From Sulfitobacter sp. 20_GPM-1509m (GTDB taxonomy: Bacteria; Pseudomonadota; Alphaproteobacteria; Rhodobacterales; Rhodobacteraceae): a DNA stretch of 64,000 bases. Position 1 is the first letter of the stretch; each line of letters starts with the position of its first letter. The notes beneath the pieces were generated by a model. The model did not search any database and was not told the DNA's origin. It worked only from the letters and a program-made list of their open reading frames with translations. Made by a program: the position numbers and the translations under genes. Where the stretch lies: the NCBI RefSeq assembly GCF_000620505.1, contig NZ_JIBC01000005.1, forward strand, positions 186,001 to 250,000, read 5' to 3'. This document shows, piece by piece, positions 1-64,000 of this stretch.

Positions 1-8
1 GTTCGGTC

Positions 9-23
9 ATACGCTGAGCGTAT
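9..23. promoter_or_regulatory. Perfect palindrome, possible operator
   Basis: A 15-bp perfect inverted repeat (ATACGCT-G-AGCGTAT) lies about 80 bp upstream of the flavin oxidoreductase start at 103. Such a site fits a dimeric repressor or activator of that gene. No regulator gene is visible next to it because the window begins here, so its role is inferred from symmetry and position only. Confidence 0.4.
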
Positions 24-102
24 AGGGCTTTCCTGTTTTTTCAAGCTTTATGGGTCCCACCAAAAGGGCCATGCTGATCGTTGCCACATCAGGAATCCCG
101 CC

Positions 103-2067
103 ATGACCGCGCCCACGTCCAACGATCCGCTTTTGTCCCCGTTCACGTTTGGCAAGGTGCATTTGCGCAACCGGATCGTCAGCACCAGCCACGCGTCGAT
201 GAATGACGACGGCGGTATGCCCGGCGACCGCTATCAGGCCTATCACGAGGAAAAGGCGCGCGGCGGGCTGGCCATGACGATGATCGGCGGCAGCGCCATG
301 GTGTCACGCGATTCAAGCTGGGGCGGCGGGCAGCTGGATTTCAGCAGCGACCGGATCATTCCCTACCTGCAAACCCTGTCGTCGCGGGTGCACAGCCAAG
401 GGGCCGCGGTGATGACCCAGATCTCGCATCTGGGCCGCCGCGCCAATGCGTTTCACGGGGACTGGACCCCCGTCATCGCACCCTCGCCCATCCGCGAAGT
501 GCGCAGCCGCAGCTTTCCCCGCGAGATGGACCGTGACGACATCGACCGGGTGATCGCCGATTACGCCAGTGCCGCCAGACGCGCGCAGGATGGCGGGCTG
601 GACGGTGTGGAAACCCTGTGCGGGGGCCACTTGATCGGTCAGTTCATGTCGCCCCTTGCCAACCAGCGCACCGACGCATTTGGCGGATCGCTGGAGAGCC
701 GCGCCCGTTTCGGGCTGATGGTACACGAAGCAATCCGCGACGCTGTCGGGGCCGACTTCGCCGTTGGCATCCGTCTGGTCATCGACGAAGGCACGCCCGG
801 CGGGCTGACCGCCGACGATGGCATCGCACTGGCGCAAATGTTCGAACGCGAAGGGCTGCTGGATTTCTTTGATGCGATTTACGGGCGGATGGACAGCGAC
901 CTGATCCTGTCCGAGGACAACATGCCCGGCATGTTTCAACCCAATGCGCCCTACCTGTCGTCGGTCGAACAGTTCCGCAAGGAAGTGACCCTGCCGCTGA
1001 TCCACGCGGGGGGCATCCGCGACACCGCCACCGCCCGCCATGCCATCCGCGCAGGCATTGTCGATCTTGTCGGCATGACCCGCGCACACCTGACCGATCC
1101 GCATCTGGTGCAACACCTGCTGAACGGCACGGAAGACGCCATTCGCCCTTGCGTCGGCTCCTCTTACTGCCTGTACAAGAAAGCGACCTGCATCCACAAC
1201 GCGGCCACCGGCAACGAGCTGAAAATCCCCCATACCGTCACTCCTGCAGAAACGCCGGGCCGCGTCGTTGTCGTTGGCGGCGGCATTGCCGGGCTAGAGG
1301 CCGCACGCGTCGCCGCACTGCGCGGCCACGCAGTCGTGGTGCTTGAGGCGGCGTCGCAATTGGGGGGGCAGTTGCGTCTGGCTGCGCGCGCGCCAGAGCG
1401 TGCCAACATGATTGGCATCGTCGACTGGCGTATCGCTGAACTCACACGGCTTGGGGTCGAGGTGCGCACAAACTGCTATGCAGATGTACAGGACGTGCTG
1501 GCCGAAAACCCGGACATGGTATTCGTCGCCACAGGCGGCTTGCCCGACCTTGGACAGATCGAAGGCGCAGATTTCTGCCAGAACACCTGGGATTTCCTGT
1601 CTGGCGCCGTACCGCCCGCCGCCGAGGTTCTGATTCACGATGGCACTGGCCGCGCGCCAGCCCCCTCCTGTGCGTTGCTGGCCAGAAAGTCAGGCAGCAG
1701 CGTCACCTTTGCCACCAGCGACGGCGTGGTCGGGCAGGAAATGCCCTATCAGGACGGTACCGGCTTTCGGAAACGCTTTGCCGAACTGGGGGTTCAAATT
1801 CTGGGTGATCTGGACCTGCTGCGCGTCGAACAAGCGGGCGCGCGGCTCAGGGCAACGTTTGTGCACAGTTTCAGCGGCCATTTACACACCGTCGAGACCG
1901 ACCAGATCGTGGTCGAACGCGGAACGCAGGCGCTGAACGATCTTTATCATGAACTGAAAGCTTCGGATGCGTTCAAGGGCGTGGCCCACCTTTTGGGCGA
2001 CGCGGTGGCATCACGCGATGTGCACGCATCAATTCGCAACGCATATGTGGTCGCTTTGACCGCCTGA
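103..2067 (+). CDS. FMN/FAD oxidoreductase of the dienoyl-CoA reductase / amine demethylase family
   Basis: A 654-residue two-part flavoenzyme. Residues 8-340 form an old-yellow-enzyme TIM barrel, with SHLGRR at 109-113 and the QFMSPLANQRTDAFGGS signature at 180-196. Residues 388-650 form an NAD(P)/FAD-binding Rossmann module (GGGIAG at 392-397). The linker should carry a 4Fe-4S cluster, but only Cys350, Cys356 and Cys363 are obvious; the position expected for another cysteine is Ser353. The family includes 2,4-dienoyl-CoA reductase, trimethylamine dehydrogenase and N-methylproline (stachydrine-type) demethylases. The CVGxxYC arrangement resembles the last group as I remember it, so an N-demethylase of an osmolyte is a reasonable guess. 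The start has an AGGA ribosome site nine bases upstream. The exact substrate cannot be read from sequence. Confidence 0.85.
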   Translation: MTAPTSNDPLLSPFTFGKVHLRNRIVSTSHASMNDDGGMPGDRYQAYHEEKARGGLAMTMIGGSAMVSRDSSWGGGQLDFSSDRIIPYLQTLSSRVHSQGAAVMTQISHLGRRANAFHGDWTPVIAPSPIREVRSRSFPREMDRDDIDRVIADYASAARRAQDGGLDGVETLCGGHLIGQFMSPLANQRTDAFGGSLESRARFGLMVHEAIRDAVGADFAVGIRLVIDEGTPGGLTADDGIALAQMFEREGLLDFFDAIYGRMDSDLILSEDNMPGMFQPNAPYLSSVEQFRKEVTLPLIHAGGIRDTATARHAIRAGIVDLVGMTRAHLTDPHLVQHLLNGTEDAIRPCVGSSYCLYKKATCIHNAATGNELKIPHTVTPAETPGRVVVVGGGIAGLEAARVAALRGHAVVVLEAASQLGGQLRLAARAPERANMIGIVDWRIAELTRLGVEVRTNCYADVQDVLAENPDMVFVATGGLPDLGQIEGADFCQNTWDFLSGAVPPAAEVLIHDGTGRAPAPSCALLARKSGSSVTFATSDGVVGQEMPYQDGTGFRKRFAELGVQILGDLDLLRVEQAGARLRATFVHSFSGHLHTVETDQIVVERGTQALNDLYHELKASDAFKGVAHLLGDAVASRDVHASIRNAYVVALTA

Positions 2068-2070
2068 CGT

Positions 2071-2103
2071 AAAAAGGGGGAAGGTGCCCGAACACCCTCC
2101 CCC
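2071..2103 (-). terminator. Rho-independent terminator for the minus-strand gene
   Basis: GGGGGAAGGTG (2076-2086) pairs with CACCCTCCCCC (2093-2103) with one mismatch and a 6-nt loop. On the minus strand the hairpin is followed by a run of five T (complement of 2071-2075). It therefore ends transcripts of the secreted-protein gene at 2153-2674, and may also stop read-through from the oxidoreductase. Confidence 0.7.
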
Positions 2104-2152
2104 AAGTTAGACCGGAAACAGGGACCTATCCCCGGTCATGACTCCGCCTTTG

Positions 2153-2674
2153 TTAGCGGCGGGCCAATTGGTAGCCACGCTGACGCAGACATTGCGCGTC
2201 ATAACCCTTGCCAAATCCGTACTGGTCGCGAAAGCGCAGTGCGCAGGCCTCGGGCAGGCTGTTGGTATAGCGATAGTTGCCCGACAGACATTTGCCGCCG
2301 AACCCGTTGATCTTGCCCTGACGGGTCTGGAAGGTCCGCAGGCAGGCCTGGGGCAACAGCTTGCGATTGTCCGCACGCGGCGGCAGCGGACGCGGGCGCG
2401 GCGGCAGCGGGTGATAGCCGGGGCGGTCATGGGGACGGTAACCGGGGCGATCATAGGGGCGGTGGTTGTCGTAACGCGTCACGTTATCATCCTTGCGGGA
2501 ATCGTGGATGACCGCGCCTACAATCGCGAGGCCCAGAATGGCGGCCAGCGCGCGGGCCGTGTCATCCTGATCGGCGGCCGCAGGCGCTGCGGACAGTCCG
2601 GTGATGGCGATGGACAAGCCCGCAACGAGGGCGATGAACTTGCGGTGCAGGGACCGAGGTGTGAAAACCGGCAT
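2153..2674 (-). CDS. Secreted Arg/Pro/Tyr-rich protein of unknown function
   Basis: A 173-residue protein. Residues 10-34 look like a Sec signal peptide ending AAPAAA. Then comes a short hydrophobic stretch (ALAAILGLAIVGAVI) and a low-complexity part at about 65-100 built from repeated RPGYRPHD/RPGYHPL-like units and RP runs. The C-terminal 70 residues contain spaced cysteines (ACL, GKCL, EACAL, AQCL) with aromatic residues. It looks like a periplasmic or envelope protein of a type common among Rhodobacteraceae, and no function is known to me. An AAAGGA ribosome site precedes the ATG. It is divergent from the gene at 2856 and ends at its own terminator. Confidence 0.75.
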   Translation of the reverse strand: MPVFTPRSLHRKFIALVAGLSIAITGLSAAPAAADQDDTARALAAILGLAIVGAVIHDSRKDDNVTRYDNHRPYDRPGYRPHDRPGYHPLPPRPRPLPPRADNRKLLPQACLRTFQTRQGKINGFGGKCLSGNYRYTNSLPEACALRFRDQYGFGKGYDAQCLRQRGYQLARR

Positions 2675-2768
2675 GACGTATTCCTTTCAGACAGGATTTT
2701 GTTTTTGGGTGGCCCGGCCTGCATGGCTGAACCGTGGATCAAGGATGGGTCTCCTGCCCCCGGTCACA

Positions 2769-2829
2769 CAATAACAGCCCGTTGTTATCCAATATCAGCC
2801 GTCCGAAACCCCTGTTGTTATTGAATATC
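2769..2829. promoter_or_regulatory. Repeated half-sites in the divergent promoter region
   Basis: Between the divergent secreted-protein genes there are two near-identical 16-bp direct repeats: GTTGTTATCCAATATC (2781-2796) and GTTGTTATTGAATATC (2814-2829), 33 bp apart, or about three helical turns. The upstream ATAACA (2771-2776) forms an inverted repeat with the first TGTTAT. The spacing suggests cooperative binding of a regulator. No regulator can be named. Confidence 0.4.
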
Positions 2830-2855
2830 GCGCGCGCAAGGCGCACAGTCGCACC

Positions 2856-3143
2856 ATGAAACACATTCTCCTTTCCCTTGCCTGTGCCGCCCTTCTGGCC
2901 GCACCGGCGGCGGCCCAGGCCGCCGATTGCTTTGCCGATTACAAGGCAAAGAAGGACAACCCCTTGCGCCTGCATTACGGTGTGGCGCAGGTGTCGGCCT
3001 GTGACCGTGGTGCGGCGCAGGCCGAAATGAAGAACCGCCTTGCCGCCAGTGGCTGGACGTTGTTGCAGATCATGTCTGTGTTCGGCCCCGAAGGCCTTGA
3101 TCAAAGGAAAGACAGTGCCGGACAATATTTCCTCCGCTTCTGA
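2856..3143 (+). CDS. Small secreted protein of unknown function
   Basis: A 95-residue protein with a clear signal peptide (MKHILLSLACAALLAAPAAAQA, cleavage near residue 22). The mature part is about 72 residues with two cysteines (ADCFADY and VSACDRG) that could form a disulfide, and it ends in QYFLRF. It is probably periplasmic. I recognise it only as a type of hypothetical protein found in this family of bacteria. Its 3' end overlaps the likely GTG start of the next gene by 29 nt, which suggests the two are co-translated. Confidence 0.75.
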   Translation: MKHILLSLACAALLAAPAAAQAADCFADYKAKKDNPLRLHYGVAQVSACDRGAAQAEMKNRLAASGWTLLQIMSVFGPEGLDQRKDSAGQYFLRF

Positions 3144-3819
3144 AATGCGCCAGACTGGCGAACGGTTGGTGCTGGGCGGGATCGCGGCGATTGTCGCGAT
3201 CCTGCTGGCGGCCGCCATTGTGTTGTTCCTGACCCTGCCCGACGCCGGTGCCTTTAACGCACAGGTCGAGCGGATCTTTGTCGAAAACGCCGATCTGACC
3301 AGCCAGTCCGAGATCAAACTGCTCGAGATCCTTGCGCAATCGGGCACCGCCTTTTCCGACACGCTGACCAGCTACCGGTTCATCATCTTCGTGTTGCTGA
3401 CCTTTGCGACCGCCATGCTGGTGGCCGCACTGGTGTTTCTGGTGATGCTGGTCGTCATGGGCCGCAGCCTGAAGCAGATCGAACGCGCGGGCATCGAGGT
3501 GAATTCGCTGCTGATCAGCCGCGAGGAGAACACCGTTTACCTGAACAACCTTGGCTTCAAGCTGACCGATGCGGCGATGGAAACCATGTCGATCCTGGCC
3601 GAGGCGCGGATGGACGACGATGTGCTGTCCGGCGTCGAGATCGAGGCGATCATCTCGGGCCGCGATGCGTCGGACTGCGAAGAGGCCGCAGGGGCCACCC
3701 GCATCAAACGTCTGCGCGACACGCTGGGCAACCAGATCGTCAGCGAACTGCTGGTCAAGAACATCGCGCGGCGCGGCTATATGCTGGCCGTGGGCAAGGA
3801 CGTGATCAAGGTGATCTGA
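3115..3819 (+). CDS. Two-TM membrane protein of unknown function
   Basis: A 234-residue protein with two strong transmembrane segments: about residues 20-42 (LGGIAAIVAILLAAAIVLFL), and a second starting FIIFVLLTFATAMLVAAL. They flank a periplasmic loop of about 45 residues. The cytoplasmic tail is about 120 residues, acidic then basic, ending VGKDVIKVI, and is predicted alpha-helical. The GTG at 3115 is chosen because AAAGGAAAG lies just upstream. The alternative ATG at 3145, right after the stop of the upstream gene, has no ribosome site. No enzymatic motif is seen; it may be a membrane-anchored regulatory or structural protein. Confidence 0.65.
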   Translation: MPDNISSASEMRQTGERLVLGGIAAIVAILLAAAIVLFLTLPDAGAFNAQVERIFVENADLTSQSEIKLLEILAQSGTAFSDTLTSYRFIIFVLLTFATAMLVAALVFLVMLVVMGRSLKQIERAGIEVNSLLISREENTVYLNNLGFKLTDAAMETMSILAEARMDDDVLSGVEIEAIISGRDASDCEEAAGATRIKRLRDTLGNQIVSELLVKNIARRGYMLAVGKDVIKVI

Positions 3820-3894
3820 CCTGCCAACTCGCTCTGGTCAAAGTTGCAAGGCGCGTCCTAAGGTGCGCCTCGCATACACCCGGAGGAGAAACCG

Positions 3895-4662
3895 ATGCCA
3901 GCGCCGATCAACACATTCAAACAAGCCCTCGCCAACGGTGAAACCGTCATCGGATCGTGGCTCAGCCTTGGCACGGTCAACACGACCGAACTGATGGGCA
4001 CCATGGGCTTTGACTGGCTGCTGATCGACGGCGAACACACGCCCTATGACATCTCGAACCTGCGCAACCAGCTGATGGCGCTCGAAGCGTCGCCGTCCCA
4101 CGCCGCCGTGCGCGTGCCATCGGGCGAGACATGGATGATCAAACAGGTGCTGGACGTCGGCGCGCAAACGGTGCTGGTCCCCATGGTCGAAAGTGCCGAG
4201 CAGGCGCGCCAACTGGTGCGTGCGATGAAATACCCGCCCTTCGGCAATCGTGGTGTCGGCTATTCCAGCACCCGTGCGGCGGGCTTTGGCGGCATCCCCG
4301 ACTACGGCCAGACGGCGGACGACCAGACCTGCCTGCTGGTGCAGGTGGAAAACCGCGCCGGTCTGGCTGCGTTGGACGAAATCCTGACCATCGACGGCAT
4401 CGACGGCGTATTCATCGGCCCCGCCGACCTGTCCGCCGATCTGGGGTACATGGGCCAGCTCAGCCACCCCGACGTGATGGAGGTCATCCTGGACGCCACC
4501 CGCCGGATCGCCGCTGCAGGCAAGGCCCCCGGCATCCTCAGCAGTGACGAGGACGTGCTGACCGCCGCCATTGACGCAGGCGCGCGCTTTGTCGCGGTCA
4601 GCATTGATGCGTCCCTGCTGGCCAACGCCGCCCGCGCCTCGGCAAAACGCTGGGTCAAATAG
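3895..4662 (+). CDS. HpcH/HpaI family class II aldolase
   Basis: A 255-residue TIM-barrel aldolase of the HpcH/HpaI family (4-hydroxy-2-oxoheptanedioate aldolase, 2-dehydro-3-deoxyglucarate aldolase, macrophomate synthase). These are metal-dependent enzymes that cleave 2-keto-3-deoxy or 4-hydroxy-2-oxo acids to pyruvate and an aldehyde. Family signatures are WLLIDGEHTPYD near residue 40 (His general base), VLVPMVESAEQA, the GNRGVGYSSTRAAGFG loop, VQVENRAGL with the metal-binding Glu, and GVFIGPADLSADLG with the second metal ligand Asp. GGAGG-type ribosome site. The gene stands alone, so HpaI cannot be told from GarL activity by context. Confidence 0.88.
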   Translation: MPAPINTFKQALANGETVIGSWLSLGTVNTTELMGTMGFDWLLIDGEHTPYDISNLRNQLMALEASPSHAAVRVPSGETWMIKQVLDVGAQTVLVPMVESAEQARQLVRAMKYPPFGNRGVGYSSTRAAGFGGIPDYGQTADDQTCLLVQVENRAGLAALDEILTIDGIDGVFIGPADLSADLGYMGQLSHPDVMEVILDATRRIAAAGKAPGILSSDEDVLTAAIDAGARFVAVSIDASLLANAARASAKRWVK

Positions 4663-4703
4663 GCACGATCCCAGCTTTCTTTTGGCTCTAAATATCCAAA
4701 TCC

Positions 4704-4728
4704 GGCGGCAGCCTCAGACGCTGCCGCC
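4704..4728. terminator. Stem-loop at the convergent gene ends
   Basis: GGCGGCAGC (4704-4712) pairs perfectly with GCTGCCGCC (4720-4728) around a 7-nt loop. It lies between the aldolase (+) and DUF3095 (-) genes and covers the last codons of the latter. No long T run follows on either strand, so it is a terminator-like or mRNA-protecting hairpin rather than a textbook terminator. Confidence 0.4.
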
Positions 4729-5853
4729 CTTGATCTGCGTCGCCGCCTGCGTATAGCCGCCCGCCGCCCCGTCGATGAAATGCACGTGATCGTCGCGCAT
4801 CATCGAGGGCACGATGCAGGTCATCAATGCCTCGCTCTGGCTGTGCATCCCATAGCGGATCGTACCCGCCTTGCGCGCCTCTTCCATGATTTCCGTCAGC
4901 CGCGCTGCGGTGGCGTCGTCACAGTCCAGCGTCATCTTCAACCCGTCGTCGAACTTGCGAAAGTCCGCATTCTCCCCGACGGAGCGGGCATAGCTGCGCG
5001 CATCGAAGCCACCGATTTTCAGGCCGGTCCTGATCAGCAGCCAGGCCAGGAAGCTCTCGAACAGGATCTGCCGCTTGCGCTTGGCCACGGTCATTTTGCC
5101 ATGGGTGGCGCGGGCCTCCATCTCGGCGCCTGCGGGTGGCCAGCCTGCACCGGGTCCGTCGACGGGTGCGGGGTGACCGTTGCGCTCCAGATCGCCGACC
5201 ACCTTCAACACATCCCGGATCAAGTCTGCGACGGCTGTGTCATCGGCACCCTCTTCCGGCTGGATCAAGACTGACAGAATCTGCCCGTTGCGCGCCTTCA
5301 TCTGGCTCCAACGACAGGACAGGCCGGTCAGGTCAGGCTGGGTGCCTGCAGGTGCATGGGGCAGGTCGAACTGGCCGCGCTTCATCTCGGCCTCGGCCCA
5401 GCTGATGCCGCCGCCGGTGAACATGGCGTAATCCACACCCTTTGCGGCCTGATACCGTGCCACGGCCACGTCGCGGCCCGCGCTGCGGATCGCGGCCACC
5501 GGCACCATGGCCACGCGCAGGGTCAGGCCGAATTCCTCGGCGGCCCAGACACGCACCTCGGACAAGGCCCGCGCCGCGGCATCGGCATGTTCGCCCGGAC
5601 AGGCAAAGGCCGCCCCGTCGCCGCCAAAGATGAAAGGAAACGCACGCCCTTCAGCCGCGTTGATCTGCGCCGAGATCACGGCAGCGCCGATCATGTTGAC
5701 TGTCTTGTAACGCCCTTCGGCAATCGCCTGTGTCGACCCCACGATATCCGACGCCCCCACGACCCAGTCATCGGGCAACGGAGTATAAAGCGCCTGATCA
5801 GACAGCTTGGCAAAGGCATCCTGCAAGGGCAGCTGATTATAGAAGTCGTTCAT
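4714..5853 (-). CDS. DUF3095 adenylate-cyclase-like protein
   Basis: A 379-residue protein starting MNDFYNQLPL. Residues 25-190 resemble a class III nucleotide cyclase fold: an ASDIVGSTQAI strand-helix (first metal Asp), then PFIFGGDGA, the equivalent of the second metal site. The C-terminal half (MTVAKRKRQILFESFLAWLL..., then LTLDCDDATA...) is typical of DUF3095 proteins, which have been described as adenylate-cyclase-like; cyclase activity is not proven for the family as far as I know. The start is set by similarity (DFY...L...F); an in-frame open region upstream overlaps the divergent MFS gene and is rejected. If active it would make cAMP or a related signal, perhaps relevant to the cyclic-nucleotide-binding-type domain at 31415-34513, but nothing links them directly. 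Confidence 0.75.
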   Translation of the reverse strand: MNDFYNQLPLQDAFAKLSDQALYTPLPDDWVVGASDIVGSTQAIAEGRYKTVNMIGAAVISAQINAAEGRAFPFIFGGDGAAFACPGEHADAAARALSEVRVWAAEEFGLTLRVAMVPVAAIRSAGRDVAVARYQAAKGVDYAMFTGGGISWAEAEMKRGQFDLPHAPAGTQPDLTGLSCRWSQMKARNGQILSVLIQPEEGADDTAVADLIRDVLKVVGDLERNGHPAPVDGPGAGWPPAGAEMEARATHGKMTVAKRKRQILFESFLAWLLIRTGLKIGGFDARSYARSVGENADFRKFDDGLKMTLDCDDATAARLTEIMEEARKAGTIRYGMHSQSEALMTCIVPSMMRDDHVHFIDGAAGGYTQAATQIKGGSV

Positions 5854-5960
5854 CCGGTCTCTCGCTTTCTGCTCTTGCGGCACGCATGCCCTTATACCCA
5901 CTCTTGCACGGGCGTGGTGTCCGTGTAACCAAGCTTCACCAAAGCTTGAAAGGCCGCACA

Positions 5961-7133
5961 ATGCGTTCCGGACTGTTTCTTCTGGCGCTGGCCTATGTGC
6001 TGAGCCAATTCTTTCGCGCCTTTCTTGCGGTGCTGGCCGGTCCGCTTGAAAGCGATCTGGGCCTGACACCCGAAGATCTGGCCTTTGCCTCGGGCCTTTG
6101 GTTCCTGTCCTTCGCCGCCATGCAGCTTCCTGTCGGCTGGGCACTGGACACCATCGGCCCACGCCGCACCGCAGCCGCTTTGCTGTTGGTGGGCGGCGGG
6201 GGCGGGGCTGCGCTGTTCGCCTTGGCGACAAACGCGGTTCACATCGACATGGCCATGGTGCTGATCGGGATTGGCTGTTCGCCGGTGTTGATGGCATCCT
6301 ATTACATTTTCGCCCGCGAGTTTCCGCCCCTGCAATTCGCCACACTGGCGGCGCTGATGGTGGGCGTCGGAACCGTGGGCAATCTGATCGCATCCTACCC
6401 CATGGCCATGTCCGCCGAGCTGATCGGCTGGCGCGCGTCGATGGGTGGGCTGGCGGCCTTGTCGGCTGTGGTGGCCATAGGCGTGGCGCTGACCGTGCGC
6501 GACCCCGCCAAGCCGGAAAGTGATCTGCGCGGGTCGGTGTTCGACCTGCTGAAAATGCCGGTGCTTTGGCTGATCCTGCCGCTGACGTTCGTCCACTATG
6601 CCCCCGCCGGGGCCATCCGCGGGCTGTGGATCGGGCCCTATCTGCGCGATGTCTTTGACGCCAGCCAGTCACAGATCGGCATGGCCACGCTGTTGATGGG
6701 TCTGGCGATGATCGCGGGCGTGGTGATGTATGGCCCGCTCGACCGGCTGGTGGGCAGCCGCAAATGGGTGAACTTTACCGGCAATGCGCTGACCGCCGCT
6801 GTGGTGCTGACCCTGTGGGCGATGCCACAGCCCGGCATGTGGACCGCCGTGGCGCTGATGTGCGCCGTGGGCCTGTTCGGGGCCTCCTTCCCGGTTATGA
6901 TCGCCCACGGTCGCAGCTTTGTGCCCCCCCACCTGACCGGTCGTGGCGTGACCCTGCTGAACCTCTTTGGCATCGGCGGTGTCGGGCTGATGCAATTCGT
7001 CTCCGGACGGCTGCACGCAGGCGCACAGGGCGGCGACGTGGCAGCCCCCTATGCGGCGATTTTCGGGTTCTTCGGGCTGGCTCTGGTCGCCGGTCTGGCC
7101 GTCTACCTGTTTTCCCGCGACAACATCGCCTGA
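5961..7133 (+). CDS. MFS transporter
   Basis: A 390-residue inner-membrane carrier with about 12 hydrophobic segments in two halves of six. The N-terminal half shows the MFS motif-A-like GWALDTIGPRRTAA after TM2. The central loop (VRDPAKPESDLRGSV) separates the halves. The substrate is unknown; the best description is a sugar/nitrate/organic-acid-like MFS carrier. The ATG at 5961 is preferred over upstream starts because the protein then begins at the first membrane segment (MRSGLFLLALAYVLSQFFRAF). It is divergent from DUF3095 across a 107-bp gap that must hold both promoters. Confidence 0.82.
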   Translation: MRSGLFLLALAYVLSQFFRAFLAVLAGPLESDLGLTPEDLAFASGLWFLSFAAMQLPVGWALDTIGPRRTAAALLLVGGGGGAALFALATNAVHIDMAMVLIGIGCSPVLMASYYIFAREFPPLQFATLAALMVGVGTVGNLIASYPMAMSAELIGWRASMGGLAALSAVVAIGVALTVRDPAKPESDLRGSVFDLLKMPVLWLILPLTFVHYAPAGAIRGLWIGPYLRDVFDASQSQIGMATLLMGLAMIAGVVMYGPLDRLVGSRKWVNFTGNALTAAVVLTLWAMPQPGMWTAVALMCAVGLFGASFPVMIAHGRSFVPPHLTGRGVTLLNLFGIGGVGLMQFVSGRLHAGAQGGDVAAPYAAIFGFFGLALVAGLAVYLFSRDNIA

Positions 7134-7209
7134 AACGCGGGCGCGTGCCCCTTTCAACGGGGGACCAAGCGGTATATGGACGCCGAGCACCCAATAATGG
7201 AGAATCGCA

Positions 7210-8232
7210 ATGGGTTATCGCGTCGTCGTCGTTGGCGCCACCGGAAACGTGGGCCACGAAATGCTGAACATCCTGGCAGAGCGCCAGTTCCCGGTGGATG
7301 AAATCACCGCTCTGGCCAGCCGCAAGTCGTTGGGCACGGAGGTCAGCTTTGGCGACAAGACACTCAAGACGAAGGATCTCGATACGTTCGATTTCACGGG
7401 TTGGGACATCGCGCTGTTTGCCGTCGGCTCGGAAGCGACCAAGAAATACGCGCCCATCGCGGCCAAAGCGGGCTGCTATGTCATTGATAACTCGTCGCTC
7501 TATCGCTACGACGCTGACATTCCGCTGATCGTGCCCGAGGTGAACCCCGAAGCCATCGAACTGGCCGTAAAGCGCAAGATCATCGCCAACCCCAACTGCT
7601 CGACCGCGCAGATGGTCGTGGCGCTGAAGCCTTTGCACGACCGTGCGCGCATCAAACGCGTTGTCGTCAGCACCTACCAGTCGGTTTCGGGCGCGGGCAA
7701 AGAAGGCATTGACGAGCTGTGGGACCAGACCAAGTCGATGTACAACCCCACCGATGACAAGCCTGCGCGCAAGTTCACAAAGCAGATCGCGTTCAACGTG
7801 ATCCCGCACATCGACGTGTTCATGGACTCGGGCGAGACCAAGGAAGAGTGGAAGATGGTCGCGGAGACGAAGAAAATCGTCGACCCGTCCATCAAGGTCA
7901 CAGCGACCTGCGTGCGGGTTCCGGTCTTTGTCGGCCACTCGGAAGCGATCAACATCGAGTTTGAAGAGTTCCTGGACGAGGACGAAGCCCGCGACATCCT
8001 GCGCGAAGCGCCCGGTGTCATGGTGATCGACAAGCGCGAGGACGGTGGCTATGTCACGCCGGTTGAATGCGTTGGCGACTTTGCCACGTTCATCAGCCGC
8101 ATCCGTCAGGACAGCACCATCGACAACGGTCTGAACCTGTGGTGCGTCAGCGACAACCTGCGCAAGGGCGCTGCCCTGAACGCGGTTCAGATCGCCGAAG
8201 TGCTGGGCCAGCGGATCCTGAAAAAGGGCTGA
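7210..8232 (+). CDS. asd: Aspartate-semialdehyde dehydrogenase
   Basis: A 340-residue NADP-dependent dehydrogenase that reduces aspartyl phosphate to aspartate semialdehyde, the branch point to lysine/diaminopimelate, methionine and threonine. Visible features are the Rossmann motif GATGNVG at 9-15, the catalytic cysteine Cys130 in ANPNCSTAQM, a substrate-binding loop SGAGKEGIDEL, and HSEAINIEFEE in the C-terminal half. The length is normal for the family. TGGAGAA provides the ribosome site. It is monocistronic, with a strong terminator after it. Confidence 0.97.
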   Translation: MGYRVVVVGATGNVGHEMLNILAERQFPVDEITALASRKSLGTEVSFGDKTLKTKDLDTFDFTGWDIALFAVGSEATKKYAPIAAKAGCYVIDNSSLYRYDADIPLIVPEVNPEAIELAVKRKIIANPNCSTAQMVVALKPLHDRARIKRVVVSTYQSVSGAGKEGIDELWDQTKSMYNPTDDKPARKFTKQIAFNVIPHIDVFMDSGETKEEWKMVAETKKIVDPSIKVTATCVRVPVFVGHSEAINIEFEEFLDEDEARDILREAPGVMVIDKREDGGYVTPVECVGDFATFISRIRQDSTIDNGLNLWCVSDNLRKGAALNAVQIAEVLGQRILKKG

Positions 8233-8260
8233 ATTCCGCCGAAATATGTACAGGTTTCAA

Positions 8261-8289
8261 GGGGCGCTGCACGGCGCCCCTTTTCTTTT
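8261..8289 (+). terminator. Rho-independent terminator of asd
   Basis: GGGGCGC (8261-8267) and GCGCCCC (8274-8280) form a 7-bp stem with a 6-nt loop, followed at once by TTTTCTTTT. It lies 28 bp after the asd stop and separates asd from the DUF4139 gene. Confidence 0.88.
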
Positions 8290-8339
8290 GGGCGCTGCTT
8301 TTGCACGCTGGGTCTATTGATTTTCAAAAGGTCCCCGAT

Positions 8340-9989
8340 ATGCGCTTTGCCATTTTAGCCCCCGCCGTTTCCCTGTCCGCGCTGCTGGCCCCGCTGGCCC
8401 TGTGGGCCGACACGCTGACCGTCGACAGCGCGCCCAGCGCCGTGACCGTCTATCCCTATGGTGCGCAGGTCACGCGCACGGCCAAGGTGACGCTGCCGCA
8501 GGGCACCCATGACCTGGTGCTGCCCGACCTGCCGCAAAACGTCGATCCGGGACGCATTTCGGTCAAGCTGGCGGGTGCGCAATTGCAGTCGGTGTCGTTC
8601 CGCGACCGCAACCAGCCCCCGGGCCCCGATCAGGACACACCCGAAGTGACCGCCGCGCGGGATGCGTTGAAGGCGGCGGAAACCGCACTGAATGCGTTGG
8701 ACGACCGCATTGCGCTGGCGCAGGTGGCCGTGCAGGCGGCCAAGGCCCAGACAGATTTCCTGACCGCGCTTGGCACCTCCGAGGCGCTGCCGATGGATGT
8801 GGCGACCCTGCGCGAGCTGGCGCAGATGATCGGGGATCAGACCCTTGTGGCAGGTCAGGCCGCCGGACAGGCGCAAACGTCGATCCGTATCCTGATGGAA
8901 GAACGCAAGGACCGCACCGAGGATGTGGCCGACGCACAGGCCGCGCTGGATGCCCTGCTGACGGCCGATCAGGACCGCACCCGCCTGACCCTGACCGCTA
9001 CCGCGCAGGCAGCGGGCGAGGCGACGGTCGAGGTCAGTTATCAGGTGGATGATGCGGCATGGGCGCCTGTCTATAACCTGCGCCTGACGACGGGCGACAC
9101 GCCGTCTCTGGAACTGGAACGTGGCGCTGCCGTGCGGCAGTTCAGCGGCGAGGATTGGGGCGACGTGTCTATGACACTTGCAACGGTCCAGCCCAGTGGC
9201 CAGACGTGGCCCGGCGAAATCTATTCCGAGCTGCGCCGTATCGAAGACCCGGCCAAACCCAAGGCCCGAATGAACGCGGAAGCCGCCTTGGGGGCAGCCG
9301 CCGACATGGCACCGCCCTCGCCTGTGCCCGAGATGATACAGGAACCCGCCATGGCTGTCGCCATGCTCGATGGCCCCAGCGTTCAATATGCCTTTCCCCG
9401 GCCTGTCAGCGTGGCGAACGGTGCCGACGACGTCCGTATCGCGCTGGACAAGATCGACTTTGACGCCGACGTCTACGCCCGCGCGGTGCCGCTGAGCGAC
9501 AGCGTTGCCTATCGTATGGCGCGCATGACCAACACCACGCAGGAACAGCTGCTGGGCACCGACCTTGCCACCGCATTTGTGGATGGGCAGATGGTCGGGC
9601 AATTCAACTTTGCGCCCGTCGCACCCGGTCAAGAGGTCGATATTGCCTTTGGCCCCATCGAAACCCTGCGCCTGAACCGCGTCCGCCTGAACCGCAACGA
9701 AGGCGACCGGGGCATCATATCGCGGTCCAACGAGATCACCGAAGCCACGCGCATCGACATCGAGAACACCGGCACGAAACCGTGGCGGGTCGAATTGTTC
9801 GACCGTGTGCCGGTGTCCGAGCAGGAAGACCTTGAAATTGACTGGAGCGCGCAACCTGCACCCACAGTCACCGACCACGAGGACCGCAAGGGGGTTCTGA
9901 TGTGGGACATGACCGTGGCGCCCGGCGACGAAGCGAATGTGACGCTGGAAGTGGACATGAGCTGGCCCGAGGGGAAAATCCTGCGCTGA
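8340..9989 (+). CDS. DUF4139 (MuiA-like) secreted protein
   Basis: A 549-residue exported protein. It has a signal peptide of about 22 residues (MRFAILAPAVSLSALLAPLALWA), an N-terminal beta domain (VTVYPYGAQVTRTAKVTLPQG...) typical of DUF4140, a helical alanine-rich segment at about 95-205 likely to form a coiled coil, and a C-terminal DUF4139 beta domain (VEVSYQVDDAAWAPVYNLRL to the end). Family members include the so-called mucoidy inhibitor A; biochemical function is unknown. The ATG at 8340 follows the asd terminator directly; upstream in-frame sequence overlaps asd and lacks a signal peptide. It is probably periplasmic or outer-surface. Confidence 0.82.
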   Translation: MRFAILAPAVSLSALLAPLALWADTLTVDSAPSAVTVYPYGAQVTRTAKVTLPQGTHDLVLPDLPQNVDPGRISVKLAGAQLQSVSFRDRNQPPGPDQDTPEVTAARDALKAAETALNALDDRIALAQVAVQAAKAQTDFLTALGTSEALPMDVATLRELAQMIGDQTLVAGQAAGQAQTSIRILMEERKDRTEDVADAQAALDALLTADQDRTRLTLTATAQAAGEATVEVSYQVDDAAWAPVYNLRLTTGDTPSLELERGAAVRQFSGEDWGDVSMTLATVQPSGQTWPGEIYSELRRIEDPAKPKARMNAEAALGAAADMAPPSPVPEMIQEPAMAVAMLDGPSVQYAFPRPVSVANGADDVRIALDKIDFDADVYARAVPLSDSVAYRMARMTNTTQEQLLGTDLATAFVDGQMVGQFNFAPVAPGQEVDIAFGPIETLRLNRVRLNRNEGDRGIISRSNEITEATRIDIENTGTKPWRVELFDRVPVSEQEDLEIDWSAQPAPTVTDHEDRKGVLMWDMTVAPGDEANVTLEVDMSWPEGKILR

Positions 9990-10290
9990 GCGGATGTGCG
10001 CATCACAAAGCTTACCCCGCTGTTAACCACGGTCAGGCTGAGCGGCCGAGAAAACGCAAGGCCGGTGGATTTATTCTGCCCGGTACATTCAATGTAAGAT
10101 ACTGACTTTTATGAATTATTTGAAAATCGCACAAACTACCTGCGCTGTTTAACGATTGGCGCAAACAATCCTTAATACCTGTCAGGCTATGGTGTTTCTG
10201 TCGACGGATGTAACGCATTGCGACGCAAAACCATCCTGCTGACACCGGCCGCCCGTGTGGGGACATGGGACAACGGCCACAGGCAAATAC
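9990..10290. other. Gene-free, AT-richer stretch
   Basis: About 300 bp without a credible gene after the DUF4139 stop. The part from 10060 to 10200 is clearly richer in A and T than the surroundings (for example TTTTATGAATTATTTGAAAA). I see no tRNA and no convincing promoter pair; it may contain the upstream control region of the structured element that follows. Confidence 0.5.
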
Positions 10291-10362
10291 GGCTCCGGGG
10301 GGAGCTGACTTCTACCGCGGCTCCGGGGGGAGCCGACATCTACCGCGGCTCCGGGGGGAGCC
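10291..10362. repeat. Tandem 28-bp repeat, each unit with a hairpin
   Basis: Units start at 10291, 10319 and 10347. The first two are complete (28 bp, differing at two positions) and the third keeps only the first 16 bp. Each unit begins GGCTCCGGGGGGAGC(C/T), so it can fold as GGCTCC-GGGG-GGAGCC (the first unit lacks the last pair), followed by GAC(T/A)TCTACCGC. The 28-bp period is not a multiple of three, which argues against coding sequence. Function unknown: a variable-number repeat or protein-binding array. Confidence 0.75.
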
Positions 10363-10439
10363 CACCAGCCGGTGCCGCAAAAGCGCACTTGGCGAAAGCC
10401 GCCACTCGCGGACGCGCTTTCGAACCATAGTTCACATGC

Positions 10440-10632
10440 CTTCAATCAAAAACGATGATTGTCAGCTGCCATATCGGTTCAGGGGTGGACCGGCGCCGGC
10501 TGTTCAAGGTCAGACCCAGGGTACTGCGGCGGTTGCTTTGCGCTCCGCCGGGTGCAGTCCCCGAACGGGCCGGACGCGCATGGAACACAAATTCAAAAGC
10601 GGCGATGCTGTAGGAGGCATCGCCGCTTTTTT
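10440..10632 (+). ncRNA. Candidate structured non-coding RNA (6S-like?)
   Basis: The segment folds into a long rod. CCGGC (10496-10500) pairs with GCCGG (10569-10573), GTTC (10502-10505) with GAAC (10563-10566), GGG (10519-10521) with CCC, ACTGC (10523-10527) with GCAGT (10554-10558), and GGCGG (10528-10532) with CCGCC (10545-10549) around a 12-nt loop. One side carries a large unpaired bulge (10506-10518). A strong terminator hairpin ends it. A rod with an asymmetric central bubble and about 190 nt length recalls 6S RNA (ssrS), but no decisive sequence signature was recognised and the 5' end is unknown. Confidence 0.35.
10595..10632. terminator. Strong bidirectional terminator
   Basis: A 14-bp stem (AAAAGCGGCGATGC, 10595-10608, with GCATCGCCGCTTTT, 10617-10630) has an 8-nt loop. 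On the + strand it ends in six T; on the minus strand it is followed by TTTT (complement of 10595-10598). It can end the minus-strand carbonic anhydrase transcript as well as any + strand RNA from the preceding region. Confidence 0.88.
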
Positions 10633-10640
10633 CATGGGGT

Positions 10641-11300
10641 TCAGATTGTCGAGACCGGCAGGAATTTCTCGTCCTGGTGGTTGTAATATTCCAACCCGCC
10701 CTCGCCGATGTCCATCCACAGCCCGTGCATCGTCAGCTCACCCGACTTCAGACGATCGGCCACAAAGGGGAAGGTCAGCAGGTTTTCGAGCGACGCTACA
10801 ACCGCGTGTTTCTCAAGCTGCTGGATCTGCACCTGCGGGTCTGTCTCATCCGCGACCAGATCGTATTTCGGGCGCAGAATGTCCATCCAGCGACCGACAA
10901 AGCTGGTTTTTTCTTCCAGTTGGGGGGCCTTGCCCTGGCACATGTCAAGGCAACCCTGAACACCACCACAGTTCGAATGGCCCATCACGATCAGATGCGC
11001 CACTTTCAGAACGGTTACCGCGTATTCGACCGCGGCAGATGTGCCGTGATGGTCGCCGTCCGGCTCGTAAGGGGGGACAAGGTTGGCGATATTGCGGTGG
11101 ATAAAGAATTCGCCCTGATCTGCACCAAAGATCGAGGTGACGTGCACGCGGCTGTCACAGCACGAGATCATCATTGCACGCGGGCGCTGCCCTTCGTTGG
11201 CCAAACGGCGGTACCAGGCCTGATTGTCGGCATATCCGGTGGCTTTCCACCCATTATAGCGTTGCAGCAGATAGCTGGGCAGTGGCTTCACATTATGCAT
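10641..11300 (-). CDS. can: Beta-class carbonic anhydrase
   Basis: A 219-residue zinc enzyme interconverting CO2 and bicarbonate in the cytoplasm. The beta-CA motifs are present: MISCCDSRV near residues 40-48 (zinc Cys and the Asp-Arg dyad) and VMGHSNCGGV with the zinc His and Cys, about 60 residues later. GGLEYYNHQDEKF lies near the C-terminus. The start MHNVKPLPSYLL is chosen because homologues begin about here; the longer in-frame start would overlap the divergent gene at 11476 and has no matching sequence. It ends close to a strong terminator. The symbol is the general one for bacterial beta-CA; orthology to E. coli can is assumed. Confidence 0.92.
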   Translation of the reverse strand: MHNVKPLPSYLLQRYNGWKATGYADNQAWYRRLANEGQRPRAMMISCCDSRVHVTSIFGADQGEFFIHRNIANLVPPYEPDGDHHGTSAAVEYAVTVLKVAHLIVMGHSNCGGVQGCLDMCQGKAPQLEEKTSFVGRWMDILRPKYDLVADETDPQVQIQQLEKHAVVASLENLLTFPFVADRLKSGELTMHGLWMDIGEGGLEYYNHQDEKFLPVSTI

Positions 11301-11475
11301 ATGTAACGGTCCTCTCACTTGAGCCTCGGGGCGGGTGAGGCCCGCGATACAGCGAATTGTTCTGAATTTCGAGAGAAAATCGTCCCCCGCCCCACCGCAT
11401 GTCAACCAAATGCAAACCCCTAAAGCCCTAAGGTGCGCAAAGGGCCGTGGGGGTCCATCAAGGGGTGACCGAGAC

Positions 11476-11856
11476 ATGAGCTATGTGACAAAAATCAATC
11501 CATCCGAACCTGTGGCCGTCAACAACGACCGGCTGGGTGCGCTTTATGCGCAAATGGGCGAAGTTTCCGCCGAAGACATCCTGTGCCGCGCCATGGAAGA
11601 ACTGGCGCTGCGCATGTCGCATTGCGAGCGGCTGTTTCGCACGGACGATCATGCGGGCCTGCGCAAAAGCGCGCGGTCGCTGATCGCCATCGCGGAACAG
11701 ATCGGCATGGATGTGCTGGCCCGGGTGGCAGGCGACGTAACCTATTGCATCGACCGCAAGGACACGGTGGCGCTGGCCGCGACCGTGAACCGGCTGATGC
11801 GCACCGGCGAAGGGTCGCTGACGGCGGTCTGGGACCTGCAGGACATCACGCTTTAG
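11476..11856 (+). CDS. HPt-like helical protein lacking the phospho-His
   Basis: A 126-residue protein, all helical by composition. Residues 38-115 follow the pattern of a histidine phosphotransfer (HPt) domain: DDHAGLRKSARSLIAIAEQIGM where HPt proteins have DxxxLRRxAHxLKGxAxxLG, then DVLARVAGDVTYCIDRKDTVAL for the second half. The residue that would be the phosphorylated histidine is arginine (LRKSAR), so it cannot act as an ordinary phosphorelay step. It may be a binding module or inhibitor. Assignment is by pattern only. It is divergent from the carbonic anhydrase and upstream of the aminopeptidase by 69 bp. Confidence 0.65.
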   Translation: MSYVTKINPSEPVAVNNDRLGALYAQMGEVSAEDILCRAMEELALRMSHCERLFRTDDHAGLRKSARSLIAIAEQIGMDVLARVAGDVTYCIDRKDTVALAATVNRLMRTGEGSLTAVWDLQDITL

Positions 11857-11925
11857 GTCAGGCAGGGCTTGCGGGCCGCCACAGGCCCGTTAGGTTGTGC
11901 GCAATCTCCTAACAAGGTTGCGCAC

Positions 11926-13313
<1,388 letters not shown>

Positions 13314-13317
<4 letters not shown>

Positions 13318-14093
13318 CCGACCGTCGCAGCACGCCCAATCCCGCGTGGGTCGACAGCAGCGCACCGGCGCAGATCGGTGTGGCGCTGGTCGACCTGCTG
13401 GACGCGCCGAACGGCATCCGCGACCGGCAGTTGATCTATGGCGATCCGGTGACGGTACTGGGGGCGCAGGACGGGCACAGCTATGTCCGCGCGGACCGTG
13501 ACGGCTATATCGGTTTCGTGCCCACCGCGGCGCTGGCCGAGGCCACGCCACCCACGCACCGCATCATCGCCCGCGCCAGCCACGCCTATGCGCGCGCCGA
13601 CATGAAATCGCCCGACCGCTTGGCGCTCAGCTTTGGCAGCCGTCTGACGGCGCTTTCCGAAACACCGAAGTTCATCGAAACCGCTGCAGGTTTCATTCCC
13701 AAACAACACATTGCGCCCGAAGGGCAATGGCACGACGATCCCGCTGCCATTGCCGCGCTCTTCCTCGGAACACCTTACCTGTGGGGAGGCAACTCAGGCA
13801 CCGGCATCGATTGCTCGGGCCTTGTGCAGGCCGCCTGCCTGGCCTGCAACATCCCCTGTGACGGAGACAGCGACCAACAGGCCCGCAACCTTGGCATCAC
13901 CCTGCCCGAAGGCACCCCGCCCCAGCGCAACGATCTGTTCTTCTGGAAAGGTCACGTCGCGCTGGTCTATGACGCCAATACGCTGATCCATGCCAATGCC
14001 CACCACATGGCCACAACCTTCGAACCGATCAGCGACGCGCTGGCCCGTATCGAAAAATCAGACGGTCCGCGCACTGCGCACAAACGCCTCTGA
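13314..14093 (+). CDS. NlpC/P60 family peptidoglycan endopeptidase
   Basis: A 259-residue protein with a bacterial-SH3-like N-terminal region (about 20-130: DPVTVLG...YVRADRDGYIGFVP) and a C-terminal NlpC/P60 cysteine peptidase. Catalytic residues are Cys167 (GTGIDCSGLVQAA), His214 (WKGHVALV) and a third polar residue near His226. The family cleaves gamma-D-Glu-diaminopimelate bonds in murein peptides (C40 peptidase, dipeptidyl peptidase VI type). No signal peptide is present, so the enzyme is probably cytoplasmic and acts on recycled murein peptides, which fits its coupling to an aminopeptidase. Confidence 0.9.
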
Positions 14094-14097
14094 ATTC

Positions 14098-14150
14098 ATC
14101 TTGCCAATAAACTCCGGGGGAGGCGCACAGCGCCGGGGGCAGCGCCCCCA
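14098..14150. repeat. Dispersed intergenic repeat, copy 1
   Basis: Shares the core CATCTTGCC...TAAACTCCGGGG...GGGGCAGCGCCCC with copies at 47161-47199 and 55372-55425 (the middle copy lacks the left part). All three sit immediately before the stop codon of a minus-strand gene, here DUF2794. On the minus strand the GGGGGCGCTGCCCCC part can form a short hairpin, so the element may work as a 3'-end or termination signal. Confidence 0.6.
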
Positions 14151-14165
14151 CACACGCGTGCGGTC

Positions 14166-14513
14166 TCACTCAACCGCGCGGATCAGCTTGCGCTCCAGCA
14201 CACGCAGTACGGTTTTCAGGTCCGCCCCGCGCCGCAAAATCTGCCCGTCCATGCCGATCACCGCGTACATGCCTTGTTTGCCCCGCAGTTTGGGGCGCTT
14301 TTCAATGCGGTACATCGGATGTTCGGCAGTGCGCCGGAACACGGAAAACACGGCGACGTCGCGCAGGCAGGAAATCCCGTAGTCGCGCCATTCGCCCGCC
14401 GCCACCATCCGACCATAGAGCGACAGGATCAGCGCCAGTTCAGGCCGCTGGAACGCCACCTGCGGGCTGGGCATCTCGCGCAGATTGACGGGGGGTGGCG
14501 TGTGCAATGTCAT
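14166..14513 (-). CDS. DUF2794 protein
   Basis: A 115-residue protein beginning MTLHTPPPVNL and carrying the conserved FQRPELALILSLYGRMVAAGEWRDYGI core and the tail RRGADLKTVLRVLERKLIRAV. DUF2794 is a small family nearly restricted to alphaproteobacteria; I know of no assigned function. The downstream ATG (14511-14513) was chosen because the family starts with this sequence; the upstream in-frame Met residues would run into the paaI leader. It is divergent from paaI, 113 bp apart. Confidence 0.85.
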   Translation of the reverse strand: MTLHTPPPVNLREMPSPQVAFQRPELALILSLYGRMVAAGEWRDYGISCLRDVAVFSVFRRTAEHPMYRIEKRPKLRGKQGMYAVIGMDGQILRRGADLKTVLRVLERKLIRAVE

Positions 14514-14626
14514 GCTATAACAGTTGCGTTGAAAACTGCGCAAATCAAGCCCCTTCAACGGCATGAGACTTGAAAGTGTTACAGTTTGCATGCAACCTGA
14601 CCGAACTTGGAAACATGAGGTAATCC

Positions 14627-15067
14627 ATGACCCCGCAAGACCGCGCCGAACGCAGTGCCCGCGAGATGCTGCAAGGCGATACCGCCAGCCAGACGCTGGG
14701 CATGACAATCACCGAAATCGCACCGGGACGGGCCACCCTGACCATGCCGGTGACCGACGCCATGTTGAACGGGCACGGCATTTGCCACGGCGGCTATATC
14801 TTTACGCTGGCCGACAGTGCCTTTGCCTTTGCGTGCAACACCTACAACCAGCGCACCGTCGCGCAGCAGAACCAGATCACCTACCTGGCCCCCGGCCAGC
14901 CGAACGACACGCTGACCGCCCGCGCGGTCGAAGTGTCGCGCACCGGGCGGTCGGGCATCTATGACGTGACCGTGACCGCCAGCGACGGCACCGCGCTGGC
15001 GCTGTTTCGTGGCCTTTCGCGCACGATCAAAGGCCAGATTTTCCCTGAGGAGGAGGGCACCACATGA
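14627..15067 (+). CDS. paaI: Phenylacetyl/hydroxyphenylacetyl-CoA thioesterase PaaI
   Basis: A 146-residue hotdog-fold thioesterase. NGHGICHGGYIFTLADSAFAFAC at 48-70 contains the PaaI active-site Asp63 and the His/Gly loop. PaaI hydrolyses ring-hydroxylated phenylacetyl-CoA derivatives and rescues trapped CoA during aerobic phenylacetate breakdown. The assignment is strengthened by the next gene, paaK, whose ATG overlaps this stop by four bases. The rest of the paa pathway (paaABCDE, paaG, paaZ) is not in the window. Confidence 0.92.
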   Translation: MTPQDRAERSAREMLQGDTASQTLGMTITEIAPGRATLTMPVTDAMLNGHGICHGGYIFTLADSAFAFACNTYNQRTVAQQNQITYLAPGQPNDTLTARAVEVSRTGRSGIYDVTVTASDGTALALFRGLSRTIKGQIFPEEEGTT

Positions 15068-16365
15068 AAGACCTGACACCGGACAAGGCCAGCCTTGATC
15101 CGATCGAAATCGCTTCGCGCGATGAAATCTCGGCCTTGCAGCTTGAGCGGCTCAAATGGTCACTGAACCACGCCTATACGAACGTTCCGCACTACAAAAA
15201 GGCGTTTGATGCGGCGGGCGTACACCCCGACGATCTGCACAGCCTGTCGGACCTATCCAAGTTTCCGTTTACCGTGAAACAGGACCTGCGCGACAATTAC
15301 CCCTTTGGCATGTTCGCCGTGCCGCGCGAACAGGTCTCGCGCATCCATGCCTCGTCGGGCACCACGGGCCAACCCACCGTCGTCGGCTACACCCGCAACG
15401 ATCTGGATGTCTGGGGCAGCGTCGTCGCCCGCAGCCTGCGCGCCTCTGGCCTGCGCCCCGGCGATCTGCTGCACAACGCCTATGGTTACGGCCTGTTCAC
15501 CGGCGGTCTGGGCATCCATCTGGGTGCTGACAAACTGGGCCTGTCCACCGTGCCAATCTCGGGCGGCATGACACCGCGTCAGGTGCGCCTGATCGAGGAT
15601 TTCAAACCCGACGGCATCACTGTCACCCCTTCTTACGCACTGTCGATTCTGGACGAGTTCAACGCGCAAGGTCTGGACCCGCGAGACTGCTCGATGAAGG
15701 TCGGCATCTTTGGCGCCGAACCCTGGACCAATGCCATGCGCCGCGAGATCGAGGATGCCTTTGATATGCACGCGGTCGACATTTACGGCCTGTCCGAAAT
15801 CATGGGGCCGGGTGTTGCCAACGAATGCGTCGAGACCAAGGACGGGTTGCACATCTGGGAGGATCATTTTTATCCCGAGGTGATCAACCCCGAAACGGGT
15901 GAACTGGTCGCTGACGGCGAACAGGGCGAGCTGGTCTTTACCTCGCTGACCAAAGAGGCGTTTCCGATCATCCGCTACCGCACCCGCGATCTGACGCGCC
16001 TGCTGCCGGGTACCGCGCGCAGCATGCGGCGGATGGAAAAGATCACGGGCCGGTCGGACGACATGATCATCCTGCGCGGCGTCAACGTGTTCCCGACCCA
16101 GATCGAGGAATGCCTGATGGCCACCGCCGGACTTGCGCCCCACTTCCAGATCGAGTTGACCAAACCGGGACGGATGGACCAGCTTTGCGTTCTGGCCGAA
16201 GTGGCGGACGCATCGGTCCTGGGTGACGCACGGGACGCGGCGGCCAAGGCGCTTTCGGACCGGATCAAGCAGATCATCGGCATTTCGGTCAAGGTGCAGG
16301 TGTCCGACGTGGGCGGCGTGGCCCGATCCGAGGGCAAGGCCGCGCGGATCATCGACAAACGGTAA
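15064..16365 (+). CDS. paaK: Phenylacetate-CoA ligase
   Basis: A 433-residue AMP-forming ligase that activates phenylacetate to phenylacetyl-CoA, the first step of the aerobic hybrid pathway. The P-loop-like motif IHASSGTTGQPTVVGYT at 94-110 and the DIYGLSEIMGPGVANEC motif are both typical of PaaK, as is the C-terminal GRSDDMIILRGVNVFPTQIEE hinge. The length matches the family. Translation is coupled to paaI by ATGA overlap. The pathway also supplies precursors of tropone-type compounds in roseobacters, but nothing here addresses that. Confidence 0.95.
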   Translation: MKDLTPDKASLDPIEIASRDEISALQLERLKWSLNHAYTNVPHYKKAFDAAGVHPDDLHSLSDLSKFPFTVKQDLRDNYPFGMFAVPREQVSRIHASSGTTGQPTVVGYTRNDLDVWGSVVARSLRASGLRPGDLLHNAYGYGLFTGGLGIHLGADKLGLSTVPISGGMTPRQVRLIEDFKPDGITVTPSYALSILDEFNAQGLDPRDCSMKVGIFGAEPWTNAMRREIEDAFDMHAVDIYGLSEIMGPGVANECVETKDGLHIWEDHFYPEVINPETGELVADGEQGELVFTSLTKEAFPIIRYRTRDLTRLLPGTARSMRRMEKITGRSDDMIILRGVNVFPTQIEECLMATAGLAPHFQIELTKPGRMDQLCVLAEVADASVLGDARDAAAKALSDRIKQIIGISVKVQVSDVGGVARSEGKAARIIDKR

Positions 16366-16373
16366 TTGGCTTG

Positions 16374-16398
16374 GGGGCGCAGTTCTGCATTGCGCCCC
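16374..16398 (+). terminator. Possible terminator after paaK
   Basis: GGGGCGCA (16374-16381) pairs with TGCGCCCC (16391-16398) across a 9-nt loop, 8 bp after the paaK stop. No T run follows, so it is weak as an intrinsic terminator. Confidence 0.4.
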
Positions 16399-16458
16399 TG
16401 AACCCGCTACAGCCTGTCAGGCTGGGTATGGAACGAAAGCTTTAATTCGCGCGCGACG

Positions 16459-16878
16459 TCAGCGCAGATCCGAGACCGTGCCCACCGGATACACCAGACA
16501 GGGATCAAGAAGGATCTGCGTGTCGGAATAGCGGTTATAGCCGCCCGCAAACATGATCTCCTCTCCTGTGATTTCCTGCGGGGCATAGGTGACGCACATG
16601 ACCTGTATGCCCTCGGGCGCGCACATGATCAGATAGGCAAGCGCTCCGTCCCAATGGTTTTCGATGATCGCGCCCGTGATGTTCATTGTGATCCTGCCGT
16701 TGTAGTCCGGCACGCGATCGATCCAGTTCGCAATGGTTTCGCAGGTTGCCGGTGTCCCAAAGCCTTCGCCCTGTCGAAACGGGCCATCCTCATCAAAAAG
16801 TGGCGCATCGTCAGCCAGAATAGGCGACGCCAATAGCGCCAAAACTCCGATGATTGCCGGAAAGCAGGTGGACTGCAT
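16459..16878 (-). CDS. Secreted protein of unknown function
   Basis: A 139-residue protein with a signal peptide (MQSTCFPAIIGVLALLASPILA, cleavage around residue 22). The mature part carries four cysteines (ATCETIA, LIMCAPEG, VMCVTYA, LDPCLVY), which probably form two disulfides in the periplasm. No known domain is recognised. The start is set by the signal peptide; the open frame continues upstream without a plausible N-terminus. It is convergent with paaK. Confidence 0.65.
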   Translation of the reverse strand: MQSTCFPAIIGVLALLASPILADDAPLFDEDGPFRQGEGFGTPATCETIANWIDRVPDYNGRITMNITGAIIENHWDGALAYLIMCAPEGIQVMCVTYAPQEITGEEIMFAGGYNRYSDTQILLDPCLVYPVGTVSDLR

Positions 16879-17067
16879 GTTGTGCGTTCTTTGCGGTTGA
16901 GGGGTGGATTTGCGAATCCGGTGACCCGAACGTTTCTGTGCCTGAATGTTAAGAGCAGAGGCGGATCGCTGCAAATGTGGCATCCGCCAAGTTCCGCCTA
17001 TTCCGCGTGCCGCAACCAGTCATGCTGCGGGGACCTGTTTCAGATGCAACGGGGTTGTCCACTCCCG

Positions 17068-17685
17068 TCACGCACCATAGCGCGCCATGAACATCTCGAC
17101 GGCGCCGGTCACAACGCGGTCGATGTCCTCTTGGGTCACGCCGTCCATGACGCCAAAGATCAGACGTGGCCACAAATCGGCCTTGCACAGTTCACCGAAC
17201 TGATCGGCGGCCAGTTGCATGTCGTCGATCACCAACTCGCCCCGCGCCACGGCGGATTCAAAGTAGCGAATCAACTCAGCCTTCATCACCATCGGACCCG
17301 AGGCATAGAACTGTCGGCCCAGATCGGGGAACCGTTCGCTTTCTGCCACACAGATGCGGAACATCTGCCGACCAAAGGTCGAGGTCAGAAAGGCCAGCAA
17401 ATGCCGCGCCGCCTGGTCCAGAACCTCGCGCGGATGGCCGCAACTGTTGATCATGTCCACCGCGGCTTGCGACTGACGCCGACATTCGCCTGCGGCGACT
17501 TCCATGAACAACAGCCGCTTGTCCGGGAAATAGCTGTACAGCGTCGCCTTGGACACGCCCGCCACCTTGGCGATCTGGTCCACGCTGGTGCCTTCGAACC
17601 CGTCCACCAGGAACACCGACCGCGCACCTTCAAGAACCTGATCGAACTTGCGGCCTTTGCGGATGGTGGAACTGTATGTGTTCAT
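17068..17685 (-). CDS. TetR/AcrR family transcriptional regulator
   Basis: A 205-residue repressor. Residues 15-60 form the TetR helix-turn-helix (GTSVDQIAKVAGVSKATLYSYFPDKRLLF), and the rest is a ligand-binding domain of the AefR/AcrR-C type (TFGRQMFRICVAESERFPDLGRQFY). It is divergent from mbfA with 144 bp between the starts, so it may control itself and possibly mbfA. However, the palindrome at 17791-17809 matches an iron-response element better than a TetR operator, so the link to mbfA is uncertain. Confidence 0.88.
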   Translation of the reverse strand: MNTYSSTIRKGRKFDQVLEGARSVFLVDGFEGTSVDQIAKVAGVSKATLYSYFPDKRLLFMEVAAGECRRQSQAAVDMINSCGHPREVLDQAARHLLAFLTSTFGRQMFRICVAESERFPDLGRQFYASGPMVMKAELIRYFESAVARGELVIDDMQLAADQFGELCKADLWPRLIFGVMDGVTQEDIDRVVTGAVEMFMARYGA

Positions 17686-17766
17686 GAGACTCTTACCCTG
17701 GGTGCTCCAGATATAAACGGCTTGGTTCAGTTCGCACAGCACATTCCCGCAAGTCTTCACTTTTGC

Positions 17767-17809
17767 TTGTGAACCGGATGCCATAGCGTATATTAGAATC
17801 ATTCTAATA
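17767..17809 (+). promoter_or_regulatory. mbfA promoter with Irr-type (ICE) palindrome
   Basis: A possible sigma-70 promoter (TTGTGA at 17767-17772, 16-bp spacer, TATATT at 17789-17794) precedes mbfA. Over its -10 region lies the perfect 19-bp palindrome TATTAGAATCATTCTAATA (17791-17809), centred on C17800 and 21 bp before the ATG. It fits the iron-control element bound by Irr (TTAGAAN3TTCTAA) in alphaproteobacteria, and Irr is known to repress mbfA under iron shortage in Agrobacterium and Bradyrhizobium. The divergent TetR protein is the alternative ligand. Confidence 0.7.
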
Positions 17810-17829
17810 AAGATGCAGAAAGACCACCC

Positions 17830-18804
17830 ATGCGCTTCAACCTTGCCCGCAAACGGTTTCGCGATCTGGACGAACAGGAAATTCTGGCGCTGGCGATTTC
17901 TTCCGAGGAAGATGACGCTCAGATCTATCGCGGTTATGCCGAGAGCCTGCGCGCCGATTATCCCGCAAGTGCGGCCGTATTCGATGGCATGGCCGCCGAG
18001 GAAGACACCCACCGCCAGCGCCTGATCGACCTGCACAGCGCCCGCTTTGGCTCGGTGATCCCGCTGATCCGGCGCGAGCATGTCTCGGGTTTCTATGCCC
18101 GCCGCCCGGTCTGGCTGACACATAACCTGGGTCTGGAGCGCATCCGCGCCGAAGCCGCCGCGATGGAGCATGATGCCGAACGGTTCTACCTGGCCGCTGC
18201 CGCGCGCACGCAGGATGCCGACACGCGCAAGCTGTTGGGCGATCTGGCCGCCGCCGAAGCAGGCCACCAGACCGCCGCCGAAGATCTGCACGACCAGCAC
18301 CTGACCGAAGACGCGCGCGCGACCGAAGATGCCGTCGAGCGCCGCCAGTTCATCCTGACATGGGTGCAACCGGGGCTTGCGGGATTGATGGACGGGTCGG
18401 TGTCGACGCTGGCGCCGATCTTTGCCACCGCCTTTGCCACGCACAACACATGGACCACATTCCTGGTGGGCCTTGCCGCATCCATCGGTGCGGGCATCTC
18501 GATGGGCTTTACCGAGGCGGCATCGGACGATGGTGCGCTGTCGGGGCGCGGCTCGCCGATCAAACGCGGGATTGCTGCCGGGGTGATGACCACGCTGGGC
18601 GGGCTGGGCCACGCGCTGCCCTACCTGATCACCGACTTCTGGACGGCAACGACGGTGGCCTTTGTCGTGGTGTTCATCGAACTTTGGGCCATCGCCTGGA
18701 TTCAGAAAACCTATATGGAAACACCGTTCTGGCGCGCGGCCTTGCAGGTGGTTCTGGGGGGCGCACTCGTCTTTGCAGCCGGGGTTTTGATCGGCAGCGG
18801 ATAG
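17830..18804 (+). CDS. mbfA: Membrane-bound ferritin MbfA (ferritin-like/VIT1 iron exporter)
   Basis: A 324-residue fusion. Residues 10-165 form a ferritin-like (erythrin) four-helix domain with two ExxH motifs (E58-H61, E143-H146) plus further carboxylates (SSEEDD at 25-29, EHD at 113-115) expected to form a di-iron centre. Residues 172-324 form a VIT1-type membrane domain (WVQPGLAGLMDGSVSTLAPIF, then IGAGISMGFTEAASD). MbfA exports excess iron from the cytoplasm and protects against iron and peroxide stress. The length matches known MbfA proteins (about 325). The promoter carries an Irr-type box. Confidence 0.93.
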   Translation: MRFNLARKRFRDLDEQEILALAISSEEDDAQIYRGYAESLRADYPASAAVFDGMAAEEDTHRQRLIDLHSARFGSVIPLIRREHVSGFYARRPVWLTHNLGLERIRAEAAAMEHDAERFYLAAAARTQDADTRKLLGDLAAAEAGHQTAAEDLHDQHLTEDARATEDAVERRQFILTWVQPGLAGLMDGSVSTLAPIFATAFATHNTWTTFLVGLAASIGAGISMGFTEAASDDGALSGRGSPIKRGIAAGVMTTLGGLGHALPYLITDFWTATTVAFVVVFIELWAIAWIQKTYMETPFWRAALQVVLGGALVFAAGVLIGSG

Positions 18805-18838
18805 ACAGGCTGCAAACAGCACGCTATCCCTGTGGCCA

Positions 18839-19768
18839 ATGTTGGCCATCTTCCTCAAGACGTTGCCGTTTTTCGCGCTGATCGGCCTGGGTTACTGGGC
18901 CGGACGCGCGCGTTTTTTCAGTCAGGAGGCGACGGCCTATCTGACCAAATTCGTGTTCTACTTTGCCCTCTCGGCCATGCTGTTCCGGTTCTCCGCCAAC
19001 CTTGGACTTGCCGAGGTCTGGAACGGGCGGCTTGTGGCGGCCTACCTGTGGGGCACGCTCTTTGTCTACGGGATCGCCACGATCGTCGGCTACCTGCGCC
19101 ACCAAAGCACCGAAGTCACCGCCATCGAGGCGCAATGCGCGGTCATCGGCAACACCGGCTTTCTGGGCGTGCCGATGCTGACCCTGCTGCTGGGCGAGGC
19201 GGCCATCGGCCCAGTGGTGCTGGCGCTGGCTGTTGATCTGATCGTGTTTTCATCGCTGATCGTGGTCCTGATCACGGCCGCACGCGAAGGCGAGATCCGT
19301 CTTGGTATTTTCAAGGCCGTCGCCATCGGCCTGCTGAAAAACCCGATGATCGTGGCCATCACGCTGGGCTTTGTCTGGTCCGCGCTGCATATCCCGATCC
19401 CTGCGCCCATGAACGAATTCCTCAGCATTCTGGGCGGTGCCGCCACACCCTGCGCGCTGTTCGCCATTGGCGCGTCGCTGGCCAGCAAATCCGCCGAGCG
19501 GCTGTCGGTCGCGGGCTGGCTGAGCTTTTGCAAGCTGGTGCTGCACCCGGCCTTTGTCGCCTTTGGTGCGATCTTCCTGTTCTCGGTCGATACCTTCTCG
19601 GCCACGGTCATCATCTCGGCCGCAGCCCTGCCGGTGGCGGGCAACATCTTTATGCTGGCCCAGCACTACGGCGTCGCCCCCCAGCGGGTGTCGGCGGCGA
19701 TTCTCGTCTCGACCGCTATCAGCATTGTCACCGTATCGCTGATCATCGGCTGGCTGACGGCAGCCTGA
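18839..19768 (+). CDS. AEC family auxin-efflux-type transporter
   Basis: A 309-residue inner-membrane protein with about ten hydrophobic segments in two repeats of five, the typical layout of the AEC (PF03547) family. Members in bacteria transport malonate, malate and related anions or are uncharacterised. The substrate cannot be told from sequence. GNTGFLGVPML near residue 100 and GAAATPCALFAIGASL near 200 are the two conserved crossover segments. The ATG has only a poor ribosome site; the gene starts 34 bp after mbfA and may be read through from it. Confidence 0.85.
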   Translation: MLAIFLKTLPFFALIGLGYWAGRARFFSQEATAYLTKFVFYFALSAMLFRFSANLGLAEVWNGRLVAAYLWGTLFVYGIATIVGYLRHQSTEVTAIEAQCAVIGNTGFLGVPMLTLLLGEAAIGPVVLALAVDLIVFSSLIVVLITAAREGEIRLGIFKAVAIGLLKNPMIVAITLGFVWSALHIPIPAPMNEFLSILGGAATPCALFAIGASLASKSAERLSVAGWLSFCKLVLHPAFVAFGAIFLFSVDTFSATVIISAAALPVAGNIFMLAQHYGVAPQRVSAAILVSTAISIVTVSLIIGWLTAA

Positions 19769-19867
19769 CGCTTCTTTTGGCCGGAAATATCCCCGCCGGA
19801 GGCACCCGTCCTTGCCGCCCGCGCCGCCACCCGATAGCCATGCGCTAACCTTCAAAGGAGCACCGAT

Positions 19868-20701
19868 ATGAAAACCGTTTCCGAAAACACCTGTTTTGGC
19901 GGCACCCAGGGTGTCTATTCCCACGCCTCCGACGCCTGCGGCTGCGACATGACCTTTGGTCTGTTCCTGCCGCTCGAGGCACGCGACGGTCCGGTGCCGG
20001 TGCTGTGGTATCTTTCGGGTCTGACCTGCACCCACGAAAACGCCATGACCAAGGCGGGCGCTCAGGCCTGGGCTGCCGAACATGGCATCGCGCTGGTTTT
20101 CCCCGACACTTCACCGCGCGGCGAGGACGTGGCCGACGACGATGCCTATGATATGGGCAAAGGTGCCGGTTTCTATGTCGATGCGACGCAAGACCCCTGG
20201 AAACCGAATTTCAACATGTGGACCTATATTGCAGAGGAACTGCCCAATCTGATCGGGGAGAATTTTGCAGTGGACATGACCCGGCAGGCGATCACCGGCC
20301 ATTCGATGGGTGGACACGGCGCACTGACGCTGGCGATGGGCCTGCCTGGGCGCTACCGGTCGGTGTCGGCCTTTGCGCCGATCTGCAATCCTGCCGGCAG
20401 CGATTGGGGCCGCAAGCAGCTTCAAGGGTATCTGGGGGATGACGAATCCACATGGGCGCGTCATGACGCCAGCCTGATGATGACTGAAAAAGGCTTTGAC
20501 GGCCCGGTTCTGGTCGACACCGGCACCGCTGACCAGTTCATCGACCTGCTGAAACCCGAAGCTTTGGCCAACGCGGTCACAAAGCGTCGCCAACAGGCCA
20601 CGTTGCGGCTGCAACCTGGCTATGATCACAGCTACTTTTTCGTCTCGACCTTCATGGAGGATCACGTGGCCTTCCACGCAGAGGCGCTTTACGCAGATTA
20701 A
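19868..20701 (+). CDS. fghA: S-formylglutathione hydrolase
   Basis: A 277-residue alpha/beta hydrolase that hydrolyses S-formylglutathione to formate and glutathione, the last step of glutathione-dependent formaldehyde oxidation. Motifs: LSGLTCTHENAMTKAG at 49-64, nucleophile Ser146 in GHSMGGHGAL, and the histidine of GYDHSYFFV near the C-terminus. AAAGGAGCACCGATATG gives a good ribosome site. The formaldehyde dehydrogenase partner (adhI/frmA type) is not in the window. It heads the run of co-directional genes to 25085. Confidence 0.95.
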   Translation: MKTVSENTCFGGTQGVYSHASDACGCDMTFGLFLPLEARDGPVPVLWYLSGLTCTHENAMTKAGAQAWAAEHGIALVFPDTSPRGEDVADDDAYDMGKGAGFYVDATQDPWKPNFNMWTYIAEELPNLIGENFAVDMTRQAITGHSMGGHGALTLAMGLPGRYRSVSAFAPICNPAGSDWGRKQLQGYLGDDESTWARHDASLMMTEKGFDGPVLVDTGTADQFIDLLKPEALANAVTKRRQQATLRLQPGYDHSYFFVSTFMEDHVAFHAEALYAD

Positions 20702-20709
20702 GGACGTCC

Positions 20710-22134
20710 ATGTCGCACTATGATCTTGTCATTATCGGGTCCGGCCCCGCGGGCCGGTCCGCCGCCATTCAGGCGGGCAAGCTGAAACGCCGTGTGCTGG
20801 TCATCGACCGGCGCGACCGTCTGGGCGGAGTGTCGGTGCACACCGGCACGATCCCGTCCAAGACCCTGCGCGAAACCGTGCTGAACCTCAGCGGCTGGCG
20901 CGAGCGCAGCTTTTACGGGCGGTCCTATCGCGCACGACAGGACATCGGGGCCGAAGACCTGCGCGCCCGGTTGCACATGACACTGGATTACGAGGTGGAC
21001 GTGCTGGAACACCAGTTCGCACGCAACCATGTCGATACCCTGCATGGTGCGGCCCGTTTCCTTGACCCGCATACCATCGAGGTGGACACCGAAGCCGGGG
21101 AAAAGACCCAGATCACCGCCGACAAGTTCCTGATTTCCACGGGCACCCGCACCTACCGGCCTGACAATGTGCCGTTCAACGGGCGCACGGTGGTGGACAG
21201 CGACGACTTTCTCGACATGCAGGAAATTCCGCGCAGCCTGATTGTCATCGGCGCGGGTGTGATCGGCGTGGAATATGCCACCATGTTCGCCGCGCTGGAC
21301 GTGCGCGTCACCCTGATCGAGCCACGCGACAGCTTCCTGGACTTCATCGACACCGCCACCATTCAGGAATTCATGCATGAAATCCGCGAAAACGGCGTTG
21401 ATCTGCGGTTGGGCGCTGCAGTGGACAAGATCGAGGACGCAGGCCCCCATATCGAGGTCAGCCTGTCCAATGGCCGCCATGTGCGCGGCGAGATGCTCTT
21501 GTTCGCCGCCGGCCGCATGGGGGCCACCGACCAGCTGAACACGGCGGCCGCCGGGCTTGAGACCGACCATCGCGGACGGCTGAGTGTGGACCGCAAGACC
21601 TACCAGACAAATGTGCCGCATATTTATGCAGCCGGTGACGTGATCGGCCACCCTTCGCTGGCCTCGACCTCGTTGCAACAAGGGCGCGTTGCAGCCTGTC
21701 ACGCGCTGGACACCCCGACGCTGGAAGAAAGCCCGTGGTTTCCCTATGGCATCTATTCCGTTCCCGAAATCAGCACCTGCGGCATGTCCGAGGAAGAGAT
21801 GCAGGAACGCGGCATCGCCTATGAGGTCGGCATCGCGCGCATGCGTGAAACCTCGCGCGGGCACATCATGGGGCTGGAACATGGCATGCTGAAAATGCTG
21901 GTCAGCCTGAAAACCCGCCGCGTGCTGGGCGTGCAGATTGTCGGCGAAGGGGCAACCGAGCTGATCCACATTGCCCAGGCGGTGCTGAACCTGAAAGGGA
22001 CGGTGGATTATTTCGTGCAGAACACGTTCAATTATCCAACGCTGGCAGAGGCTTACAAGATTGCAGGGCTGGACGCCTTTAACCGCATGCCGATCCCTGA
22101 ACAGTATAAAACACCGCGCAAGGGCACCGAATGA
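20710..22134 (+). CDS. sthA: Soluble pyridine nucleotide transhydrogenase
   Basis: A 474-residue FAD-containing flavoprotein of the dihydrolipoamide-dehydrogenase superfamily. FAD-binding GSGPAG at 10-15, GAGVIG NAD(P) motif near 180, and [15 protein letters not shown] near 310. Both redox cysteines of the LpdA-type CxxxxC are absent: the site reads [10 protein letters not shown] at 42-51. Such loss is a hallmark of SthA, which moves hydride between NADPH and NAD without a disulfide. The overall match extends over the full length, ending [19 protein letters not shown]. Eight bases separate it from fghA, and its stop overlaps the next ATG. Confidence 0.93.
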
Positions 22135-22580
22135 GCCTGTATATCGACGCCGACGCCTGCCCGGTCAAAGCCGAGGCTGAACGGGTTGCCACGCGCCACC
22201 GGCTGAAAATGTATGTGGTGTCGAACGGCGGGCTGCGTCCGTCGCAGAACCCGCTGGTGGAAACCGTTATCGTGCCCGAGGGGCCGGACGTGGCCGACAT
22301 GTGGATCGCCGACCGCGCAGGCCCCGGCGACGTGGTGGTGACGGGTGATATTCCCCTGGCCGCCAAATGCGTCGAAGCGGGCGCGCAGGTGTTGAAACAC
22401 AACGGCGAGCCGCTGACACAGGCCAACATCGGCAACGTGCTGGCCACCCGCGATCTGATGACCGATCTGCGCAGCGCCGATCCCTTTCGCATGGGCGGCG
22501 GCAAAGGCTTTACAAAGGCCGACCGCTCACGTTTTCTGGACGCACTGGAGCGGGCAATCCGCACCGCAGCAAAGACATAG
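22131..22580 (+). CDS. YaiI/YqxD family (UPF0178, DUF188) protein
   Basis: A 149-residue member of the YaiI/YqxD family, recognised from [19 protein letters not shown] at the N-terminus, [18 protein letters not shown] in the middle, and the LMTDLR...[19 protein letters not shown] tail. The fold is PIN-like (acidic residues D6, D8 at the start), which suggests a nuclease-like site, but no activity has been established that I know of. It overlaps sthA by four bases (ATGA). Confidence 0.92.
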
Positions 22581-22586
22581 AGCGCC

Positions 22587-22619
22587 CCTTTCCCGCAGCG
22601 GAGAGCGGCGCGGGAAAGG
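22587..22619 (+). other. Intercistronic hairpin over the HAD ribosome site
   Basis: CCTTTCCCGC (22587-22596) pairs perfectly with GCGGGAAAGG (22610-22619) around a 13-nt loop. The right arm contains AAAGG, the only ribosome-site-like sequence before the HAD hydrolase ATG at 22628. No T run follows, so it is a leader or processing hairpin rather than a terminator. Confidence 0.5.
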
Positions 22620-22627
22620 CAAGATAT

Positions 22628-23248
22628 ATGACCATCAAAGCCGTCGTATTCGACATCGGAAACGTGTTGATCGAGTGGCAGCCAGAGCGTTTCTTTGACA
22701 GCGTGATCGGCGGTCAACGTCGCCGCGAAATGTTCGCCAACGTGGACCTGCACGGCATGAACGACCGCGTCGATCTGGGCCAGAACTTTACCGACACGGT
22801 TATGGCAACCGCCGATGCCAACCCCGACTGGGCCACGGAAATCCGCATGTGGCACGACCGCTGGATCGACATGGCAGCCCCCGCCATCGACCACTCGGTC
22901 CGGCTGATGAAGGCGCTGCAAGCCAAGGGCACGCCGGTATTCTCGCTGACCAACTTCGGCATTCAGACCTATGACATCGCCGCCGAGGTGTATCCGTTCC
23001 TGCGTGAATTCGACCGCGACTTCATCTCGGGGCACATGGGGGTGATCAAACCCGACCCACAGATTTTCCAGATGCTCGAGGACGAAAGCGGCCTGTCTGG
23101 GGATGCGTTGATCTTTGCCGACGACCGCGACGACAACATCGCCGCTGCTGCAGCGCGGGGGTGGAACACACATCTTTTCAAAAATCCCGAAGGCTGGGCC
23201 GCCCGTCTGGTCGAAGAAGGATTGCTGACAGAGGATGAGGCGAAATGA
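22628..23248 (+). CDS. HAD family (subfamily IA) hydrolase
   Basis: A 206-residue HAD phosphatase-type protein. Motif I is VVFDIGNVLIEW (nucleophile Asp9), motif II is near VFSLTNFG, and motifs III/IV are GVIKPDPQIFQ and IFADDRDDNIAAAAARG. The DxGNVL form of motif I is typical of the YihX-like group (sugar-phosphate phosphatases) as well as haloacid dehalogenase relatives. The substrate is unknown. It lies between YaiI-like and ornithine-cyclodeaminase genes, and its stop overlaps the next start. Confidence 0.88.
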   Translation: MTIKAVVFDIGNVLIEWQPERFFDSVIGGQRRREMFANVDLHGMNDRVDLGQNFTDTVMATADANPDWATEIRMWHDRWIDMAAPAIDHSVRLMKALQAKGTPVFSLTNFGIQTYDIAAEVYPFLREFDRDFISGHMGVIKPDPQIFQMLEDESGLSGDALIFADDRDDNIAAAAARGWNTHLFKNPEGWAARLVEEGLLTEDEAK

Positions 23249-24165
23249 GCACCATTCCCATCATCCCCTTCGCCGAGGGCGAAGCTCTTCTGGACTGGAT
23301 CGGCCTGACCGATGCACTGGCGGCGGGCCACGACCTGCCCCGCGCCGAGATTGGCGACACGTTTCTGTACCGTGATCCTGATACGCTGTTGAACCGCTCG
23401 GCGTGGATTGACGGGCTGGGCATCGCGGTGAAATCGGCGACGATCTTTCCGGGCAATCCGGCCAACAACAAGCCGATGGTGAACGGGGGCGTGACGCTGT
23501 ATTCCGACACCGATGGCACGCTTGAGGCGATTGTGGATTTCCACCTTGTCACAAAGTGGAAGACCGCAGGCGACAGCCTGACCGCTGCCCGCCGTCTGGC
23601 ACGCCCGGACAGCGAAAACATCCTGATCGTGGGGGCGGGCACCGTAGGCCACAGCCTGCACGCGGCCTATTCCGCCGCCTTCCCCGATGCGCGTTTTACC
23701 GTCTGGAACCGCACCCGGGCCAATGCCGACAAGATGGCGCAAGAGATCGAAGGCTTGCAGGTGGCGGACGATCTGGAAACAGCCGTACGGGCCGCCGACA
23801 TCGTAACCAGCGCCACCATGTCCACCGAACCGCTGATCAAGGGCGACTGGTTGCAACCGGGCCAGCACGTCGATCTGATCGGCGCCTACCGCCCCGACAT
23901 GCGCGAGGTTGACGACGCGGCCCTGCAAAAAGCACGGGTCTTTGTCGACAGCTTCGACACCACCATAGGCCATATCGGCGAGATCAACATTCCTCTGGAA
24001 AGCGGCGCCATCACCCGCGATCACCTGCTGGCCGATTACTATGACATCGGCGCGTTCAAACGCATATCAGCGGACGAGATCACCCTGTTCAAGAACGGCG
24101 GCGGCGCACATCTGGACCTGATGACCAGCCGCTACATCCTGGACCGCTGGAAGGCAGACGCGTGA
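23245..24165 (+). CDS. Ornithine cyclodeaminase / mu-crystallin family protein
   Basis: A 306-residue NAD(P)-dependent protein. The N-terminal substrate domain contains the AVKSATIFPGNPANNKP loop, and the Rossmann domain contains ILIVGAGTVGHSL near residue 130. Family members include ornithine cyclodeaminase, alanine dehydrogenase-like enzymes, ketimine reductase and opine enzymes. The sequence alone does not decide which imine or amino acid is used. It is coupled to the HAD gene upstream by ATGA overlap. Confidence 0.88.
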   Translation: MSTIPIIPFAEGEALLDWIGLTDALAAGHDLPRAEIGDTFLYRDPDTLLNRSAWIDGLGIAVKSATIFPGNPANNKPMVNGGVTLYSDTDGTLEAIVDFHLVTKWKTAGDSLTAARRLARPDSENILIVGAGTVGHSLHAAYSAAFPDARFTVWNRTRANADKMAQEIEGLQVADDLETAVRAADIVTSATMSTEPLIKGDWLQPGQHVDLIGAYRPDMREVDDAALQKARVFVDSFDTTIGHIGEINIPLESGAITRDHLLADYYDIGAFKRISADEITLFKNGGGAHLDLMTSRYILDRWKADA

Positions 24166-25085
24166 TGTTCTGGGCAATCGTCGCGCTGGCTGTTGTGATC
24201 GCCATTCCGCTGGTGATTGAATTCACGCGCAAGCCTGTGACAAAGGACACCCGCCGCGATGCTCCGGGCAAGTTTGCCAACCTGTCCCAGGGCGTGGTGC
24301 ATTATGACTGGCTTGGCCCCACGCGCGGGCCGGTTTGTGTGTGCATCCACGGGCTGACCACGCCATCCTATGTCTGGGGCGGGCTGACGCGCGGGCTGGC
24401 GCTGATGGGCTTTCGCATCCTGATCTTCGATCACTACGGGCGCGGCTATTCGGACCGACCCAAGGCCGCGCACGACGACGCGTTCTACCTGACCGAGCTT
24501 GAGGAATTGCTGGAGCATGAAAACGTCGGCGGCGACCTGACCCTGATCGGCTATTCGATGGGCGGTGCCATCGCCACGCTGTTTGCCGCCAACCACCCCG
24601 ACCGCGTGCGCCAGCTGATCCTGCTGGCCCCTGCGGGCATGGGCCTTGTGCACTCGCGGCTGAACCGGTTCATCACGCAGACCCCGTTGATCGGCGACTG
24701 GCTCATGCTGGCCTTTTTCCCGCGCCGGCTGCGCAAGGGGGTCAGGTCCGAGGCTGCCTTCAAGACCCAGGTGGAAAACATCGGCGACTTGCAACAGGCC
24801 GAACTGAACTGGCGCGGGTTCGTGCCTGCGGTTCTGTCCAGCCTGCGCGGCGTATTGGGGCACAACCTGAAAGCCGAACACCAGATCATCCACCGTTCGG
24901 GCATTCCGGTGCTGGCGATCTGGGGGCGCGAGGACACGGTGATTCCGATGTCATCCGTCGGCGTTCTGGCCGAATGGAGCCGCAACGCCCATCAGGAAGT
25001 GATCGACGGCGCGACCCATGCGCTGACCTATACCCACGCGGATCAGATATTGCAGATCATCCGGGACAACCCGCCAAGGCTTTAG
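24165..25085 (+). CDS. Alpha/beta hydrolase, membrane-anchored N-terminus
   Basis: A 306-residue hydrolase. It starts with one hydrophobic helix (MFWAIVALAVVIAIPLVIEFT) that anchors it in the membrane or acts as an uncleaved signal. The hydrolase core shows the oxyanion region IHGLTTPSYVWGGL, nucleophile Ser in IGYSMGGAIATL, and a late Asp/His pair (WGREDTVIP and GATHAL). Substrate unknown. Start choice: the ATG at 24165 overlaps the upstream stop by one base (TGATG); the GTG at 24162, just before it, is the alternative. It ends the 19.9-25.1 kb run. Confidence 0.87.
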   Translation: MFWAIVALAVVIAIPLVIEFTRKPVTKDTRRDAPGKFANLSQGVVHYDWLGPTRGPVCVCIHGLTTPSYVWGGLTRGLALMGFRILIFDHYGRGYSDRPKAAHDDAFYLTELEELLEHENVGGDLTLIGYSMGGAIATLFAANHPDRVRQLILLAPAGMGLVHSRLNRFITQTPLIGDWLMLAFFPRRLRKGVRSEAAFKTQVENIGDLQQAELNWRGFVPAVLSSLRGVLGHNLKAEHQIIHRSGIPVLAIWGREDTVIPMSSVGVLAEWSRNAHQEVIDGATHALTYTHADQILQIIRDNPPRL

Positions 25086-25095
25086 GCTCCTGACC

Positions 25096-26346
25096 CTAGG
25101 CCGCTTTCGCCATCAGCCCGCTGCCCAAGGTCCGCTCGCGGATCGGCAGGTGGACGATGGCGCTGAACGCACCGACGCCGACACCAATCCACCAGACCAT
25201 CGTATAGTTCCCGGTGATGTCGTACATGCGCCCGCCCAGCCAGACACCCAGAAAGCTGCCCAACTGGTGGCTGAAGAACACGATGCCATACAGCGTGCCC
25301 ATATACCGCAGCCCGTAAATATGCGCGACCAGCCCAGAGGTCAGCGGCACCGTGGCCAGCCACAGTGCGCCCATCCCGACCGAAAACAGGATCACAGACA
25401 ACGGCGTGATCGGCATCAGGATGAACAGCCCCGCGATCACGGTGCGCCCGACGTAAATCCCCGCCAACAGGTATTTCTTGGAAAACCGCTTGCCCGCCCA
25501 ACCGGCGGTCAGTGTGCCCGCGATATTGGCCAGCCCGATCAGCGAAATCGCCACCGCCCCCAGCGCCGAGGTGCTGGTGATGCCGATGTTGTGCAGCAAG
25601 CCACCCGGCAGGATCGGGCCGCACAGCTCGGTCACAAAGGCCGGAAAATGCGCCGTGATGAAACCCAGCTGATAGCCACAGCTGAAGAACCCCAGGAAAA
25701 TCAGCGTAAAGGACGGATCGCGAAAGGCCTTGATCAGGATCTGGCCCATGCTTTCCTCAAGCTCGGCCTTGGTCGCCGTCACCGGCGCACGCATCAGCGG
25801 CAGCGTCAGCAGCATCGCCATGATCGCGGCGGCAAAGGTCATGAACACCATCTGCCAGCTCATCATCGTCAGCAGCCATTCGGCCACCGGCGCGCCAAAA
25901 ACCTGACCCGCGCTGCCCGCCGCCGTGGCAATCGCCAGCGACATCGACCGATTTTCGTCGCTCGCCGCACGGCCCACAACCGCCAGGATCACGCCAAAGC
26001 CGGTGCCTGCGATGCCAAAGCCCACCAGCCACGCATAGGCCTGATGTTCCAGCGGGGTGGTCGACCCGGCGGACAGCACCAGCCCGATGGCATAAAGAAC
26101 CGCGCCGATCACGATGGCTTTGCGGTCGCCGATCTTTTCCGCGATGGCCCCGAAAATCGGCTGGCCTACGCCCCACGCAAGGTTCTGGATCGCGATGGCA
26201 AGCGAGAATTCCGTCCTCAGCCAGCCGAATTCGGCGGCAATCGGGATCTGGAACACGCCAAAGGACGCCCGCACGGCAAAGCTGACCATGATGATAAAAC
26301 AACCAACCAAAAGGACAGGGGTGAAAAGTGTAGTACGGGGGGGCAT
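25096..26346 (-). CDS. MFS transporter, oxalate/formate-antiporter-like
   Basis: A 416-residue carrier with 12 predicted membrane helices. Recognisable elements are FGVFQIPIAAEFGWLRTEFSLA in the first half, ATAAGSAGQVFGAPVAEWL (TM5), and FFSHQLGSFLGVWLGGRMYD in TM11. The pattern is of the monocarboxylate/oxalate:formate (MFS_1) group often found near organic-acid pathways. The substrate is not determined. It is convergent with the hydrolase operon (10 bp between stops) and divergent from zapE, 148 bp away. Confidence 0.87.
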   Translation of the reverse strand: MPPRTTLFTPVLLVGCFIIMVSFAVRASFGVFQIPIAAEFGWLRTEFSLAIAIQNLAWGVGQPIFGAIAEKIGDRKAIVIGAVLYAIGLVLSAGSTTPLEHQAYAWLVGFGIAGTGFGVILAVVGRAASDENRSMSLAIATAAGSAGQVFGAPVAEWLLTMMSWQMVFMTFAAAIMAMLLTLPLMRAPVTATKAELEESMGQILIKAFRDPSFTLIFLGFFSCGYQLGFITAHFPAFVTELCGPILPGGLLHNIGITSTSALGAVAISLIGLANIAGTLTAGWAGKRFSKKYLLAGIYVGRTVIAGLFILMPITPLSVILFSVGMGALWLATVPLTSGLVAHIYGLRYMGTLYGIVFFSHQLGSFLGVWLGGRMYDITGNYTMVWWIGVGVGAFSAIVHLPIRERTLGSGLMAKAA

Positions 26347-26494
26347 CGTGCAAGCTCCGGCATTGGAATGCGGAAACTCTTAGAGAAATGCGAGCGGCGG
26401 TCAAATCAGCATTTCAATCCGTCACGTCACGAAATTTGATGAGAACCTCGCACCCCCTGCTTTTCAACGCGTGGGCGCTCGGCTAAGGCAGGGC

Positions 26495-27562
26495 ATGACC
26501 AAGTTCAGCACCATTTACGCGCAATTGACCGAAGACGGCACATTGCAATCCGATCCCGCCCAGTTGGCGGTGATGGACGAATTCGACCGCATCCAGCAGG
26601 CGCTGAACACGCCGGCAAAGACCGGCTGGTTCCGCAAAGCCCCCGAAGCACCCAAGGGGCTGTACCTGTGGGGCGGCGTCGGCCGGGGCAAGTCGATGCT
26701 GATGGACCTGTTCGTAAAGCATCTGGGCGACGTGCCTGCGCGACGTGTGCATTTTCACGCCTTCATGCAGGAAATCCACGCTGCCCTGCACGAGGCGCAC
26801 CAGAACGGCGTCGAGGATGCGGTGGCACCGGTGGCGAAAAAGGAGGCCGAAAGCGTGCGGTTGCTTGCCTTTGACGAAATGCAGATCACCGATATCACCG
26901 ACGCGATGATCGTCGGGCGGCTGTTCCGCGCCCTGTTCGAGGCGGGCACCTGCGTGATCACCACATCAAACCGGCACCCGGACGAGCTGTACAAGAACGG
27001 ATTGAACCGGCAGCTGTTCCTGCCCGCCATCGACCTGATCAAGGACAAGATGGTGGTGCACGAAATGGTCAGCCCGCGCGACTATCGGCAGGACCGTCTG
27101 GCTGGTGAAGAGCGTTTCTTTACCCCGATATCCGAGGAAACCCGCGCCACGATGGACGCGGTCTGGCGCGATCTGACGGGGGGCGAGGCCGAACCACTGG
27201 TCCTGAAGATCAAGGGCCGCGAGGTCGAACTGCCCGCCTATCGCAGCGGCATCGCCCGCGCGCCGTTTTATGACCTGTGCGGCAAGCCGCTGGGGCCGGG
27301 CGACTATCTGGTGATTGCTCAGACGGTGCGTGTGCTGATGATCGACAACATCCCGCGTCTGTCGCGCAGCAACTTTAACGAGGCCAAACGCTTTGTGACG
27401 CTGATCGACGCGCTCTACGAGGCCAAGGTCAAGCTGATCGCCTCAGCCGCGGCCCTGCCCGAGATGCTCTATGTCGAAGGCGAAGGCACGTTTGAATTCG
27501 AACGCACCGCATCGCGCCTGCGCGAAATGATGGCCGCCGACTGGGGTCAGCCCGAAGCGTAG
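26495..27562 (+). CDS. zapE: Cell division protein ZapE (AFG1-like ATPase)
   Basis: A 355-residue AAA-like P-loop ATPase. Walker A is GGVGRGKS at 60-67 and Walker B LLAFDEMQ is near 128. The sequence RRVHFHAFMQEIH and the TSNRHPDELYKNGLNRQLFLPAI segment are typical of ZapE/Afg1. In E. coli ZapE acts at late stages of division on the Z-ring and is an Afg1 homologue. The ATG at 26495 is chosen over the upstream start because similarity begins there. The last 16 bp overlap the convergent gene at 27547-28083. Confidence 0.93.
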   Translation: MTKFSTIYAQLTEDGTLQSDPAQLAVMDEFDRIQQALNTPAKTGWFRKAPEAPKGLYLWGGVGRGKSMLMDLFVKHLGDVPARRVHFHAFMQEIHAALHEAHQNGVEDAVAPVAKKEAESVRLLAFDEMQITDITDAMIVGRLFRALFEAGTCVITTSNRHPDELYKNGLNRQLFLPAIDLIKDKMVVHEMVSPRDYRQDRLAGEERFFTPISEETRATMDAVWRDLTGGEAEPLVLKIKGREVELPAYRSGIARAPFYDLCGKPLGPGDYLVIAQTVRVLMIDNIPRLSRSNFNEAKRFVTLIDALYEAKVKLIASAAALPEMLYVEGEGTFEFERTASRLREMMAADWGQPEA

Positions 27563-28083
27563 CGCACGATTGCGGCCAGCAACCCTTCGGTGTCGACGCG
27601 CCCGTTGGCCTTGCGCATATGCGCCGAGACCACGAAATCCCCGCGTCGCGCAGCAATGTTCAGCAGCGTGTCGATATAGGCGTCCGATTGCTCTTGCGAC
27701 AGCGCGGTCATCAGCAGCGTTTGCAGCTTTTGGCCGGACCGGGGCGAATAGCCGTACCAGTCCAGCACCCGGTCGGTCACCCGCTTGAGATCCACGGGAC
27801 GGCCTTCGGCGTCGGACATCCCGCCCAGAACCTGCGCGGTCGAGGCAGGGGCCGGGTCCAGCATGGACGTGTCCGCACGGCTGACATCGTGGGTCCAGTC
27901 CTGCGCCGCGTCCGGGGACACGTCGTCCACCGCGCCCTGCGACATCAATAGAAAGCACATCCCTGCAATCAGCGCAAAGATGGCGCTGCCAAGGGCAAAA
28001 ACGGTGACAGAGGGGGTCCGTTCTTCGTGGCGCGGCGCGAACCGCGTATCCGTGGCGGACGCCTGTGACAAGCGGCGGTCCAT
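27547..28083 (-). CDS. Membrane-anchored protein of unknown function
   Basis: A 178-residue protein with one N-terminal transmembrane segment (VTVFALGSAIFALIAGMCFLLMS, about 26-48) preceded by a positively charged cytoplasmic tail. The remainder, about 130 residues, is presumably periplasmic and helical (LKRVTDRVLDWYGYSPRSGQKLQTLLM...). No known domain is recognised. It overlaps the end of zapE by 16 bp on the opposite strand. It lies upstream of folC in the opposite order, so it does not clearly form an operon with it. Confidence 0.7.
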   Translation of the reverse strand: MDRRLSQASATDTRFAPRHEERTPSVTVFALGSAIFALIAGMCFLLMSQGAVDDVSPDAAQDWTHDVSRADTSMLDPAPASTAQVLGGMSDAEGRPVDLKRVTDRVLDWYGYSPRSGQKLQTLLMTALSQEQSDAYIDTLLNIAARRGDFVVSAHMRKANGRVDTEGLLAAIVRYASG

Positions 28084-28221
28084 AAATCTGCTCTCAAAAT
28101 CTGGCGGGTTCGGGCGCAGCGCCCCCCGACCTTTTCAGCACCACATCTAGGTCTGTTGCCGAGATCGCGTCAATATAGGCCAATGCGATTGCCCCCGTCC
28201 TGTGGCAAGGAAGCAGCGGTT

Positions 28222-29496
28222 TCAGCCGTTTTCGCGCAGTATATTTCCGGCCAGATACAGCGATCCGCAAATCAGCACGCGCGCGTCGGGATCGGTTGTG
28301 AGAATCGCGTCCAGCGCCTGAGCCACATCCTGTGCGGTGGTGGCCTGCATCCCGGCCTTGATTGCGGCCTGGGCCGTGGTTTCCGCGGGCAAGGTGCTCG
28401 CCTCGCCGGGGATCGACACAGCCGTCAGGCTGGCCGTGTGCGCCGCCAGCGGACGCAGATAGCCGCCAATATCCTTGGTGTTCAGCATCCCGCAGATCAA
28501 ATGCGTGGGCCGGTCGGGCAGGTTCGCCAGCACCTGCGCCAGCGCCTCGCCCGCTGCGGGGTTGTGACCGCCGTCCAGCCACAGTTCGGCCTTGCCTGCG
28601 CGATCGGCCAGCGGTCCGGTGCGCAAACGCTGCATCCGGGCGGGCCATTGCGCGTTGGTGACAGCGGCAGTGCAGGCGGCCTCATCCAGTCCAAGGGTGC
28701 GCAGGACCATCAACGCGGCACCGGCGTTTTGAACCTGATGCGCCCCGATCAGATTGGGCAGGGGCAAATCCAGCAGGCCGTTGTCGTCCTGAAAGGCCAT
28801 ACGCCCGTGATCCGGCCCGATGTGCCAATGCTGCCCATAGACCATCAGCGGCGCACCCAGACGGGCGGCGACGCCTTCGATCACCTCCAGCGCATCGTCT
28901 TCCTGCGGGCCAACCACACAGGGCACGCCGCGCTTGATGATTCCGGCCTTTTCCCCCGCGATCTGGGCCAGCGTGTCGCCCAGAAACTGCTGGTGGTCGA
29001 TGCTGACCGGGGTGATCACCGTGACCGCCGGTTTCTCGATCACATTGGTGGCGTCCAGGCGCCCGCCCAGACCGACCTCCAACAGGGTATAATCCGCAGG
29101 GGTCCGCGCAAAGGCCAGGATCGCGGCGACGGTGGTGATCTCGAAATAGGTGATCGTTTCGCCGTTGTTGGCGGCGTAACATTCATCCAGAACCGCGCTC
29201 AGCGCGTCCTCGGTGATCAGTTCGCCCGCCAGCCGGATACGTTCGTGAAACCGCGCCAGATGCGGCGAGGTATAGGCGTGCACACGTTTGCCTGCGGCCT
29301 CAAGCCCCGCGCGGATCATCGCCTGGGTCGACCCCTTGCCGTTGGTGCCCGCAATGTGGATCACCGGCGGCAGGTCGTTCTGCGGATTGCCCAATGCATC
29401 CAGCAGCCGCCAGACACGGTCCAGCGTCAGGTCGATGATCTTGGGATGCAGCGCCATCATCCGTTGCAGGATGGCATCCGAACCGTTGGAGGTCAT
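28222..29496 (-). CDS. folC: Bifunctional folylpolyglutamate/dihydrofolate synthase
   Basis: A 424-residue ATP-dependent Mur-ligase-type enzyme that adds glutamate to dihydropteroate and to folates. The P-loop is IAGTNGKGST at 48-57; YTSPHLARFHERI and EVGLGGRLDATNVI are folC signatures, and DGGHNPAAGEAL starts the C-terminal domain. The start overlaps the accD stop by four bases, so the two are translationally coupled, as in many proteobacteria (accD-folC order). Confidence 0.96.
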   Translation of the reverse strand: MTSNGSDAILQRMMALHPKIIDLTLDRVWRLLDALGNPQNDLPPVIHIAGTNGKGSTQAMIRAGLEAAGKRVHAYTSPHLARFHERIRLAGELITEDALSAVLDECYAANNGETITYFEITTVAAILAFARTPADYTLLEVGLGGRLDATNVIEKPAVTVITPVSIDHQQFLGDTLAQIAGEKAGIIKRGVPCVVGPQEDDALEVIEGVAARLGAPLMVYGQHWHIGPDHGRMAFQDDNGLLDLPLPNLIGAHQVQNAGAALMVLRTLGLDEAACTAAVTNAQWPARMQRLRTGPLADRAGKAELWLDGGHNPAAGEALAQVLANLPDRPTHLICGMLNTKDIGGYLRPLAAHTASLTAVSIPGEASTLPAETTAQAAIKAGMQATTAQDVAQALDAILTTDPDARVLICGSLYLAGNILRENG

Positions 29497-30452
29497 TTCT
29501 TGGACGGTGCCGGCGCGGGCTTTTCCGCTTTCTCGGGGGCCGGGGCCGGTTTGGGATCCTTTGCGACCGGGTCAGGCGCGGGCAGGTCACCTTTGACGGC
29601 GGGGGACAGCCCAAGCAACATGCGGGTGATGTTGATCAGCTCCTCGCGCATTTCGGTGCGCGGGGTCACGCGGTCCAGCATGCCGTGGTCCAGCAGGTAT
29701 TCGGCGCGCTGGAACCCTTCCGGCAGCTTTTCGCGGATGGTCTGTTCGATCACGCGCGGCCCGGCAAAGCAGATCAGCGCGTTCGGCTCCGCAATATGCA
29801 CATCGCCCAGCATTGCATAGGACGCGGTCACACCGCCCGTGGTCGGGTGCGTCAGCACGACGATATAGGGCAGGTTCGCCTCTTTCAGCATCTGCACGGC
29901 GACCGTGGTGCGCGGCATCTGCATCAGCGACAGGATGCCTTCCTGCATGCGGGCACCGCCAGCGGCAGAGAACAGAATCAACGGGCGCTTGAGCTTTACC
30001 GCTTCTTCAGCGGCGGCGATGATCGCATTGCCCACATACATGCCCATCGACCCGGCCATGAAGGTAAAGTCCTGCGCACAGGCAACGATGGGCGTGCGCC
30101 CGATCTCGCCAGTGGCGACCAGCATCGCCTCGGCCTCGCCCGTTGCCTTTTGGGCGGCTTTCATCCGGTCGGGGTATTTCTTCTGGTCGCGAAAATGCAG
30201 CGGGTCCGCATTGGGCACCGGCACCGTCACTTGCGTAAAGATGCCCCCGTCGAACAGCGCGGCAAAGCGGTCGCGCGGGGTGATGTTCATGTGGTGGCCG
30301 CAGTTGGTGCAGACGTTCAGATTGTCGCTGACCTCGCGGTGGAACAGCATGGTGCCGCACTCGTCGCATTTGGTCCACAAATTGTCCGGGGTCTCGCGGC
30401 GCGAAAAAATCGAATTGATCCGGGGCCGGACGTAATTGTTAATCCAGTTCAT
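29493..30452 (-). CDS. accD: Acetyl-CoA carboxylase carboxyltransferase beta subunit
   Basis: A 319-residue beta subunit of the ACC carboxyltransferase, which with AccA makes malonyl-CoA for fatty-acid synthesis. The N-terminal zinc ribbon has Cys29, Cys32, Cys48 and Cys51 (CDEC...CTNC). The crotonase-fold domain shows GSMGMYVGNAIIAAAEEA and GARMQEGILSLMQM. The C-terminus (about 285-319) is a Pro/Ala/Lys-rich tail not needed for the fold. It is the first gene of the accD-folC pair. Confidence 0.96.
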   Translation of the reverse strand: MNWINNYVRPRINSIFSRRETPDNLWTKCDECGTMLFHREVSDNLNVCTNCGHHMNITPRDRFAALFDGGIFTQVTVPVPNADPLHFRDQKKYPDRMKAAQKATGEAEAMLVATGEIGRTPIVACAQDFTFMAGSMGMYVGNAIIAAAEEAVKLKRPLILFSAAGGARMQEGILSLMQMPRTTVAVQMLKEANLPYIVVLTHPTTGGVTASYAMLGDVHIAEPNALICFAGPRVIEQTIREKLPEGFQRAEYLLDHGMLDRVTPRTEMREELINITRMLLGLSPAVKGDLPAPDPVAKDPKPAPAPEKAEKPAPAPSKK

Positions 30453-30512
30453 GAGTACACTTTCTGCTGGCCTGTTGGTCCCTCAGATAATGCCCATGCC
30501 CGACAATTGCAA

Positions 30513-31418
30513 TCAACGGCGCAAGGCAAGGCGCACGGCCAGCCAACTGGTCAGCATGATGGCAAAGTCGACCGGCAGCCATTGCGCCACCGCCGTGGCG
30601 TCCGACATCCCAAAGGGCAGCACGTACAAGGCAAGGCCGGACAGGTTGTCAGGCATGGCGGTGAACAGCATGGCAATCGCGTTGTTGACGAAATGCACGG
30701 CAATGGCGGGGCCAAGCGTGCCGGTGCGTGCGGTAAGGTCAGCCATCAATATGCCGAATATGCCCGCCCAAAGAACAAACCAGATTGCGTTGTCGCCCGA
30801 TGTTTCGGGGGAATAATGGCCAAGCGCGAACAGCGCCGACGGCACCACCATCCACACCAGCGGCGACGCGAACCGCGCCGCCAGTTGCTGTTGAAGGTAG
30901 CCGCGAAACAGCACTTCTTCGGCGCTGACCTGCACCAGAATCGCCAGCAGCGACAGCGGCAGCAGCGTGACCCATTGGCCAAGGGGCAATTGCGGCTGCA
31001 TCGGCGGCTCCATGCCCCAGGGTGGCAGCACCCACAACGCCACGTTCAGCAGCACCACCGCCACAACAGCCAGCCGCACCTGCACCGCAAAATCGCCCAT
31101 CGGCCCAAGCAAGGTCAGCGGCGACCGGTGATGCAAAACGACGACCACGCAGCCCACGACCACCAACATCAGGCCAAAGCTGAACAACAGCGCAAACATC
31201 CCGGCGGGCGTGCTGCCCGCTTGCAGGTCTTCGGCAAAACTCAACGCCGTTTCAGGCGGCAGAATCGACAGCAGCAGGGTGACATAAAGCTGGCTCAGCA
31301 CCACATAGCCGACGCCGCCCAACAGCAGGCCGACAACCAGCCGCCACAGCGCAGGTTGCGCGCGCGCAGGCGCGACAAAGTCCTGATGCGCGGCATAAGC
31401 GGCGGGCGGACGGATCAT
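30513..31418 (-). CDS. CPBP family intramembrane glutamic protease
   Basis: A 301-residue multi-pass membrane protein of the CPBP (CAAX and bacteriocin-processing) family. Motif 1 EEVLFR is at 167-172, motif 2 FALGH at 197-201, and motif 3 HFVNN at 242-246, so the catalytic set looks intact. These proteases sit in the inner membrane and process or modulate membrane-bound substrates; specific targets are mostly unknown. Its ATG overlaps the stop of the unusual ABC-like gene upstream (31415-34513) by four bases, so the two are co-translated and likely act together. Confidence 0.85.
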   Translation of the reverse strand: MIRPPAAYAAHQDFVAPARAQPALWRLVVGLLLGGVGYVVLSQLYVTLLLSILPPETALSFAEDLQAGSTPAGMFALLFSFGLMLVVVGCVVVVLHHRSPLTLLGPMGDFAVQVRLAVVAVVLLNVALWVLPPWGMEPPMQPQLPLGQWVTLLPLSLLAILVQVSAEEVLFRGYLQQQLAARFASPLVWMVVPSALFALGHYSPETSGDNAIWFVLWAGIFGILMADLTARTGTLGPAIAVHFVNNAIAMLFTAMPDNLSGLALYVLPFGMSDATAVAQWLPVDFAIMLTSWLAVRLALRR

Positions 31419-34400
31419 TCTTCATCCTCAAGCGACGGGGCGACAGGACCGGAGGGCGTCGGCATATTCACCCGCGCATCCCGCAAAACCTCTGCCGCGC
31501 CGGTCAAATGCGTGCCCACGGTCTGCAGCAGATGCAACAGTAACTTTGGATCGTTTTCGTACACCGCGCGGAATTCCTCAGCCCCCAGCCGCAGGAATTT
31601 GCAGTCGGTCGTCGCAGTCAGATCCAACTGGCGCGGTTCGTTCATGATAATCGACAAATCACCAATCACCCGCCCCGGATTTACGGTGGTGATCGGATGG
31701 CTCCCACCCTCGTCGTCCTGGTAGCTCATGACAGCCTGCCCGGTGACGCACAAATAGGCCGCATCGGCAGGATCGCCTGCAGAGAACACCCTTTGACCCG
31801 CAGCCACAGGATACCACTGCGCGGCAAAGGCCAGCAGACGCTGGTTGCGACCGTCCATTTTACCGAACAGTTCGGTGCGCCCGATCATGCGAAGCTTGCG
31901 CCGCAGGTCATCGGCGCCTTCACCGTCTTCGTCTTCAGCATCGTGGCTTAGAATACCGTCAATGCGACCGTTCTTGATCTCGACGAACAGGTCATAAGCA
32001 TCCGGATTTTCAAAGGATTCTTCCATGAAGATCAGTGTTGAATCTGGCAAGAGATCGCGCAGACCGGCACGCGCGGCGCTGCGCTGCACGCTGTTGTGGC
32101 TGGCCAGCGCCCGGTCCAGCACCAGAATGTCCGGCCGCTTGATCGCCGCGCGGCTGAAGGCTGCCCGCTCCTGGAACATGGTTGGAATCTTGACCCCGGC
32201 CAACCCTGTGGGAATGTCAAAGATCGTTTCGGCGACCAGCTGCTGCAAATCCTGCTCAAGCAGCAGATCCATGACCAGACTTTCAATCTCCTTGGCCCGC
32301 GCGCCTGCCATCCCCGAGATCCGCCCGTAGAGGGCATTTTCCAGAATCGTCATGCGCGGCAGGTAGTTTTCCGGTGCGATGGGGATGAACATATCCTCCA
32401 TCAGGCCAAGCAGGGTCGCCCCGTGCTCGTGGCGGATCTTCAGTATCTCGCCTTTGAAACTCTCCGGAAAGGCCGGGCCGAACTGTTCCGCGGTCAGCGC
32501 GAAGGGCACCGTCAGGAACAGCGCGAATTCCTCGTCGCTCAGCGCCGCGTCCCCTTTTTCACGGCGCCGCTCGGCAATATCGGCCAGCCGCTCGTACATC
32601 TCTTCCTCGATGCCCAGCGCCATGAACAACGGGTGGTTGGTGCCGTCGCGACCAAAGGTCTGCAACAGCGTTTCCATCAGGGTTTGCGAGATGGCGATAC
32701 CCTGCTCGGCCAAACCCTGTTCCGAAACAAGCCGCAGGAACCGGCCTTCGTCCACCAGCGCCTGTTGGCTGATGCTGTACCGCGGCGCGCCAAACAAGAG
32801 GTTGCCGCCCAGGGGCACCGACGGGTTGAACGTATCGGGGGAAAACCGGTGGACCGCATCGTTCAGGCCGGACGCATTCAACCGTCGCTCAACCTCGGGG
32901 CGCAGCGCCACGATGGCCGTGGCCAGATCGGGGTGCAAGGCGGCATCAATGCTGGTCCCCAGCATCCGCCGCACCATCTGGTCTTCGATCCCGATCGCAT
33001 TGATCAATCTGAACCACCACGCCCGAATGTCTTCCGCGTCGTTCAGACCTGCCAGACCCGGATCAACCCAGTCAGCTATCAGACTGTCGGTGCTGTTGCC
33101 TGCGCGCTGGGACTCAATGGCCTTCTTGTCCTTGTGACCGGGGTCCCAAAGGACAGTGCGCGGGCTGGTCATCAACGGCATCAACAGGTTGCTGCCCAAG
33201 CTGCCGTCGAACAGATAGGGTCGAGAATGGGCATAGCCGATCCGCGCGGCGATCACCGCCTGATGCAGGTCCGCCAGATCATGGTCCGACACGATCACAT
33301 GCCCGCGCGAAGGCGTCACTTCACGGGTCAACAATTCGGCCAGCGCCGTGCGTTCGGTCTGGTTGGCGACCTGTATGGCGACACGCGCCTTTGCCGGAAT
33401 TGTCAGCTTGATATTTTCCAGAATCGAATTGCCGTCCGCATCGCGCACCGACACGTTGTCCAACACGATATTGCCGTCCAGATGCGGGATGGTCCTGGGG
33501 CTGCCTTCGAACTTGTCGGCATCGATCATACCCTTGGGATTGAAACGCTCGGTCACCACATCCCAGCGCACCGACATGTCCTGCACCTGGTTGTAATAGG
33601 TCAGCAGTTCTTTCCACGGGCTGGACAGGTCTTTGTAAGCGGCCAGCGCCGCGACCAGCGCACCGACCGAGATCTGCCCGTTGATCGCCAGATATCCGCC
33701 GACAGAATAGAAAAAGAATGGTGTAAGCTGGGTGATGAAGTTGTTGAGGAACTTCATGAAGAATTTCTTCTGGTAGATCTTGTAGCGCAGCTCGAACAGC
33801 ACCCCCAGACGTTCGGTGAACTGCGCCAGCCGGTAACGCCAGCCGCCGTTGGTCCGCAGGTCGGTCACGCCGGCCGCACTTTCCCCGATCTCGGCGGACA
33901 ATGCGCGCACCTGCACGATCCGCGCCTTGTTCAGCACGTTGATCTGCCGTTGCAACATGGGGATCAACCACGCCTGCAACGGGATCAGCGCGACCCCAGC
34001 CAGCCCGAACCAGATGCTCTGGGCAAACAGGAACACCACGATGATGGCCATCTGCCCTGCCTGAAAGATAGGTTGCGCCAGGGCGTCCCCCATCAACCCG
34101 CCCATCGGCTCGGCTTCGGAGGTGACCATGCTGACCAATTCGCCCTGCGAAGTGGTGCGGAAGTAACTGCGTGGAAACCGCATCATCCGCGCGATCAGCG
34201 TATAACGCAGCCGGCGCAGCATCCGCTCGGACACGATGCCCTTCATCGTGTTCAGGCGCATTTTCAGCAAGCCATGCGCCAGAACCGCCGCCAGGTAGAT
34301 GCCGCAGAGCAGCATCAGGAACTGCACCTGTCCCATGGTCACGCCCCACGCGGTGACCGTGTCGGAATCCGCACCGATGGCATCGTTGATGATCCGCTTG

Positions 34401-34513
34401 GGCAGTTCCAGCGTGGCGTAAAGAAAGGGGAAGGTGACCAACGTGACCAAAAGCAACAGCACCTGATCGCGTTTTGAATATTTCCAGATAAAACTGAACA
34501 GTGTGCGTTCCAT
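31415..34513 (-). CDS. ABC-exporter-like protein with dead ATPase and cNMP-binding-type domain
   Basis: A 1032-residue protein. Residues 1-310 form an ABC type-1 membrane domain with about six helices. Residues 345-860 correspond to an ATPase domain, but Walker A is replaced by IQVANQTERTA (380-390), LSGGQ by IPTMF (776-780), the catalytic Glu after Walker B (LVLDR, 797-801) by Arg, the Q-loop Gln by Ser (YAHSRPYLF), and the H-loop His by Glu (IFMEES). About 320 extra residues lie between the Q-loop and signature regions. Residues 880-1000 have the form of a cyclic-nucleotide-binding domain (GRVIGDLSIIMNEPRQLDLTA). It therefore probably does not hydrolyse ATP and may be a regulatory or scaffold protein. 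Strong bases for the domains; function unknown. Confidence 0.85.
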   Translation of the reverse strand: MERTLFSFIWKYSKRDQVLLLLVTLVTFPFLYATLELPKRIINDAIGADSDTVTAWGVTMGQVQFLMLLCGIYLAAVLAHGLLKMRLNTMKGIVSERMLRRLRYTLIARMMRFPRSYFRTTSQGELVSMVTSEAEPMGGLMGDALAQPIFQAGQMAIIVVFLFAQSIWFGLAGVALIPLQAWLIPMLQRQINVLNKARIVQVRALSAEIGESAAGVTDLRTNGGWRYRLAQFTERLGVLFELRYKIYQKKFFMKFLNNFITQLTPFFFYSVGGYLAINGQISVGALVAALAAYKDLSSPWKELLTYYNQVQDMSVRWDVVTERFNPKGMIDADKFEGSPRTIPHLDGNIVLDNVSVRDADGNSILENIKLTIPAKARVAIQVANQTERTALAELLTREVTPSRGHVIVSDHDLADLHQAVIAARIGYAHSRPYLFDGSLGSNLLMPLMTSPRTVLWDPGHKDKKAIESQRAGNSTDSLIADWVDPGLAGLNDAEDIRAWWFRLINAIGIEDQMVRRMLGTSIDAALHPDLATAIVALRPEVERRLNASGLNDAVHRFSPDTFNPSVPLGGNLLFGAPRYSISQQALVDEGRFLRLVSEQGLAEQGIAISQTLMETLLQTFGRDGTNHPLFMALGIEEEMYERLADIAERRREKGDAALSDEEFALFLTVPFALTAEQFGPAFPESFKGEILKIRHEHGATLLGLMEDMFIPIAPENYLPRMTILENALYGRISGMAGARAKEIESLVMDLLLEQDLQQLVAETIFDIPTGLAGVKIPTMFQERAAFSRAAIKRPDILVLDRALASHNSVQRSAARAGLRDLLPDSTLIFMEESFENPDAYDLFVEIKNGRIDGILSHDAEDEDGEGADDLRRKLRMIGRTELFGKMDGRNQRLLAFAAQWYPVAAGQRVFSAGDPADAAYLCVTGQAVMSYQDDEGGSHPITTVNPGRVIGDLSIIMNEPRQLDLTATTDCKFLRLGAEEFRAVYENDPKLLLHLLQTVGTHLTGAAEVLRDARVNMPTPSGPVAPSLEDEE

Positions 34514-34701
34514 GAACCCGCCTGATTTGCCACGCGGGCCTGTGGGACGTTCGGTACGCCAAGTTATGTCCCGCTCTGGGTGAAATCAAGCTGCCGACCT
34601 GTGCATCTGCAGCCTGTGCCCTGTGCGCGACATGCCTTGCATCTTGTGCCCCATAGTTCTGGCCGTTATTGCAAGAGCAACTCATTCACCGGGAGGCCAA
34701 A

Positions 34702-36465
34702 ATGCTCAAGGGCAAGTTCGACAAATCCAAATTGCCAAGCCGTCATGTGACCGAGGGGCCCGCACGCGCGCCGCACCGGTCATATTACTATGCGATGGGC
34801 ATGACCGAAGAGGAAATTCACCAGCCTCTGGTCGGCGTCGCCACCTGCTGGAACGAAGCGGCTCCGTGCAACATTTCGCTGAACCGTCAGGCACAAGCCG
34901 TCAAGATGGGCGTGAAATCCGCCTATGGCACGCCGCGCGAATTCACTACGATCACCGTCACCGACGGGATTGCCATGGGCCACGAAGGCATGCGGTCGTC
35001 GCTGGCCTCGCGCGAGGCGATTGCCGATACAGTCGAGCTGACCATGCGCGGCCACTGCTATGACGCGCTTGTGGGTCTGGCCGGTTGTGACAAATCGCTG
35101 CCGGGCATGATGATGGCGATGATCCGTCTGAACGTGCCCTCGGTGTTCCTGTATGGCGGGTCGATCCTGCCGGGCAAGGCCCCGAACAACCCTGCCGTGC
35201 CTGCCGATTTCGCCAACCGCGATCTGACCGTGCAAGACATGTTCGAGGCTGTTGGCCGCCACCAGAACGGCGATATGTCGGATGCGGCGCTGGATGTGCT
35301 GGAACGTGTGGCCTGCCCTTCGGCCGGTGCCTGCGGTGGCCAGTTCACCGCCAACACCATGGCCTGCGTCTCCGAGGCCATCGGCCTTGCGCTGCCGAAC
35401 TCGTCGGGCATGCCCGCGCCTTATGAAAGCCGCGACCAGTACGCCGAGGCGTCGGGCGCTGCGGTGATGAACCTGATCGAGAAAAACATCCGCGCCCGTG
35501 ACATCGTCACCCGTCAGTCGCTGGAAAACGCCGCGCGCGTCGTGGCATGCACCGGCGGCTCGACCAACGCGGGCCTGCACCTGCCTGCCATGGCGCACGA
35601 GGCGGGCATCGACTTTTTCCTCGATGACGTCTGCGACATCTTCCGCGAGACACCCTATTTCGTCGACCTGAAACCTGGCGGCCAATACGTGGCCAAGGAT
35701 CTGTACGAAGCGGGCGGCATCTTTGTCGTGATGAAGGAACTGCGCAAGGCGGGCCTGATCCACGAGGACTGCATGACCGCCACCGGCTATTCCATTGGCG
35801 AGGAACTGGACAAGGTCACGCTGGAAGCCGACGGCAAGGTGATCTACCCGATCTCGACTCCGCTGACCAAAACCGGCGGCGTTGTCGGCCTCAAGGGCAA
35901 CATCGCCCCCGAAGGCGCCATCGTGAAAGTTGCGGGCATGGAAGCCCAGCACCAGATCTTTACCGGTCCGGCGCGCGTGTTCGAATGCGAACAGGATGCC
36001 TTTGAAGCGGTGCAGAACCGCACCTACGAAGAGGGCGACGTGTTCGTCATCCGCAACGAAGGCCCCTCGGGCGGTCCGGGGATGCGCGAAATGCTGGCGA
36101 CCACGGCGGCGCTGTCCGGTCAGGGCATGGGCAAGAAGGTGGCGCTGATCACAGACGGCCGTTTCTCGGGCGCAACACGCGGGTTCTGCGTGGGTCACGT
36201 GGGGCCGGAGGCGGCACACGGCGGGCCGATTGCCTTCCTCAAAGACGGCGATGTGATCACCATCAACGCCATCGAAGGCAGCATCAACGTCGCGCTGAGC
36301 GATGACGAGCTGGCCGAGCGCAAGGCCGAATGGAAAGGTCCGCGCGACACCATCTATGGCGCAGGCGCGCTGTGGAAATACGCGCAGCTTGTCGGAGCGA
36401 CCTACAAAGGGGCAGTCACCCACCCCGGCGCCAAGCTTGAGCGGCATGAATATTGGGACCTGTAA
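34702..36465 (+). CDS. ilvD: Dihydroxy-acid dehydratase
   Basis: A 587-residue Fe-S dehydratase of the IlvD/Edd family that converts dihydroxy acids to 2-keto acids in valine, isoleucine and pantothenate synthesis. Cluster-related segments are [23 protein letters not shown] and [32 protein letters not shown] and the C-terminal [10 protein letters not shown] and [20 protein letters not shown] complete the family pattern. GGGAGG precedes the ATG at 34702. The length fits IlvD rather than Edd. It is divergent from the ABC-like gene by 188 bp. Confidence 0.96.
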
Positions 36466-37042
36466 AGGTGCCATCCTTGCGGGGCTGATGGCCCTTGCAG
36501 GATGCGATGTGGGCGGCGGCGCAACCTCTGCGCCGCCGCGCCAGGCCGTGATGGCCAATGGCACGCTGACCCTGGTGGCCCCCGAAGGGTTTTGCATCGA
36601 CAAACGCAGCCTGAAGTCCAGCTTTGCCCTGCTGGCGCGGTGCGACACCTTGGGGGATCCCAATGGGGCCTTTGGTGCGCCACTGGGGCTGATCACCGTC
36701 AGCCTGTCCACCGCCCCGGCAGGTGCGCCGCCGATCACCGCCCAGTCGATGGAAGCGGCCCTGTCGGACGGCACGGTTCTGGACCGACGCGAAACGAAGG
36801 ACACCGTGTTGCTGCGCGTGCGGGGCACTGCCCCTGCCCGCAAGGGACTTTCGGCCACCTACTGGCGTGGCACGGGCCAGGTCGGGTCGCATCTGGTGGG
36901 TCTTGCGATGTACGGTGCCGATGACAGCGGTGCCACCGGAGCAGAAGGCGGACAGCTGCTGGACCGGTTGATGCAGCGCACCCGCGCGCAGGCAGCGGCA
37001 CAGGTGGTCGCGGCAGCCCAGACAACGACTGCGACAGAATAG
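36446..37042 (+). CDS. Putative lipoprotein
   Basis: A 198-residue protein. [20 protein letters not shown] has a lipobox (LAGC, Cys20), so the mature protein is anchored to a membrane through its N-terminal cysteine. The rest has a conserved-looking [23 protein letters not shown] segment and an alanine/glutamine-rich C-terminus, without a known domain. The ATG lies inside the last codons of ilvD (20-bp overlap in another frame), so it is probably translated with ilvD; I see no other start that would keep the signal peptide. Confidence 0.7.
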
Positions 37043-37056
37043 GGTCAGAGACAGAA

Positions 37057-37077
37057 AATCGCCTCGTGTGGGCGATT
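37057..37077 (+). terminator. Possible terminator after the lipoprotein gene
   Basis: AATCGCC (37057-37063) pairs with GGCGATT (37071-37077) around TCGTGTG, followed by GCCGGTTTATTTG. The T tract is interrupted, so this is a weak intrinsic terminator or pause site after ilvD-lipoprotein. Confidence 0.45.
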
Positions 37078-37145
37078 GCCGGTTTATTTGACCGAAAGCT
37101 TTTCGTTAGATACCCATACGCGCAAGACCAGAGGCAAAGCGGCCC

Positions 37146-37919
37146 GTGCCAGAAAACAAGATCAGTCTGCTAGAGCGTTTGTCGCACAAACGGACAATGC
37201 GCCGCTGGGCGCGTGCCGCGCGCAATGCGCGCAACGTGAACCTGCACACCCTTCGCCAGCTGCGCAACAGTGCCCGCCTGATGCGCGCCCATATCGACCG
37301 CCTGATCCACACAGCCGACGAACGTCTGGCCCTGCCGGTGATCGGATCAACCAGCTTTGCCAAACCCCACAATTCAGACTGGGCCTGGCGCCCGGAACTG
37401 TGGCGCGGCCCGCTGCACCGTCCCGGCATGTCGTCGGTCCAGACCAAGTCGATGCTGGGCAGCGAAGTCACCCTGTTTCACGACTGCAAGCTCAGCGAAC
37501 TGACCCTGCGCCAGATCCGCAACACCCGCGAAGAGGACATCGCCCCTTACGGTCTGCGCATGGATGTTTTCCGGTTTGACGGTTCTTTCCTGTCACTGGT
37601 CGTCGACCTGCCTGGCGAGGCGGCAGAGGGCTTGCGGCGCACCCATCTGATGCGCATGTCCTGCATTGTCGAGATGGAAAAACCGCTGGAAATCTTTGCC
37701 CGCCTGAATATCAAGCATGGCCCCAACACCGAACAGATCGTGCGCGAACTGCCCCTGCACGAAGAGGACATCGTGGTCGAGTTTGACCTGGCCTATTCCA
37801 ACCTGAATGAAAAGCGGGTCGAAAAGGTCTGGGTCGATCTGATCTTTGAAGGGCCGGAGATGAACCAGGTGATCCTGCGTGATCTGACATTCTCGCGCCG
37901 CCCCCGCGCCGCCCTGTAA
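37146..37919 (+). CDS. Conserved Rhodobacteraceae protein (DUF6478-like)
   Basis: A 257-residue, strongly basic protein at its N-terminus (RLSHKRTMRRWARAARNARNVNLHTLRQ). The C-terminal half is a mostly beta domain with FRFDGSFLSLVVDLPGEAAEG and VWVDLIFEGPEMNQVILRDL. It resembles the roseobacter family I know as DUF6478; I know no function. The start is GTG (GTGCCAGAAAAC). The following gene is 15 bp downstream, so the two form a pair. Confidence 0.7.
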   Translation: MPENKISLLERLSHKRTMRRWARAARNARNVNLHTLRQLRNSARLMRAHIDRLIHTADERLALPVIGSTSFAKPHNSDWAWRPELWRGPLHRPGMSSVQTKSMLGSEVTLFHDCKLSELTLRQIRNTREEDIAPYGLRMDVFRFDGSFLSLVVDLPGEAAEGLRRTHLMRMSCIVEMEKPLEIFARLNIKHGPNTEQIVRELPLHEEDIVVEFDLAYSNLNEKRVEKVWVDLIFEGPEMNQVILRDLTFSRRPRAAL

Positions 37920-37934
37920 CGAAAGGCCCACATC

Positions 37935-38306
37935 ATGAGCAATCTGACCGTCACAGGCACCAAGATCACCAACGGCATCTGGCAGGGCATTGTCAGCTCG
38001 GACAGCAAGGGCGTGCCGAAACTGGACGTGCGCCTGCTGGACAAGGCTGTGGCGAATGTGCAGCTGACCGAAGATCCCGCACAGGGTCACTGGCTGTTGC
38101 AGGTGCCGATCCCCTCTGATGCGATCACCGAAGGGGTTCAGACCTTTGTCATCAGCGATGCCGAGGACGGCACCACGCTGGCGCATTTTCACCTGATAGC
38201 GGGCGAAGTGCTGGGCGATGATATCCGCGCCGAGATGGACCTTTTGCGGGCCGAGCTGGACATGCTGAAACGCGCGTTCCGCCGTCATTGCGTCGAAACC
38301 GCTTGA
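37935..38306 (+). CDS. Conserved protein of unknown function
   Basis: A 123-residue protein. Residues 1-85 look like a beta-sandwich (NLTVTGTKITNGIWQGIVSS...VQLTEDPAQGHWLLQVPIPSD), and residues 95-120 form a short helix with heptad leucines (AEMDLLRAELDMLKRAFRRH) that could trimerise or bind a partner. It follows the DUF6478-like gene by 15 bp with its own ribosome site (GAAAGG). No known domain; a partner protein of its neighbour is likely. Confidence 0.7.
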   Translation: MSNLTVTGTKITNGIWQGIVSSDSKGVPKLDVRLLDKAVANVQLTEDPAQGHWLLQVPIPSDAITEGVQTFVISDAEDGTTLAHFHLIAGEVLGDDIRAEMDLLRAELDMLKRAFRRHCVETA

Positions 38307-38346
38307 TCCTGTCTTTGTAGGAAGGGGAATTCGTTCCGAATTCCTG

Positions 38347-38369
38347 CTGTCATCCGCGTCGGATGACAG
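38347..38369. other. Nine-base-pair hairpin between convergent genes
   Basis: CTGTCATCC and GGATGACAG pair perfectly around GCGTC. No T run follows on either strand. It sits 40 bp after the end of the preceding gene and could be its transcription end or processing site. Confidence 0.4.
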
Positions 38370-38416
38370 GCCACCTGCGCAAAAAATCGGATTTCGCTGA
38401 TGTGATGGCCGGATAG

Positions 38417-38443
38417 AAAAAGGGCGACGCTCTCGCGCCGCCC
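38417..38443 (-). terminator. Rho-independent terminator of gpmI-envC-ctpA
   Basis: On the minus strand, GGGCG (from 38443-38439) pairs with CGCCC (38426-38422) around GCGCGAGAGCGT-like sequence, followed by a run of T (complement of 38417-38421). It lies 11 bp after the ctpA stop and should end the three-gene transcript. Confidence 0.6.
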
Positions 38444-38453
38444 GTTTGCTTGA

Positions 38454-39788
38454 TCAGTTCTTGGGGCCCAGCGCCGACAGGCCCTTGAGGATGTCGATGG
38501 CATAGGCCAGCTGGTAATCCTCTTCGCGCAGTTCTGCGGCGGCTTCTGCCTTGGCGCGGTCTTCCTTGATCTGCTTGATCTCGTCCTCGGTCAGACTGTC
38601 GTTCGAGATCGCACCACGCAGGTCCGCTTCCGAACGCAGCAATGCCGGTCCGTCGTCTTCCTCGGTGGTATCCGGTTCGCGGCGCGGCTGTTGCACGACG
38701 ATGTCGGGGCTGACGCCCAGCGACTGGATCGACCGGCCCGACGGGGTGTAATAGCGCGCCGTGGTCAGACGCATCCCGCCGCCATTCTGCAATGGCATCA
38801 CTGTCTGGACCGACCCTTTACCAAACGACTTGGTGCCCACGATGATCGCACGGCGGTGATCTTTCAGCGCACCGGCCACAATTTCCGAAGCCGAGGCCGA
38901 GCCGCCGTTGATCAGAACGACAATCGGCTTGCCCTGTGCCAGATCACCCGGCGTGGCGTTGAACCGGTCGCCATCGGCGGCTTCGCGGCCACGGGTCGAC
39001 ACGATTTCACCCTCTTCAAGGAAAGCATCCGAGACTTTGATCGCCTGGGTCAGCAGCCCGCCGGGGTTGTTGCGCAGATCGACGACAAAGCCGTTCACGT
39101 TGTCCATGCCACCCAGTTTTTCAACTTCTTCGGCCAGCTTCGCTTCGAGGTTGGGGAAGGTTTTCTCGTTGAACGTGGTCACCCGCAGCACAACGGTTTC
39201 GCCCTGAACACGGGCACGCACCGCTTGCAGTTCGATGGTGTCGCGGATGATCGACACGTCGAAGGGTTCCGTTTCACCCTCGCGCACCACGGTGATGACG
39301 ATTTCCGAACCGACCGGCCCACGCATCTTTTCGACAGCCGCGTCAAGCGTCAGGCCCAGCACGCTTTCGCCATCGACGTGGGTGATAAAATCACCCGCTT
39401 CGATGCCCGCTTCGGCAGCAGGCGTGCCGTCGATGGGCGAGACGACTTTGACAAAGCCTTCTTCCTGCGTGACCTCGATGCCCAGACCGCCAAATTCGCC
39501 GCTGGTCTGCACGCGCATGGCGTCCGCGTCCGCCGGGGACAGATAGGACGAATGCGGGTCCAGCGATGTCAGCATCCCGTCGATGGCCGCCTCGATCAGC
39601 TCCGACGGCTCGACCTCCTCGACATATTGCGAACGAATGCGCTCGAAGATGTCGCCGAACAGGTCGAGCTGCTCGTAGACGCTGGAATTGCGCGTTGCCT
39701 CTTGTGCCAACAGGGGGCCCGCGATCTGCGTCGTGGCGATCGCACCCGCCAATGTGCCACCCAATGCGGCCATAACGAATTTTCTCAT
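38454..39788 (-). CDS. ctpA: S41 carboxy-terminal processing protease
   Basis: A 444-residue periplasmic protease. It has a signal peptide or anchor (MRKFVMAALGGTLAGAIATTQIAGPLLA), a PDZ domain at about 95-165 (FGGLGIEVTQEEGFVKVVSPIDGTPA), and the S41 core with the catalytic Ser in GGSASASEI (about 299) and catalytic Lys in GTKSFGKGS (about 324). The C-terminus ends in a charged tail. It is the last gene of the gpmI-envC-ctpA transcript, an order seen in many alphaproteobacteria. It degrades or trims periplasmic proteins, including cell-wall enzymes. Confidence 0.95.
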   Translation of the reverse strand: MRKFVMAALGGTLAGAIATTQIAGPLLAQEATRNSSVYEQLDLFGDIFERIRSQYVEEVEPSELIEAAIDGMLTSLDPHSSYLSPADADAMRVQTSGEFGGLGIEVTQEEGFVKVVSPIDGTPAAEAGIEAGDFITHVDGESVLGLTLDAAVEKMRGPVGSEIVITVVREGETEPFDVSIIRDTIELQAVRARVQGETVVLRVTTFNEKTFPNLEAKLAEEVEKLGGMDNVNGFVVDLRNNPGGLLTQAIKVSDAFLEEGEIVSTRGREAADGDRFNATPGDLAQGKPIVVLINGGSASASEIVAGALKDHRRAIIVGTKSFGKGSVQTVMPLQNGGGMRLTTARYYTPSGRSIQSLGVSPDIVVQQPRREPDTTEEDDGPALLRSEADLRGAISNDSLTEDEIKQIKEDRAKAEAAAELREEDYQLAYAIDILKGLSALGPKN

Positions 39789-39794
39789 CAGACT

Positions 39795-40925
39795 TTATCC
39801 ATCCTTACCTTGGCGGAACCACGATGCCGGGTCCTGCGGAACGTTGTCTTGTCTTACTTCTATATAGAGCGTTTCGGAACGGGCAGTGCCAGCGCCTTCA
39901 CCTTCCTGTGACATTTCAGTTGTCGCAGAGCTTGCAGAAAGCCCTCCCATCAGCCCAATCGGCGCATCCGTCGCCACCACTTCGCCGGTTTCGACATAAA
40001 CAGCGCCCAGACCGGCGAGGATGAACAGCGTATCAGGCTGCGGTTCGAGAATCACCACCTGCCCCAGATCCAGCAGCGGCCCCTGATAGCGCACGGTCGC
40101 AGCCGTGGGCGAAGTGACCAGCGCACCGGGGCGCGTGCCCAGCAGGATACCGGGGCGCCTGATGCCTGCGGCGTCGGCCTCGTTCGCGCCACGCAGAACG
40201 ATCCCCTGCGCGGGCAGCGGCAGATCACCGATGCGGGCGGCCAGATCGGGCAGGCTGATGGATTGTTCGTCCTGCGCAATGTTCGACACGCCCGAAGCAA
40301 AAGCGTCGAGCGTTTCGGACGATTCGATCAGAATGGCCGTGTTCACCGGATCTTCGGTAAAACGGCGCGGCAGGTCGGTGCGTTCGGCCAGCGCCTTCGA
40401 CAGGGCGGTGCGGGCGGTCTGCACTTCGGTCAGGCCCTTTTGCATCTGCGCCGTCGCCTGGGTCTGGATCGCGCGCAGGTTCTGCACATCTTCCAGATCG
40501 CGGCGCAGGGTGGACGCGCGGGCGTTCAGCGCCGGTGTCAGTTCGGCCAACAGCATCCCCGCCCGTGCGGTGCCGGTCGGCCCGTCAGGATGCAGAAAGG
40601 ACGTGGGCGACGGCGTGCTGCCGATGGTCTGCAATGTGCCCAGAAAGCCCGCGATTTCGCTGTCCCGCGCCGCCAGTTGCCGCGTCAGCTGGGTTTCCCG
40701 CAGCGACGCGCGTCGCAGCCCGTCACGCATGGCGGCGAGCCCGGCCTCATAGGCCTTGATCGTCGCGGTCAGCGCCTTCACGCGGTCGCGGGCGCTGTCG
40801 GCCTCTTCCAGTTGCGCGGCGGCCTCTTGCAACTGCGCGCCCGCATCTCGGGCCAGCGCGGTCGCGTCCTGTGCGAACAGGGTCGCAGGCCACAGGCAAA
40901 CCAGAAGGGCAAGCGCGCGGATCAT
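39795..40925 (-). CDS. envC: EnvC-type murein hydrolase activator
   Basis: A 376-residue periplasmic protein: signal peptide (MIRALALLVCLWPATLFA), a long coiled coil at about 25-215 (many leucines and alanines), and a C-terminal LytM-like domain from about 250. The LytM residues that bind zinc are missing: the segment reads ILLGTRPGALVTSPTAATVRYQG and LYIEVRQDN, so no HxH or HxxxD is visible. That agrees with EnvC-type proteins, which activate amidases rather than cut murein themselves. Its ATG overlaps the gpmI stop by four bases. The downstream S41 protease probably controls the same system. Confidence 0.9.
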   Translation of the reverse strand: MIRALALLVCLWPATLFAQDATALARDAGAQLQEAAAQLEEADSARDRVKALTATIKAYEAGLAAMRDGLRRASLRETQLTRQLAARDSEIAGFLGTLQTIGSTPSPTSFLHPDGPTGTARAGMLLAELTPALNARASTLRRDLEDVQNLRAIQTQATAQMQKGLTEVQTARTALSKALAERTDLPRRFTEDPVNTAILIESSETLDAFASGVSNIAQDEQSISLPDLAARIGDLPLPAQGIVLRGANEADAAGIRRPGILLGTRPGALVTSPTAATVRYQGPLLDLGQVVILEPQPDTLFILAGLGAVYVETGEVVATDAPIGLMGGLSASSATTEMSQEGEGAGTARSETLYIEVRQDNVPQDPASWFRQGKDG

Positions 40926-42430
40926 GTCAGCAGGTTGCTCCCGGTCATCTCGTCTGGTTGCTCCAGCCCCATCAGATGCAACAGCGTCGGTGCAAGATCG
41001 GCCAGACGCCCAGCCTGCAACGTGCCTTGGGCCCCGACCACGGCCACCGGCACAAGGTTCAGCGTGTGCGCCGTATGCGGCCCGCCGGTTTCGGGGTCGA
41101 TCATCACTTCGCAATTGCCGTGATCCGCCGTCACGATCATCGCACCGCCCGCCGCGTCCAGCGCCGCCACGACCTGTGACAAGCCACGGTCCACCGCCTC
41201 GCAGGCCGCGATCGCCGCGTCCAGATCACCGGTGTGACCCACCATGTCGGGGTTGGCATAGTTGACCACGATCAGGTCGTAACCATCGCCGATGGCCTGC
41301 ACCAGATGCGCCGTGACCTCTTCGGACGACATCTCGGGCTGCACGTCATAGGTCGGCACGTCCGGGCTTTTGGGCATGTAGCGGTCTTCGCCCTCGGCCG
41401 GCACCTCGACACCGCCGTTCAGGAAGAAGGTAACATGGGGGTATTTCTCGGTTTCCGCGATGCGGTACTGGCGCAGCCCGTGCTGTGCGACCCATGCACC
41501 CAGCGTGTTGATGATCGCAGGCTTGGGATAGGCGGTCTGCATGTAGGCGTTGTGCTGATCCGAATACTCGGCCATGCCCAGCAGCCCCGCCCATCGGGGG
41601 CGTGTGCCTGCGTCAAAGGCGGCAAAGTCCGGCGCGCCGATGGCCGCCATGATCTCGCGTGCGCGGTCGGCGCGGAAATTCAGGCAGAACACCCCGTCGC
41701 CATCCTGCGCACCGGCATAATCGCCGATCACCGTGGCGGGGATGAATTCGTCGGTGGTATCGGCGGCATAGGCCTGTGCTACCGCATCCTGCGCATCGGT
41801 TGCCCGGTTCCCCCTGGCATGGACAATCGCGTCAAATGCCTTTTGCACACGGTCCCAACGGTTGTCGCGGTCCATGGCGAAATAACGCCCCGTGACAGTC
41901 GCGATTGCCGCCCCCTCGGGCAGCGCATCGGTCAGCGTGCGGAAATATCCCTGCGCCGACTTGGGCGCCACATCGCGGCCATCGGTCAGCGCGTGGATTT
42001 TCACAGGCACGCCTGCATCAACACAAGCCCTGGCCGCCGCGATCATATGGTTCAGGTGACCATGCACCCCGCCATCCGACACGACCCCCATCAGATGCGC
42101 GGTGCCGCCCGTGGCTTTCAACCCGCCGATAAACGCCTGCAAGGCGCTGTTTTCAAAGAACGAACCATCCTCGATCGCCAGATCAATCTGCCCCAGGTCC
42201 ATCGCCACCACGCGGCCCGCACCGATGTTGGTGTGCCCGACCTCGGAATTGCCCATCTGCCCCGTCGGCAGGCCAACATCCGGCCCGTGGGTGATCAGCG
42301 TCGCATTGGGGCACGTCGCCATGATGCGGTCAAAGGTGGGCGTTTTCGCCAGCGCGGGCGCGTTTCCCGTGGTCTCCTCGCGCAGACCCCAGCCATCAAG
42401 AATGCACAGAACAACGGGTTTTCGGGACAT
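40922..42430 (-). CDS. gpmI: Cofactor-independent phosphoglycerate mutase
   Basis: A 502-residue enzyme interconverting 3- and 2-phosphoglycerate. It belongs to the alkaline-phosphatase superfamily with two manganese ions. CILDGWG at 9-15 holds the first metal Asp, and Ser62 in QMGNSEVGHTNIG is the phosphorylated nucleophile. YANPDMVGHTGD and TADHGNCEVM hold the other metal ligands. It is the first gene of the minus-strand transcript with envC and ctpA. Confidence 0.96.
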   Translation of the reverse strand: MSRKPVVLCILDGWGLREETTGNAPALAKTPTFDRIMATCPNATLITHGPDVGLPTGQMGNSEVGHTNIGAGRVVAMDLGQIDLAIEDGSFFENSALQAFIGGLKATGGTAHLMGVVSDGGVHGHLNHMIAAARACVDAGVPVKIHALTDGRDVAPKSAQGYFRTLTDALPEGAAIATVTGRYFAMDRDNRWDRVQKAFDAIVHARGNRATDAQDAVAQAYAADTTDEFIPATVIGDYAGAQDGDGVFCLNFRADRAREIMAAIGAPDFAAFDAGTRPRWAGLLGMAEYSDQHNAYMQTAYPKPAIINTLGAWVAQHGLRQYRIAETEKYPHVTFFLNGGVEVPAEGEDRYMPKSPDVPTYDVQPEMSSEEVTAHLVQAIGDGYDLIVVNYANPDMVGHTGDLDAAIAACEAVDRGLSQVVAALDAAGGAMIVTADHGNCEVMIDPETGGPHTAHTLNLVPVAVVGAQGTLQAGRLADLAPTLLHLMGLEQPDEMTGSNLLT

Positions 42431-42605
42431 AATGCGGCGCGACCTTTGTGACTATTGTGTGGCGTTCTAACGCAGCGCACCGCCGGGGTGAACCGTTTTG
42501 AGCAGGATTGGCGGAATTGAACTCTACATCGACGGTTTGCGCAGGAAACGGGTCGATGAACCGCACCCGACAAGCATAGCTGGACACAGCACAAGGAGAC
42601 AGCCC

Positions 42606-43070
42606 ATGCCAACATTCACAGCCCTGCCCACCGAAATCGTCGAAGCCTGGCGCGCAGGCGCGCCCGATGCTTATGGCAACCCGCCCGAGCGGCATATCTC
42701 GACCGGCGCGGGCAACCCCTGCCGCCACTGCCTGCACCACGTGCCCAAGGGCGCGGACATGTTGATCCTCGCGCACAAGCCCTTCGAGGGGACGCATCCC
42801 TATGCGGAAACCGGCCCGATATTCCTCTGTGCCGATCCCTGTGACCAAGGAGGCGGTGCGGACCTGCCCCCGATCCTGACCTCGTCTCCGGACTATCTGA
42901 TCAAGGGTTATGGCACCGACGACCGCATCGTCTATGGCACCGGCGTCGTGGCCCCCGTGGCCGAGTTGCACCAGCGCATCGCCGCGATCTTTGCCAACCC
43001 CACGGTCGCCTATATCCACGCCCGCAGCGCGCGCAACAACTGCTATCAGTTGCGGATCGACAGGGACTGA
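42606..43070 (+). CDS. DUF1203 protein
   Basis: A 154-residue protein matching DUF1203: N-terminal FTALPTEIVEAWRAG...DAYGNPPE, a GNPCRHCLHHVPKGADMLILAHKPF segment with a C-x2-C-like pair and nearby histidines, GPIFLCADPC, and the C-terminal VAYIHARSARNNCYQLRIDR. The cysteine/histidine content suggests metal binding. The function is not known. ACAAGGAG is the ribosome site. It is divergent from gpmI. Confidence 0.87.
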   Translation: MPTFTALPTEIVEAWRAGAPDAYGNPPERHISTGAGNPCRHCLHHVPKGADMLILAHKPFEGTHPYAETGPIFLCADPCDQGGGADLPPILTSSPDYLIKGYGTDDRIVYGTGVVAPVAELHQRIAAIFANPTVAYIHARSARNNCYQLRIDRD

Positions 43071-43071
43071 T

Positions 43072-43136
43072 CCCCCTTGCATGGGGGCGTCCTTGTGGCC
43101 CATAAAGGCCTGACTATCGGACCGATGAGGACGCCC
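43072..43136 (+). promoter_or_regulatory. Leader with two competing stems before the zinc-finger gene
   Basis: A 5-bp stem CCCCC-TTGCAT-GGGGG (43072-43087) shares its right arm with a longer stem, GGGCGTCCT (43085-43093) with AGGACGCCC (43128-43136). The second stem covers the GAGG ribosome site and ends right at the ATG at 43137. Between its arms lie two small hairpins, one being GGCC-CATAAA-GGCC. The two main stems exclude each other, so this may be a translational switch or a simple upstream hairpin. Confidence 0.5.
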
Positions 43137-43316
43137 ATGACCCTGCAAGCCCCCGAGACCAAAATCGTCGACCAATACCGTGTGGCCTGTGACGGCTCTG
43201 AAGGTGCCCTGGGCCACCCGCGCGTCTGGTTGCAAATTCCGCAGGACACGGGTTGGGTCGAGTGCCCCTATTGCGATTGCAAATACATCCACGCCGACCA
43301 CAAGGCCGACAGCTGA
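43137..43316 (+). CDS. NDUFS6-like zinc-finger (zf-CHCC) protein
   Basis: A 59-residue protein. The order C-H-C-C (VACDG...LGHPRVWL...[12 protein letters not shown]) is that of the zf-CHCC domain found in the mitochondrial complex I subunit NDUFS6 and its alphaproteobacterial relatives. The zinc ligands are Cys17, His25 and the last two Cys. It probably serves assembly of NADH dehydrogenase I. The ATG at 43137 has GAGG before it; a longer upstream start lacks similarity. Confidence 0.88.
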
Positions 43317-43978
43317 AACGGCTTGCCGTTGGCCTGCTTGTCCTGATCTTCTGCTATCCTTGCGCTGCGATTGTCGGTGCGCTGGTGCCTTCAGCGCGCA
43401 TTGCGGATGATGGCAAGCCCAACCATCAGGTTCTGCTGATCGCGGGGCCCATCCACTATGATTTCATCCTGCCGCTGGACGACGCAACGCGCACGGCTTT
43501 TGCCGACCTGCCCGATGCGGCGCTGCTGATGGGTCTGGATGGCGCGCAAAACCTGCTGGTTGGCTGGGGCGCGCATGATTTCTATACCACCGTCGGTGCC
43601 TATGGCGACGTGACGGCGCAGGCGGCGTGGCGCGGGCTGACCGGCGACAGTTCTGTCATACGGCTGGACGCCGTGGGTGCCGTGCCGCCAGAACTGGAGT
43701 TGCGCAGCCTCGCCATGACCGATGCGCAATACGCCCGTTTCCTGACCGCCCTGCGCGCCACCTTTGGCGACGAGAGGCCGCTGGCCACTCCGGGCTTTAC
43801 CGACACTGACCTGTTCTATCCGGCCAAGGGCCGTTTCAACGGCTTTCGCACCTGCAACGTCTGGGTCGGCGAGATGATCCGCGCCGCGGGCCTGCGCTTT
43901 GGCCTTTGGACGCCACTGCCGCTGTCTGTCAGCCTGTCGCACTGGCTGTATCAATCCGCAGGCAGTACCGCGAACTAA
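43313..43978 (+). CDS. DUF2459 / TIGR02117 family protein
   Basis: A 221-residue protein: one N-terminal transmembrane or signal segment ([26 protein letters not shown]), then a DUF2459 domain ([42 protein letters not shown]). The latter has conserved histidine and asparagine-type residues of an uncharacterised family. The start is not clear: CTG at 43313, overlapping the previous stop as CTGA with AAGG seven bases ahead, gives the expected N-terminus; a TTG at 43253 gives 20 more residues lying over the zinc-finger gene. No ATG or GTG fits. Confidence 0.8.
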
Positions 43979-44059
43979 TTCCGCCTGCCACGGGCACGCC
44001 ATCTGGAAGCCGTGGCCCTCCTGTGGCACAAGAAGGTCAAAGTTTGCAGCGAGGGTGTG

Positions 44060-46858
44060 ATGTCATCAAAATTCGGAAAAGGGTGCCACCTGCACCTGAT
44101 CGACGGCTCGGCCTTTATCTTTCGCGCGTATCACGCATTGCCGCCGCTGACGCGCAAGTCGGACGGGTTGCCGATCGGCGCGGTCGCGGGCTTTTGCAAC
44201 ATGCTGCAACGCTATGTCGAGGGCAACACCGGCAGCGACGTGACCCATGTCGCGGTGATCTTTGACAAGGGCAGCCACACCTTCCGCAACGAGATGTACG
44301 ACCAGTACAAGGCCAACCGCGAAGCCATGCCCGAGGACCTGCGCCCGCAGATCCCGCTGACCCGCACCGCAACCGAAGCGTTCAACATCGCCTGCGAAGA
44401 GAAAGAAGGCTACGAGGCCGACGACATCATCGCCACGCTGGCCGTGCAGGCCCGCGCCGCCGGAGGCCGCTGCACCATCATCAGCAGCGACAAGGACCTG
44501 ATGCAGCTGGTGGGCGACGGCGTCGAAATGCTGGACGCCATGAAGAACAAAAGCATCGACCGCGATGGCGTGTTCGAGAAATTCGGCGTCTATCCCGACC
44601 GCGTGGTGGATGTGCAGGCGCTGGCCGGCGACAGCGTGGACAACGTGCCCGGCGCGCCCGGCATCGGCATCAAGACCGCCGCGCTGCTGATCAACGAATA
44701 CGGCGATCTGGACACGCTTCTGGCCCGCGCCGAAGAGATCAAACAGCCCAAACGCCGTCAAACCCTGATCGACCACGCCGACCAGATCCGCCTCAGCCGC
44801 GATCTGGTGAAGCTGGACGAGAACACGCCGCTGGACTTCACGCTGGACGATCTGGAAGTGCGCGACCCCGATCCCGAACGGCTGATGAATTTCCTGGCCG
44901 AGATGGAATTCCGCACCCTGTCCAAACGCATCGCCGAGGCGCTGCACGTCGAAGCGCCGGTGATCGAGGACAAGAGCCCCGCCCCCGCCGACCTGCCCGA
45001 GACCGAAACGGTGCCGTTCAACCCGGACGCTTACGAACACGTCCGCGACGCTGCCGGGCTGCAGGTCTGGATTGACCGCATCCGCGAACGCGGCTGGGTT
45101 GCAATCGACACGGAAACCACCGGTCTGAACGAGATGACCGCCGATCTGGTCGGCATTTCGCTGTGCGTCGATCCCGGGCAAGCCTGCTATATCCCGCTGA
45201 TCCACAAGGACAGTGGCACCGACGATCTGTTCGGCTCGGACGATCTGGCCGAGGGGCAGATGCCGCTGGAACAGTGTCTTGAGTTGCTGACGCCGGTGCT
45301 AGAGGATCCTTCGGTCCTGAAAATCGGGCAGAACATGAAATACGACGCCAAGATTTTCGCCCAGCTTGGCATCACGGTCGCGCCCATCGACGACACGATG
45401 CTGCTGTCCTATGCGCAGCACGCGGGCCTGCACAATCACGGCATGGACACGCTGTCGGAACGCTATCTCGGCCATACCCCGATCCCGATCAAACCGCTGC
45501 TGGGCTCTGGTAAATCCGCGATCACCTTTGACCGCGTGCCGCTGGACAAGGCCGTGGCCTATGCCGCCGAGGATGCCGACATCACCCTGCGCCTGTGGCA
45601 GACCCTGAAGCCGCAATTGCACCGCGTCGGCGTGACCAAGGTTTATGAGACGCTGGAACGCCCGCTGGTGCCGGTGCTGGCCGCTATGGAACGGTCCGGC
45701 ATCAAGGTTGACCGCGACACGCTCAGCCGCATGTCCAACGCCTTTGCCCAGAAGATGGCCGGGCTGGAAGACGAGATTTACGAACTGGCAGGCCGCAAAT
45801 TCAACGTCGGCTCCCCCGCGCAAGTGGGCGAAGTGTTGTTCGAGGATATGGGCCTTGAGGGCGGCAAGAAGGGTGCGAATGGCAAGTATTCTACCGGTGC
45901 CGACATTCTCGAAGACCTGGCCACCGAACACGACTTCCCCCGCCGCATTCTGGACTGGCGTCAGCTTAGCAAGTTGAAATCGACCTACACCGACGCGCTT
46001 CAGGACCACATCAACCCTGACACGGGCCGCGTGCACACGTCCTATTCCATCGCGGGGGCATCCACTGGGCGTCTGGCCTCGACCGATCCGAACCTGCAAA
46101 ACATCCCGATCCGCAGCGAAGAAGGCCGCCGCATCCGCGAGGCTTTCGTGGCGGAGCAGGGCAAGACGCTGGTGGCGCTGGACTATTCCCAGATCGAACT
46201 GCGCATTCTGGCGCATATCGCGGATATTCCCGAGCTGAAACAGGCCTTTGCCGACGGCATCGACATTCACGCGCTGACCGCGTCCGAAATGTTCAACGTG
46301 CCGCTGGACGAGATGACACCCGACATCCGCCGTCAGGCCAAGGCGATCAACTTTGGCGTCATCTACGGCATCTCGGGCTTTGGCCTGGCCCGCAACCTGC
46401 GCATTCCGCGAGCCGAGGCGCAGGGGTTCATCGACCGGTATTTCGAACGCTTCCCCGGCATTCGCACCTATATGGACGACACCAAGGCGTTCGCCAAAGA
46501 GCACGGCTTTGTCCAAACCCTGTTCGGCCGCAAGATCCACACGCCCGAGATCGCCAGCAAAGGCCCCCGCGCCGGTTTCGCCGCCCGCGCCGCGATCAAC
46601 GCGCCGATTCAGGGCACCGCCGCAGACGTGATCCGCCGCGCGATGATCCGTATGCCCGCCGCCATCGCTGACATCCCTGCGACAATGTTGTTGCAGGTCC
46701 ACGATGAACTGCTGTTCGAGGTGGACAACGGATCAGAAGACGCGCTGATCGACGCCGCACGCAATGTGATGGAAAACGCCGCCAATCCGGTGGTGAAACT
46801 GGATGTAAAACTGACCGTGGACGCCGGCAAAGGCGCGAACTGGGCCGAAGCGCACTAA
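44060..46858 (+). CDS. polA: DNA polymerase I
   Basis: A 932-residue enzyme with all three PolA activities. The 5'-nuclease domain is about 1-290 (LIDGSAFIFRAYHALPPL, DVQALAGDSVDNVPG). The 3'-5' exonuclease is at about 320-520 and keeps the DTETTG site. The polymerase domain is about 540-932, with DYSQIELRILAH (motif A), the O-helix RRQAKAINFGVIYG (motif B) and QVHDELLFE (motif C). GAGGG just upstream supports the ATG. It works in Okazaki-fragment processing and repair. Its TAA overlaps the stop of the convergent DUF2798 gene by a few bases. Confidence 0.97.
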   Translation: MSSKFGKGCHLHLIDGSAFIFRAYHALPPLTRKSDGLPIGAVAGFCNMLQRYVEGNTGSDVTHVAVIFDKGSHTFRNEMYDQYKANREAMPEDLRPQIPLTRTATEAFNIACEEKEGYEADDIIATLAVQARAAGGRCTIISSDKDLMQLVGDGVEMLDAMKNKSIDRDGVFEKFGVYPDRVVDVQALAGDSVDNVPGAPGIGIKTAALLINEYGDLDTLLARAEEIKQPKRRQTLIDHADQIRLSRDLVKLDENTPLDFTLDDLEVRDPDPERLMNFLAEMEFRTLSKRIAEALHVEAPVIEDKSPAPADLPETETVPFNPDAYEHVRDAAGLQVWIDRIRERGWVAIDTETTGLNEMTADLVGISLCVDPGQACYIPLIHKDSGTDDLFGSDDLAEGQMPLEQCLELLTPVLEDPSVLKIGQNMKYDAKIFAQLGITVAPIDDTMLLSYAQHAGLHNHGMDTLSERYLGHTPIPIKPLLGSGKSAITFDRVPLDKAVAYAAEDADITLRLWQTLKPQLHRVGVTKVYETLERPLVPVLAAMERSGIKVDRDTLSRMSNAFAQKMAGLEDEIYELAGRKFNVGSPAQVGEVLFEDMGLEGGKKGANGKYSTGADILEDLATEHDFPRRILDWRQLSKLKSTYTDALQDHINPDTGRVHTSYSIAGASTGRLASTDPNLQNIPIRSEEGRRIREAFVAEQGKTLVALDYSQIELRILAHIADIPELKQAFADGIDIHALTASEMFNVPLDEMTPDIRRQAKAINFGVIYGISGFGLARNLRIPRAEAQGFIDRYFERFPGIRTYMDDTKAFAKEHGFVQTLFGRKIHTPEIASKGPRAGFAARAAINAPIQGTAADVIRRAMIRMPAAIADIPATMLLQVHDELLFEVDNGSEDALIDAARNVMENAANPVVKLDVKLTVDAGKGANWAEAH

Positions 46859-47082
46859 CCCTGAACGGTCAGCCGCATCACCATCCGCCGCGCCAGCGGT
46901 GCCACGAACAACACGACCGGAAAGGCCACGGCCCAACTGGTCAGCCACGCACCCATCCAGATGGCAAGAAACCCGTCCCACACGTCAGTGGCGCGCAGCA
47001 TACTGATGCCCGACACAATCAGCGACATCATCCCGCTGAGGAAAAAGCCAAAGGCAATGTGGGCGTAACGCGCGGGAATCAT
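46855..47082 (-). CDS. DUF2798 small membrane protein
   Basis: A 75-residue membrane protein with two hydrophobic helices (YAHIAFGFFLSGMMSLIVSGIS and FLAIWMGAWLTSWAVAFPVVLFVAPLA), the layout of DUF2798. Its stop overlaps the polA stop by four bases on the other strand. No function known. The start with MIPARYAHI was chosen because the family begins there. Confidence 0.8.
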   Translation of the reverse strand: MIPARYAHIAFGFFLSGMMSLIVSGISMLRATDVWDGFLAIWMGAWLTSWAVAFPVVLFVAPLARRMVMRLTVQG

Positions 47083-47160
47083 CGGCAAACCTTTCGGGGG
47101 CAAACGCCAAAGAATTCCCACAACAAGCCCGAACGGTCCAGACTTCTGTGGTTCAAAAAA

Positions 47161-47199
47161 TCCCGGGGTGAGGCCGCAGGCCGAGGGGCAGCGCCCCTT
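47161..47199. repeat. Dispersed intergenic repeat, copy 2
   Basis: Matches copy 3 (55386-55424) almost base for base: CCGGGGTGAGGCCGCAGG then CCGAGGGGCAGCGCCCCT. It abuts the stop of the hydroxypyruvate-isomerase-like gene. On the minus strand GGGGCGCTGCCCC and GGCCTGCGGCC can form two short hairpins. Confidence 0.6.
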
Positions 47200-47956
47200 A
47201 CCCCCGCTTCATCCAGCCCAACGTTTTGTCGGTCGACGCACCGGGCGTGTATTCCGCCGACACCCAGCCGTCATAGCCGCTGTCGTCAATCGCGCGGAAC
47301 AACGCCGCAAAATCCACCGTCCCCGCCCCCGGCGGGCCACGGTCCGGCGCGTCACCAATCTGGATGTGACGGATCAGCGGACGCAGGGCGGCAAAGGATG
47401 CCAGGGCATCGCCGGTGATCTCCTGGGCATGGTAGCTGTCCCATTGCAGCGCCAGATTGTCGGCGCCCACGTCGGCAATGATCCCGGCCGCCAGATCAAA
47501 ATCGTTCAGGAAATACCCGGGGGCCGAGGCGGGGCACAAGGGTTCCAACGTCAGCGTCAGCCCCTCGGGTGCCAGATCGCAGGCACGCTTCAGGTTTTCC
47601 ACCATCACCGCCCGCGCCCCGTCGCCCTGCGCCACACCGGCCATCACGTGAATGAACGACACGCCCAGCGCCTGCGCAAACCGCGTGGCGCGGCGCATGT
47701 CGTGGGCAAAGCGGTCCTCGCGCCCCGCGATCGCGGCAAAGCCGCGTTCGCCACCGGTATAGTTCGGCGGCGGCGCGTTGATCAGGATCATCTGAAGCCC
47801 GTTCCGGCGCAGGGCTTTCTGGATATCCCCGGCAGGGAAATCATAGGGAAACAGCACTTCGACCGCTCTGAACCCGGCCTCGGCCGCCGCATCAAAGCGG
47901 TCGAGAAAGGGCAGGTCAGGCCATAGATGTGTAAGATTGGCGGCAAATCTGGGCAT
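47198..47956 (-). CDS. hyi: Hydroxypyruvate isomerase-like TIM-barrel protein
   Basis: A 252-residue AP-endonuclease-2-type TIM barrel. It contains MPRFAANLTHLWPDLPFLDRF, GFRAVEVLFPYD, LNDFDLAAGI and DSYHAQEI, as in hydroxypyruvate isomerase and the OtnI type sugar-acid isomerases; the putative metal ligand residues Glu, Asp, His and Glu are in the expected strands. It probably interconverts hydroxypyruvate and tartronate semialdehyde in the glyoxylate/glycerate route. The start MPRFAANL was chosen; the longer frame begins upstream without similarity. No glyoxylate carboligase or reductase gene is nearby to prove the role. Confidence 0.82.
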   Translation of the reverse strand: MPRFAANLTHLWPDLPFLDRFDAAAEAGFRAVEVLFPYDFPAGDIQKALRRNGLQMILINAPPPNYTGGERGFAAIAGREDRFAHDMRRATRFAQALGVSFIHVMAGVAQGDGARAVMVENLKRACDLAPEGLTLTLEPLCPASAPGYFLNDFDLAAGIIADVGADNLALQWDSYHAQEITGDALASFAALRPLIRHIQIGDAPDRGPPGAGTVDFAALFRAIDDSGYDGWVSAEYTPGASTDKTLGWMKRG

Positions 47957-48008
47957 GGCCGCAACCTGCCGCAGTGCGCGGCGCACGCCAAGGGCTAATC
48001 GTCAAGCG

Positions 48009-48584
48009 TCAGGGCAATTCATCCGACGGAATGATGCCAAAGAATTCCCCCTTGGACCACACCCCGAACCAGCCGTCGTGATGGGTGCCGATGTCGACCA
48101 GCCGGTAAAAGCTCTTGCGGTCGATCAACGCCTCCAGATTGCGGCGCACCAGAACATAAGGCGACGGTTCTCCGGTCTCGGGATCGCGTTCCACACGGAT
48201 GGGGGCGTCGGGACCCGCGACTGTGACATCGTCGGTCTTGGTCACAAAGGTCAGAACCTGATCGGTGCCCTCGCCCTCGGCCTCAAAGTCGATGGCCAGG
48301 AACGGCGCGTCCTCGACGGTGATGCCAACCTTTTCCACGGGCGTGACCAGAAAATAATCATCGCCCTCACGCTTGAGAATCGATGCAAACAATTTGACCA
48401 ATCCGGGCCGACCGATGGGCGTGCCCTGATAAAACCACGTGCCGTCGCGTTTGATCTGCATGTCCAGATCGCCGCAAAAGGCGGGGTCCCACTTGTCCAC
48501 CGGCGGCAGTCCGCGCGTTTTTGCTGCTTTAATCGACGCAACAAGGCTGTCTGCGTTGGGCGTCACGGTTTTTTGTCCGCTCAT
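48009..48584 (-). CDS. DUF1285 protein
   Basis: A 191-residue protein matching DUF1285: KWDPAFCGDLDMQIKRDGTWFYQGTPIGRPGLVKLFASILKREGD, then FLVTPVEKVGITVEDAPFLAIDF, and a C-terminal VDIGTHHDGWFGVWSKGEFFGI. The function is unknown; the family lies next to moxR in many alphaproteobacteria. Here it is divergent from moxR, 91 bp apart. MSGQKTVTPN is the likely start. No signal peptide. Confidence 0.87.
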   Translation of the reverse strand: MSGQKTVTPNADSLVASIKAAKTRGLPPVDKWDPAFCGDLDMQIKRDGTWFYQGTPIGRPGLVKLFASILKREGDDYFLVTPVEKVGITVEDAPFLAIDFEAEGEGTDQVLTFVTKTDDVTVAGPDAPIRVERDPETGEPSPYVLVRRNLEALIDRKSFYRLVDIGTHHDGWFGVWSKGEFFGIIPSDELP

Positions 48585-48675
48585 GACTGAAAATTGCCCC
48601 TTCCGGCTTTTGCTATTTCGCGTTTGCACGATACGTTGTCTGAAAGAGCAATATAACCTGCGAGAGTGAAAAGTC

Positions 48676-49676
<1,001 letters not shown>

Positions 49677-49680
<4 letters not shown>

Positions 49681-50564
49681 CGCCAGACCCGATCACCCTG
49701 CGCCAGTCAGCCGAGGATCAGGCCGCCCGCCTTCCCGCGCTGCTGGCCCGTGCCGAGCAACTGGCCGGTGCCGTCCTGTTGGGCGACCATGGCCGCAGGC
49801 GTGCTGGTACAGGTGATGATTTCTGGCAATACCGCCCGGCACAGGCGGGCGACAGCCGCCGCATGATCGACCACCGCCGCAGCGCAAGGGGCGACACGCA
49901 ATTCGTGCGCGAACGCGAATGGCAGATCGCGCAATCGGTGATGCTGTGGTGCGATCAGGGTGCCTCGATGCGGTTCAACAGCACCGATGCCCTACCGACC
50001 AAGGCCGAGCGTGCACGCGTCCTGACACTGGCCTTGGCGATCCTGCTGGTGCGGGGCGGCGAACGTGTGGGCCTGACCGGCACCCGTCTGCCCCCCAGAC
50101 GTGGCCGGATGCAGGTGGTGCGACTGGCGCAAATGCTGTCCGAGGATTCTGCCGACGACTACAGCCCGCCGGAGCACCGCGCGATGATCCCCCATGCACA
50201 GGCCCTGTTCGCCTCGGACTTCATGGGTGACATTGCGGACGTGCAACTGGCCTTGACCAAGGCCGCCGACCGCGGCGTGCGCGGCGTGTTGATGCACGTT
50301 CTGGACCCCTCCGAAGAGGCATTCCCGTTTCGCGGGCGCACCATCTTTGAAAGCGTCGGCGGCACGTTGCGGCACGAAACCCTGAAAGCGAACGACCTGC
50401 GCGACCGCTATCTGGAACGCCTCGCCGCCCGCAAGGCCGAGCTTCAGCGCCTGTGCGCGCTGACCGGCTGGCACTACGGCGTTCACCACACCGACAGCAG
50501 CGCGCAATCGGCGCTTTTGTGGCTGTACCGGGCGATGGACCGTTCCGTGATGGTGCGCGGATGA
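49677..50564 (+). CDS. DUF58 domain protein
   Basis: A 295-residue protein with the DUF58 pattern: DDFWQYRPAQAGDSRRMIDHRRSARGDTQFVREREW near residues 43-80. A vWA-like fold is likely in the region VMLWCDQGASMRF, where the metal-site residue DxSxS is only partly kept (DQGAS). DUF58 proteins are the standard partners of MoxR. The start is GTG, overlapping the moxR stop (GTGA). Confidence 0.92.
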
Positions 50565-53323
50565 CGATTCTGGGTGGCATCGGGTTTACCGCACCGTGGT
50601 TGCTGGTGGCGCTGGCGGCGCTGCCGATCCTGTGGCTGATCCTGCGCGCGGTCCCGCCCGCGCCGATCCGCCGCCGTTTTCCCGGTGTGGCGCTATTGCT
50701 CGGGCTGACCGACGCCGATGCCGTTTCGGACCGCACGCCGTGGTGGCTGATGCTGCTGCGGATGCTGGCCGTGGCGCTGGTGATCCTTGGCCTGTCCGGT
50801 CCGGTGATGAACCCGCAGACCGAGCGTGCCCGCGAAAGCGGCCCGCTGCTGGTGGTGCTGGATGGCACCTGGGCCGGCGCTGCGCATTGGCCACAAATGA
50901 TCGAAACATTGCAAGGTGAGCTGAACCGCGCCGCCGCCGACGACCGTACGGTTGCCGTACTGCAACTGACCCGTCCCGAAGCACCGGCGTTTCAGGCCGC
51001 GAACACATGGTCCACACGACTGGCCGGGTTTCAGCCCGAACCCTGGCAGCCGGACAGCGCGCAGATCGACACAGCCGTTGAGTTGATCGCCCAAAGCGGC
51101 GCGTCCAGTGCGCTGTGGATGGGCGACAGCCTTGCCTATGACGGTCAGGACCGCGTGCTTGCCGCGCTTGAGACCCTTGGCCCCGTGTCCGTGGTCCAGT
51201 CAGGCCAGAACACATTGGGCATGACGCCCGCAACCTATGCGGATGGCGCTGTGCAACTGTCTGCCTTGCGTGCCGCGGCGGGGCCGGCCCGTGCAGTGAC
51301 CGTGCTGGCGCAGGGGCGCGATCCCGCTGGCAACCCGACCACACTGGCCACCGCTCAGGCCGAATTCGCCGATGGCGCGACCGAGGCACAGACGGAACTG
51401 GCCCTGCCTGCCGAACTGCGCGCCCGCATCACCCGTTTCGAGATTCAGGGCGGGCGCAGCGCCGGTGCGCTGACCCTGACCGACGACAGCCTGCGCCGCC
51501 GCGAGGTCGCGCTGATCGCCGGTCGCACCGATCGCGAAGGGCTGGAGCTGCTGTCACCGCTGCATTACCTGCAACAGGCGCTGGCCCCCACCGCCGACCT
51601 GCTGGACGGTGCGCTGGATGATGTGCTGCCGGCCAACCCCGATGTGATCGTGCTGGCCGATGTGGCCACGATGACAGACGACGAATCTGCCAAACTGGCC
51701 GACTGGGTCGAAGAGGGCGGCTTGTTGCTGCGCTTTGCCGGACCGCATGTCGCGGCCAGCGACATCAGCCGCGACGCAATTGATCCGCTGATGCCCGTGC
51801 GCCTGCGCAGCGGTGGCCGCTCGGTGGGTGGCGCGATGAGCTGGGGCGAGCCGAAATCGCTGGCCCCCTTCCGCGACAGCTCGCCGTTTTTCGGCCTGAA
51901 CATCCCCGACGACGTGCGGGTCAGCGCGCAAGTGATGGCGCAACCCGGCCCTGATCTGGCCGAGGCGGTCATCGCCGACCTGTCCGACGGCACGCCTCTG
52001 GTCACGCGCAAGCGCATGGGTCAGGGGCAGGTCGTGCTGTTCCACGTGACCGCAAACGCCGAATGGTCCACCCTGCCGCTGTCGGGCCTGTTCGTGGAAA
52101 TGCTGGAACGTCTGGCCGTGTCATCCGCCACCACGGCCCCCGAGGCCGCCGACCTGCAAGGCACCGTGTGGCAACCCGAACAGGTGATGGACGGCTATGG
52201 CGTGCTGCGCGACGCGGGCACCCTGCCCGGCATCGAGGGGCCGACGCTGGTCGATGCCCCGCTGGGACCGCAAATGCTGCCGGGGATCTATGCCTCGGAG
52301 GATCGGTTCCTGGCGCGCAACGTGCTGACGGCGGATGCTGTTCTGACCCCCGCCACATGGCCCGCGCGCATCCCCGTCACCGGCTTTCGCAGCGCCCCGC
52401 CCGAAGCGTTGGGTGGCCTGCTGATGGGTCTGGCGCTGTTGCTGTTGGCGCTGGATGTGGTGGCGTCGCTGGCGCTGTCAGGGCGGCTGGGACCGACCCG
52501 TGGCGCGGTGGCGGCACTGGCGCTGCTGATGATGATGCCGCAGGGCGCAGATGCACAGGACGACGACATCCAGCGCGCCATAGAGGCCACCTCCGAGGTC
52601 GTGCTGGCCCATGTGCTGACCGGCAACGCCGACGTGGACGAAATCGCCCAGGCGGGGCTGCGCGGCCTGTCCGACACCTTGTATTTCCGCACCTCGGTCG
52701 AGCCTGCACTGCCGATGGGCGTAAACCTTGAAACCGACGATCTGGCGTTTTTTCCCCTGCTGTACTGGCCCATCACCCCTGACCAACCGCGGCCCTCTGC
52801 CGAAGCCTATGCCCGGCTGAACGATTACCTGCGCTCGGGCGGGCTGATCCTGTTCGACACCCGCGACGCCAATGTCGCAGGTTTCGGCACGGCCAGCCCC
52901 AATGGCCGCAAGCTGCAGGATCTGGCCGCCCCGCTGGACATTCCGGCGCTGGAACCGGTGCCAAGCGACCACGTGCTGACCCGCACCTTCTATCTGCTGC
53001 AGGACTTCCCCGGCCGCTACACCAGCCGCGATGTCTGGGTCGAGGCATCGCCGCCCGGTGCCGAACAGGTCGAGGGCATGCCCTTCCGCAACCTGAACGA
53101 CGGTGTCACACCGGTGGTGATCGGCGGCAACGACTGGGCGGGGGCCTGGGCGGTTGACGCCTCGGGCAATCCGATGCTGCCCGTAGGGCGCGGCTTTGGC
53201 GGGGAACGCCAGCGCGAGCTGGCCTACCGTTTTGGCGTCAATCTGGTCATGCACGTGCTGACCGGCAATTACAAAAGCGATCAGGTCCATGTGCCTGCCT
53301 TGCTGGATCGGCTGGGCCAATGA
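50561..53323 (+). CDS. BatA/DUF4159 membrane protein
   Basis: A 920-residue protein. The N-terminal BatA-type part (1-95) has two membrane segments (FTAPWLLVALAALPILWLIL and LLRMLAVALVILGLSGPV). It is followed by a vWA-like domain whose metal-site motif is weak (LLVVLDGTWAGA, not DxSxS). Then come a glutamine-amidotransferase-like domain (VIVLADVATMTDDESAKLADWVEEGGLLLRFAG), a membrane segment pair near 630-690, and a C-terminal DUF4159 domain (DDLAFFPLLYWPITPDQPRPSAEAYARLNDYL). The full layout matches large proteins found in moxR operons of alphaproteobacteria. It is coupled to its neighbours on both sides by ATGA overlaps. Confidence 0.88.
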   Translation: MTILGGIGFTAPWLLVALAALPILWLILRAVPPAPIRRRFPGVALLLGLTDADAVSDRTPWWLMLLRMLAVALVILGLSGPVMNPQTERARESGPLLVVLDGTWAGAAHWPQMIETLQGELNRAAADDRTVAVLQLTRPEAPAFQAANTWSTRLAGFQPEPWQPDSAQIDTAVELIAQSGASSALWMGDSLAYDGQDRVLAALETLGPVSVVQSGQNTLGMTPATYADGAVQLSALRAAAGPARAVTVLAQGRDPAGNPTTLATAQAEFADGATEAQTELALPAELRARITRFEIQGGRSAGALTLTDDSLRRREVALIAGRTDREGLELLSPLHYLQQALAPTADLLDGALDDVLPANPDVIVLADVATMTDDESAKLADWVEEGGLLLRFAGPHVAASDISRDAIDPLMPVRLRSGGRSVGGAMSWGEPKSLAPFRDSSPFFGLNIPDDVRVSAQVMAQPGPDLAEAVIADLSDGTPLVTRKRMGQGQVVLFHVTANAEWSTLPLSGLFVEMLERLAVSSATTAPEAADLQGTVWQPEQVMDGYGVLRDAGTLPGIEGPTLVDAPLGPQMLPGIYASEDRFLARNVLTADAVLTPATWPARIPVTGFRSAPPEALGGLLMGLALLLLALDVVASLALSGRLGPTRGAVAALALLMMMPQGADAQDDDIQRAIEATSEVVLAHVLTGNADVDEIAQAGLRGLSDTLYFRTSVEPALPMGVNLETDDLAFFPLLYWPITPDQPRPSAEAYARLNDYLRSGGLILFDTRDANVAGFGTASPNGRKLQDLAAPLDIPALEPVPSDHVLTRTFYLLQDFPGRYTSRDVWVEASPPGAEQVEGMPFRNLNDGVTPVVIGGNDWAGAWAVDASGNPMLPVGRGFGGERQRELAYRFGVNLVMHVLTGNYKSDQVHVPALLDRLGQ

Positions 53324-55365
53324 CCGGAACCGTTATCTTTGATCCGCTGCTGCCGTGGACATGGCTGGCCGTATTGGCAGTGATCACGCTGGCCGGTGTG
53401 GTGCTGGCGCTGGTCCGTGGCCTGCGCGGCTGGGCCTTGCGCGGGGCAGCAGCGCTGGTGGTGCTGGCCGCATTGGCGCAACCGTCCTACCAGGTCGAAG
53501 ACCGCGCGCCACTAAGCGACATCGTGATCCTGGCCGAAGACACCAGCGCCTCGCAAAGTCTGCCGGGCCGAGCAGAACAGACAGCCCAAGCCGCCGACGC
53601 GCTTGAGGCGCAACTGGCCGCGCGCCCCAACACCGAAGTGCGCCGGATCACCGTGCCGGACGCCGAGGGCGACGGCGGCACCATGCTGATGCAGGCGCTG
53701 TCCGACGCGCTGGCCGAAGAACCGCAGGCGCGGGTGGCGGGGCTCATCGCGCTCAGCGACGGGCAGGTGCATGACGCCGATATGGCGCTGGTCCTGCCCG
53801 CGCCGCTGCACCTGCTGCAATCGGGCTTTGCCGACGACTGGGACCGCCGCCTGACCGTGGTGGGCGCGCCTGCCTTTGCTATCATCGGGGAACCGGTCAC
53901 CCTGACCCTGCGTGTCGAGGACATGGGCGCCGCCCCCGTGAGCGAACCCTATGCCGAGCTGGATATTTCCGTGGACGGCGAAGCACCCCAACGGTTCCGC
54001 GTGCCGGTGGGTCAGGACATCGACCTGCCCGTCACCCTGCCCCACGGCGGGCGTAACGTGATCCAGTTCACCACACCGACGCAAGAGGACGAGCTGACCG
54101 CGCGCAACAACACCGCGCTGATCCAGATGAACGGCGTCCGCGACCGGCTGCGTGTGCTTCTGGTCTCGGGCGAGCCGCACGCAGGCGGGCGCACTTGGCG
54201 CAACCTGTTGAAATCGGACAGCTCTGTCGATCTGGTCCACTTCACCATCCTGCGCCCGCCCGACAAACAGGACGGCGTGCCGGTGGGCGAGCTGAGCCTG
54301 ATCGCCTTTCCCACGCGCGAACTGTTCATGGAAAAGATCGAAGACTTCGACCTGATCATCTTTGACCGCTACAAGCGGCGGGGCATCCTGCCTGCGCTCT
54401 ATCTGGAGAATGTCGCCAACTATGTGCGCAAGGGCGGGGCCGTGCTGGTCGCCGCCGGACCGGACTTTGCCACCGCCGACAGCCTGTTCCGCTCGCCTCT
54501 GGGCGCCGTGATGCCCGCCGTGCCCACCGCCCGCGTGCGCGAAGAGGCCTATCGCCCCAAGGTCACCGAACTGGGCGAACGTCACCCCGTGACCACCAAC
54601 CTGCCGTCACGCGGCGACTGGGGCCGCTGGCTGCGCCAGATCGACGTCAGGCCGAATTCGGGCAACGTGGTGATGTCGGGCATCGACGACAGCCCGCTTC
54701 TGGTGCTGGACCGCGTCGGCGAGGGACGTGTGGCGCTGCTGGCGTCGGATCACGCATGGCTGTGGTCGCGCGGCTACGAAGGCGGCGGGCCGCAGCTGGA
54801 ACTGCTGCGCCGACTGGCGCACTGGATGATGAAAGAACCCGAACTGGAAGAAGAGGCGCTGACCGCCACCGCCAGCGGCCAGTCGATGCAGATCGAACGC
54901 CGCACCCTCAGCGATACCGTGCCCCCCGTGACCGTCACCGCCCCTGACGGCACCACGACCGAACTGACCCTGCGCAACGTGGCCCCCGGCCAGTTCATCG
55001 CGGATTATCAAGGCCCCGAGATTGGCCTGTACCGTCTGGAAAACGGTGACCAAAGCGCCGTTATCGGCCTTGGCCCCGCAGCCCCGCGCGAATTTATCAA
55101 CACCGTCGGCACTGCGGAATTGCTGCAACCCGCCATAAACAGCACACGCGGCGGCGCGCTGCTGCTGGAGGACGGCCTGCCCGACATTCGCAACGTCCGC
55201 GAGGGTCGCCCCGCCGCAGGACGCGGCTGGATCGGGCTGACGCCGCGCAATGCATTCGAAACCCGCGACGTGCGCGCCACGGCGCTCTTGCCCGGCTGGC
55301 TGGTGCTGATGCTGAGCGCGCTGTTCATCGTCGCCGCATGGCTGCGCGAGGGCCGTCGCAGATAA
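53320..55365 (+). CDS. vWA/amidotransferase-like membrane protein
   Basis: A 681-residue membrane protein. Two helices at about 12-60 (LAVLAVITLAGVVLALV and LRGAAALVVLAALAQPSYQV) are followed by a vWA-type domain with an intact metal-site motif DTSAS (in DIVILAEDTSASQSL). A beta-rich region comes next, then a class-1-amidotransferase-like fold (VLLVSGEPHAGGRTWRNLLKSDSSV, GAVLVAAGPDFA), and one C-terminal helix (LPGWLVLMLSALFIVAAWL). It is the fourth gene of the moxR operon. Unlike the partner gene upstream, the DxSxS site is kept, so one of the pair could bind a metal and the other not. Confidence 0.85.
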   Translation: MTGTVIFDPLLPWTWLAVLAVITLAGVVLALVRGLRGWALRGAAALVVLAALAQPSYQVEDRAPLSDIVILAEDTSASQSLPGRAEQTAQAADALEAQLAARPNTEVRRITVPDAEGDGGTMLMQALSDALAEEPQARVAGLIALSDGQVHDADMALVLPAPLHLLQSGFADDWDRRLTVVGAPAFAIIGEPVTLTLRVEDMGAAPVSEPYAELDISVDGEAPQRFRVPVGQDIDLPVTLPHGGRNVIQFTTPTQEDELTARNNTALIQMNGVRDRLRVLLVSGEPHAGGRTWRNLLKSDSSVDLVHFTILRPPDKQDGVPVGELSLIAFPTRELFMEKIEDFDLIIFDRYKRRGILPALYLENVANYVRKGGAVLVAAGPDFATADSLFRSPLGAVMPAVPTARVREEAYRPKVTELGERHPVTTNLPSRGDWGRWLRQIDVRPNSGNVVMSGIDDSPLLVLDRVGEGRVALLASDHAWLWSRGYEGGGPQLELLRRLAHWMMKEPELEEEALTATASGQSMQIERRTLSDTVPPVTVTAPDGTTTELTLRNVAPGQFIADYQGPEIGLYRLENGDQSAVIGLGPAAPREFINTVGTAELLQPAINSTRGGALLLEDGLPDIRNVREGRPAAGRGWIGLTPRNAFETRDVRATALLPGWLVLMLSALFIVAAWLREGRRR

Positions 55366-55371
55366 CCCCTT

Positions 55372-55425
55372 CATCTTGCCGGGTAAACTCCGGGGTGAGG
55401 CCGCAGGCCGAGGGGCAGCGCCCCT
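55372..55425. repeat. Dispersed intergenic repeat, copy 3
   Basis: Carries the complete consensus (CATCTTGCCGGGTAAACTCC, GGGGTGAGGCCGCAGG, CCGAGGGGCAGCGCCCCT). It fills the gap between the moxR operon end and the pbpC stop. Related to 14098-14150 and 47161-47199. Confidence 0.65.
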
Positions 55426-57433
55426 AATGCGCCACTTCAATCTCGACCGAGGCCGATTGCCCTGCCGCGTCCACCACCGAAATCCGGCTGAACCCGGCCC
55501 CGTCCAGCGCCAGCGCCACCTCGCGCTGTCGCAACCCCGCCGCCACGGGTGCGCCGTTCAGCAGGACGGTCAGCGGCAATTGCCCGCCCCGCATCTTCAC
55601 CGTCAGCCCGTCACCGCCTGCCAGCACCGCGCCGCTGGGGGGAAAGGCCACGGTCAGCGTATCCGCCGAACGCACCGCGCCAAAGCGCGCATCAAAGCGT
55701 TGCAGCGGCTGCGGCAGTCGCGCGGTGGGCACGATCAGCGTTTCGGGCGGGGGTGGCGGCAGCGGGTCACGGGCCGATTTCAGACGACCGAATGCTTCGA
55801 ACAGCACAGGTGCCGCCAGCCCGCCGCCAAAGGCGCCTGGCACCGGCGTGCCATCCGGCCGCCCCATCCACACACCGATCACGTGCCGCCCGTCATAGCC
55901 CACTGCCCATGCGTCGCGGTGCCCGTAGGAAGTCCCGGTCTTATAGGCCAGCCCGGTCACCCCCGCACCCGCAGGCGGCGGGATGTCGGACAGGATGTCG
56001 CCCACCTGCCACGCCGCTGTACGCCCCACGAGGCGGGCCAAGGGCGCTTGTGGCGCTTCGGCCTCAAGATGCAGGCGCGGCCCAGCGCCGCCTTCGGCCA
56101 GTGCCGCGTAAAGCTGTACCAGATCGCCCAGCGTCAGCCCGACACCGCCCAGCGCCACGGCCAGACCCGGCTGGCCCTGCACCACCGGCGTTGCCCCGCT
56201 GCGGCGCAGGGCCGCCATCAGGCGCGCGGGGCCAAGGGCTTCGGTCAGCGCCACGGGCGGAATGTTCAGCGACAGTTGCAAAGCCTGCCGCGCGGTGATG
56301 TCACCGCGAAACATGCCGTCAAAGTTCTGTGGCGCGTAGGTGCCAAAGGCGGTCGGGCGGTCGGGCATGATGGTTTCAGGATGCGCCAGCCCGCGATCAA
56401 AGGCCAGCGCATAGATCAAAGGTTTCAGCGTTGATCCGGGCGAACGCAGGGCGCGTGTCATGTCGACAAACCCCTGTGCGCCATCGCCATCCGCATAGTC
56501 CGCCGACCCGACCGAGGCGAGAATTTCTCCGGTCTGATGATCCGCCACCAGTATCGCCGTCGACACGCCGCGCGGCTGATCGCGCACCACGCGGGCGGCC
56601 AATGCCTCAAGCGCGCTTTGCAGGCGCGCGTTCAGGGTCGTGTCATGGCGCACCGTCAGCGGATCTGTGGCAATTAGGTGATCCCCCACATGCGGCGCAA
56701 GGCGCGGCATATCAGACATGCGCAACGGCACCGGCGCGTGGGTGGCGGGCAGGTCCAGACGCGCCAGAACGCGGTCGCGGGCGGCAAGGGCCGCTGCCCT
56801 ATTGCGGTCCGGGCGACGGCCTTCGGGTGCTTGGGGCAAGGCGATCAGCAGAGCCGATTCTGCCGGGGTCAGACGTTTCGGTGGTTTGGCGAACCATGCG
56901 CGGGTGCCCGACTGAATCCCCTCGACCGCGCCGCCATAGGGCGCATGTTGCAGATACAGCGTCAGGATCTGATCCTTGTCCAGCCGCCGCTCCAGCGCCC
57001 AGGCCACGCGCATCTGCCGCAGCTTACCCGCCCAGCGTCCGGTGCCGGAATTCTCCAGCAACCGCGCCACCTGCATCGTCAGGGTCGACCCGCCGGACAC
57101 CACATCGCCGTTCCACGCCGCCTGCCCCACGGCCCGCACCAGCGCCATCAGGTCAACGCCGTTGTGGCGGGCAAAGCGTTTGTCCTCGTAGGCGATCAGC
57201 ATCTGCACAAAGGTCGGATCGACATCCGCCAGCGCCACCGCTAGCCGCTGCCGCCCGTCCTCGACCGGATAGGCGCGCAGCAAGGTGCCGTCGCGCGCCC
57301 GCACCTCGACAGAGGTTTCCGCCAGCACCGGCGGCAACACCGTGGCCGCAACCCAATCGTCCCACGCATCGCGCAGGCCCGCAGTCAGGGCCAGCCCAAG
57401 CGCCAAGGCAATCAGGCTGCGTCCGCCGATCAT
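55424..57433 (-). CDS. pbpC: Penicillin-binding protein 1C
   Basis: A 669-residue bifunctional murein synthase. One N-terminal membrane segment; glycosyltransferase motifs EDKRF (Glu83) and GGSTLTMQVARLL at 114-126; transpeptidase motifs Ser334-Thr-Leu-Lys337 (SPGSTLKP), SLN and KTGTS; and a C-terminal PBP1C-type beta domain (LTVAFPPSGAVLAGGDGLTVKMRGG). It polymerises and cross-links glycan strands. Its ATG overlaps the stop of the A2M gene by four bases; A2M-pbpC is a known pair. Confidence 0.95.
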   Translation of the reverse strand: MIGGRSLIALALGLALTAGLRDAWDDWVAATVLPPVLAETSVEVRARDGTLLRAYPVEDGRQRLAVALADVDPTFVQMLIAYEDKRFARHNGVDLMALVRAVGQAAWNGDVVSGGSTLTMQVARLLENSGTGRWAGKLRQMRVAWALERRLDKDQILTLYLQHAPYGGAVEGIQSGTRAWFAKPPKRLTPAESALLIALPQAPEGRRPDRNRAAALAARDRVLARLDLPATHAPVPLRMSDMPRLAPHVGDHLIATDPLTVRHDTTLNARLQSALEALAARVVRDQPRGVSTAILVADHQTGEILASVGSADYADGDGAQGFVDMTRALRSPGSTLKPLIYALAFDRGLAHPETIMPDRPTAFGTYAPQNFDGMFRGDITARQALQLSLNIPPVALTEALGPARLMAALRRSGATPVVQGQPGLAVALGGVGLTLGDLVQLYAALAEGGAGPRLHLEAEAPQAPLARLVGRTAAWQVGDILSDIPPPAGAGVTGLAYKTGTSYGHRDAWAVGYDGRHVIGVWMGRPDGTPVPGAFGGGLAAPVLFEAFGRLKSARDPLPPPPPETLIVPTARLPQPLQRFDARFGAVRSADTLTVAFPPSGAVLAGGDGLTVKMRGGQLPLTVLLNGAPVAAGLRQREVALALDGAGFSRISVVDAAGQSASVEIEVAH

Positions 57434-60400
57434 GGCGTGACGGTCACGCGGCCCGTTTCCGTCACGGCGCGGTATTCGGGCCGGTACATATCCTGCACCA
57501 GCGCCGCCGGATGGTGATAGTCGCCCGGGCTGATCGCCCGCACCACATAGGCCAGCTGGAACGCCTCGTCGCCACGGTGATCCACCGCCGCCACAAAGCG
57601 TTCGGCGCGGAACTGGGCGGTTTCCGTATCGGCCAGCTTCAGCCAGTCCAGCGCACGAATATCACCCGACCGCAACAGGTTGGGGTTGTCGATCTCAAGC
57701 CCCGCAGGCAGCGCATCATCCACGATCAGACGCGCGCCGACTTCCTCGAAGGGCTGGATGGTCAGCACAACCACGCGCCGTTCGCCCGCGGCAAAGGGGC
57801 CGTCCGCCGGATCCCCCTGCAACGTGTAGTACTCACGCTTGATCGCATAGCCATAGCCGCCCGCCTCCGGCGCCACCAAAGGCACGCCGTAGGTTGTCAG
57901 CGTGACGTCCGTCGGCGCACCCGACACGTTGCGAATGCTGTGCGGCGTGCCGCCTGTCTCAAGCGTCTGGATCACCGGACCGCTGGCGGGCTGGTCGTCC
58001 ACCGTCAGGCCGGGATTGGCCGTGTCTTCGTTCAGCGCCTGCGCCGCCATGAGCACCTGCGCCGCCTCTTGCGTGGACAGGCTGCGGCTGGTGTTGCCGA
58101 TGCGGGCGGCCACGGCAGCGCGATCAATGGCGTTGCTGCCCGACAGGGCCGCCAGTTTCAGCACACCGGCGGCATCACGCAGCGGCGTGCCAAAATCCGA
58201 ACGCCAGCCGGTCGTTTCCCGCGCGCTTTGGTCCATCTGCGCGCTGGCCTTGGCGAACAACTGATCCGCGCGCAGCTGGTCGCCGTACATCGCCAGCGCC
58301 GCGCCCAGTTGGGCGGTCGCCAGCGGCGTGCCGAAATCGTCGCCCTTGGTGTCCGCATAGTACCGCAGATCGCCCATCGCCGCCGCCCCGTTGCGCGCCA
58401 GAACCAACAGCGCATAGGCGATGTCTTCGCCGCCCTCGTCAAAGTCAGGGGCGTAGTTCACGCGGTTCTTCAGGTTGTCGATGGCCAGATCATAGGCCAG
58501 ATCCGGCACGACAAACCCCTTGGCCCGCGCCTGGGTCAGGAAATCGGTCACGTAGACATCCAGCCAGAATTCACCCGATTGCGCGCGCCACAAGCCAAAG
58601 GCACCGTTGCTGTCCTGCCGCGCCAGAACGCGATTTACCGCGTCGTTGATACGCTTGGGCAGGTCGGTGATCCCTGCAGCAGGGGCAAAGTCGCTGAGGT
58701 ACAACAGCGGCAGCGCCGCCGAGGTGACCTGCTCCGTGCAGCCATAGGGATAGCGGTCCAGCTGCGTCAGCAGCCCCGGCACATCAAACCGCGCCAGCGG
58801 ACCCGCCGCCAGCGTCGCCCGTGCCGAGGCCGGTTGCAGACCTGCCAGCACGTTGTCGTCAAAGGTAAACGCCTCGCCCGCGCCAAGGCTGAACCGTCGA
58901 GTCGTGGCGGTTTCGGGGTCGGTCACCCGCACCCCCAGCGCCAGCGTCTTGGTCAGCACTTTGCCTTCCGGCGTCGTCAGGGTGACGGTCACGTCGTAGT
59001 CTCCCGCTTGCGACGCGGTCAGTGGCACGGTGATGCGCTGCGTGGCGCCCTCGGCCAGATCGAACGACGCAGGTGCCGCGCCAAGTTGCAATCCGTCCGA
59101 CGCCAGCGCCAACTGCACGGTGCCAGCCGGTCCGTCCGCATGGACCACGTCCAGCAACAACCGGCTGGTGTCGCCGGGGGCCAGGAAGCGGGGCAAGGCG
59201 GCTGTGACAACGACCGGATCGCGCGCCAGCACATCGGTTTGCGCCTGCCCGACCGAGGAGGCAGACCATGCAACGGCCATCAGCTTGATCGTGCCATTGA
59301 ACGCAGGTCGCGGAATGGTGACAGTTGCCGTACCATCAGCACCCACGGTGACGGGGCCGGTGAACCAAGACATCAGCTCTTCTGTCGGGGGCGGCGATTG
59401 CAGCCCATCCAGTCCGGCAGCGTCACCGCCCGAACGGACAACGCCCAGCGCGCCGTTCATGCCGTCGATCAGACGGCCATAGACATCACGCATTTCAACG
59501 CCCAACCGGCGTTGTCCAAAATAGTGGTCCGACGGGTCGGGGGCCTGATAATTCGTCAGGTTCAGTATCCCCACATCGACCGCGGCCAGCGTGACAAACG
59601 CAGTTTCGCCTGCGGTGATGCCATCGACCTGAATGGTCGCGTCAAAGCTGCCTTTCTGCCCGTCCACCGCCTCGGGTGCGGTGATATCGACAGCCAGTTG
59701 CCGCGCCGCGGGGTTCACGGCGGCATGGGCCACGCCCAGCGCGCGCGCCGGGTTCTGCCCCGCCTGCACGTCCATCGGGCGGATGACTGAAGCGGTGACA
59801 TAAGCCCCCGTGCCCCACTCTGCGCCCACGGTCAGCGGCACGATGTTTTCGCCCGCCGTCACCTCGACGACGCGGCGTTCGATCACGCGGTTCGACGCCA
59901 CGGTAATCAGCGCCGTGCCGTCATAGCGTGGGACCAGACGCAATTGCGCGGTGTCGCCCACGTCAAAGCTGTCGGCATTCAGCGACAGGTCCAGACGGTC
60001 GGGCGTGTCGGTGCCTTCGCCCGCACCATACCAGCCCGCATAGAAGTTGACCGACGACGCGACGTAAGGCGCGCCCGTGGACTCAACCACCAGTTCGTAT
60101 TCGCCCCACTCGGTCGCGGCCTGCACCTGCACCGGGTCCTGGCCCAGCGTTGCGGTGCCGGATGCCACGCGGATGCGGCGGGTGGTCGGTTCCCAGTTCC
60201 AGTTGCCGTACATCTGATACCACTGATACCGCGTCTCGACACGGTTCACGGTCCATTTCACCGGCAGCGATCCTTCTGTCGCGATCAGATCAAAGCTGGC
60301 CGATGACATCTCGGGCAGCACGTCGTCAAAGGCGGGATTGATCCCGATCATCACGCCCTCGGGCGCGATGGGGGCGGTGATCTGGCGTTCGACCGGGCGG

Positions 60401-62844
60401 CCCGATCCTTCCGCGACACGTACGGTCACGCGGGCTTGCAGCAACTGCCCCTCGGGGTCCACCTCCGGCAGCTCCAGCGGCAGGGTTGCATGGCCCTGCG
60501 CGTCGGTACGGGCGGCGTCCAGAAAGCGGGTGCGCGCCGAAAAGCGGGTGTCGTAGCGGCCAAAGCTGTAGCCGGGCCAATCGTCCAGCCCATCACGGCG
60601 CAGCACACGCACGTCGCCCTCGATCGCCAGATTGGCCCCTGCTGCACCAAACAGATAGCGCGCGTCGATTTTCAGGGGCGGCGTGTCTGTCAGACGCAGC
60701 GGCGCGTCGGGCAGGGTCAGGTCAAAGTCGATGCGTTCAGGCAGGAAATCCTCGACCAGAACGGTCTGGGTGGCCAATGGCGCGGCCTCCAGATCGGACT
60801 TCAGGTCCAACCGCCACGCACCGCGCGGCACGTCCATGCCCAGCGGCAGGTTGAACACATGCCCCCCGGCCTGTGCGTTGGTGGACAGCGTGCGGCTGTA
60901 TTCCACGCCATCGGGGCGCGTCAGGATTGCGGTCAGCGGCAGGCCTTGAATGGCATCCGCCGTGCCGTCACGGGTCAGCGCGGTGACGTTGATCACATCG
61001 CCCACGCGATAGGCCCCACGGTCGGTCGCCATGAACGTGTCGATGGGCGGCGCGGGCGGTCGGCCTTCGACGCCCCGGTCGGACAGGTCGAACGCCGGAT
61101 CGGTCAGCGGCAGGAACGCCATGTCCTCGGGGTTCTCATCATTGCCGATTTGCGCCACCAGCAGCGCCGGCGCGGATGCTCCGGTGCCACGCACCAGACC
61201 GGCATCAAAGGTGGCAAAGCCGTCGGCACCCGAGGTCACCTGCCCCAGCACCACGTTGGCCCGCGACACCAGCGTCAGGGTTACGCCCGACTGCGCCTGT
61301 GCCGTACCCAGAGAACGGGTCGATACGGTCAGCCCGTCGATACCCTGCCATGTGGACAGTCCCAGATCGGTCAGCACGAACCACTGGCTTGCCGTGGCAG
61401 CATCGTAATCCTCGACGTCCGGCTGACTGGCGGTCAGGACGTAAATGCCCGTGGGCTGCCCTGCCAGCGCCTCGCTCAGCGGCAGGCGGGTGGTGGTGTC
61501 GACGTTCAGATCATTCTTGACCTCGGCGGTGCCGGTCCAGACCTCTTGTGCGATCTCGTCGGCGAACTGACGGTCTTCGTAATAGGACATCGGAGCGCCG
61601 AAATAGCTTTCCTGAATGGCACGCAGCAGGTTGCGGTCGGACACGCGGCGCAGGGCCAGATCGACCTTTGGCATGTTCACGGTTTCAATCGGCAGGGCCG
61701 CATCGGCACTGCGCGGCAGCACGTAGGCGCGGCCCGGAAAACGTACAAGAGGAGCGCGATCTCGTACATAAAGGTTCAGCGTGACATCACGGGCCAGCGT
61801 TTCACCGCTGGCAGCGGGCAGGCCACTGCGAAAGGTCACCTCGTAGCGCGCGCCATGCTCAACCCCGTCCAGGCACAGTTGGCGGTCCTCGGCCTGAACC
61901 ACCAGCCCGTCCACGGCCACCCGCACGAAAGGTTCGTAGTCGACACCCGAAGCGGCCAGATCCTCGGAGAATTCGGCACAGATACGCGGGCTGGCGGCAT
62001 TGTTGTCCACACGGTGTTCGACCACGCGGAACCCGTATTTGCGGATCGCATCCTCAAGATCCCTGTCAATGTCGTCGCGCGGCTGGATGTCATAGGCCAG
62101 ACGCAGCGCGGGGATCATGTCACGGCCACGGTCCAAGGCTTCCAAGGCTTCGGCCATTCCTTGCAGTGCGGCGGCGCGGGCTCCGGCACCATCGGCACGC
62201 AGATAGGCGTTGATCGTCGCGGGCAGCGCCTCGCGGCGGGACTGGCGCCGGAAATCCGACGGGTCCGAATTGCCAAGGCGCAGACCGTGATAGGCCCAGT
62301 TTTCCCACAGATCACCCCGGTCGGTCAGCGCCAGCGCGGCGCCCATCCAGCGCATTCCGGTCACGCGGTTGTTCTGTGCGAAAGCCTTGGATGCGGCATC
62401 CAGCAATTGCTCGGCGCTGCGCCCGTTCACCGCAAAGCGGATCGAAAAGCCGTCAGCCAGTTCGCGGGCGGCTTTCAGGTCGCCATCGGAGAGAAAGGAC
62501 AGATCGCCCACACGCTCGGCCTGTTGGGCCAGCACGCGCGGATCGGTGGCGACCCGCTCGGCGGAAAAGGCCCCCTCGTAGGGTTTGCGGTCGGTCAGGG
62601 CGGATTTGGGAAAACAAGCGTTCGAGCGGCTGTTGAAGGTAAAGCCGACACAGGCGCCATCGGCGTCACAGGCTCTGGTACAGGCCGATTGCGTGGTGTC
62701 GAACAGCGGCGTCAGGTCCGCGCCGTAAAAGTCCACGTCGCGCGAATATACATACCGGTGATCGGGAATAATGTCCTGGGCAAGGGCAACTGAAACCCAT
62801 GACAGGATTGAAATTACGGATGCGATCAAAATGCGCGGCGTCAT
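57430..62844 (-). CDS. Alpha-2-macroglobulin family protein with PAN domain
   Basis: A 1804-residue protein. The signal peptide (MTPRILIASVISILSWVSVALA, cleavage about 22-23) has no lipobox, unlike the E. coli YfhM lipoprotein. A PAN/Apple-type domain at about 45-105 has paired cysteines (ACTRACDADGACVGFTFNSRSNACF). Then come the macroglobulin domains, and the thioester motif GCTEQ is at 1368-1372 (Cys1369). It is a periplasmic protease trap that covalently links attacking proteases. Together with pbpC it is thought to guard the wall during damage. The start ATG has GGAG before it. Confidence 0.93.
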   Translation of the reverse strand: MTPRILIASVISILSWVSVALAQDIIPDHRYVYSRDVDFYGADLTPLFDTTQSACTRACDADGACVGFTFNSRSNACFPKSALTDRKPYEGAFSAERVATDPRVLAQQAERVGDLSFLSDGDLKAARELADGFSIRFAVNGRSAEQLLDAASKAFAQNNRVTGMRWMGAALALTDRGDLWENWAYHGLRLGNSDPSDFRRQSRREALPATINAYLRADGAGARAAALQGMAEALEALDRGRDMIPALRLAYDIQPRDDIDRDLEDAIRKYGFRVVEHRVDNNAASPRICAEFSEDLAASGVDYEPFVRVAVDGLVVQAEDRQLCLDGVEHGARYEVTFRSGLPAASGETLARDVTLNLYVRDRAPLVRFPGRAYVLPRSADAALPIETVNMPKVDLALRRVSDRNLLRAIQESYFGAPMSYYEDRQFADEIAQEVWTGTAEVKNDLNVDTTTRLPLSEALAGQPTGIYVLTASQPDVEDYDAATASQWFVLTDLGLSTWQGIDGLTVSTRSLGTAQAQSGVTLTLVSRANVVLGQVTSGADGFATFDAGLVRGTGASAPALLVAQIGNDENPEDMAFLPLTDPAFDLSDRGVEGRPPAPPIDTFMATDRGAYRVGDVINVTALTRDGTADAIQGLPLTAILTRPDGVEYSRTLSTNAQAGGHVFNLPLGMDVPRGAWRLDLKSDLEAAPLATQTVLVEDFLPERIDFDLTLPDAPLRLTDTPPLKIDARYLFGAAGANLAIEGDVRVLRRDGLDDWPGYSFGRYDTRFSARTRFLDAARTDAQGHATLPLELPEVDPEGQLLQARVTVRVAEGSGRPVERQITAPIAPEGVMIGINPAFDDVLPEMSSASFDLIATEGSLPVKWTVNRVETRYQWYQMYGNWNWEPTTRRIRVASGTATLGQDPVQVQAATEWGEYELVVESTGAPYVASSVNFYAGWYGAGEGTDTPDRLDLSLNADSFDVGDTAQLRLVPRYDGTALITVASNRVIERRVVEVTAGENIVPLTVGAEWGTGAYVTASVIRPMDVQAGQNPARALGVAHAAVNPAARQLAVDITAPEAVDGQKGSFDATIQVDGITAGETAFVTLAAVDVGILNLTNYQAPDPSDHYFGQRRLGVEMRDVYGRLIDGMNGALGVVRSGGDAAGLDGLQSPPPTEELMSWFTGPVTVGADGTATVTIPRPAFNGTIKLMAVAWSASSVGQAQTDVLARDPVVVTAALPRFLAPGDTSRLLLDVVHADGPAGTVQLALASDGLQLGAAPASFDLAEGATQRITVPLTASQAGDYDVTVTLTTPEGKVLTKTLALGVRVTDPETATTRRFSLGAGEAFTFDDNVLAGLQPASARATLAAGPLARFDVPGLLTQLDRYPYGCTEQVTSAALPLLYLSDFAPAAGITDLPKRINDAVNRVLARQDSNGAFGLWRAQSGEFWLDVYVTDFLTQARAKGFVVPDLAYDLAIDNLKNRVNYAPDFDEGGEDIAYALLVLARNGAAAMGDLRYYADTKGDDFGTPLATAQLGAALAMYGDQLRADQLFAKASAQMDQSARETTGWRSDFGTPLRDAAGVLKLAALSGSNAIDRAAVAARIGNTSRSLSTQEAAQVLMAAQALNEDTANPGLTVDDQPASGPVIQTLETGGTPHSIRNVSGAPTDVTLTTYGVPLVAPEAGGYGYAIKREYYTLQGDPADGPFAAGERRVVVLTIQPFEEVGARLIVDDALPAGLEIDNPNLLRSGDIRALDWLKLADTETAQFRAERFVAAVDHRGDEAFQLAYVVRAISPGDYHHPAALVQDMYRPEYRAVTETGRVTVTP

Positions 62845-63100
62845 AATAGTCTCCAGGTCAATAGGCCCAAACCGTGCCATGCCGTCGGCCCTCTTGGCAA
62901 CGATTCATAGGGTGCCCCTTGGCTGGAATTCGCCCATTCCGTTCACATTTTCATGATCCCCCGAAAGCCCCGAAAACTGCCCGAAATGCGCCGATTCTAG
63001 CCCCGATCGCTTCGGATGGTCCTGATTTTAAGGCGTCCTTTACCCTGATGCGCGAAACCTGTTGGAGAACGGAATCTTTGCGGGTCTACACGGGGGCGCC
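62845..63100. other. Divergent promoter region between A2M and the histidine kinase
   Basis: A 256-bp gap between the A2M start and the histidine kinase start. Apart from an AT-rich run near 62930-62960 I see no clear promoter, terminator or repeat. Both promoters must be here. Confidence 0.4.
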
Positions 63101-64000
63101 ATGTCGCTGGCCAACAAACTGGCGGAAGAACGGCGCGGACGGCTGGCGGCCGAACGTCTGCTTGAACTCAAGCAATCCGAACTGGCGGCAGCACGGCGCA
63201 AGCTGGACCGCCACGCGCAGGAACTGAGCGACGAGATCAACGAGACCCGCGCAGAGGTCGCAACCGTGCGCGACGAGAACCTGCGCGTCAAATCCGACCT
63301 CAGCGTGGCCCACCACAAGGTCGAGGTCGCGGAGCGGCGGCTGTGGCATTCGATTGAAACGGTCACCGACGGGTTCGCCTTTTTCGACGACACCAACCAG
63401 ATGCTGGCGGCCAACCGCGCCTATCTGGCGATCTTCGACGGCATGGAGCTGATCCGTCCGGGGGTGAACTACATCACCATCCTTCAGGTGCTGACCGATG
63501 AGGGCATCGTGAACACAGGCGAGATGTCCCACGACGATTGGCGGACCATGATGACGGATCGTTGGATGGCACCCTATCCCGAACCCACCACGATCCGGTT
63601 GTGGAACGACCAATACGTCAAGCTGATCGACCGGCGCGGCCCCGGTGGCGACATTGTCTCGCTGGGGCTGAACATCACCTCGACCGTGGTCTACGAGGCG
63701 CGTTTGAAAGAGGCGCGCGAGGTTGCTGAATCGGCCAACCGCGCCAAATCCGCCTTTCTCGCGAACATGAGCCACGAGATTCGCACCCCCATGAACGGCG
63801 TGGTCGGCATGGCCGAACTGTTGACCGACACCGGCCTGAACGAAGAACAGCGCCTGTATGTCGACACCATCCGCAACTCGGGCGAGGCATTGCTGACCAT
63901 CATCAACGACGTTCTCGATTATTCCAAGATCGAGGCGGAGAAGCTGACCCTGTACCCCGAACCGTTTGACCTTGAGCGGTGCATTCACGAGGTCATCATG
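63101..64000 (+). CDS. PAS-domain hybrid-type sensor histidine kinase, 3' end cut by the window
   Basis: The visible 300 residues start [10 protein letters not shown], with an N-terminal coiled coil (about 5-80, heptads of Leu/Ala/Glu), a PAS domain at about 82-195 ([29 protein letters not shown]), and a HisKA domain with the phosphorylated His225 in [19 protein letters not shown]. No membrane segment is seen, so it is a cytoplasmic kinase. The sequence [10 protein letters not shown] and the normal length of this class suggest an ATPase domain and often a receiver domain beyond the window end. The start ATG follows a weak ribosome site. Confidence 0.88.

Follow-up and report, generated by a model that had tools for sequence, protein, structure and literature searches.

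The window, a 64,000-nucleotide stretch of DNA from the marine bacterium Sulfitobacter sp. 20_GPM-1509m, encodes a protein that has the build of a type IV ABC half-transporter and carries a cyclic-nucleotide-binding-type domain (CNBD) at its C-terminus, as judged from Pfam and the open reading frame (ORF) call. Its NBD is without every residue required for hydrolysis bar the Walker B Asp. The favoured reading, to which a probability of about 0.4 is given, is a transporter, flippase or channel with the ABC fold that works independently of ATP and is opened by the ligand of the CNBD. Because the ATP motor is dead and a small-molecule sensing domain is attached, the protein is probably signal-switched and not ATP-driven. 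Literature searches in open-licence PubMed Central found nothing published on a dead-NBD/CNBD ABC family.

Domain layout and predicted fold

The ORF and its neighbour are arranged as follows.

31415..34513, minus strand: entire ORF, 1032 residues from the ATG, an ABC half-transporter with dead NBD and the CNBD at its C-terminus
33539..34513, minus strand: transmembrane domain (TMD), residues 1-325 (Pfam, alignment)
33134..33481, minus strand: NBD first half, residues 345-460; P-loop strand-helix present in the model
32234..33133, minus strand: insert between Q-loop and signature, mostly helical, residues 461-760, ends approximate
31928..32233, minus strand: NBD second half, residues 761-862
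31478..31921, minus strand: CNBD, residues 865-1012, pocket conserved yet rewritten
30513..31418, minus strand: CPBP (Rce1-like) intramembrane protease gene, in ATGA overlap with the stop of the ORF

Pfam matches bear out the original prediction that the membrane domain is kept and a cyclic-nucleotide-binding-type domain added: ABC_membrane (PF00664) covers residues 40-290 (E 2.7e-20, 73.6 bits against a cut-off of 28) and cNMP_binding (PF00027) residues 903-988 (E 1.2e-15, 57.7 bits against a cut-off of 27.5). ABC_tran (PF00005), over residues 365-457, scores 18.9 bits, under its 25-bit cut-off, and Pfam gave no peptidase match in the protein up to E 1. Both phmmer and Foldseek return type IV ABC exporters, the best Foldseek E against the PDB being 1.5e-16 and the TM score to TmrAB chain B 0.60-0.61 by target length. 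The predicted structure has a mean pLDDT of 81.4, and its NBD strands and helices follow NBD order; given a pTM of 0.68 and low pLDDT at residues 158-175 and 288-297, the TMD model is weak in part.

Loss of the catalytic motifs

Family alignment places the canonical motif positions as follows.

33347..33370, minus strand: Walker A position, residues 382-389 (V-A-N-Q-T-E-R-T)
33224..33226, minus strand: Q-loop Gln position, S430
32174..32188, minus strand: signature (LSGGQ) position, residues 776-780 (I-P-T-M-F)
32111..32128, minus strand: Walker B, residues 796-801 (I-L-V-L-D-R), with its Asp retained and Arg in place of the catalytic Glu
32018..32020, minus strand: H-loop His position, E832

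The earlier claim that Walker A, LSGGQ, the catalytic Glu, the Q-loop Gln and the H-loop His are all replaced is therefore confirmed, with the Walker B Asp (D800) staying. Two P-loop Gly positions are V and E, R388 stands at the Walker A Lys position and R801 at that of the catalytic Glu. A set of 88 distinct close homologues, of which the window protein is one, has the Walker A Lys in 0/88, and likewise the Q-loop Gln, the catalytic Glu and the H-loop His in 0/88 each; Arg takes the place of the Lys in 73, the signature Ser is present in five, and the Walker B Asp is kept in 56. As a control, six canonical exporters from the same genome have the motifs in sequence, the profile alignment showing one NBD half for each of them (Walker A/Q-loop in four, signature/Walker B/H in two).

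Selection acts on what is left. By the Nei-Gojobori method (10 pairs), dN/dS is 0.026-0.450 in all five domains, which indicates that the dead NBD is maintained by selection. With purifying selection in every domain, a conserved frame and an intact predicted NBD fold, the loss of motifs is not decay, as the original prediction had held. The best-conserved part among 67 sequences is the TMD (mean column identity 0.832, 132/325 columns invariant); the cytosolic parts lie below it, at 0.65-0.69.

The NBD insert of about 300 residues, mostly helical, contains repeats.

33173..33244, minus strand: repeat unit 1 (weakest), residues 424-447, invariant N442
32669..32926, minus strand: repeat unit 2, residues 530-615, invariant N571
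32189..32476, minus strand: repeat unit 3, residues 680-775, invariant N726, continuing into the NBD second half

Units 2 and 3 are firm (HHalign probability 98.7-99.1%). Unit 1 reaches at most 83%, on 23 and 60 columns, so a triplication is likely but not proven.

A rewritten ligand pocket

In the CNBD, G951-D952 and R961 are invariant in 67 sequences. The phosphate-binding cassette of the fused domains has Asp replacing Glu in 88/88 and keeps its Arg in 88/88, with Ser/Thr at the next position in only 7/88. This rewriting makes binding of cAMP or cGMP by the fused domain, suggested earlier, doubtful, and its conservation indicates that the ligand is probably not plain cAMP or cGMP. Separate CNBDs encoded beside unfused relatives have the canonical pocket (Glu 44/46, Arg 45/46, Ser/Thr 43/46, Ala 44/46) and match SthK at E 2.0e-15 to 5.4e-13. 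For these, cAMP or cGMP binding is plausible, and the unfused ancestors probably bound a cyclic nucleotide.

The wider family

Relatives occur in 132/385 sampled genomes of the host's bacterial class. A separate CNBD gene lies immediately downstream in 52/54 assessable unfused relatives, which makes the window protein, judged by gene arrangement, a Rosetta-stone fusion; there is also a second, separate ABC-CNBD fusion lineage (L161).

Loss of catalytic residues is graded among the 55 unfused relatives: the P-loop Lys is kept in 27, the catalytic Glu in 23, the His in 11 and the Gln in eight. The expectation of family-wide motif loss thus holds for the close homologues, while distant relatives keep parts. 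Homologues with intact Walker motifs, which would have spoken against the original prediction, are nearly found, since three sequences have five of the six catalytic residues; all six occur together in 0/55. Half of the unfused members retain the P-loop Lys and three retain five of six residues, so ATP binding may be important in a large part of the family.

A sister clade (SH-aLRT 98) consists of TMD-only relatives. At 48 TMD positions conservation is at least 93% among 83 members with an NBD and at least 70% among seven TMD-only ones; many of these positions hold charged or polar residues that four canonical exporters lack. Such relatives speak for the TMD having a membrane function of its own.

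Gene neighbourhoods vary across the family. Glycosyltransferase genes neighbour distant relatives, a hint of a lipid- or glycan-linked substrate there; none stands at the locus in the window genome. Copper-gene clusters adjoin the TMD-only forms and point elsewhere; these forms may differ in function.

Candidate partners and competing readings

Could the dead ABC body simply be a platform? On this account, close to the original prediction of a repurposed signalling or scaffold protein, the CNBD ligand would act through this platform on the translationally coupled CPBP protease, or on some other partner, and nothing would be transported. The dead NBD fits it, and so does the adjacent gene, a CPBP match (PF02517, 67.1 bits against a cut-off of 22.4) that overlaps the ORF and lies at +1 in 67/87 close-homologue loci. 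The partnership proposed earlier stands to that extent. However, CPBP is absent at 20/87 close loci, some of them contig ends, and none was seen at loci of distant relatives: the family-wide pairing is with the CNBD gene, and CPBP is a feature of most of the close clade alone. The platform account also sits poorly with a TMD more conserved than the cytosolic parts, and with the charged and polar TMD set retained by TMD-only relatives, which leave the scaffold claim not supported as stated. It is possible, if on the improbable side.

An unlikely arrangement, of the kind seen in TM287/288 or TAP, makes the protein (A) the regulatory half of a heterodimer in which ATP is turned over by the partner, be it a paralogue (B), a canonical half-transporter or either in turn. 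In a 198-genome sample 25/25 A genomes also have a B-type copy, with A and B typed by identity bands and including one A that is a fragment and one B that is 40% identical; in a second genome set, however, only 10/15 A genomes have one. The catalytic motifs are lost in B as well (family alignment), a point entered on the side of this pairing, but with B dead too A+B would have no working site. A canonical exporter conserved next to the family genes was not seen. Nor could such a partner complete a composite site of its own, since in the ABC mechanism loss of the signature and both Walker motifs leaves neither site completable.

Quite unlikely is a switch that binds ATP without hydrolysing it, in which nucleotide held by other residues would gate the TMD and the CNBD would tune the response. 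Retention of the P-loop Lys in 27/55 unfused members and of the Walker B Asp in 14/55 speaks for it, as do D800 in the window protein and a D-loop Asp in 68/88 close homologues. Against it, the glycine P-loop is gone in the close clade, where the sixth Gly is Glu in 74/88, and 45/55 unfused members have Asp or Glu instead of the Mg-binding Ser/Thr. An ordinary pseudogene or annotation artefact is ruled out by purifying selection, a single state in 88 homologues, the shared insert and invariant residues, although decay of family copies does occur, the second Moritella copies being shortened to 467 and 613 residues.

Comparison with known systems

With the type IV exporters MsbA, TmrAB and P-glycoprotein the window protein has in common the PF00664 TMD, the fold and order of the NBD and the coupling arrangement; unlike them it is without catalytic residues and carries the NBD insert and the C-terminal CNBD. 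The SbmA/BacA-like peptide transporters (SLiPT), in the available portions of PMC13316013, use an ABC-exporter TMD without ATP. TMD-only relatives are a likeness, whereas the window protein retains its NBD and has conserved TMD residues own to its family. Membership of SLiPT was rejected: the whole genome, this protein included, gave 0 PF05992 matches (the E. coli control was found) and the NBD fold is present.

HetC of Nostoc PCC 7120 is, in the accessible text of PMC10986499, an ABC exporter whose CNBD binds ppGpp and is required in vivo, with that CNBD N-terminal, a C39 peptidase and an essential catalytic Glu. Set against that description, the window protein has its CNBD at the other end, no peptidase match and a dead NBD. 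TM287/288, TmrAB and ABCB11, as far as the excerpted sources describe them, likewise lose catalytic residues in one NBD, but one consensus site stays, whereas the A/B pair loses both. SthK-type cyclic-nucleotide-gated channels resemble the layout in that a C-terminal CNBD gates a membrane domain; here that domain is of the ABC-exporter type and not a cation channel, and the pocket is rewritten. Pycsar/CBASS defence was also considered and rejected, PADLOC giving weak matches to CNBD stretches only.

A proposed ligand-gated ABC fold and its possible origin

As an ATP-independent, ligand-gated ABC protein, the window protein would act as a dimer of two such subunits or of A with paralogue B. Ligand binding to the CNBD would use the dead NBD as a mechanical lever on the coupling helices, so that the TMD opens or re-orients, and substrate would move down its gradient or be ion-coupled, as SbmA is with protons. 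An acidic ladder across the membrane, which would establish ion coupling, was not identified.

One tentative history, rather doubtful as a whole, has this unnamed family arising from an ATP-driven exporter turned stepwise into a ligand-gated membrane protein. At first the ABC protein would have been unfused, its NBD partly intact and its cyclic-nucleotide sensor a separate gene; then the NBD would have died and the sensor would have become part of the ABC protein and shifted to a new ligand, with a sister branch dropping the NBD altogether. A DUF3095 protein may serve the family as an unrecognised nucleotide cyclase. Its identity as a class III cyclase is a lead only: profile-profile comparison gave 29.3 against a shuffle maximum of 25.5 (60 column shuffles), at a probability of only 11.5%; no sequence relative was found in the PDB (best E 1.3, an unrelated dehydratase), and the single-sequence model was useless (pLDDT 33.6). 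The ABC family is present in 20/26 DUF3095 genomes, against 132/385 (Fisher one-sided p 5e-6, uncorrected for kinship), and in the window the DUF3095 gene lies about 27 kb from the ABC ORF.

On the stepwise history above, the family would be to ABC proteins what cyclic-nucleotide-gated channels are to channels, and it would have come, independently of SbmA, to a second way of using the ABC fold without ATP. If the reading is right, ABC exporters can be uncoupled from ATP while a selected, dead NBD serves as signal relay. Intermediate stages mostly missing from the SbmA lineage, as the available portions of PMC13316013 describe it, would be kept here, and the family would tie signalling through a CNBD to an ABC membrane domain in a concrete way that can be tested, spread through much of a bacterial class.

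Loss of catalytic motifs in the window clade

The window protein is recognised by Pfam as an ABC exporter membrane domain with a C-terminal cyclic-nucleotide-binding domain (CNBD); ABC_tran gives a weak, below-cut-off match in the first half of the nucleotide-binding domain (NBD). The genome holds a second copy, paralogue B:
31415-34513, minus strand: window protein ORF, 1032 aa
G000:C4:230296-233292: paralogue B, window genome, 52% identical to the window protein

The family alignment bears out the original prediction of replaced motifs, with one qualification at Walker B: the Walker A Lys is Arg, the Q-loop Gln is Ser, LSGGQ reads IPTMF, the catalytic Glu is Arg and the H-loop His is Glu; the Walker B Asp is retained. 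Among 88 distinct close homologues, the Walker A Lys (Arg in 73), Q-loop Gln, catalytic Glu and H-loop His are each absent from all, while the signature Ser persists in 5 and the Walker B Asp in 56. The closest named relative, 98% identical, is in Pseudosulfitobacter pseudonitzschiae DSM 26824. In the same alignment the NBD of paralogue B is likewise dead; B-type copies, assigned by identity bands, accompany the window-type gene in 25/25 genomes of one sample, and a B-type copy is found in 10/15 of another.

Could this be decay? It is not, because dN/dS is low in all domains (0.026-0.450 across the transmembrane domain (TMD), both NBD halves, insert and CNBD; 10 pairs) and the AlphaFold2 model (67 sequences; mean pLDDT 81.4, pTM 0.68; weak at residues 158-175, 288-297 and 854-864) retains the NBD strand-helix order. 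Its best Foldseek PDB matches are P-glycoprotein (E 1.5e-16, with a low TM because lengths differ) and several half-transporters, TmrAB chain B among them (TM 0.60-0.61 by target length).

A repeat-bearing insert

About 300 additional, mostly helical residues separate the Q-loop from the signature. Residues 530-615 and 680-775 are mutual repeats (HHalign probability 98.7 and 99.1), and both match, more weakly (61-84% across several runs), the Q-loop stretch ending in the same Asn-containing turn; among the top nine matches listed for that stretch, the next unrelated window scores 12%. All 67 of 67 aligned sequences have Asn at the corresponding position of each unit (442, 571, 726). Profile comparison thus points firmly to two copies of the post-Q-loop segment, and a third is likely, which would amount to a triplication of that segment.

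Graded loss in the wider family

In a sample of 385 genomes of the class, 132 contain a match to the A1 profile at E 1e-50 or better, a few of the matches being TMD-only or partial; in a phylum sample the figure is 32 of 398, 31 of which belong to the window's class. Further close relatives come from Moritella, Granulosicoccus and a Chromatiales MAG. Among 55 distinct members without a fused CNBD (one, L169, cut by a contig or locus end), motif loss is graded: Walker A Lys is kept in 27, Q-loop Gln in 8, signature Ser in 27, Walker B Asp in 14, catalytic Glu in 23 and H-loop His in 11. The residue after the Lys is Ser/Thr in 5 and Glu or Asp in 45. Three members keep five of the six catalytic residues and none all six. 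On a 90-row TMD tree one branch separates the dead fused proteins from the rest (SH-aLRT 99) and another sets off the TMD-only forms (SH-aLRT 98); the Walker A Lys state requires at least six changes, so motif loss recurred. Second copies in two Moritella genomes, shortened and internally deleted, are apparently decaying:
L247:3334-4737: second Moritella copy
L248:3209-5050: second Moritella copy

Five further motif-poor members (L171-L173, L176, L177) belong to a related group (L171-L177) with the family-type insert and a much diverged membrane domain; no CNBD gene was seen near any of the five.

The membrane domain can stand without an NBD:
L079:11610-12821, L106:5165-6661, L107:5059-6387, L108:484-1716: NBD-free ABC-type membrane proteins in copper-handling clusters
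L109:4938-6005, L110:4649-6100: divergent NBD-free forms beside a truncated-globin-type gene (PF01152 confirmed at L109)

The first four adjoin cupredoxin, CusF, multicopper oxidase, heavy-metal P-type ATPase or OEP genes, in a scan that covered a selection of the genes at these loci. Forty-eight TMD positions reach 93% conservation or more across 83 NBD-bearing members and stay at 70% or above in seven TMD-only relatives. Charged or polar residues are frequent among them (K39, N43, K84, N88, E96, R100, Q165, Q180, R198, R203, R243, K250, K254, E302, D312), and these positions mostly hold another residue in four canonical exporters from the window genome, in an approximate alignment.

CNBD pairing and neighbouring genes

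Among the 54 unfused members whose available sequence reaches far enough, 52 have a same-strand CNBD gene within 1400 bases downstream (none within that distance for L102 and L133), a rate that may truly be lower because the best-scoring loci were sampled. A second lineage carries a C-terminal CNBD with a canonical cassette (L161; its fellow member L168 is cut off by the locus end). Separate CNBDs retain the cassette (Glu 44/46, Arg 45/46, Ser/Thr 43/46, Ala 44/46), whereas the window clade has Asp in place of Glu (88/88), Arg (88/88), then Gln in 56 and Leu in 54 of 88. The pocket is therefore conserved yet altered, and judging from its residues it may bind a different ligand, or none.

The window ORF overlaps by ATGA a downstream CPBP (Rce1-like) intramembrane protease gene, which stands at +1 in 67/87 close-homologue loci. 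What we take from sequence to be accD-like and folC-like ORFs follow, and a presumably ilvD-like gene lies divergently upstream. A metallo-beta-lactamase-fold gene is nearby in 13 distinct unfused loci; at L100 and further loci it is downstream of the CNBD gene, and the L101 copy resembles class II cAMP phosphodiesterases at a level below threshold (E 0.083). DUF3095, a family with weak cyclase-like motifs, sits immediately upstream at L100 and L111, and at L185 it lies some 2 kb past the metallo-beta-lactamase-fold gene; 20 of 26 DUF3095 genomes also hold the ABC-like family. Of 26 distant loci taken over a wide span, 11 have glycosyltransferase-type genes nearby (Pfam check on four representatives).
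L100:8419-9276: metallo-beta-lactamase-fold hydrolase
4729-5844, minus strand: DUF3095 gene (PF11294, E 1e-140), sole copy in the window genome

A possible mechanism

The combination of a dead NBD, a repeat-bearing insert and a partner or fused CNBD was not found in open-licence PubMed Central papers. SbmA is an established case of an ABC-type TMD that is able to run on protons, and the authors of its study trace it to an ABC ancestor that lost its NBD (PMC13316013); in HetC, an ABC exporter carries a CNBD whose ligand, ppGpp, is non-cyclic (PMC10986499). The reading we favour, at a probability of roughly 40%, is that the window protein is an ATP-independent membrane protein, in which the CNBD ligand would gate the membrane domain and the dead NBD would relay the signal.
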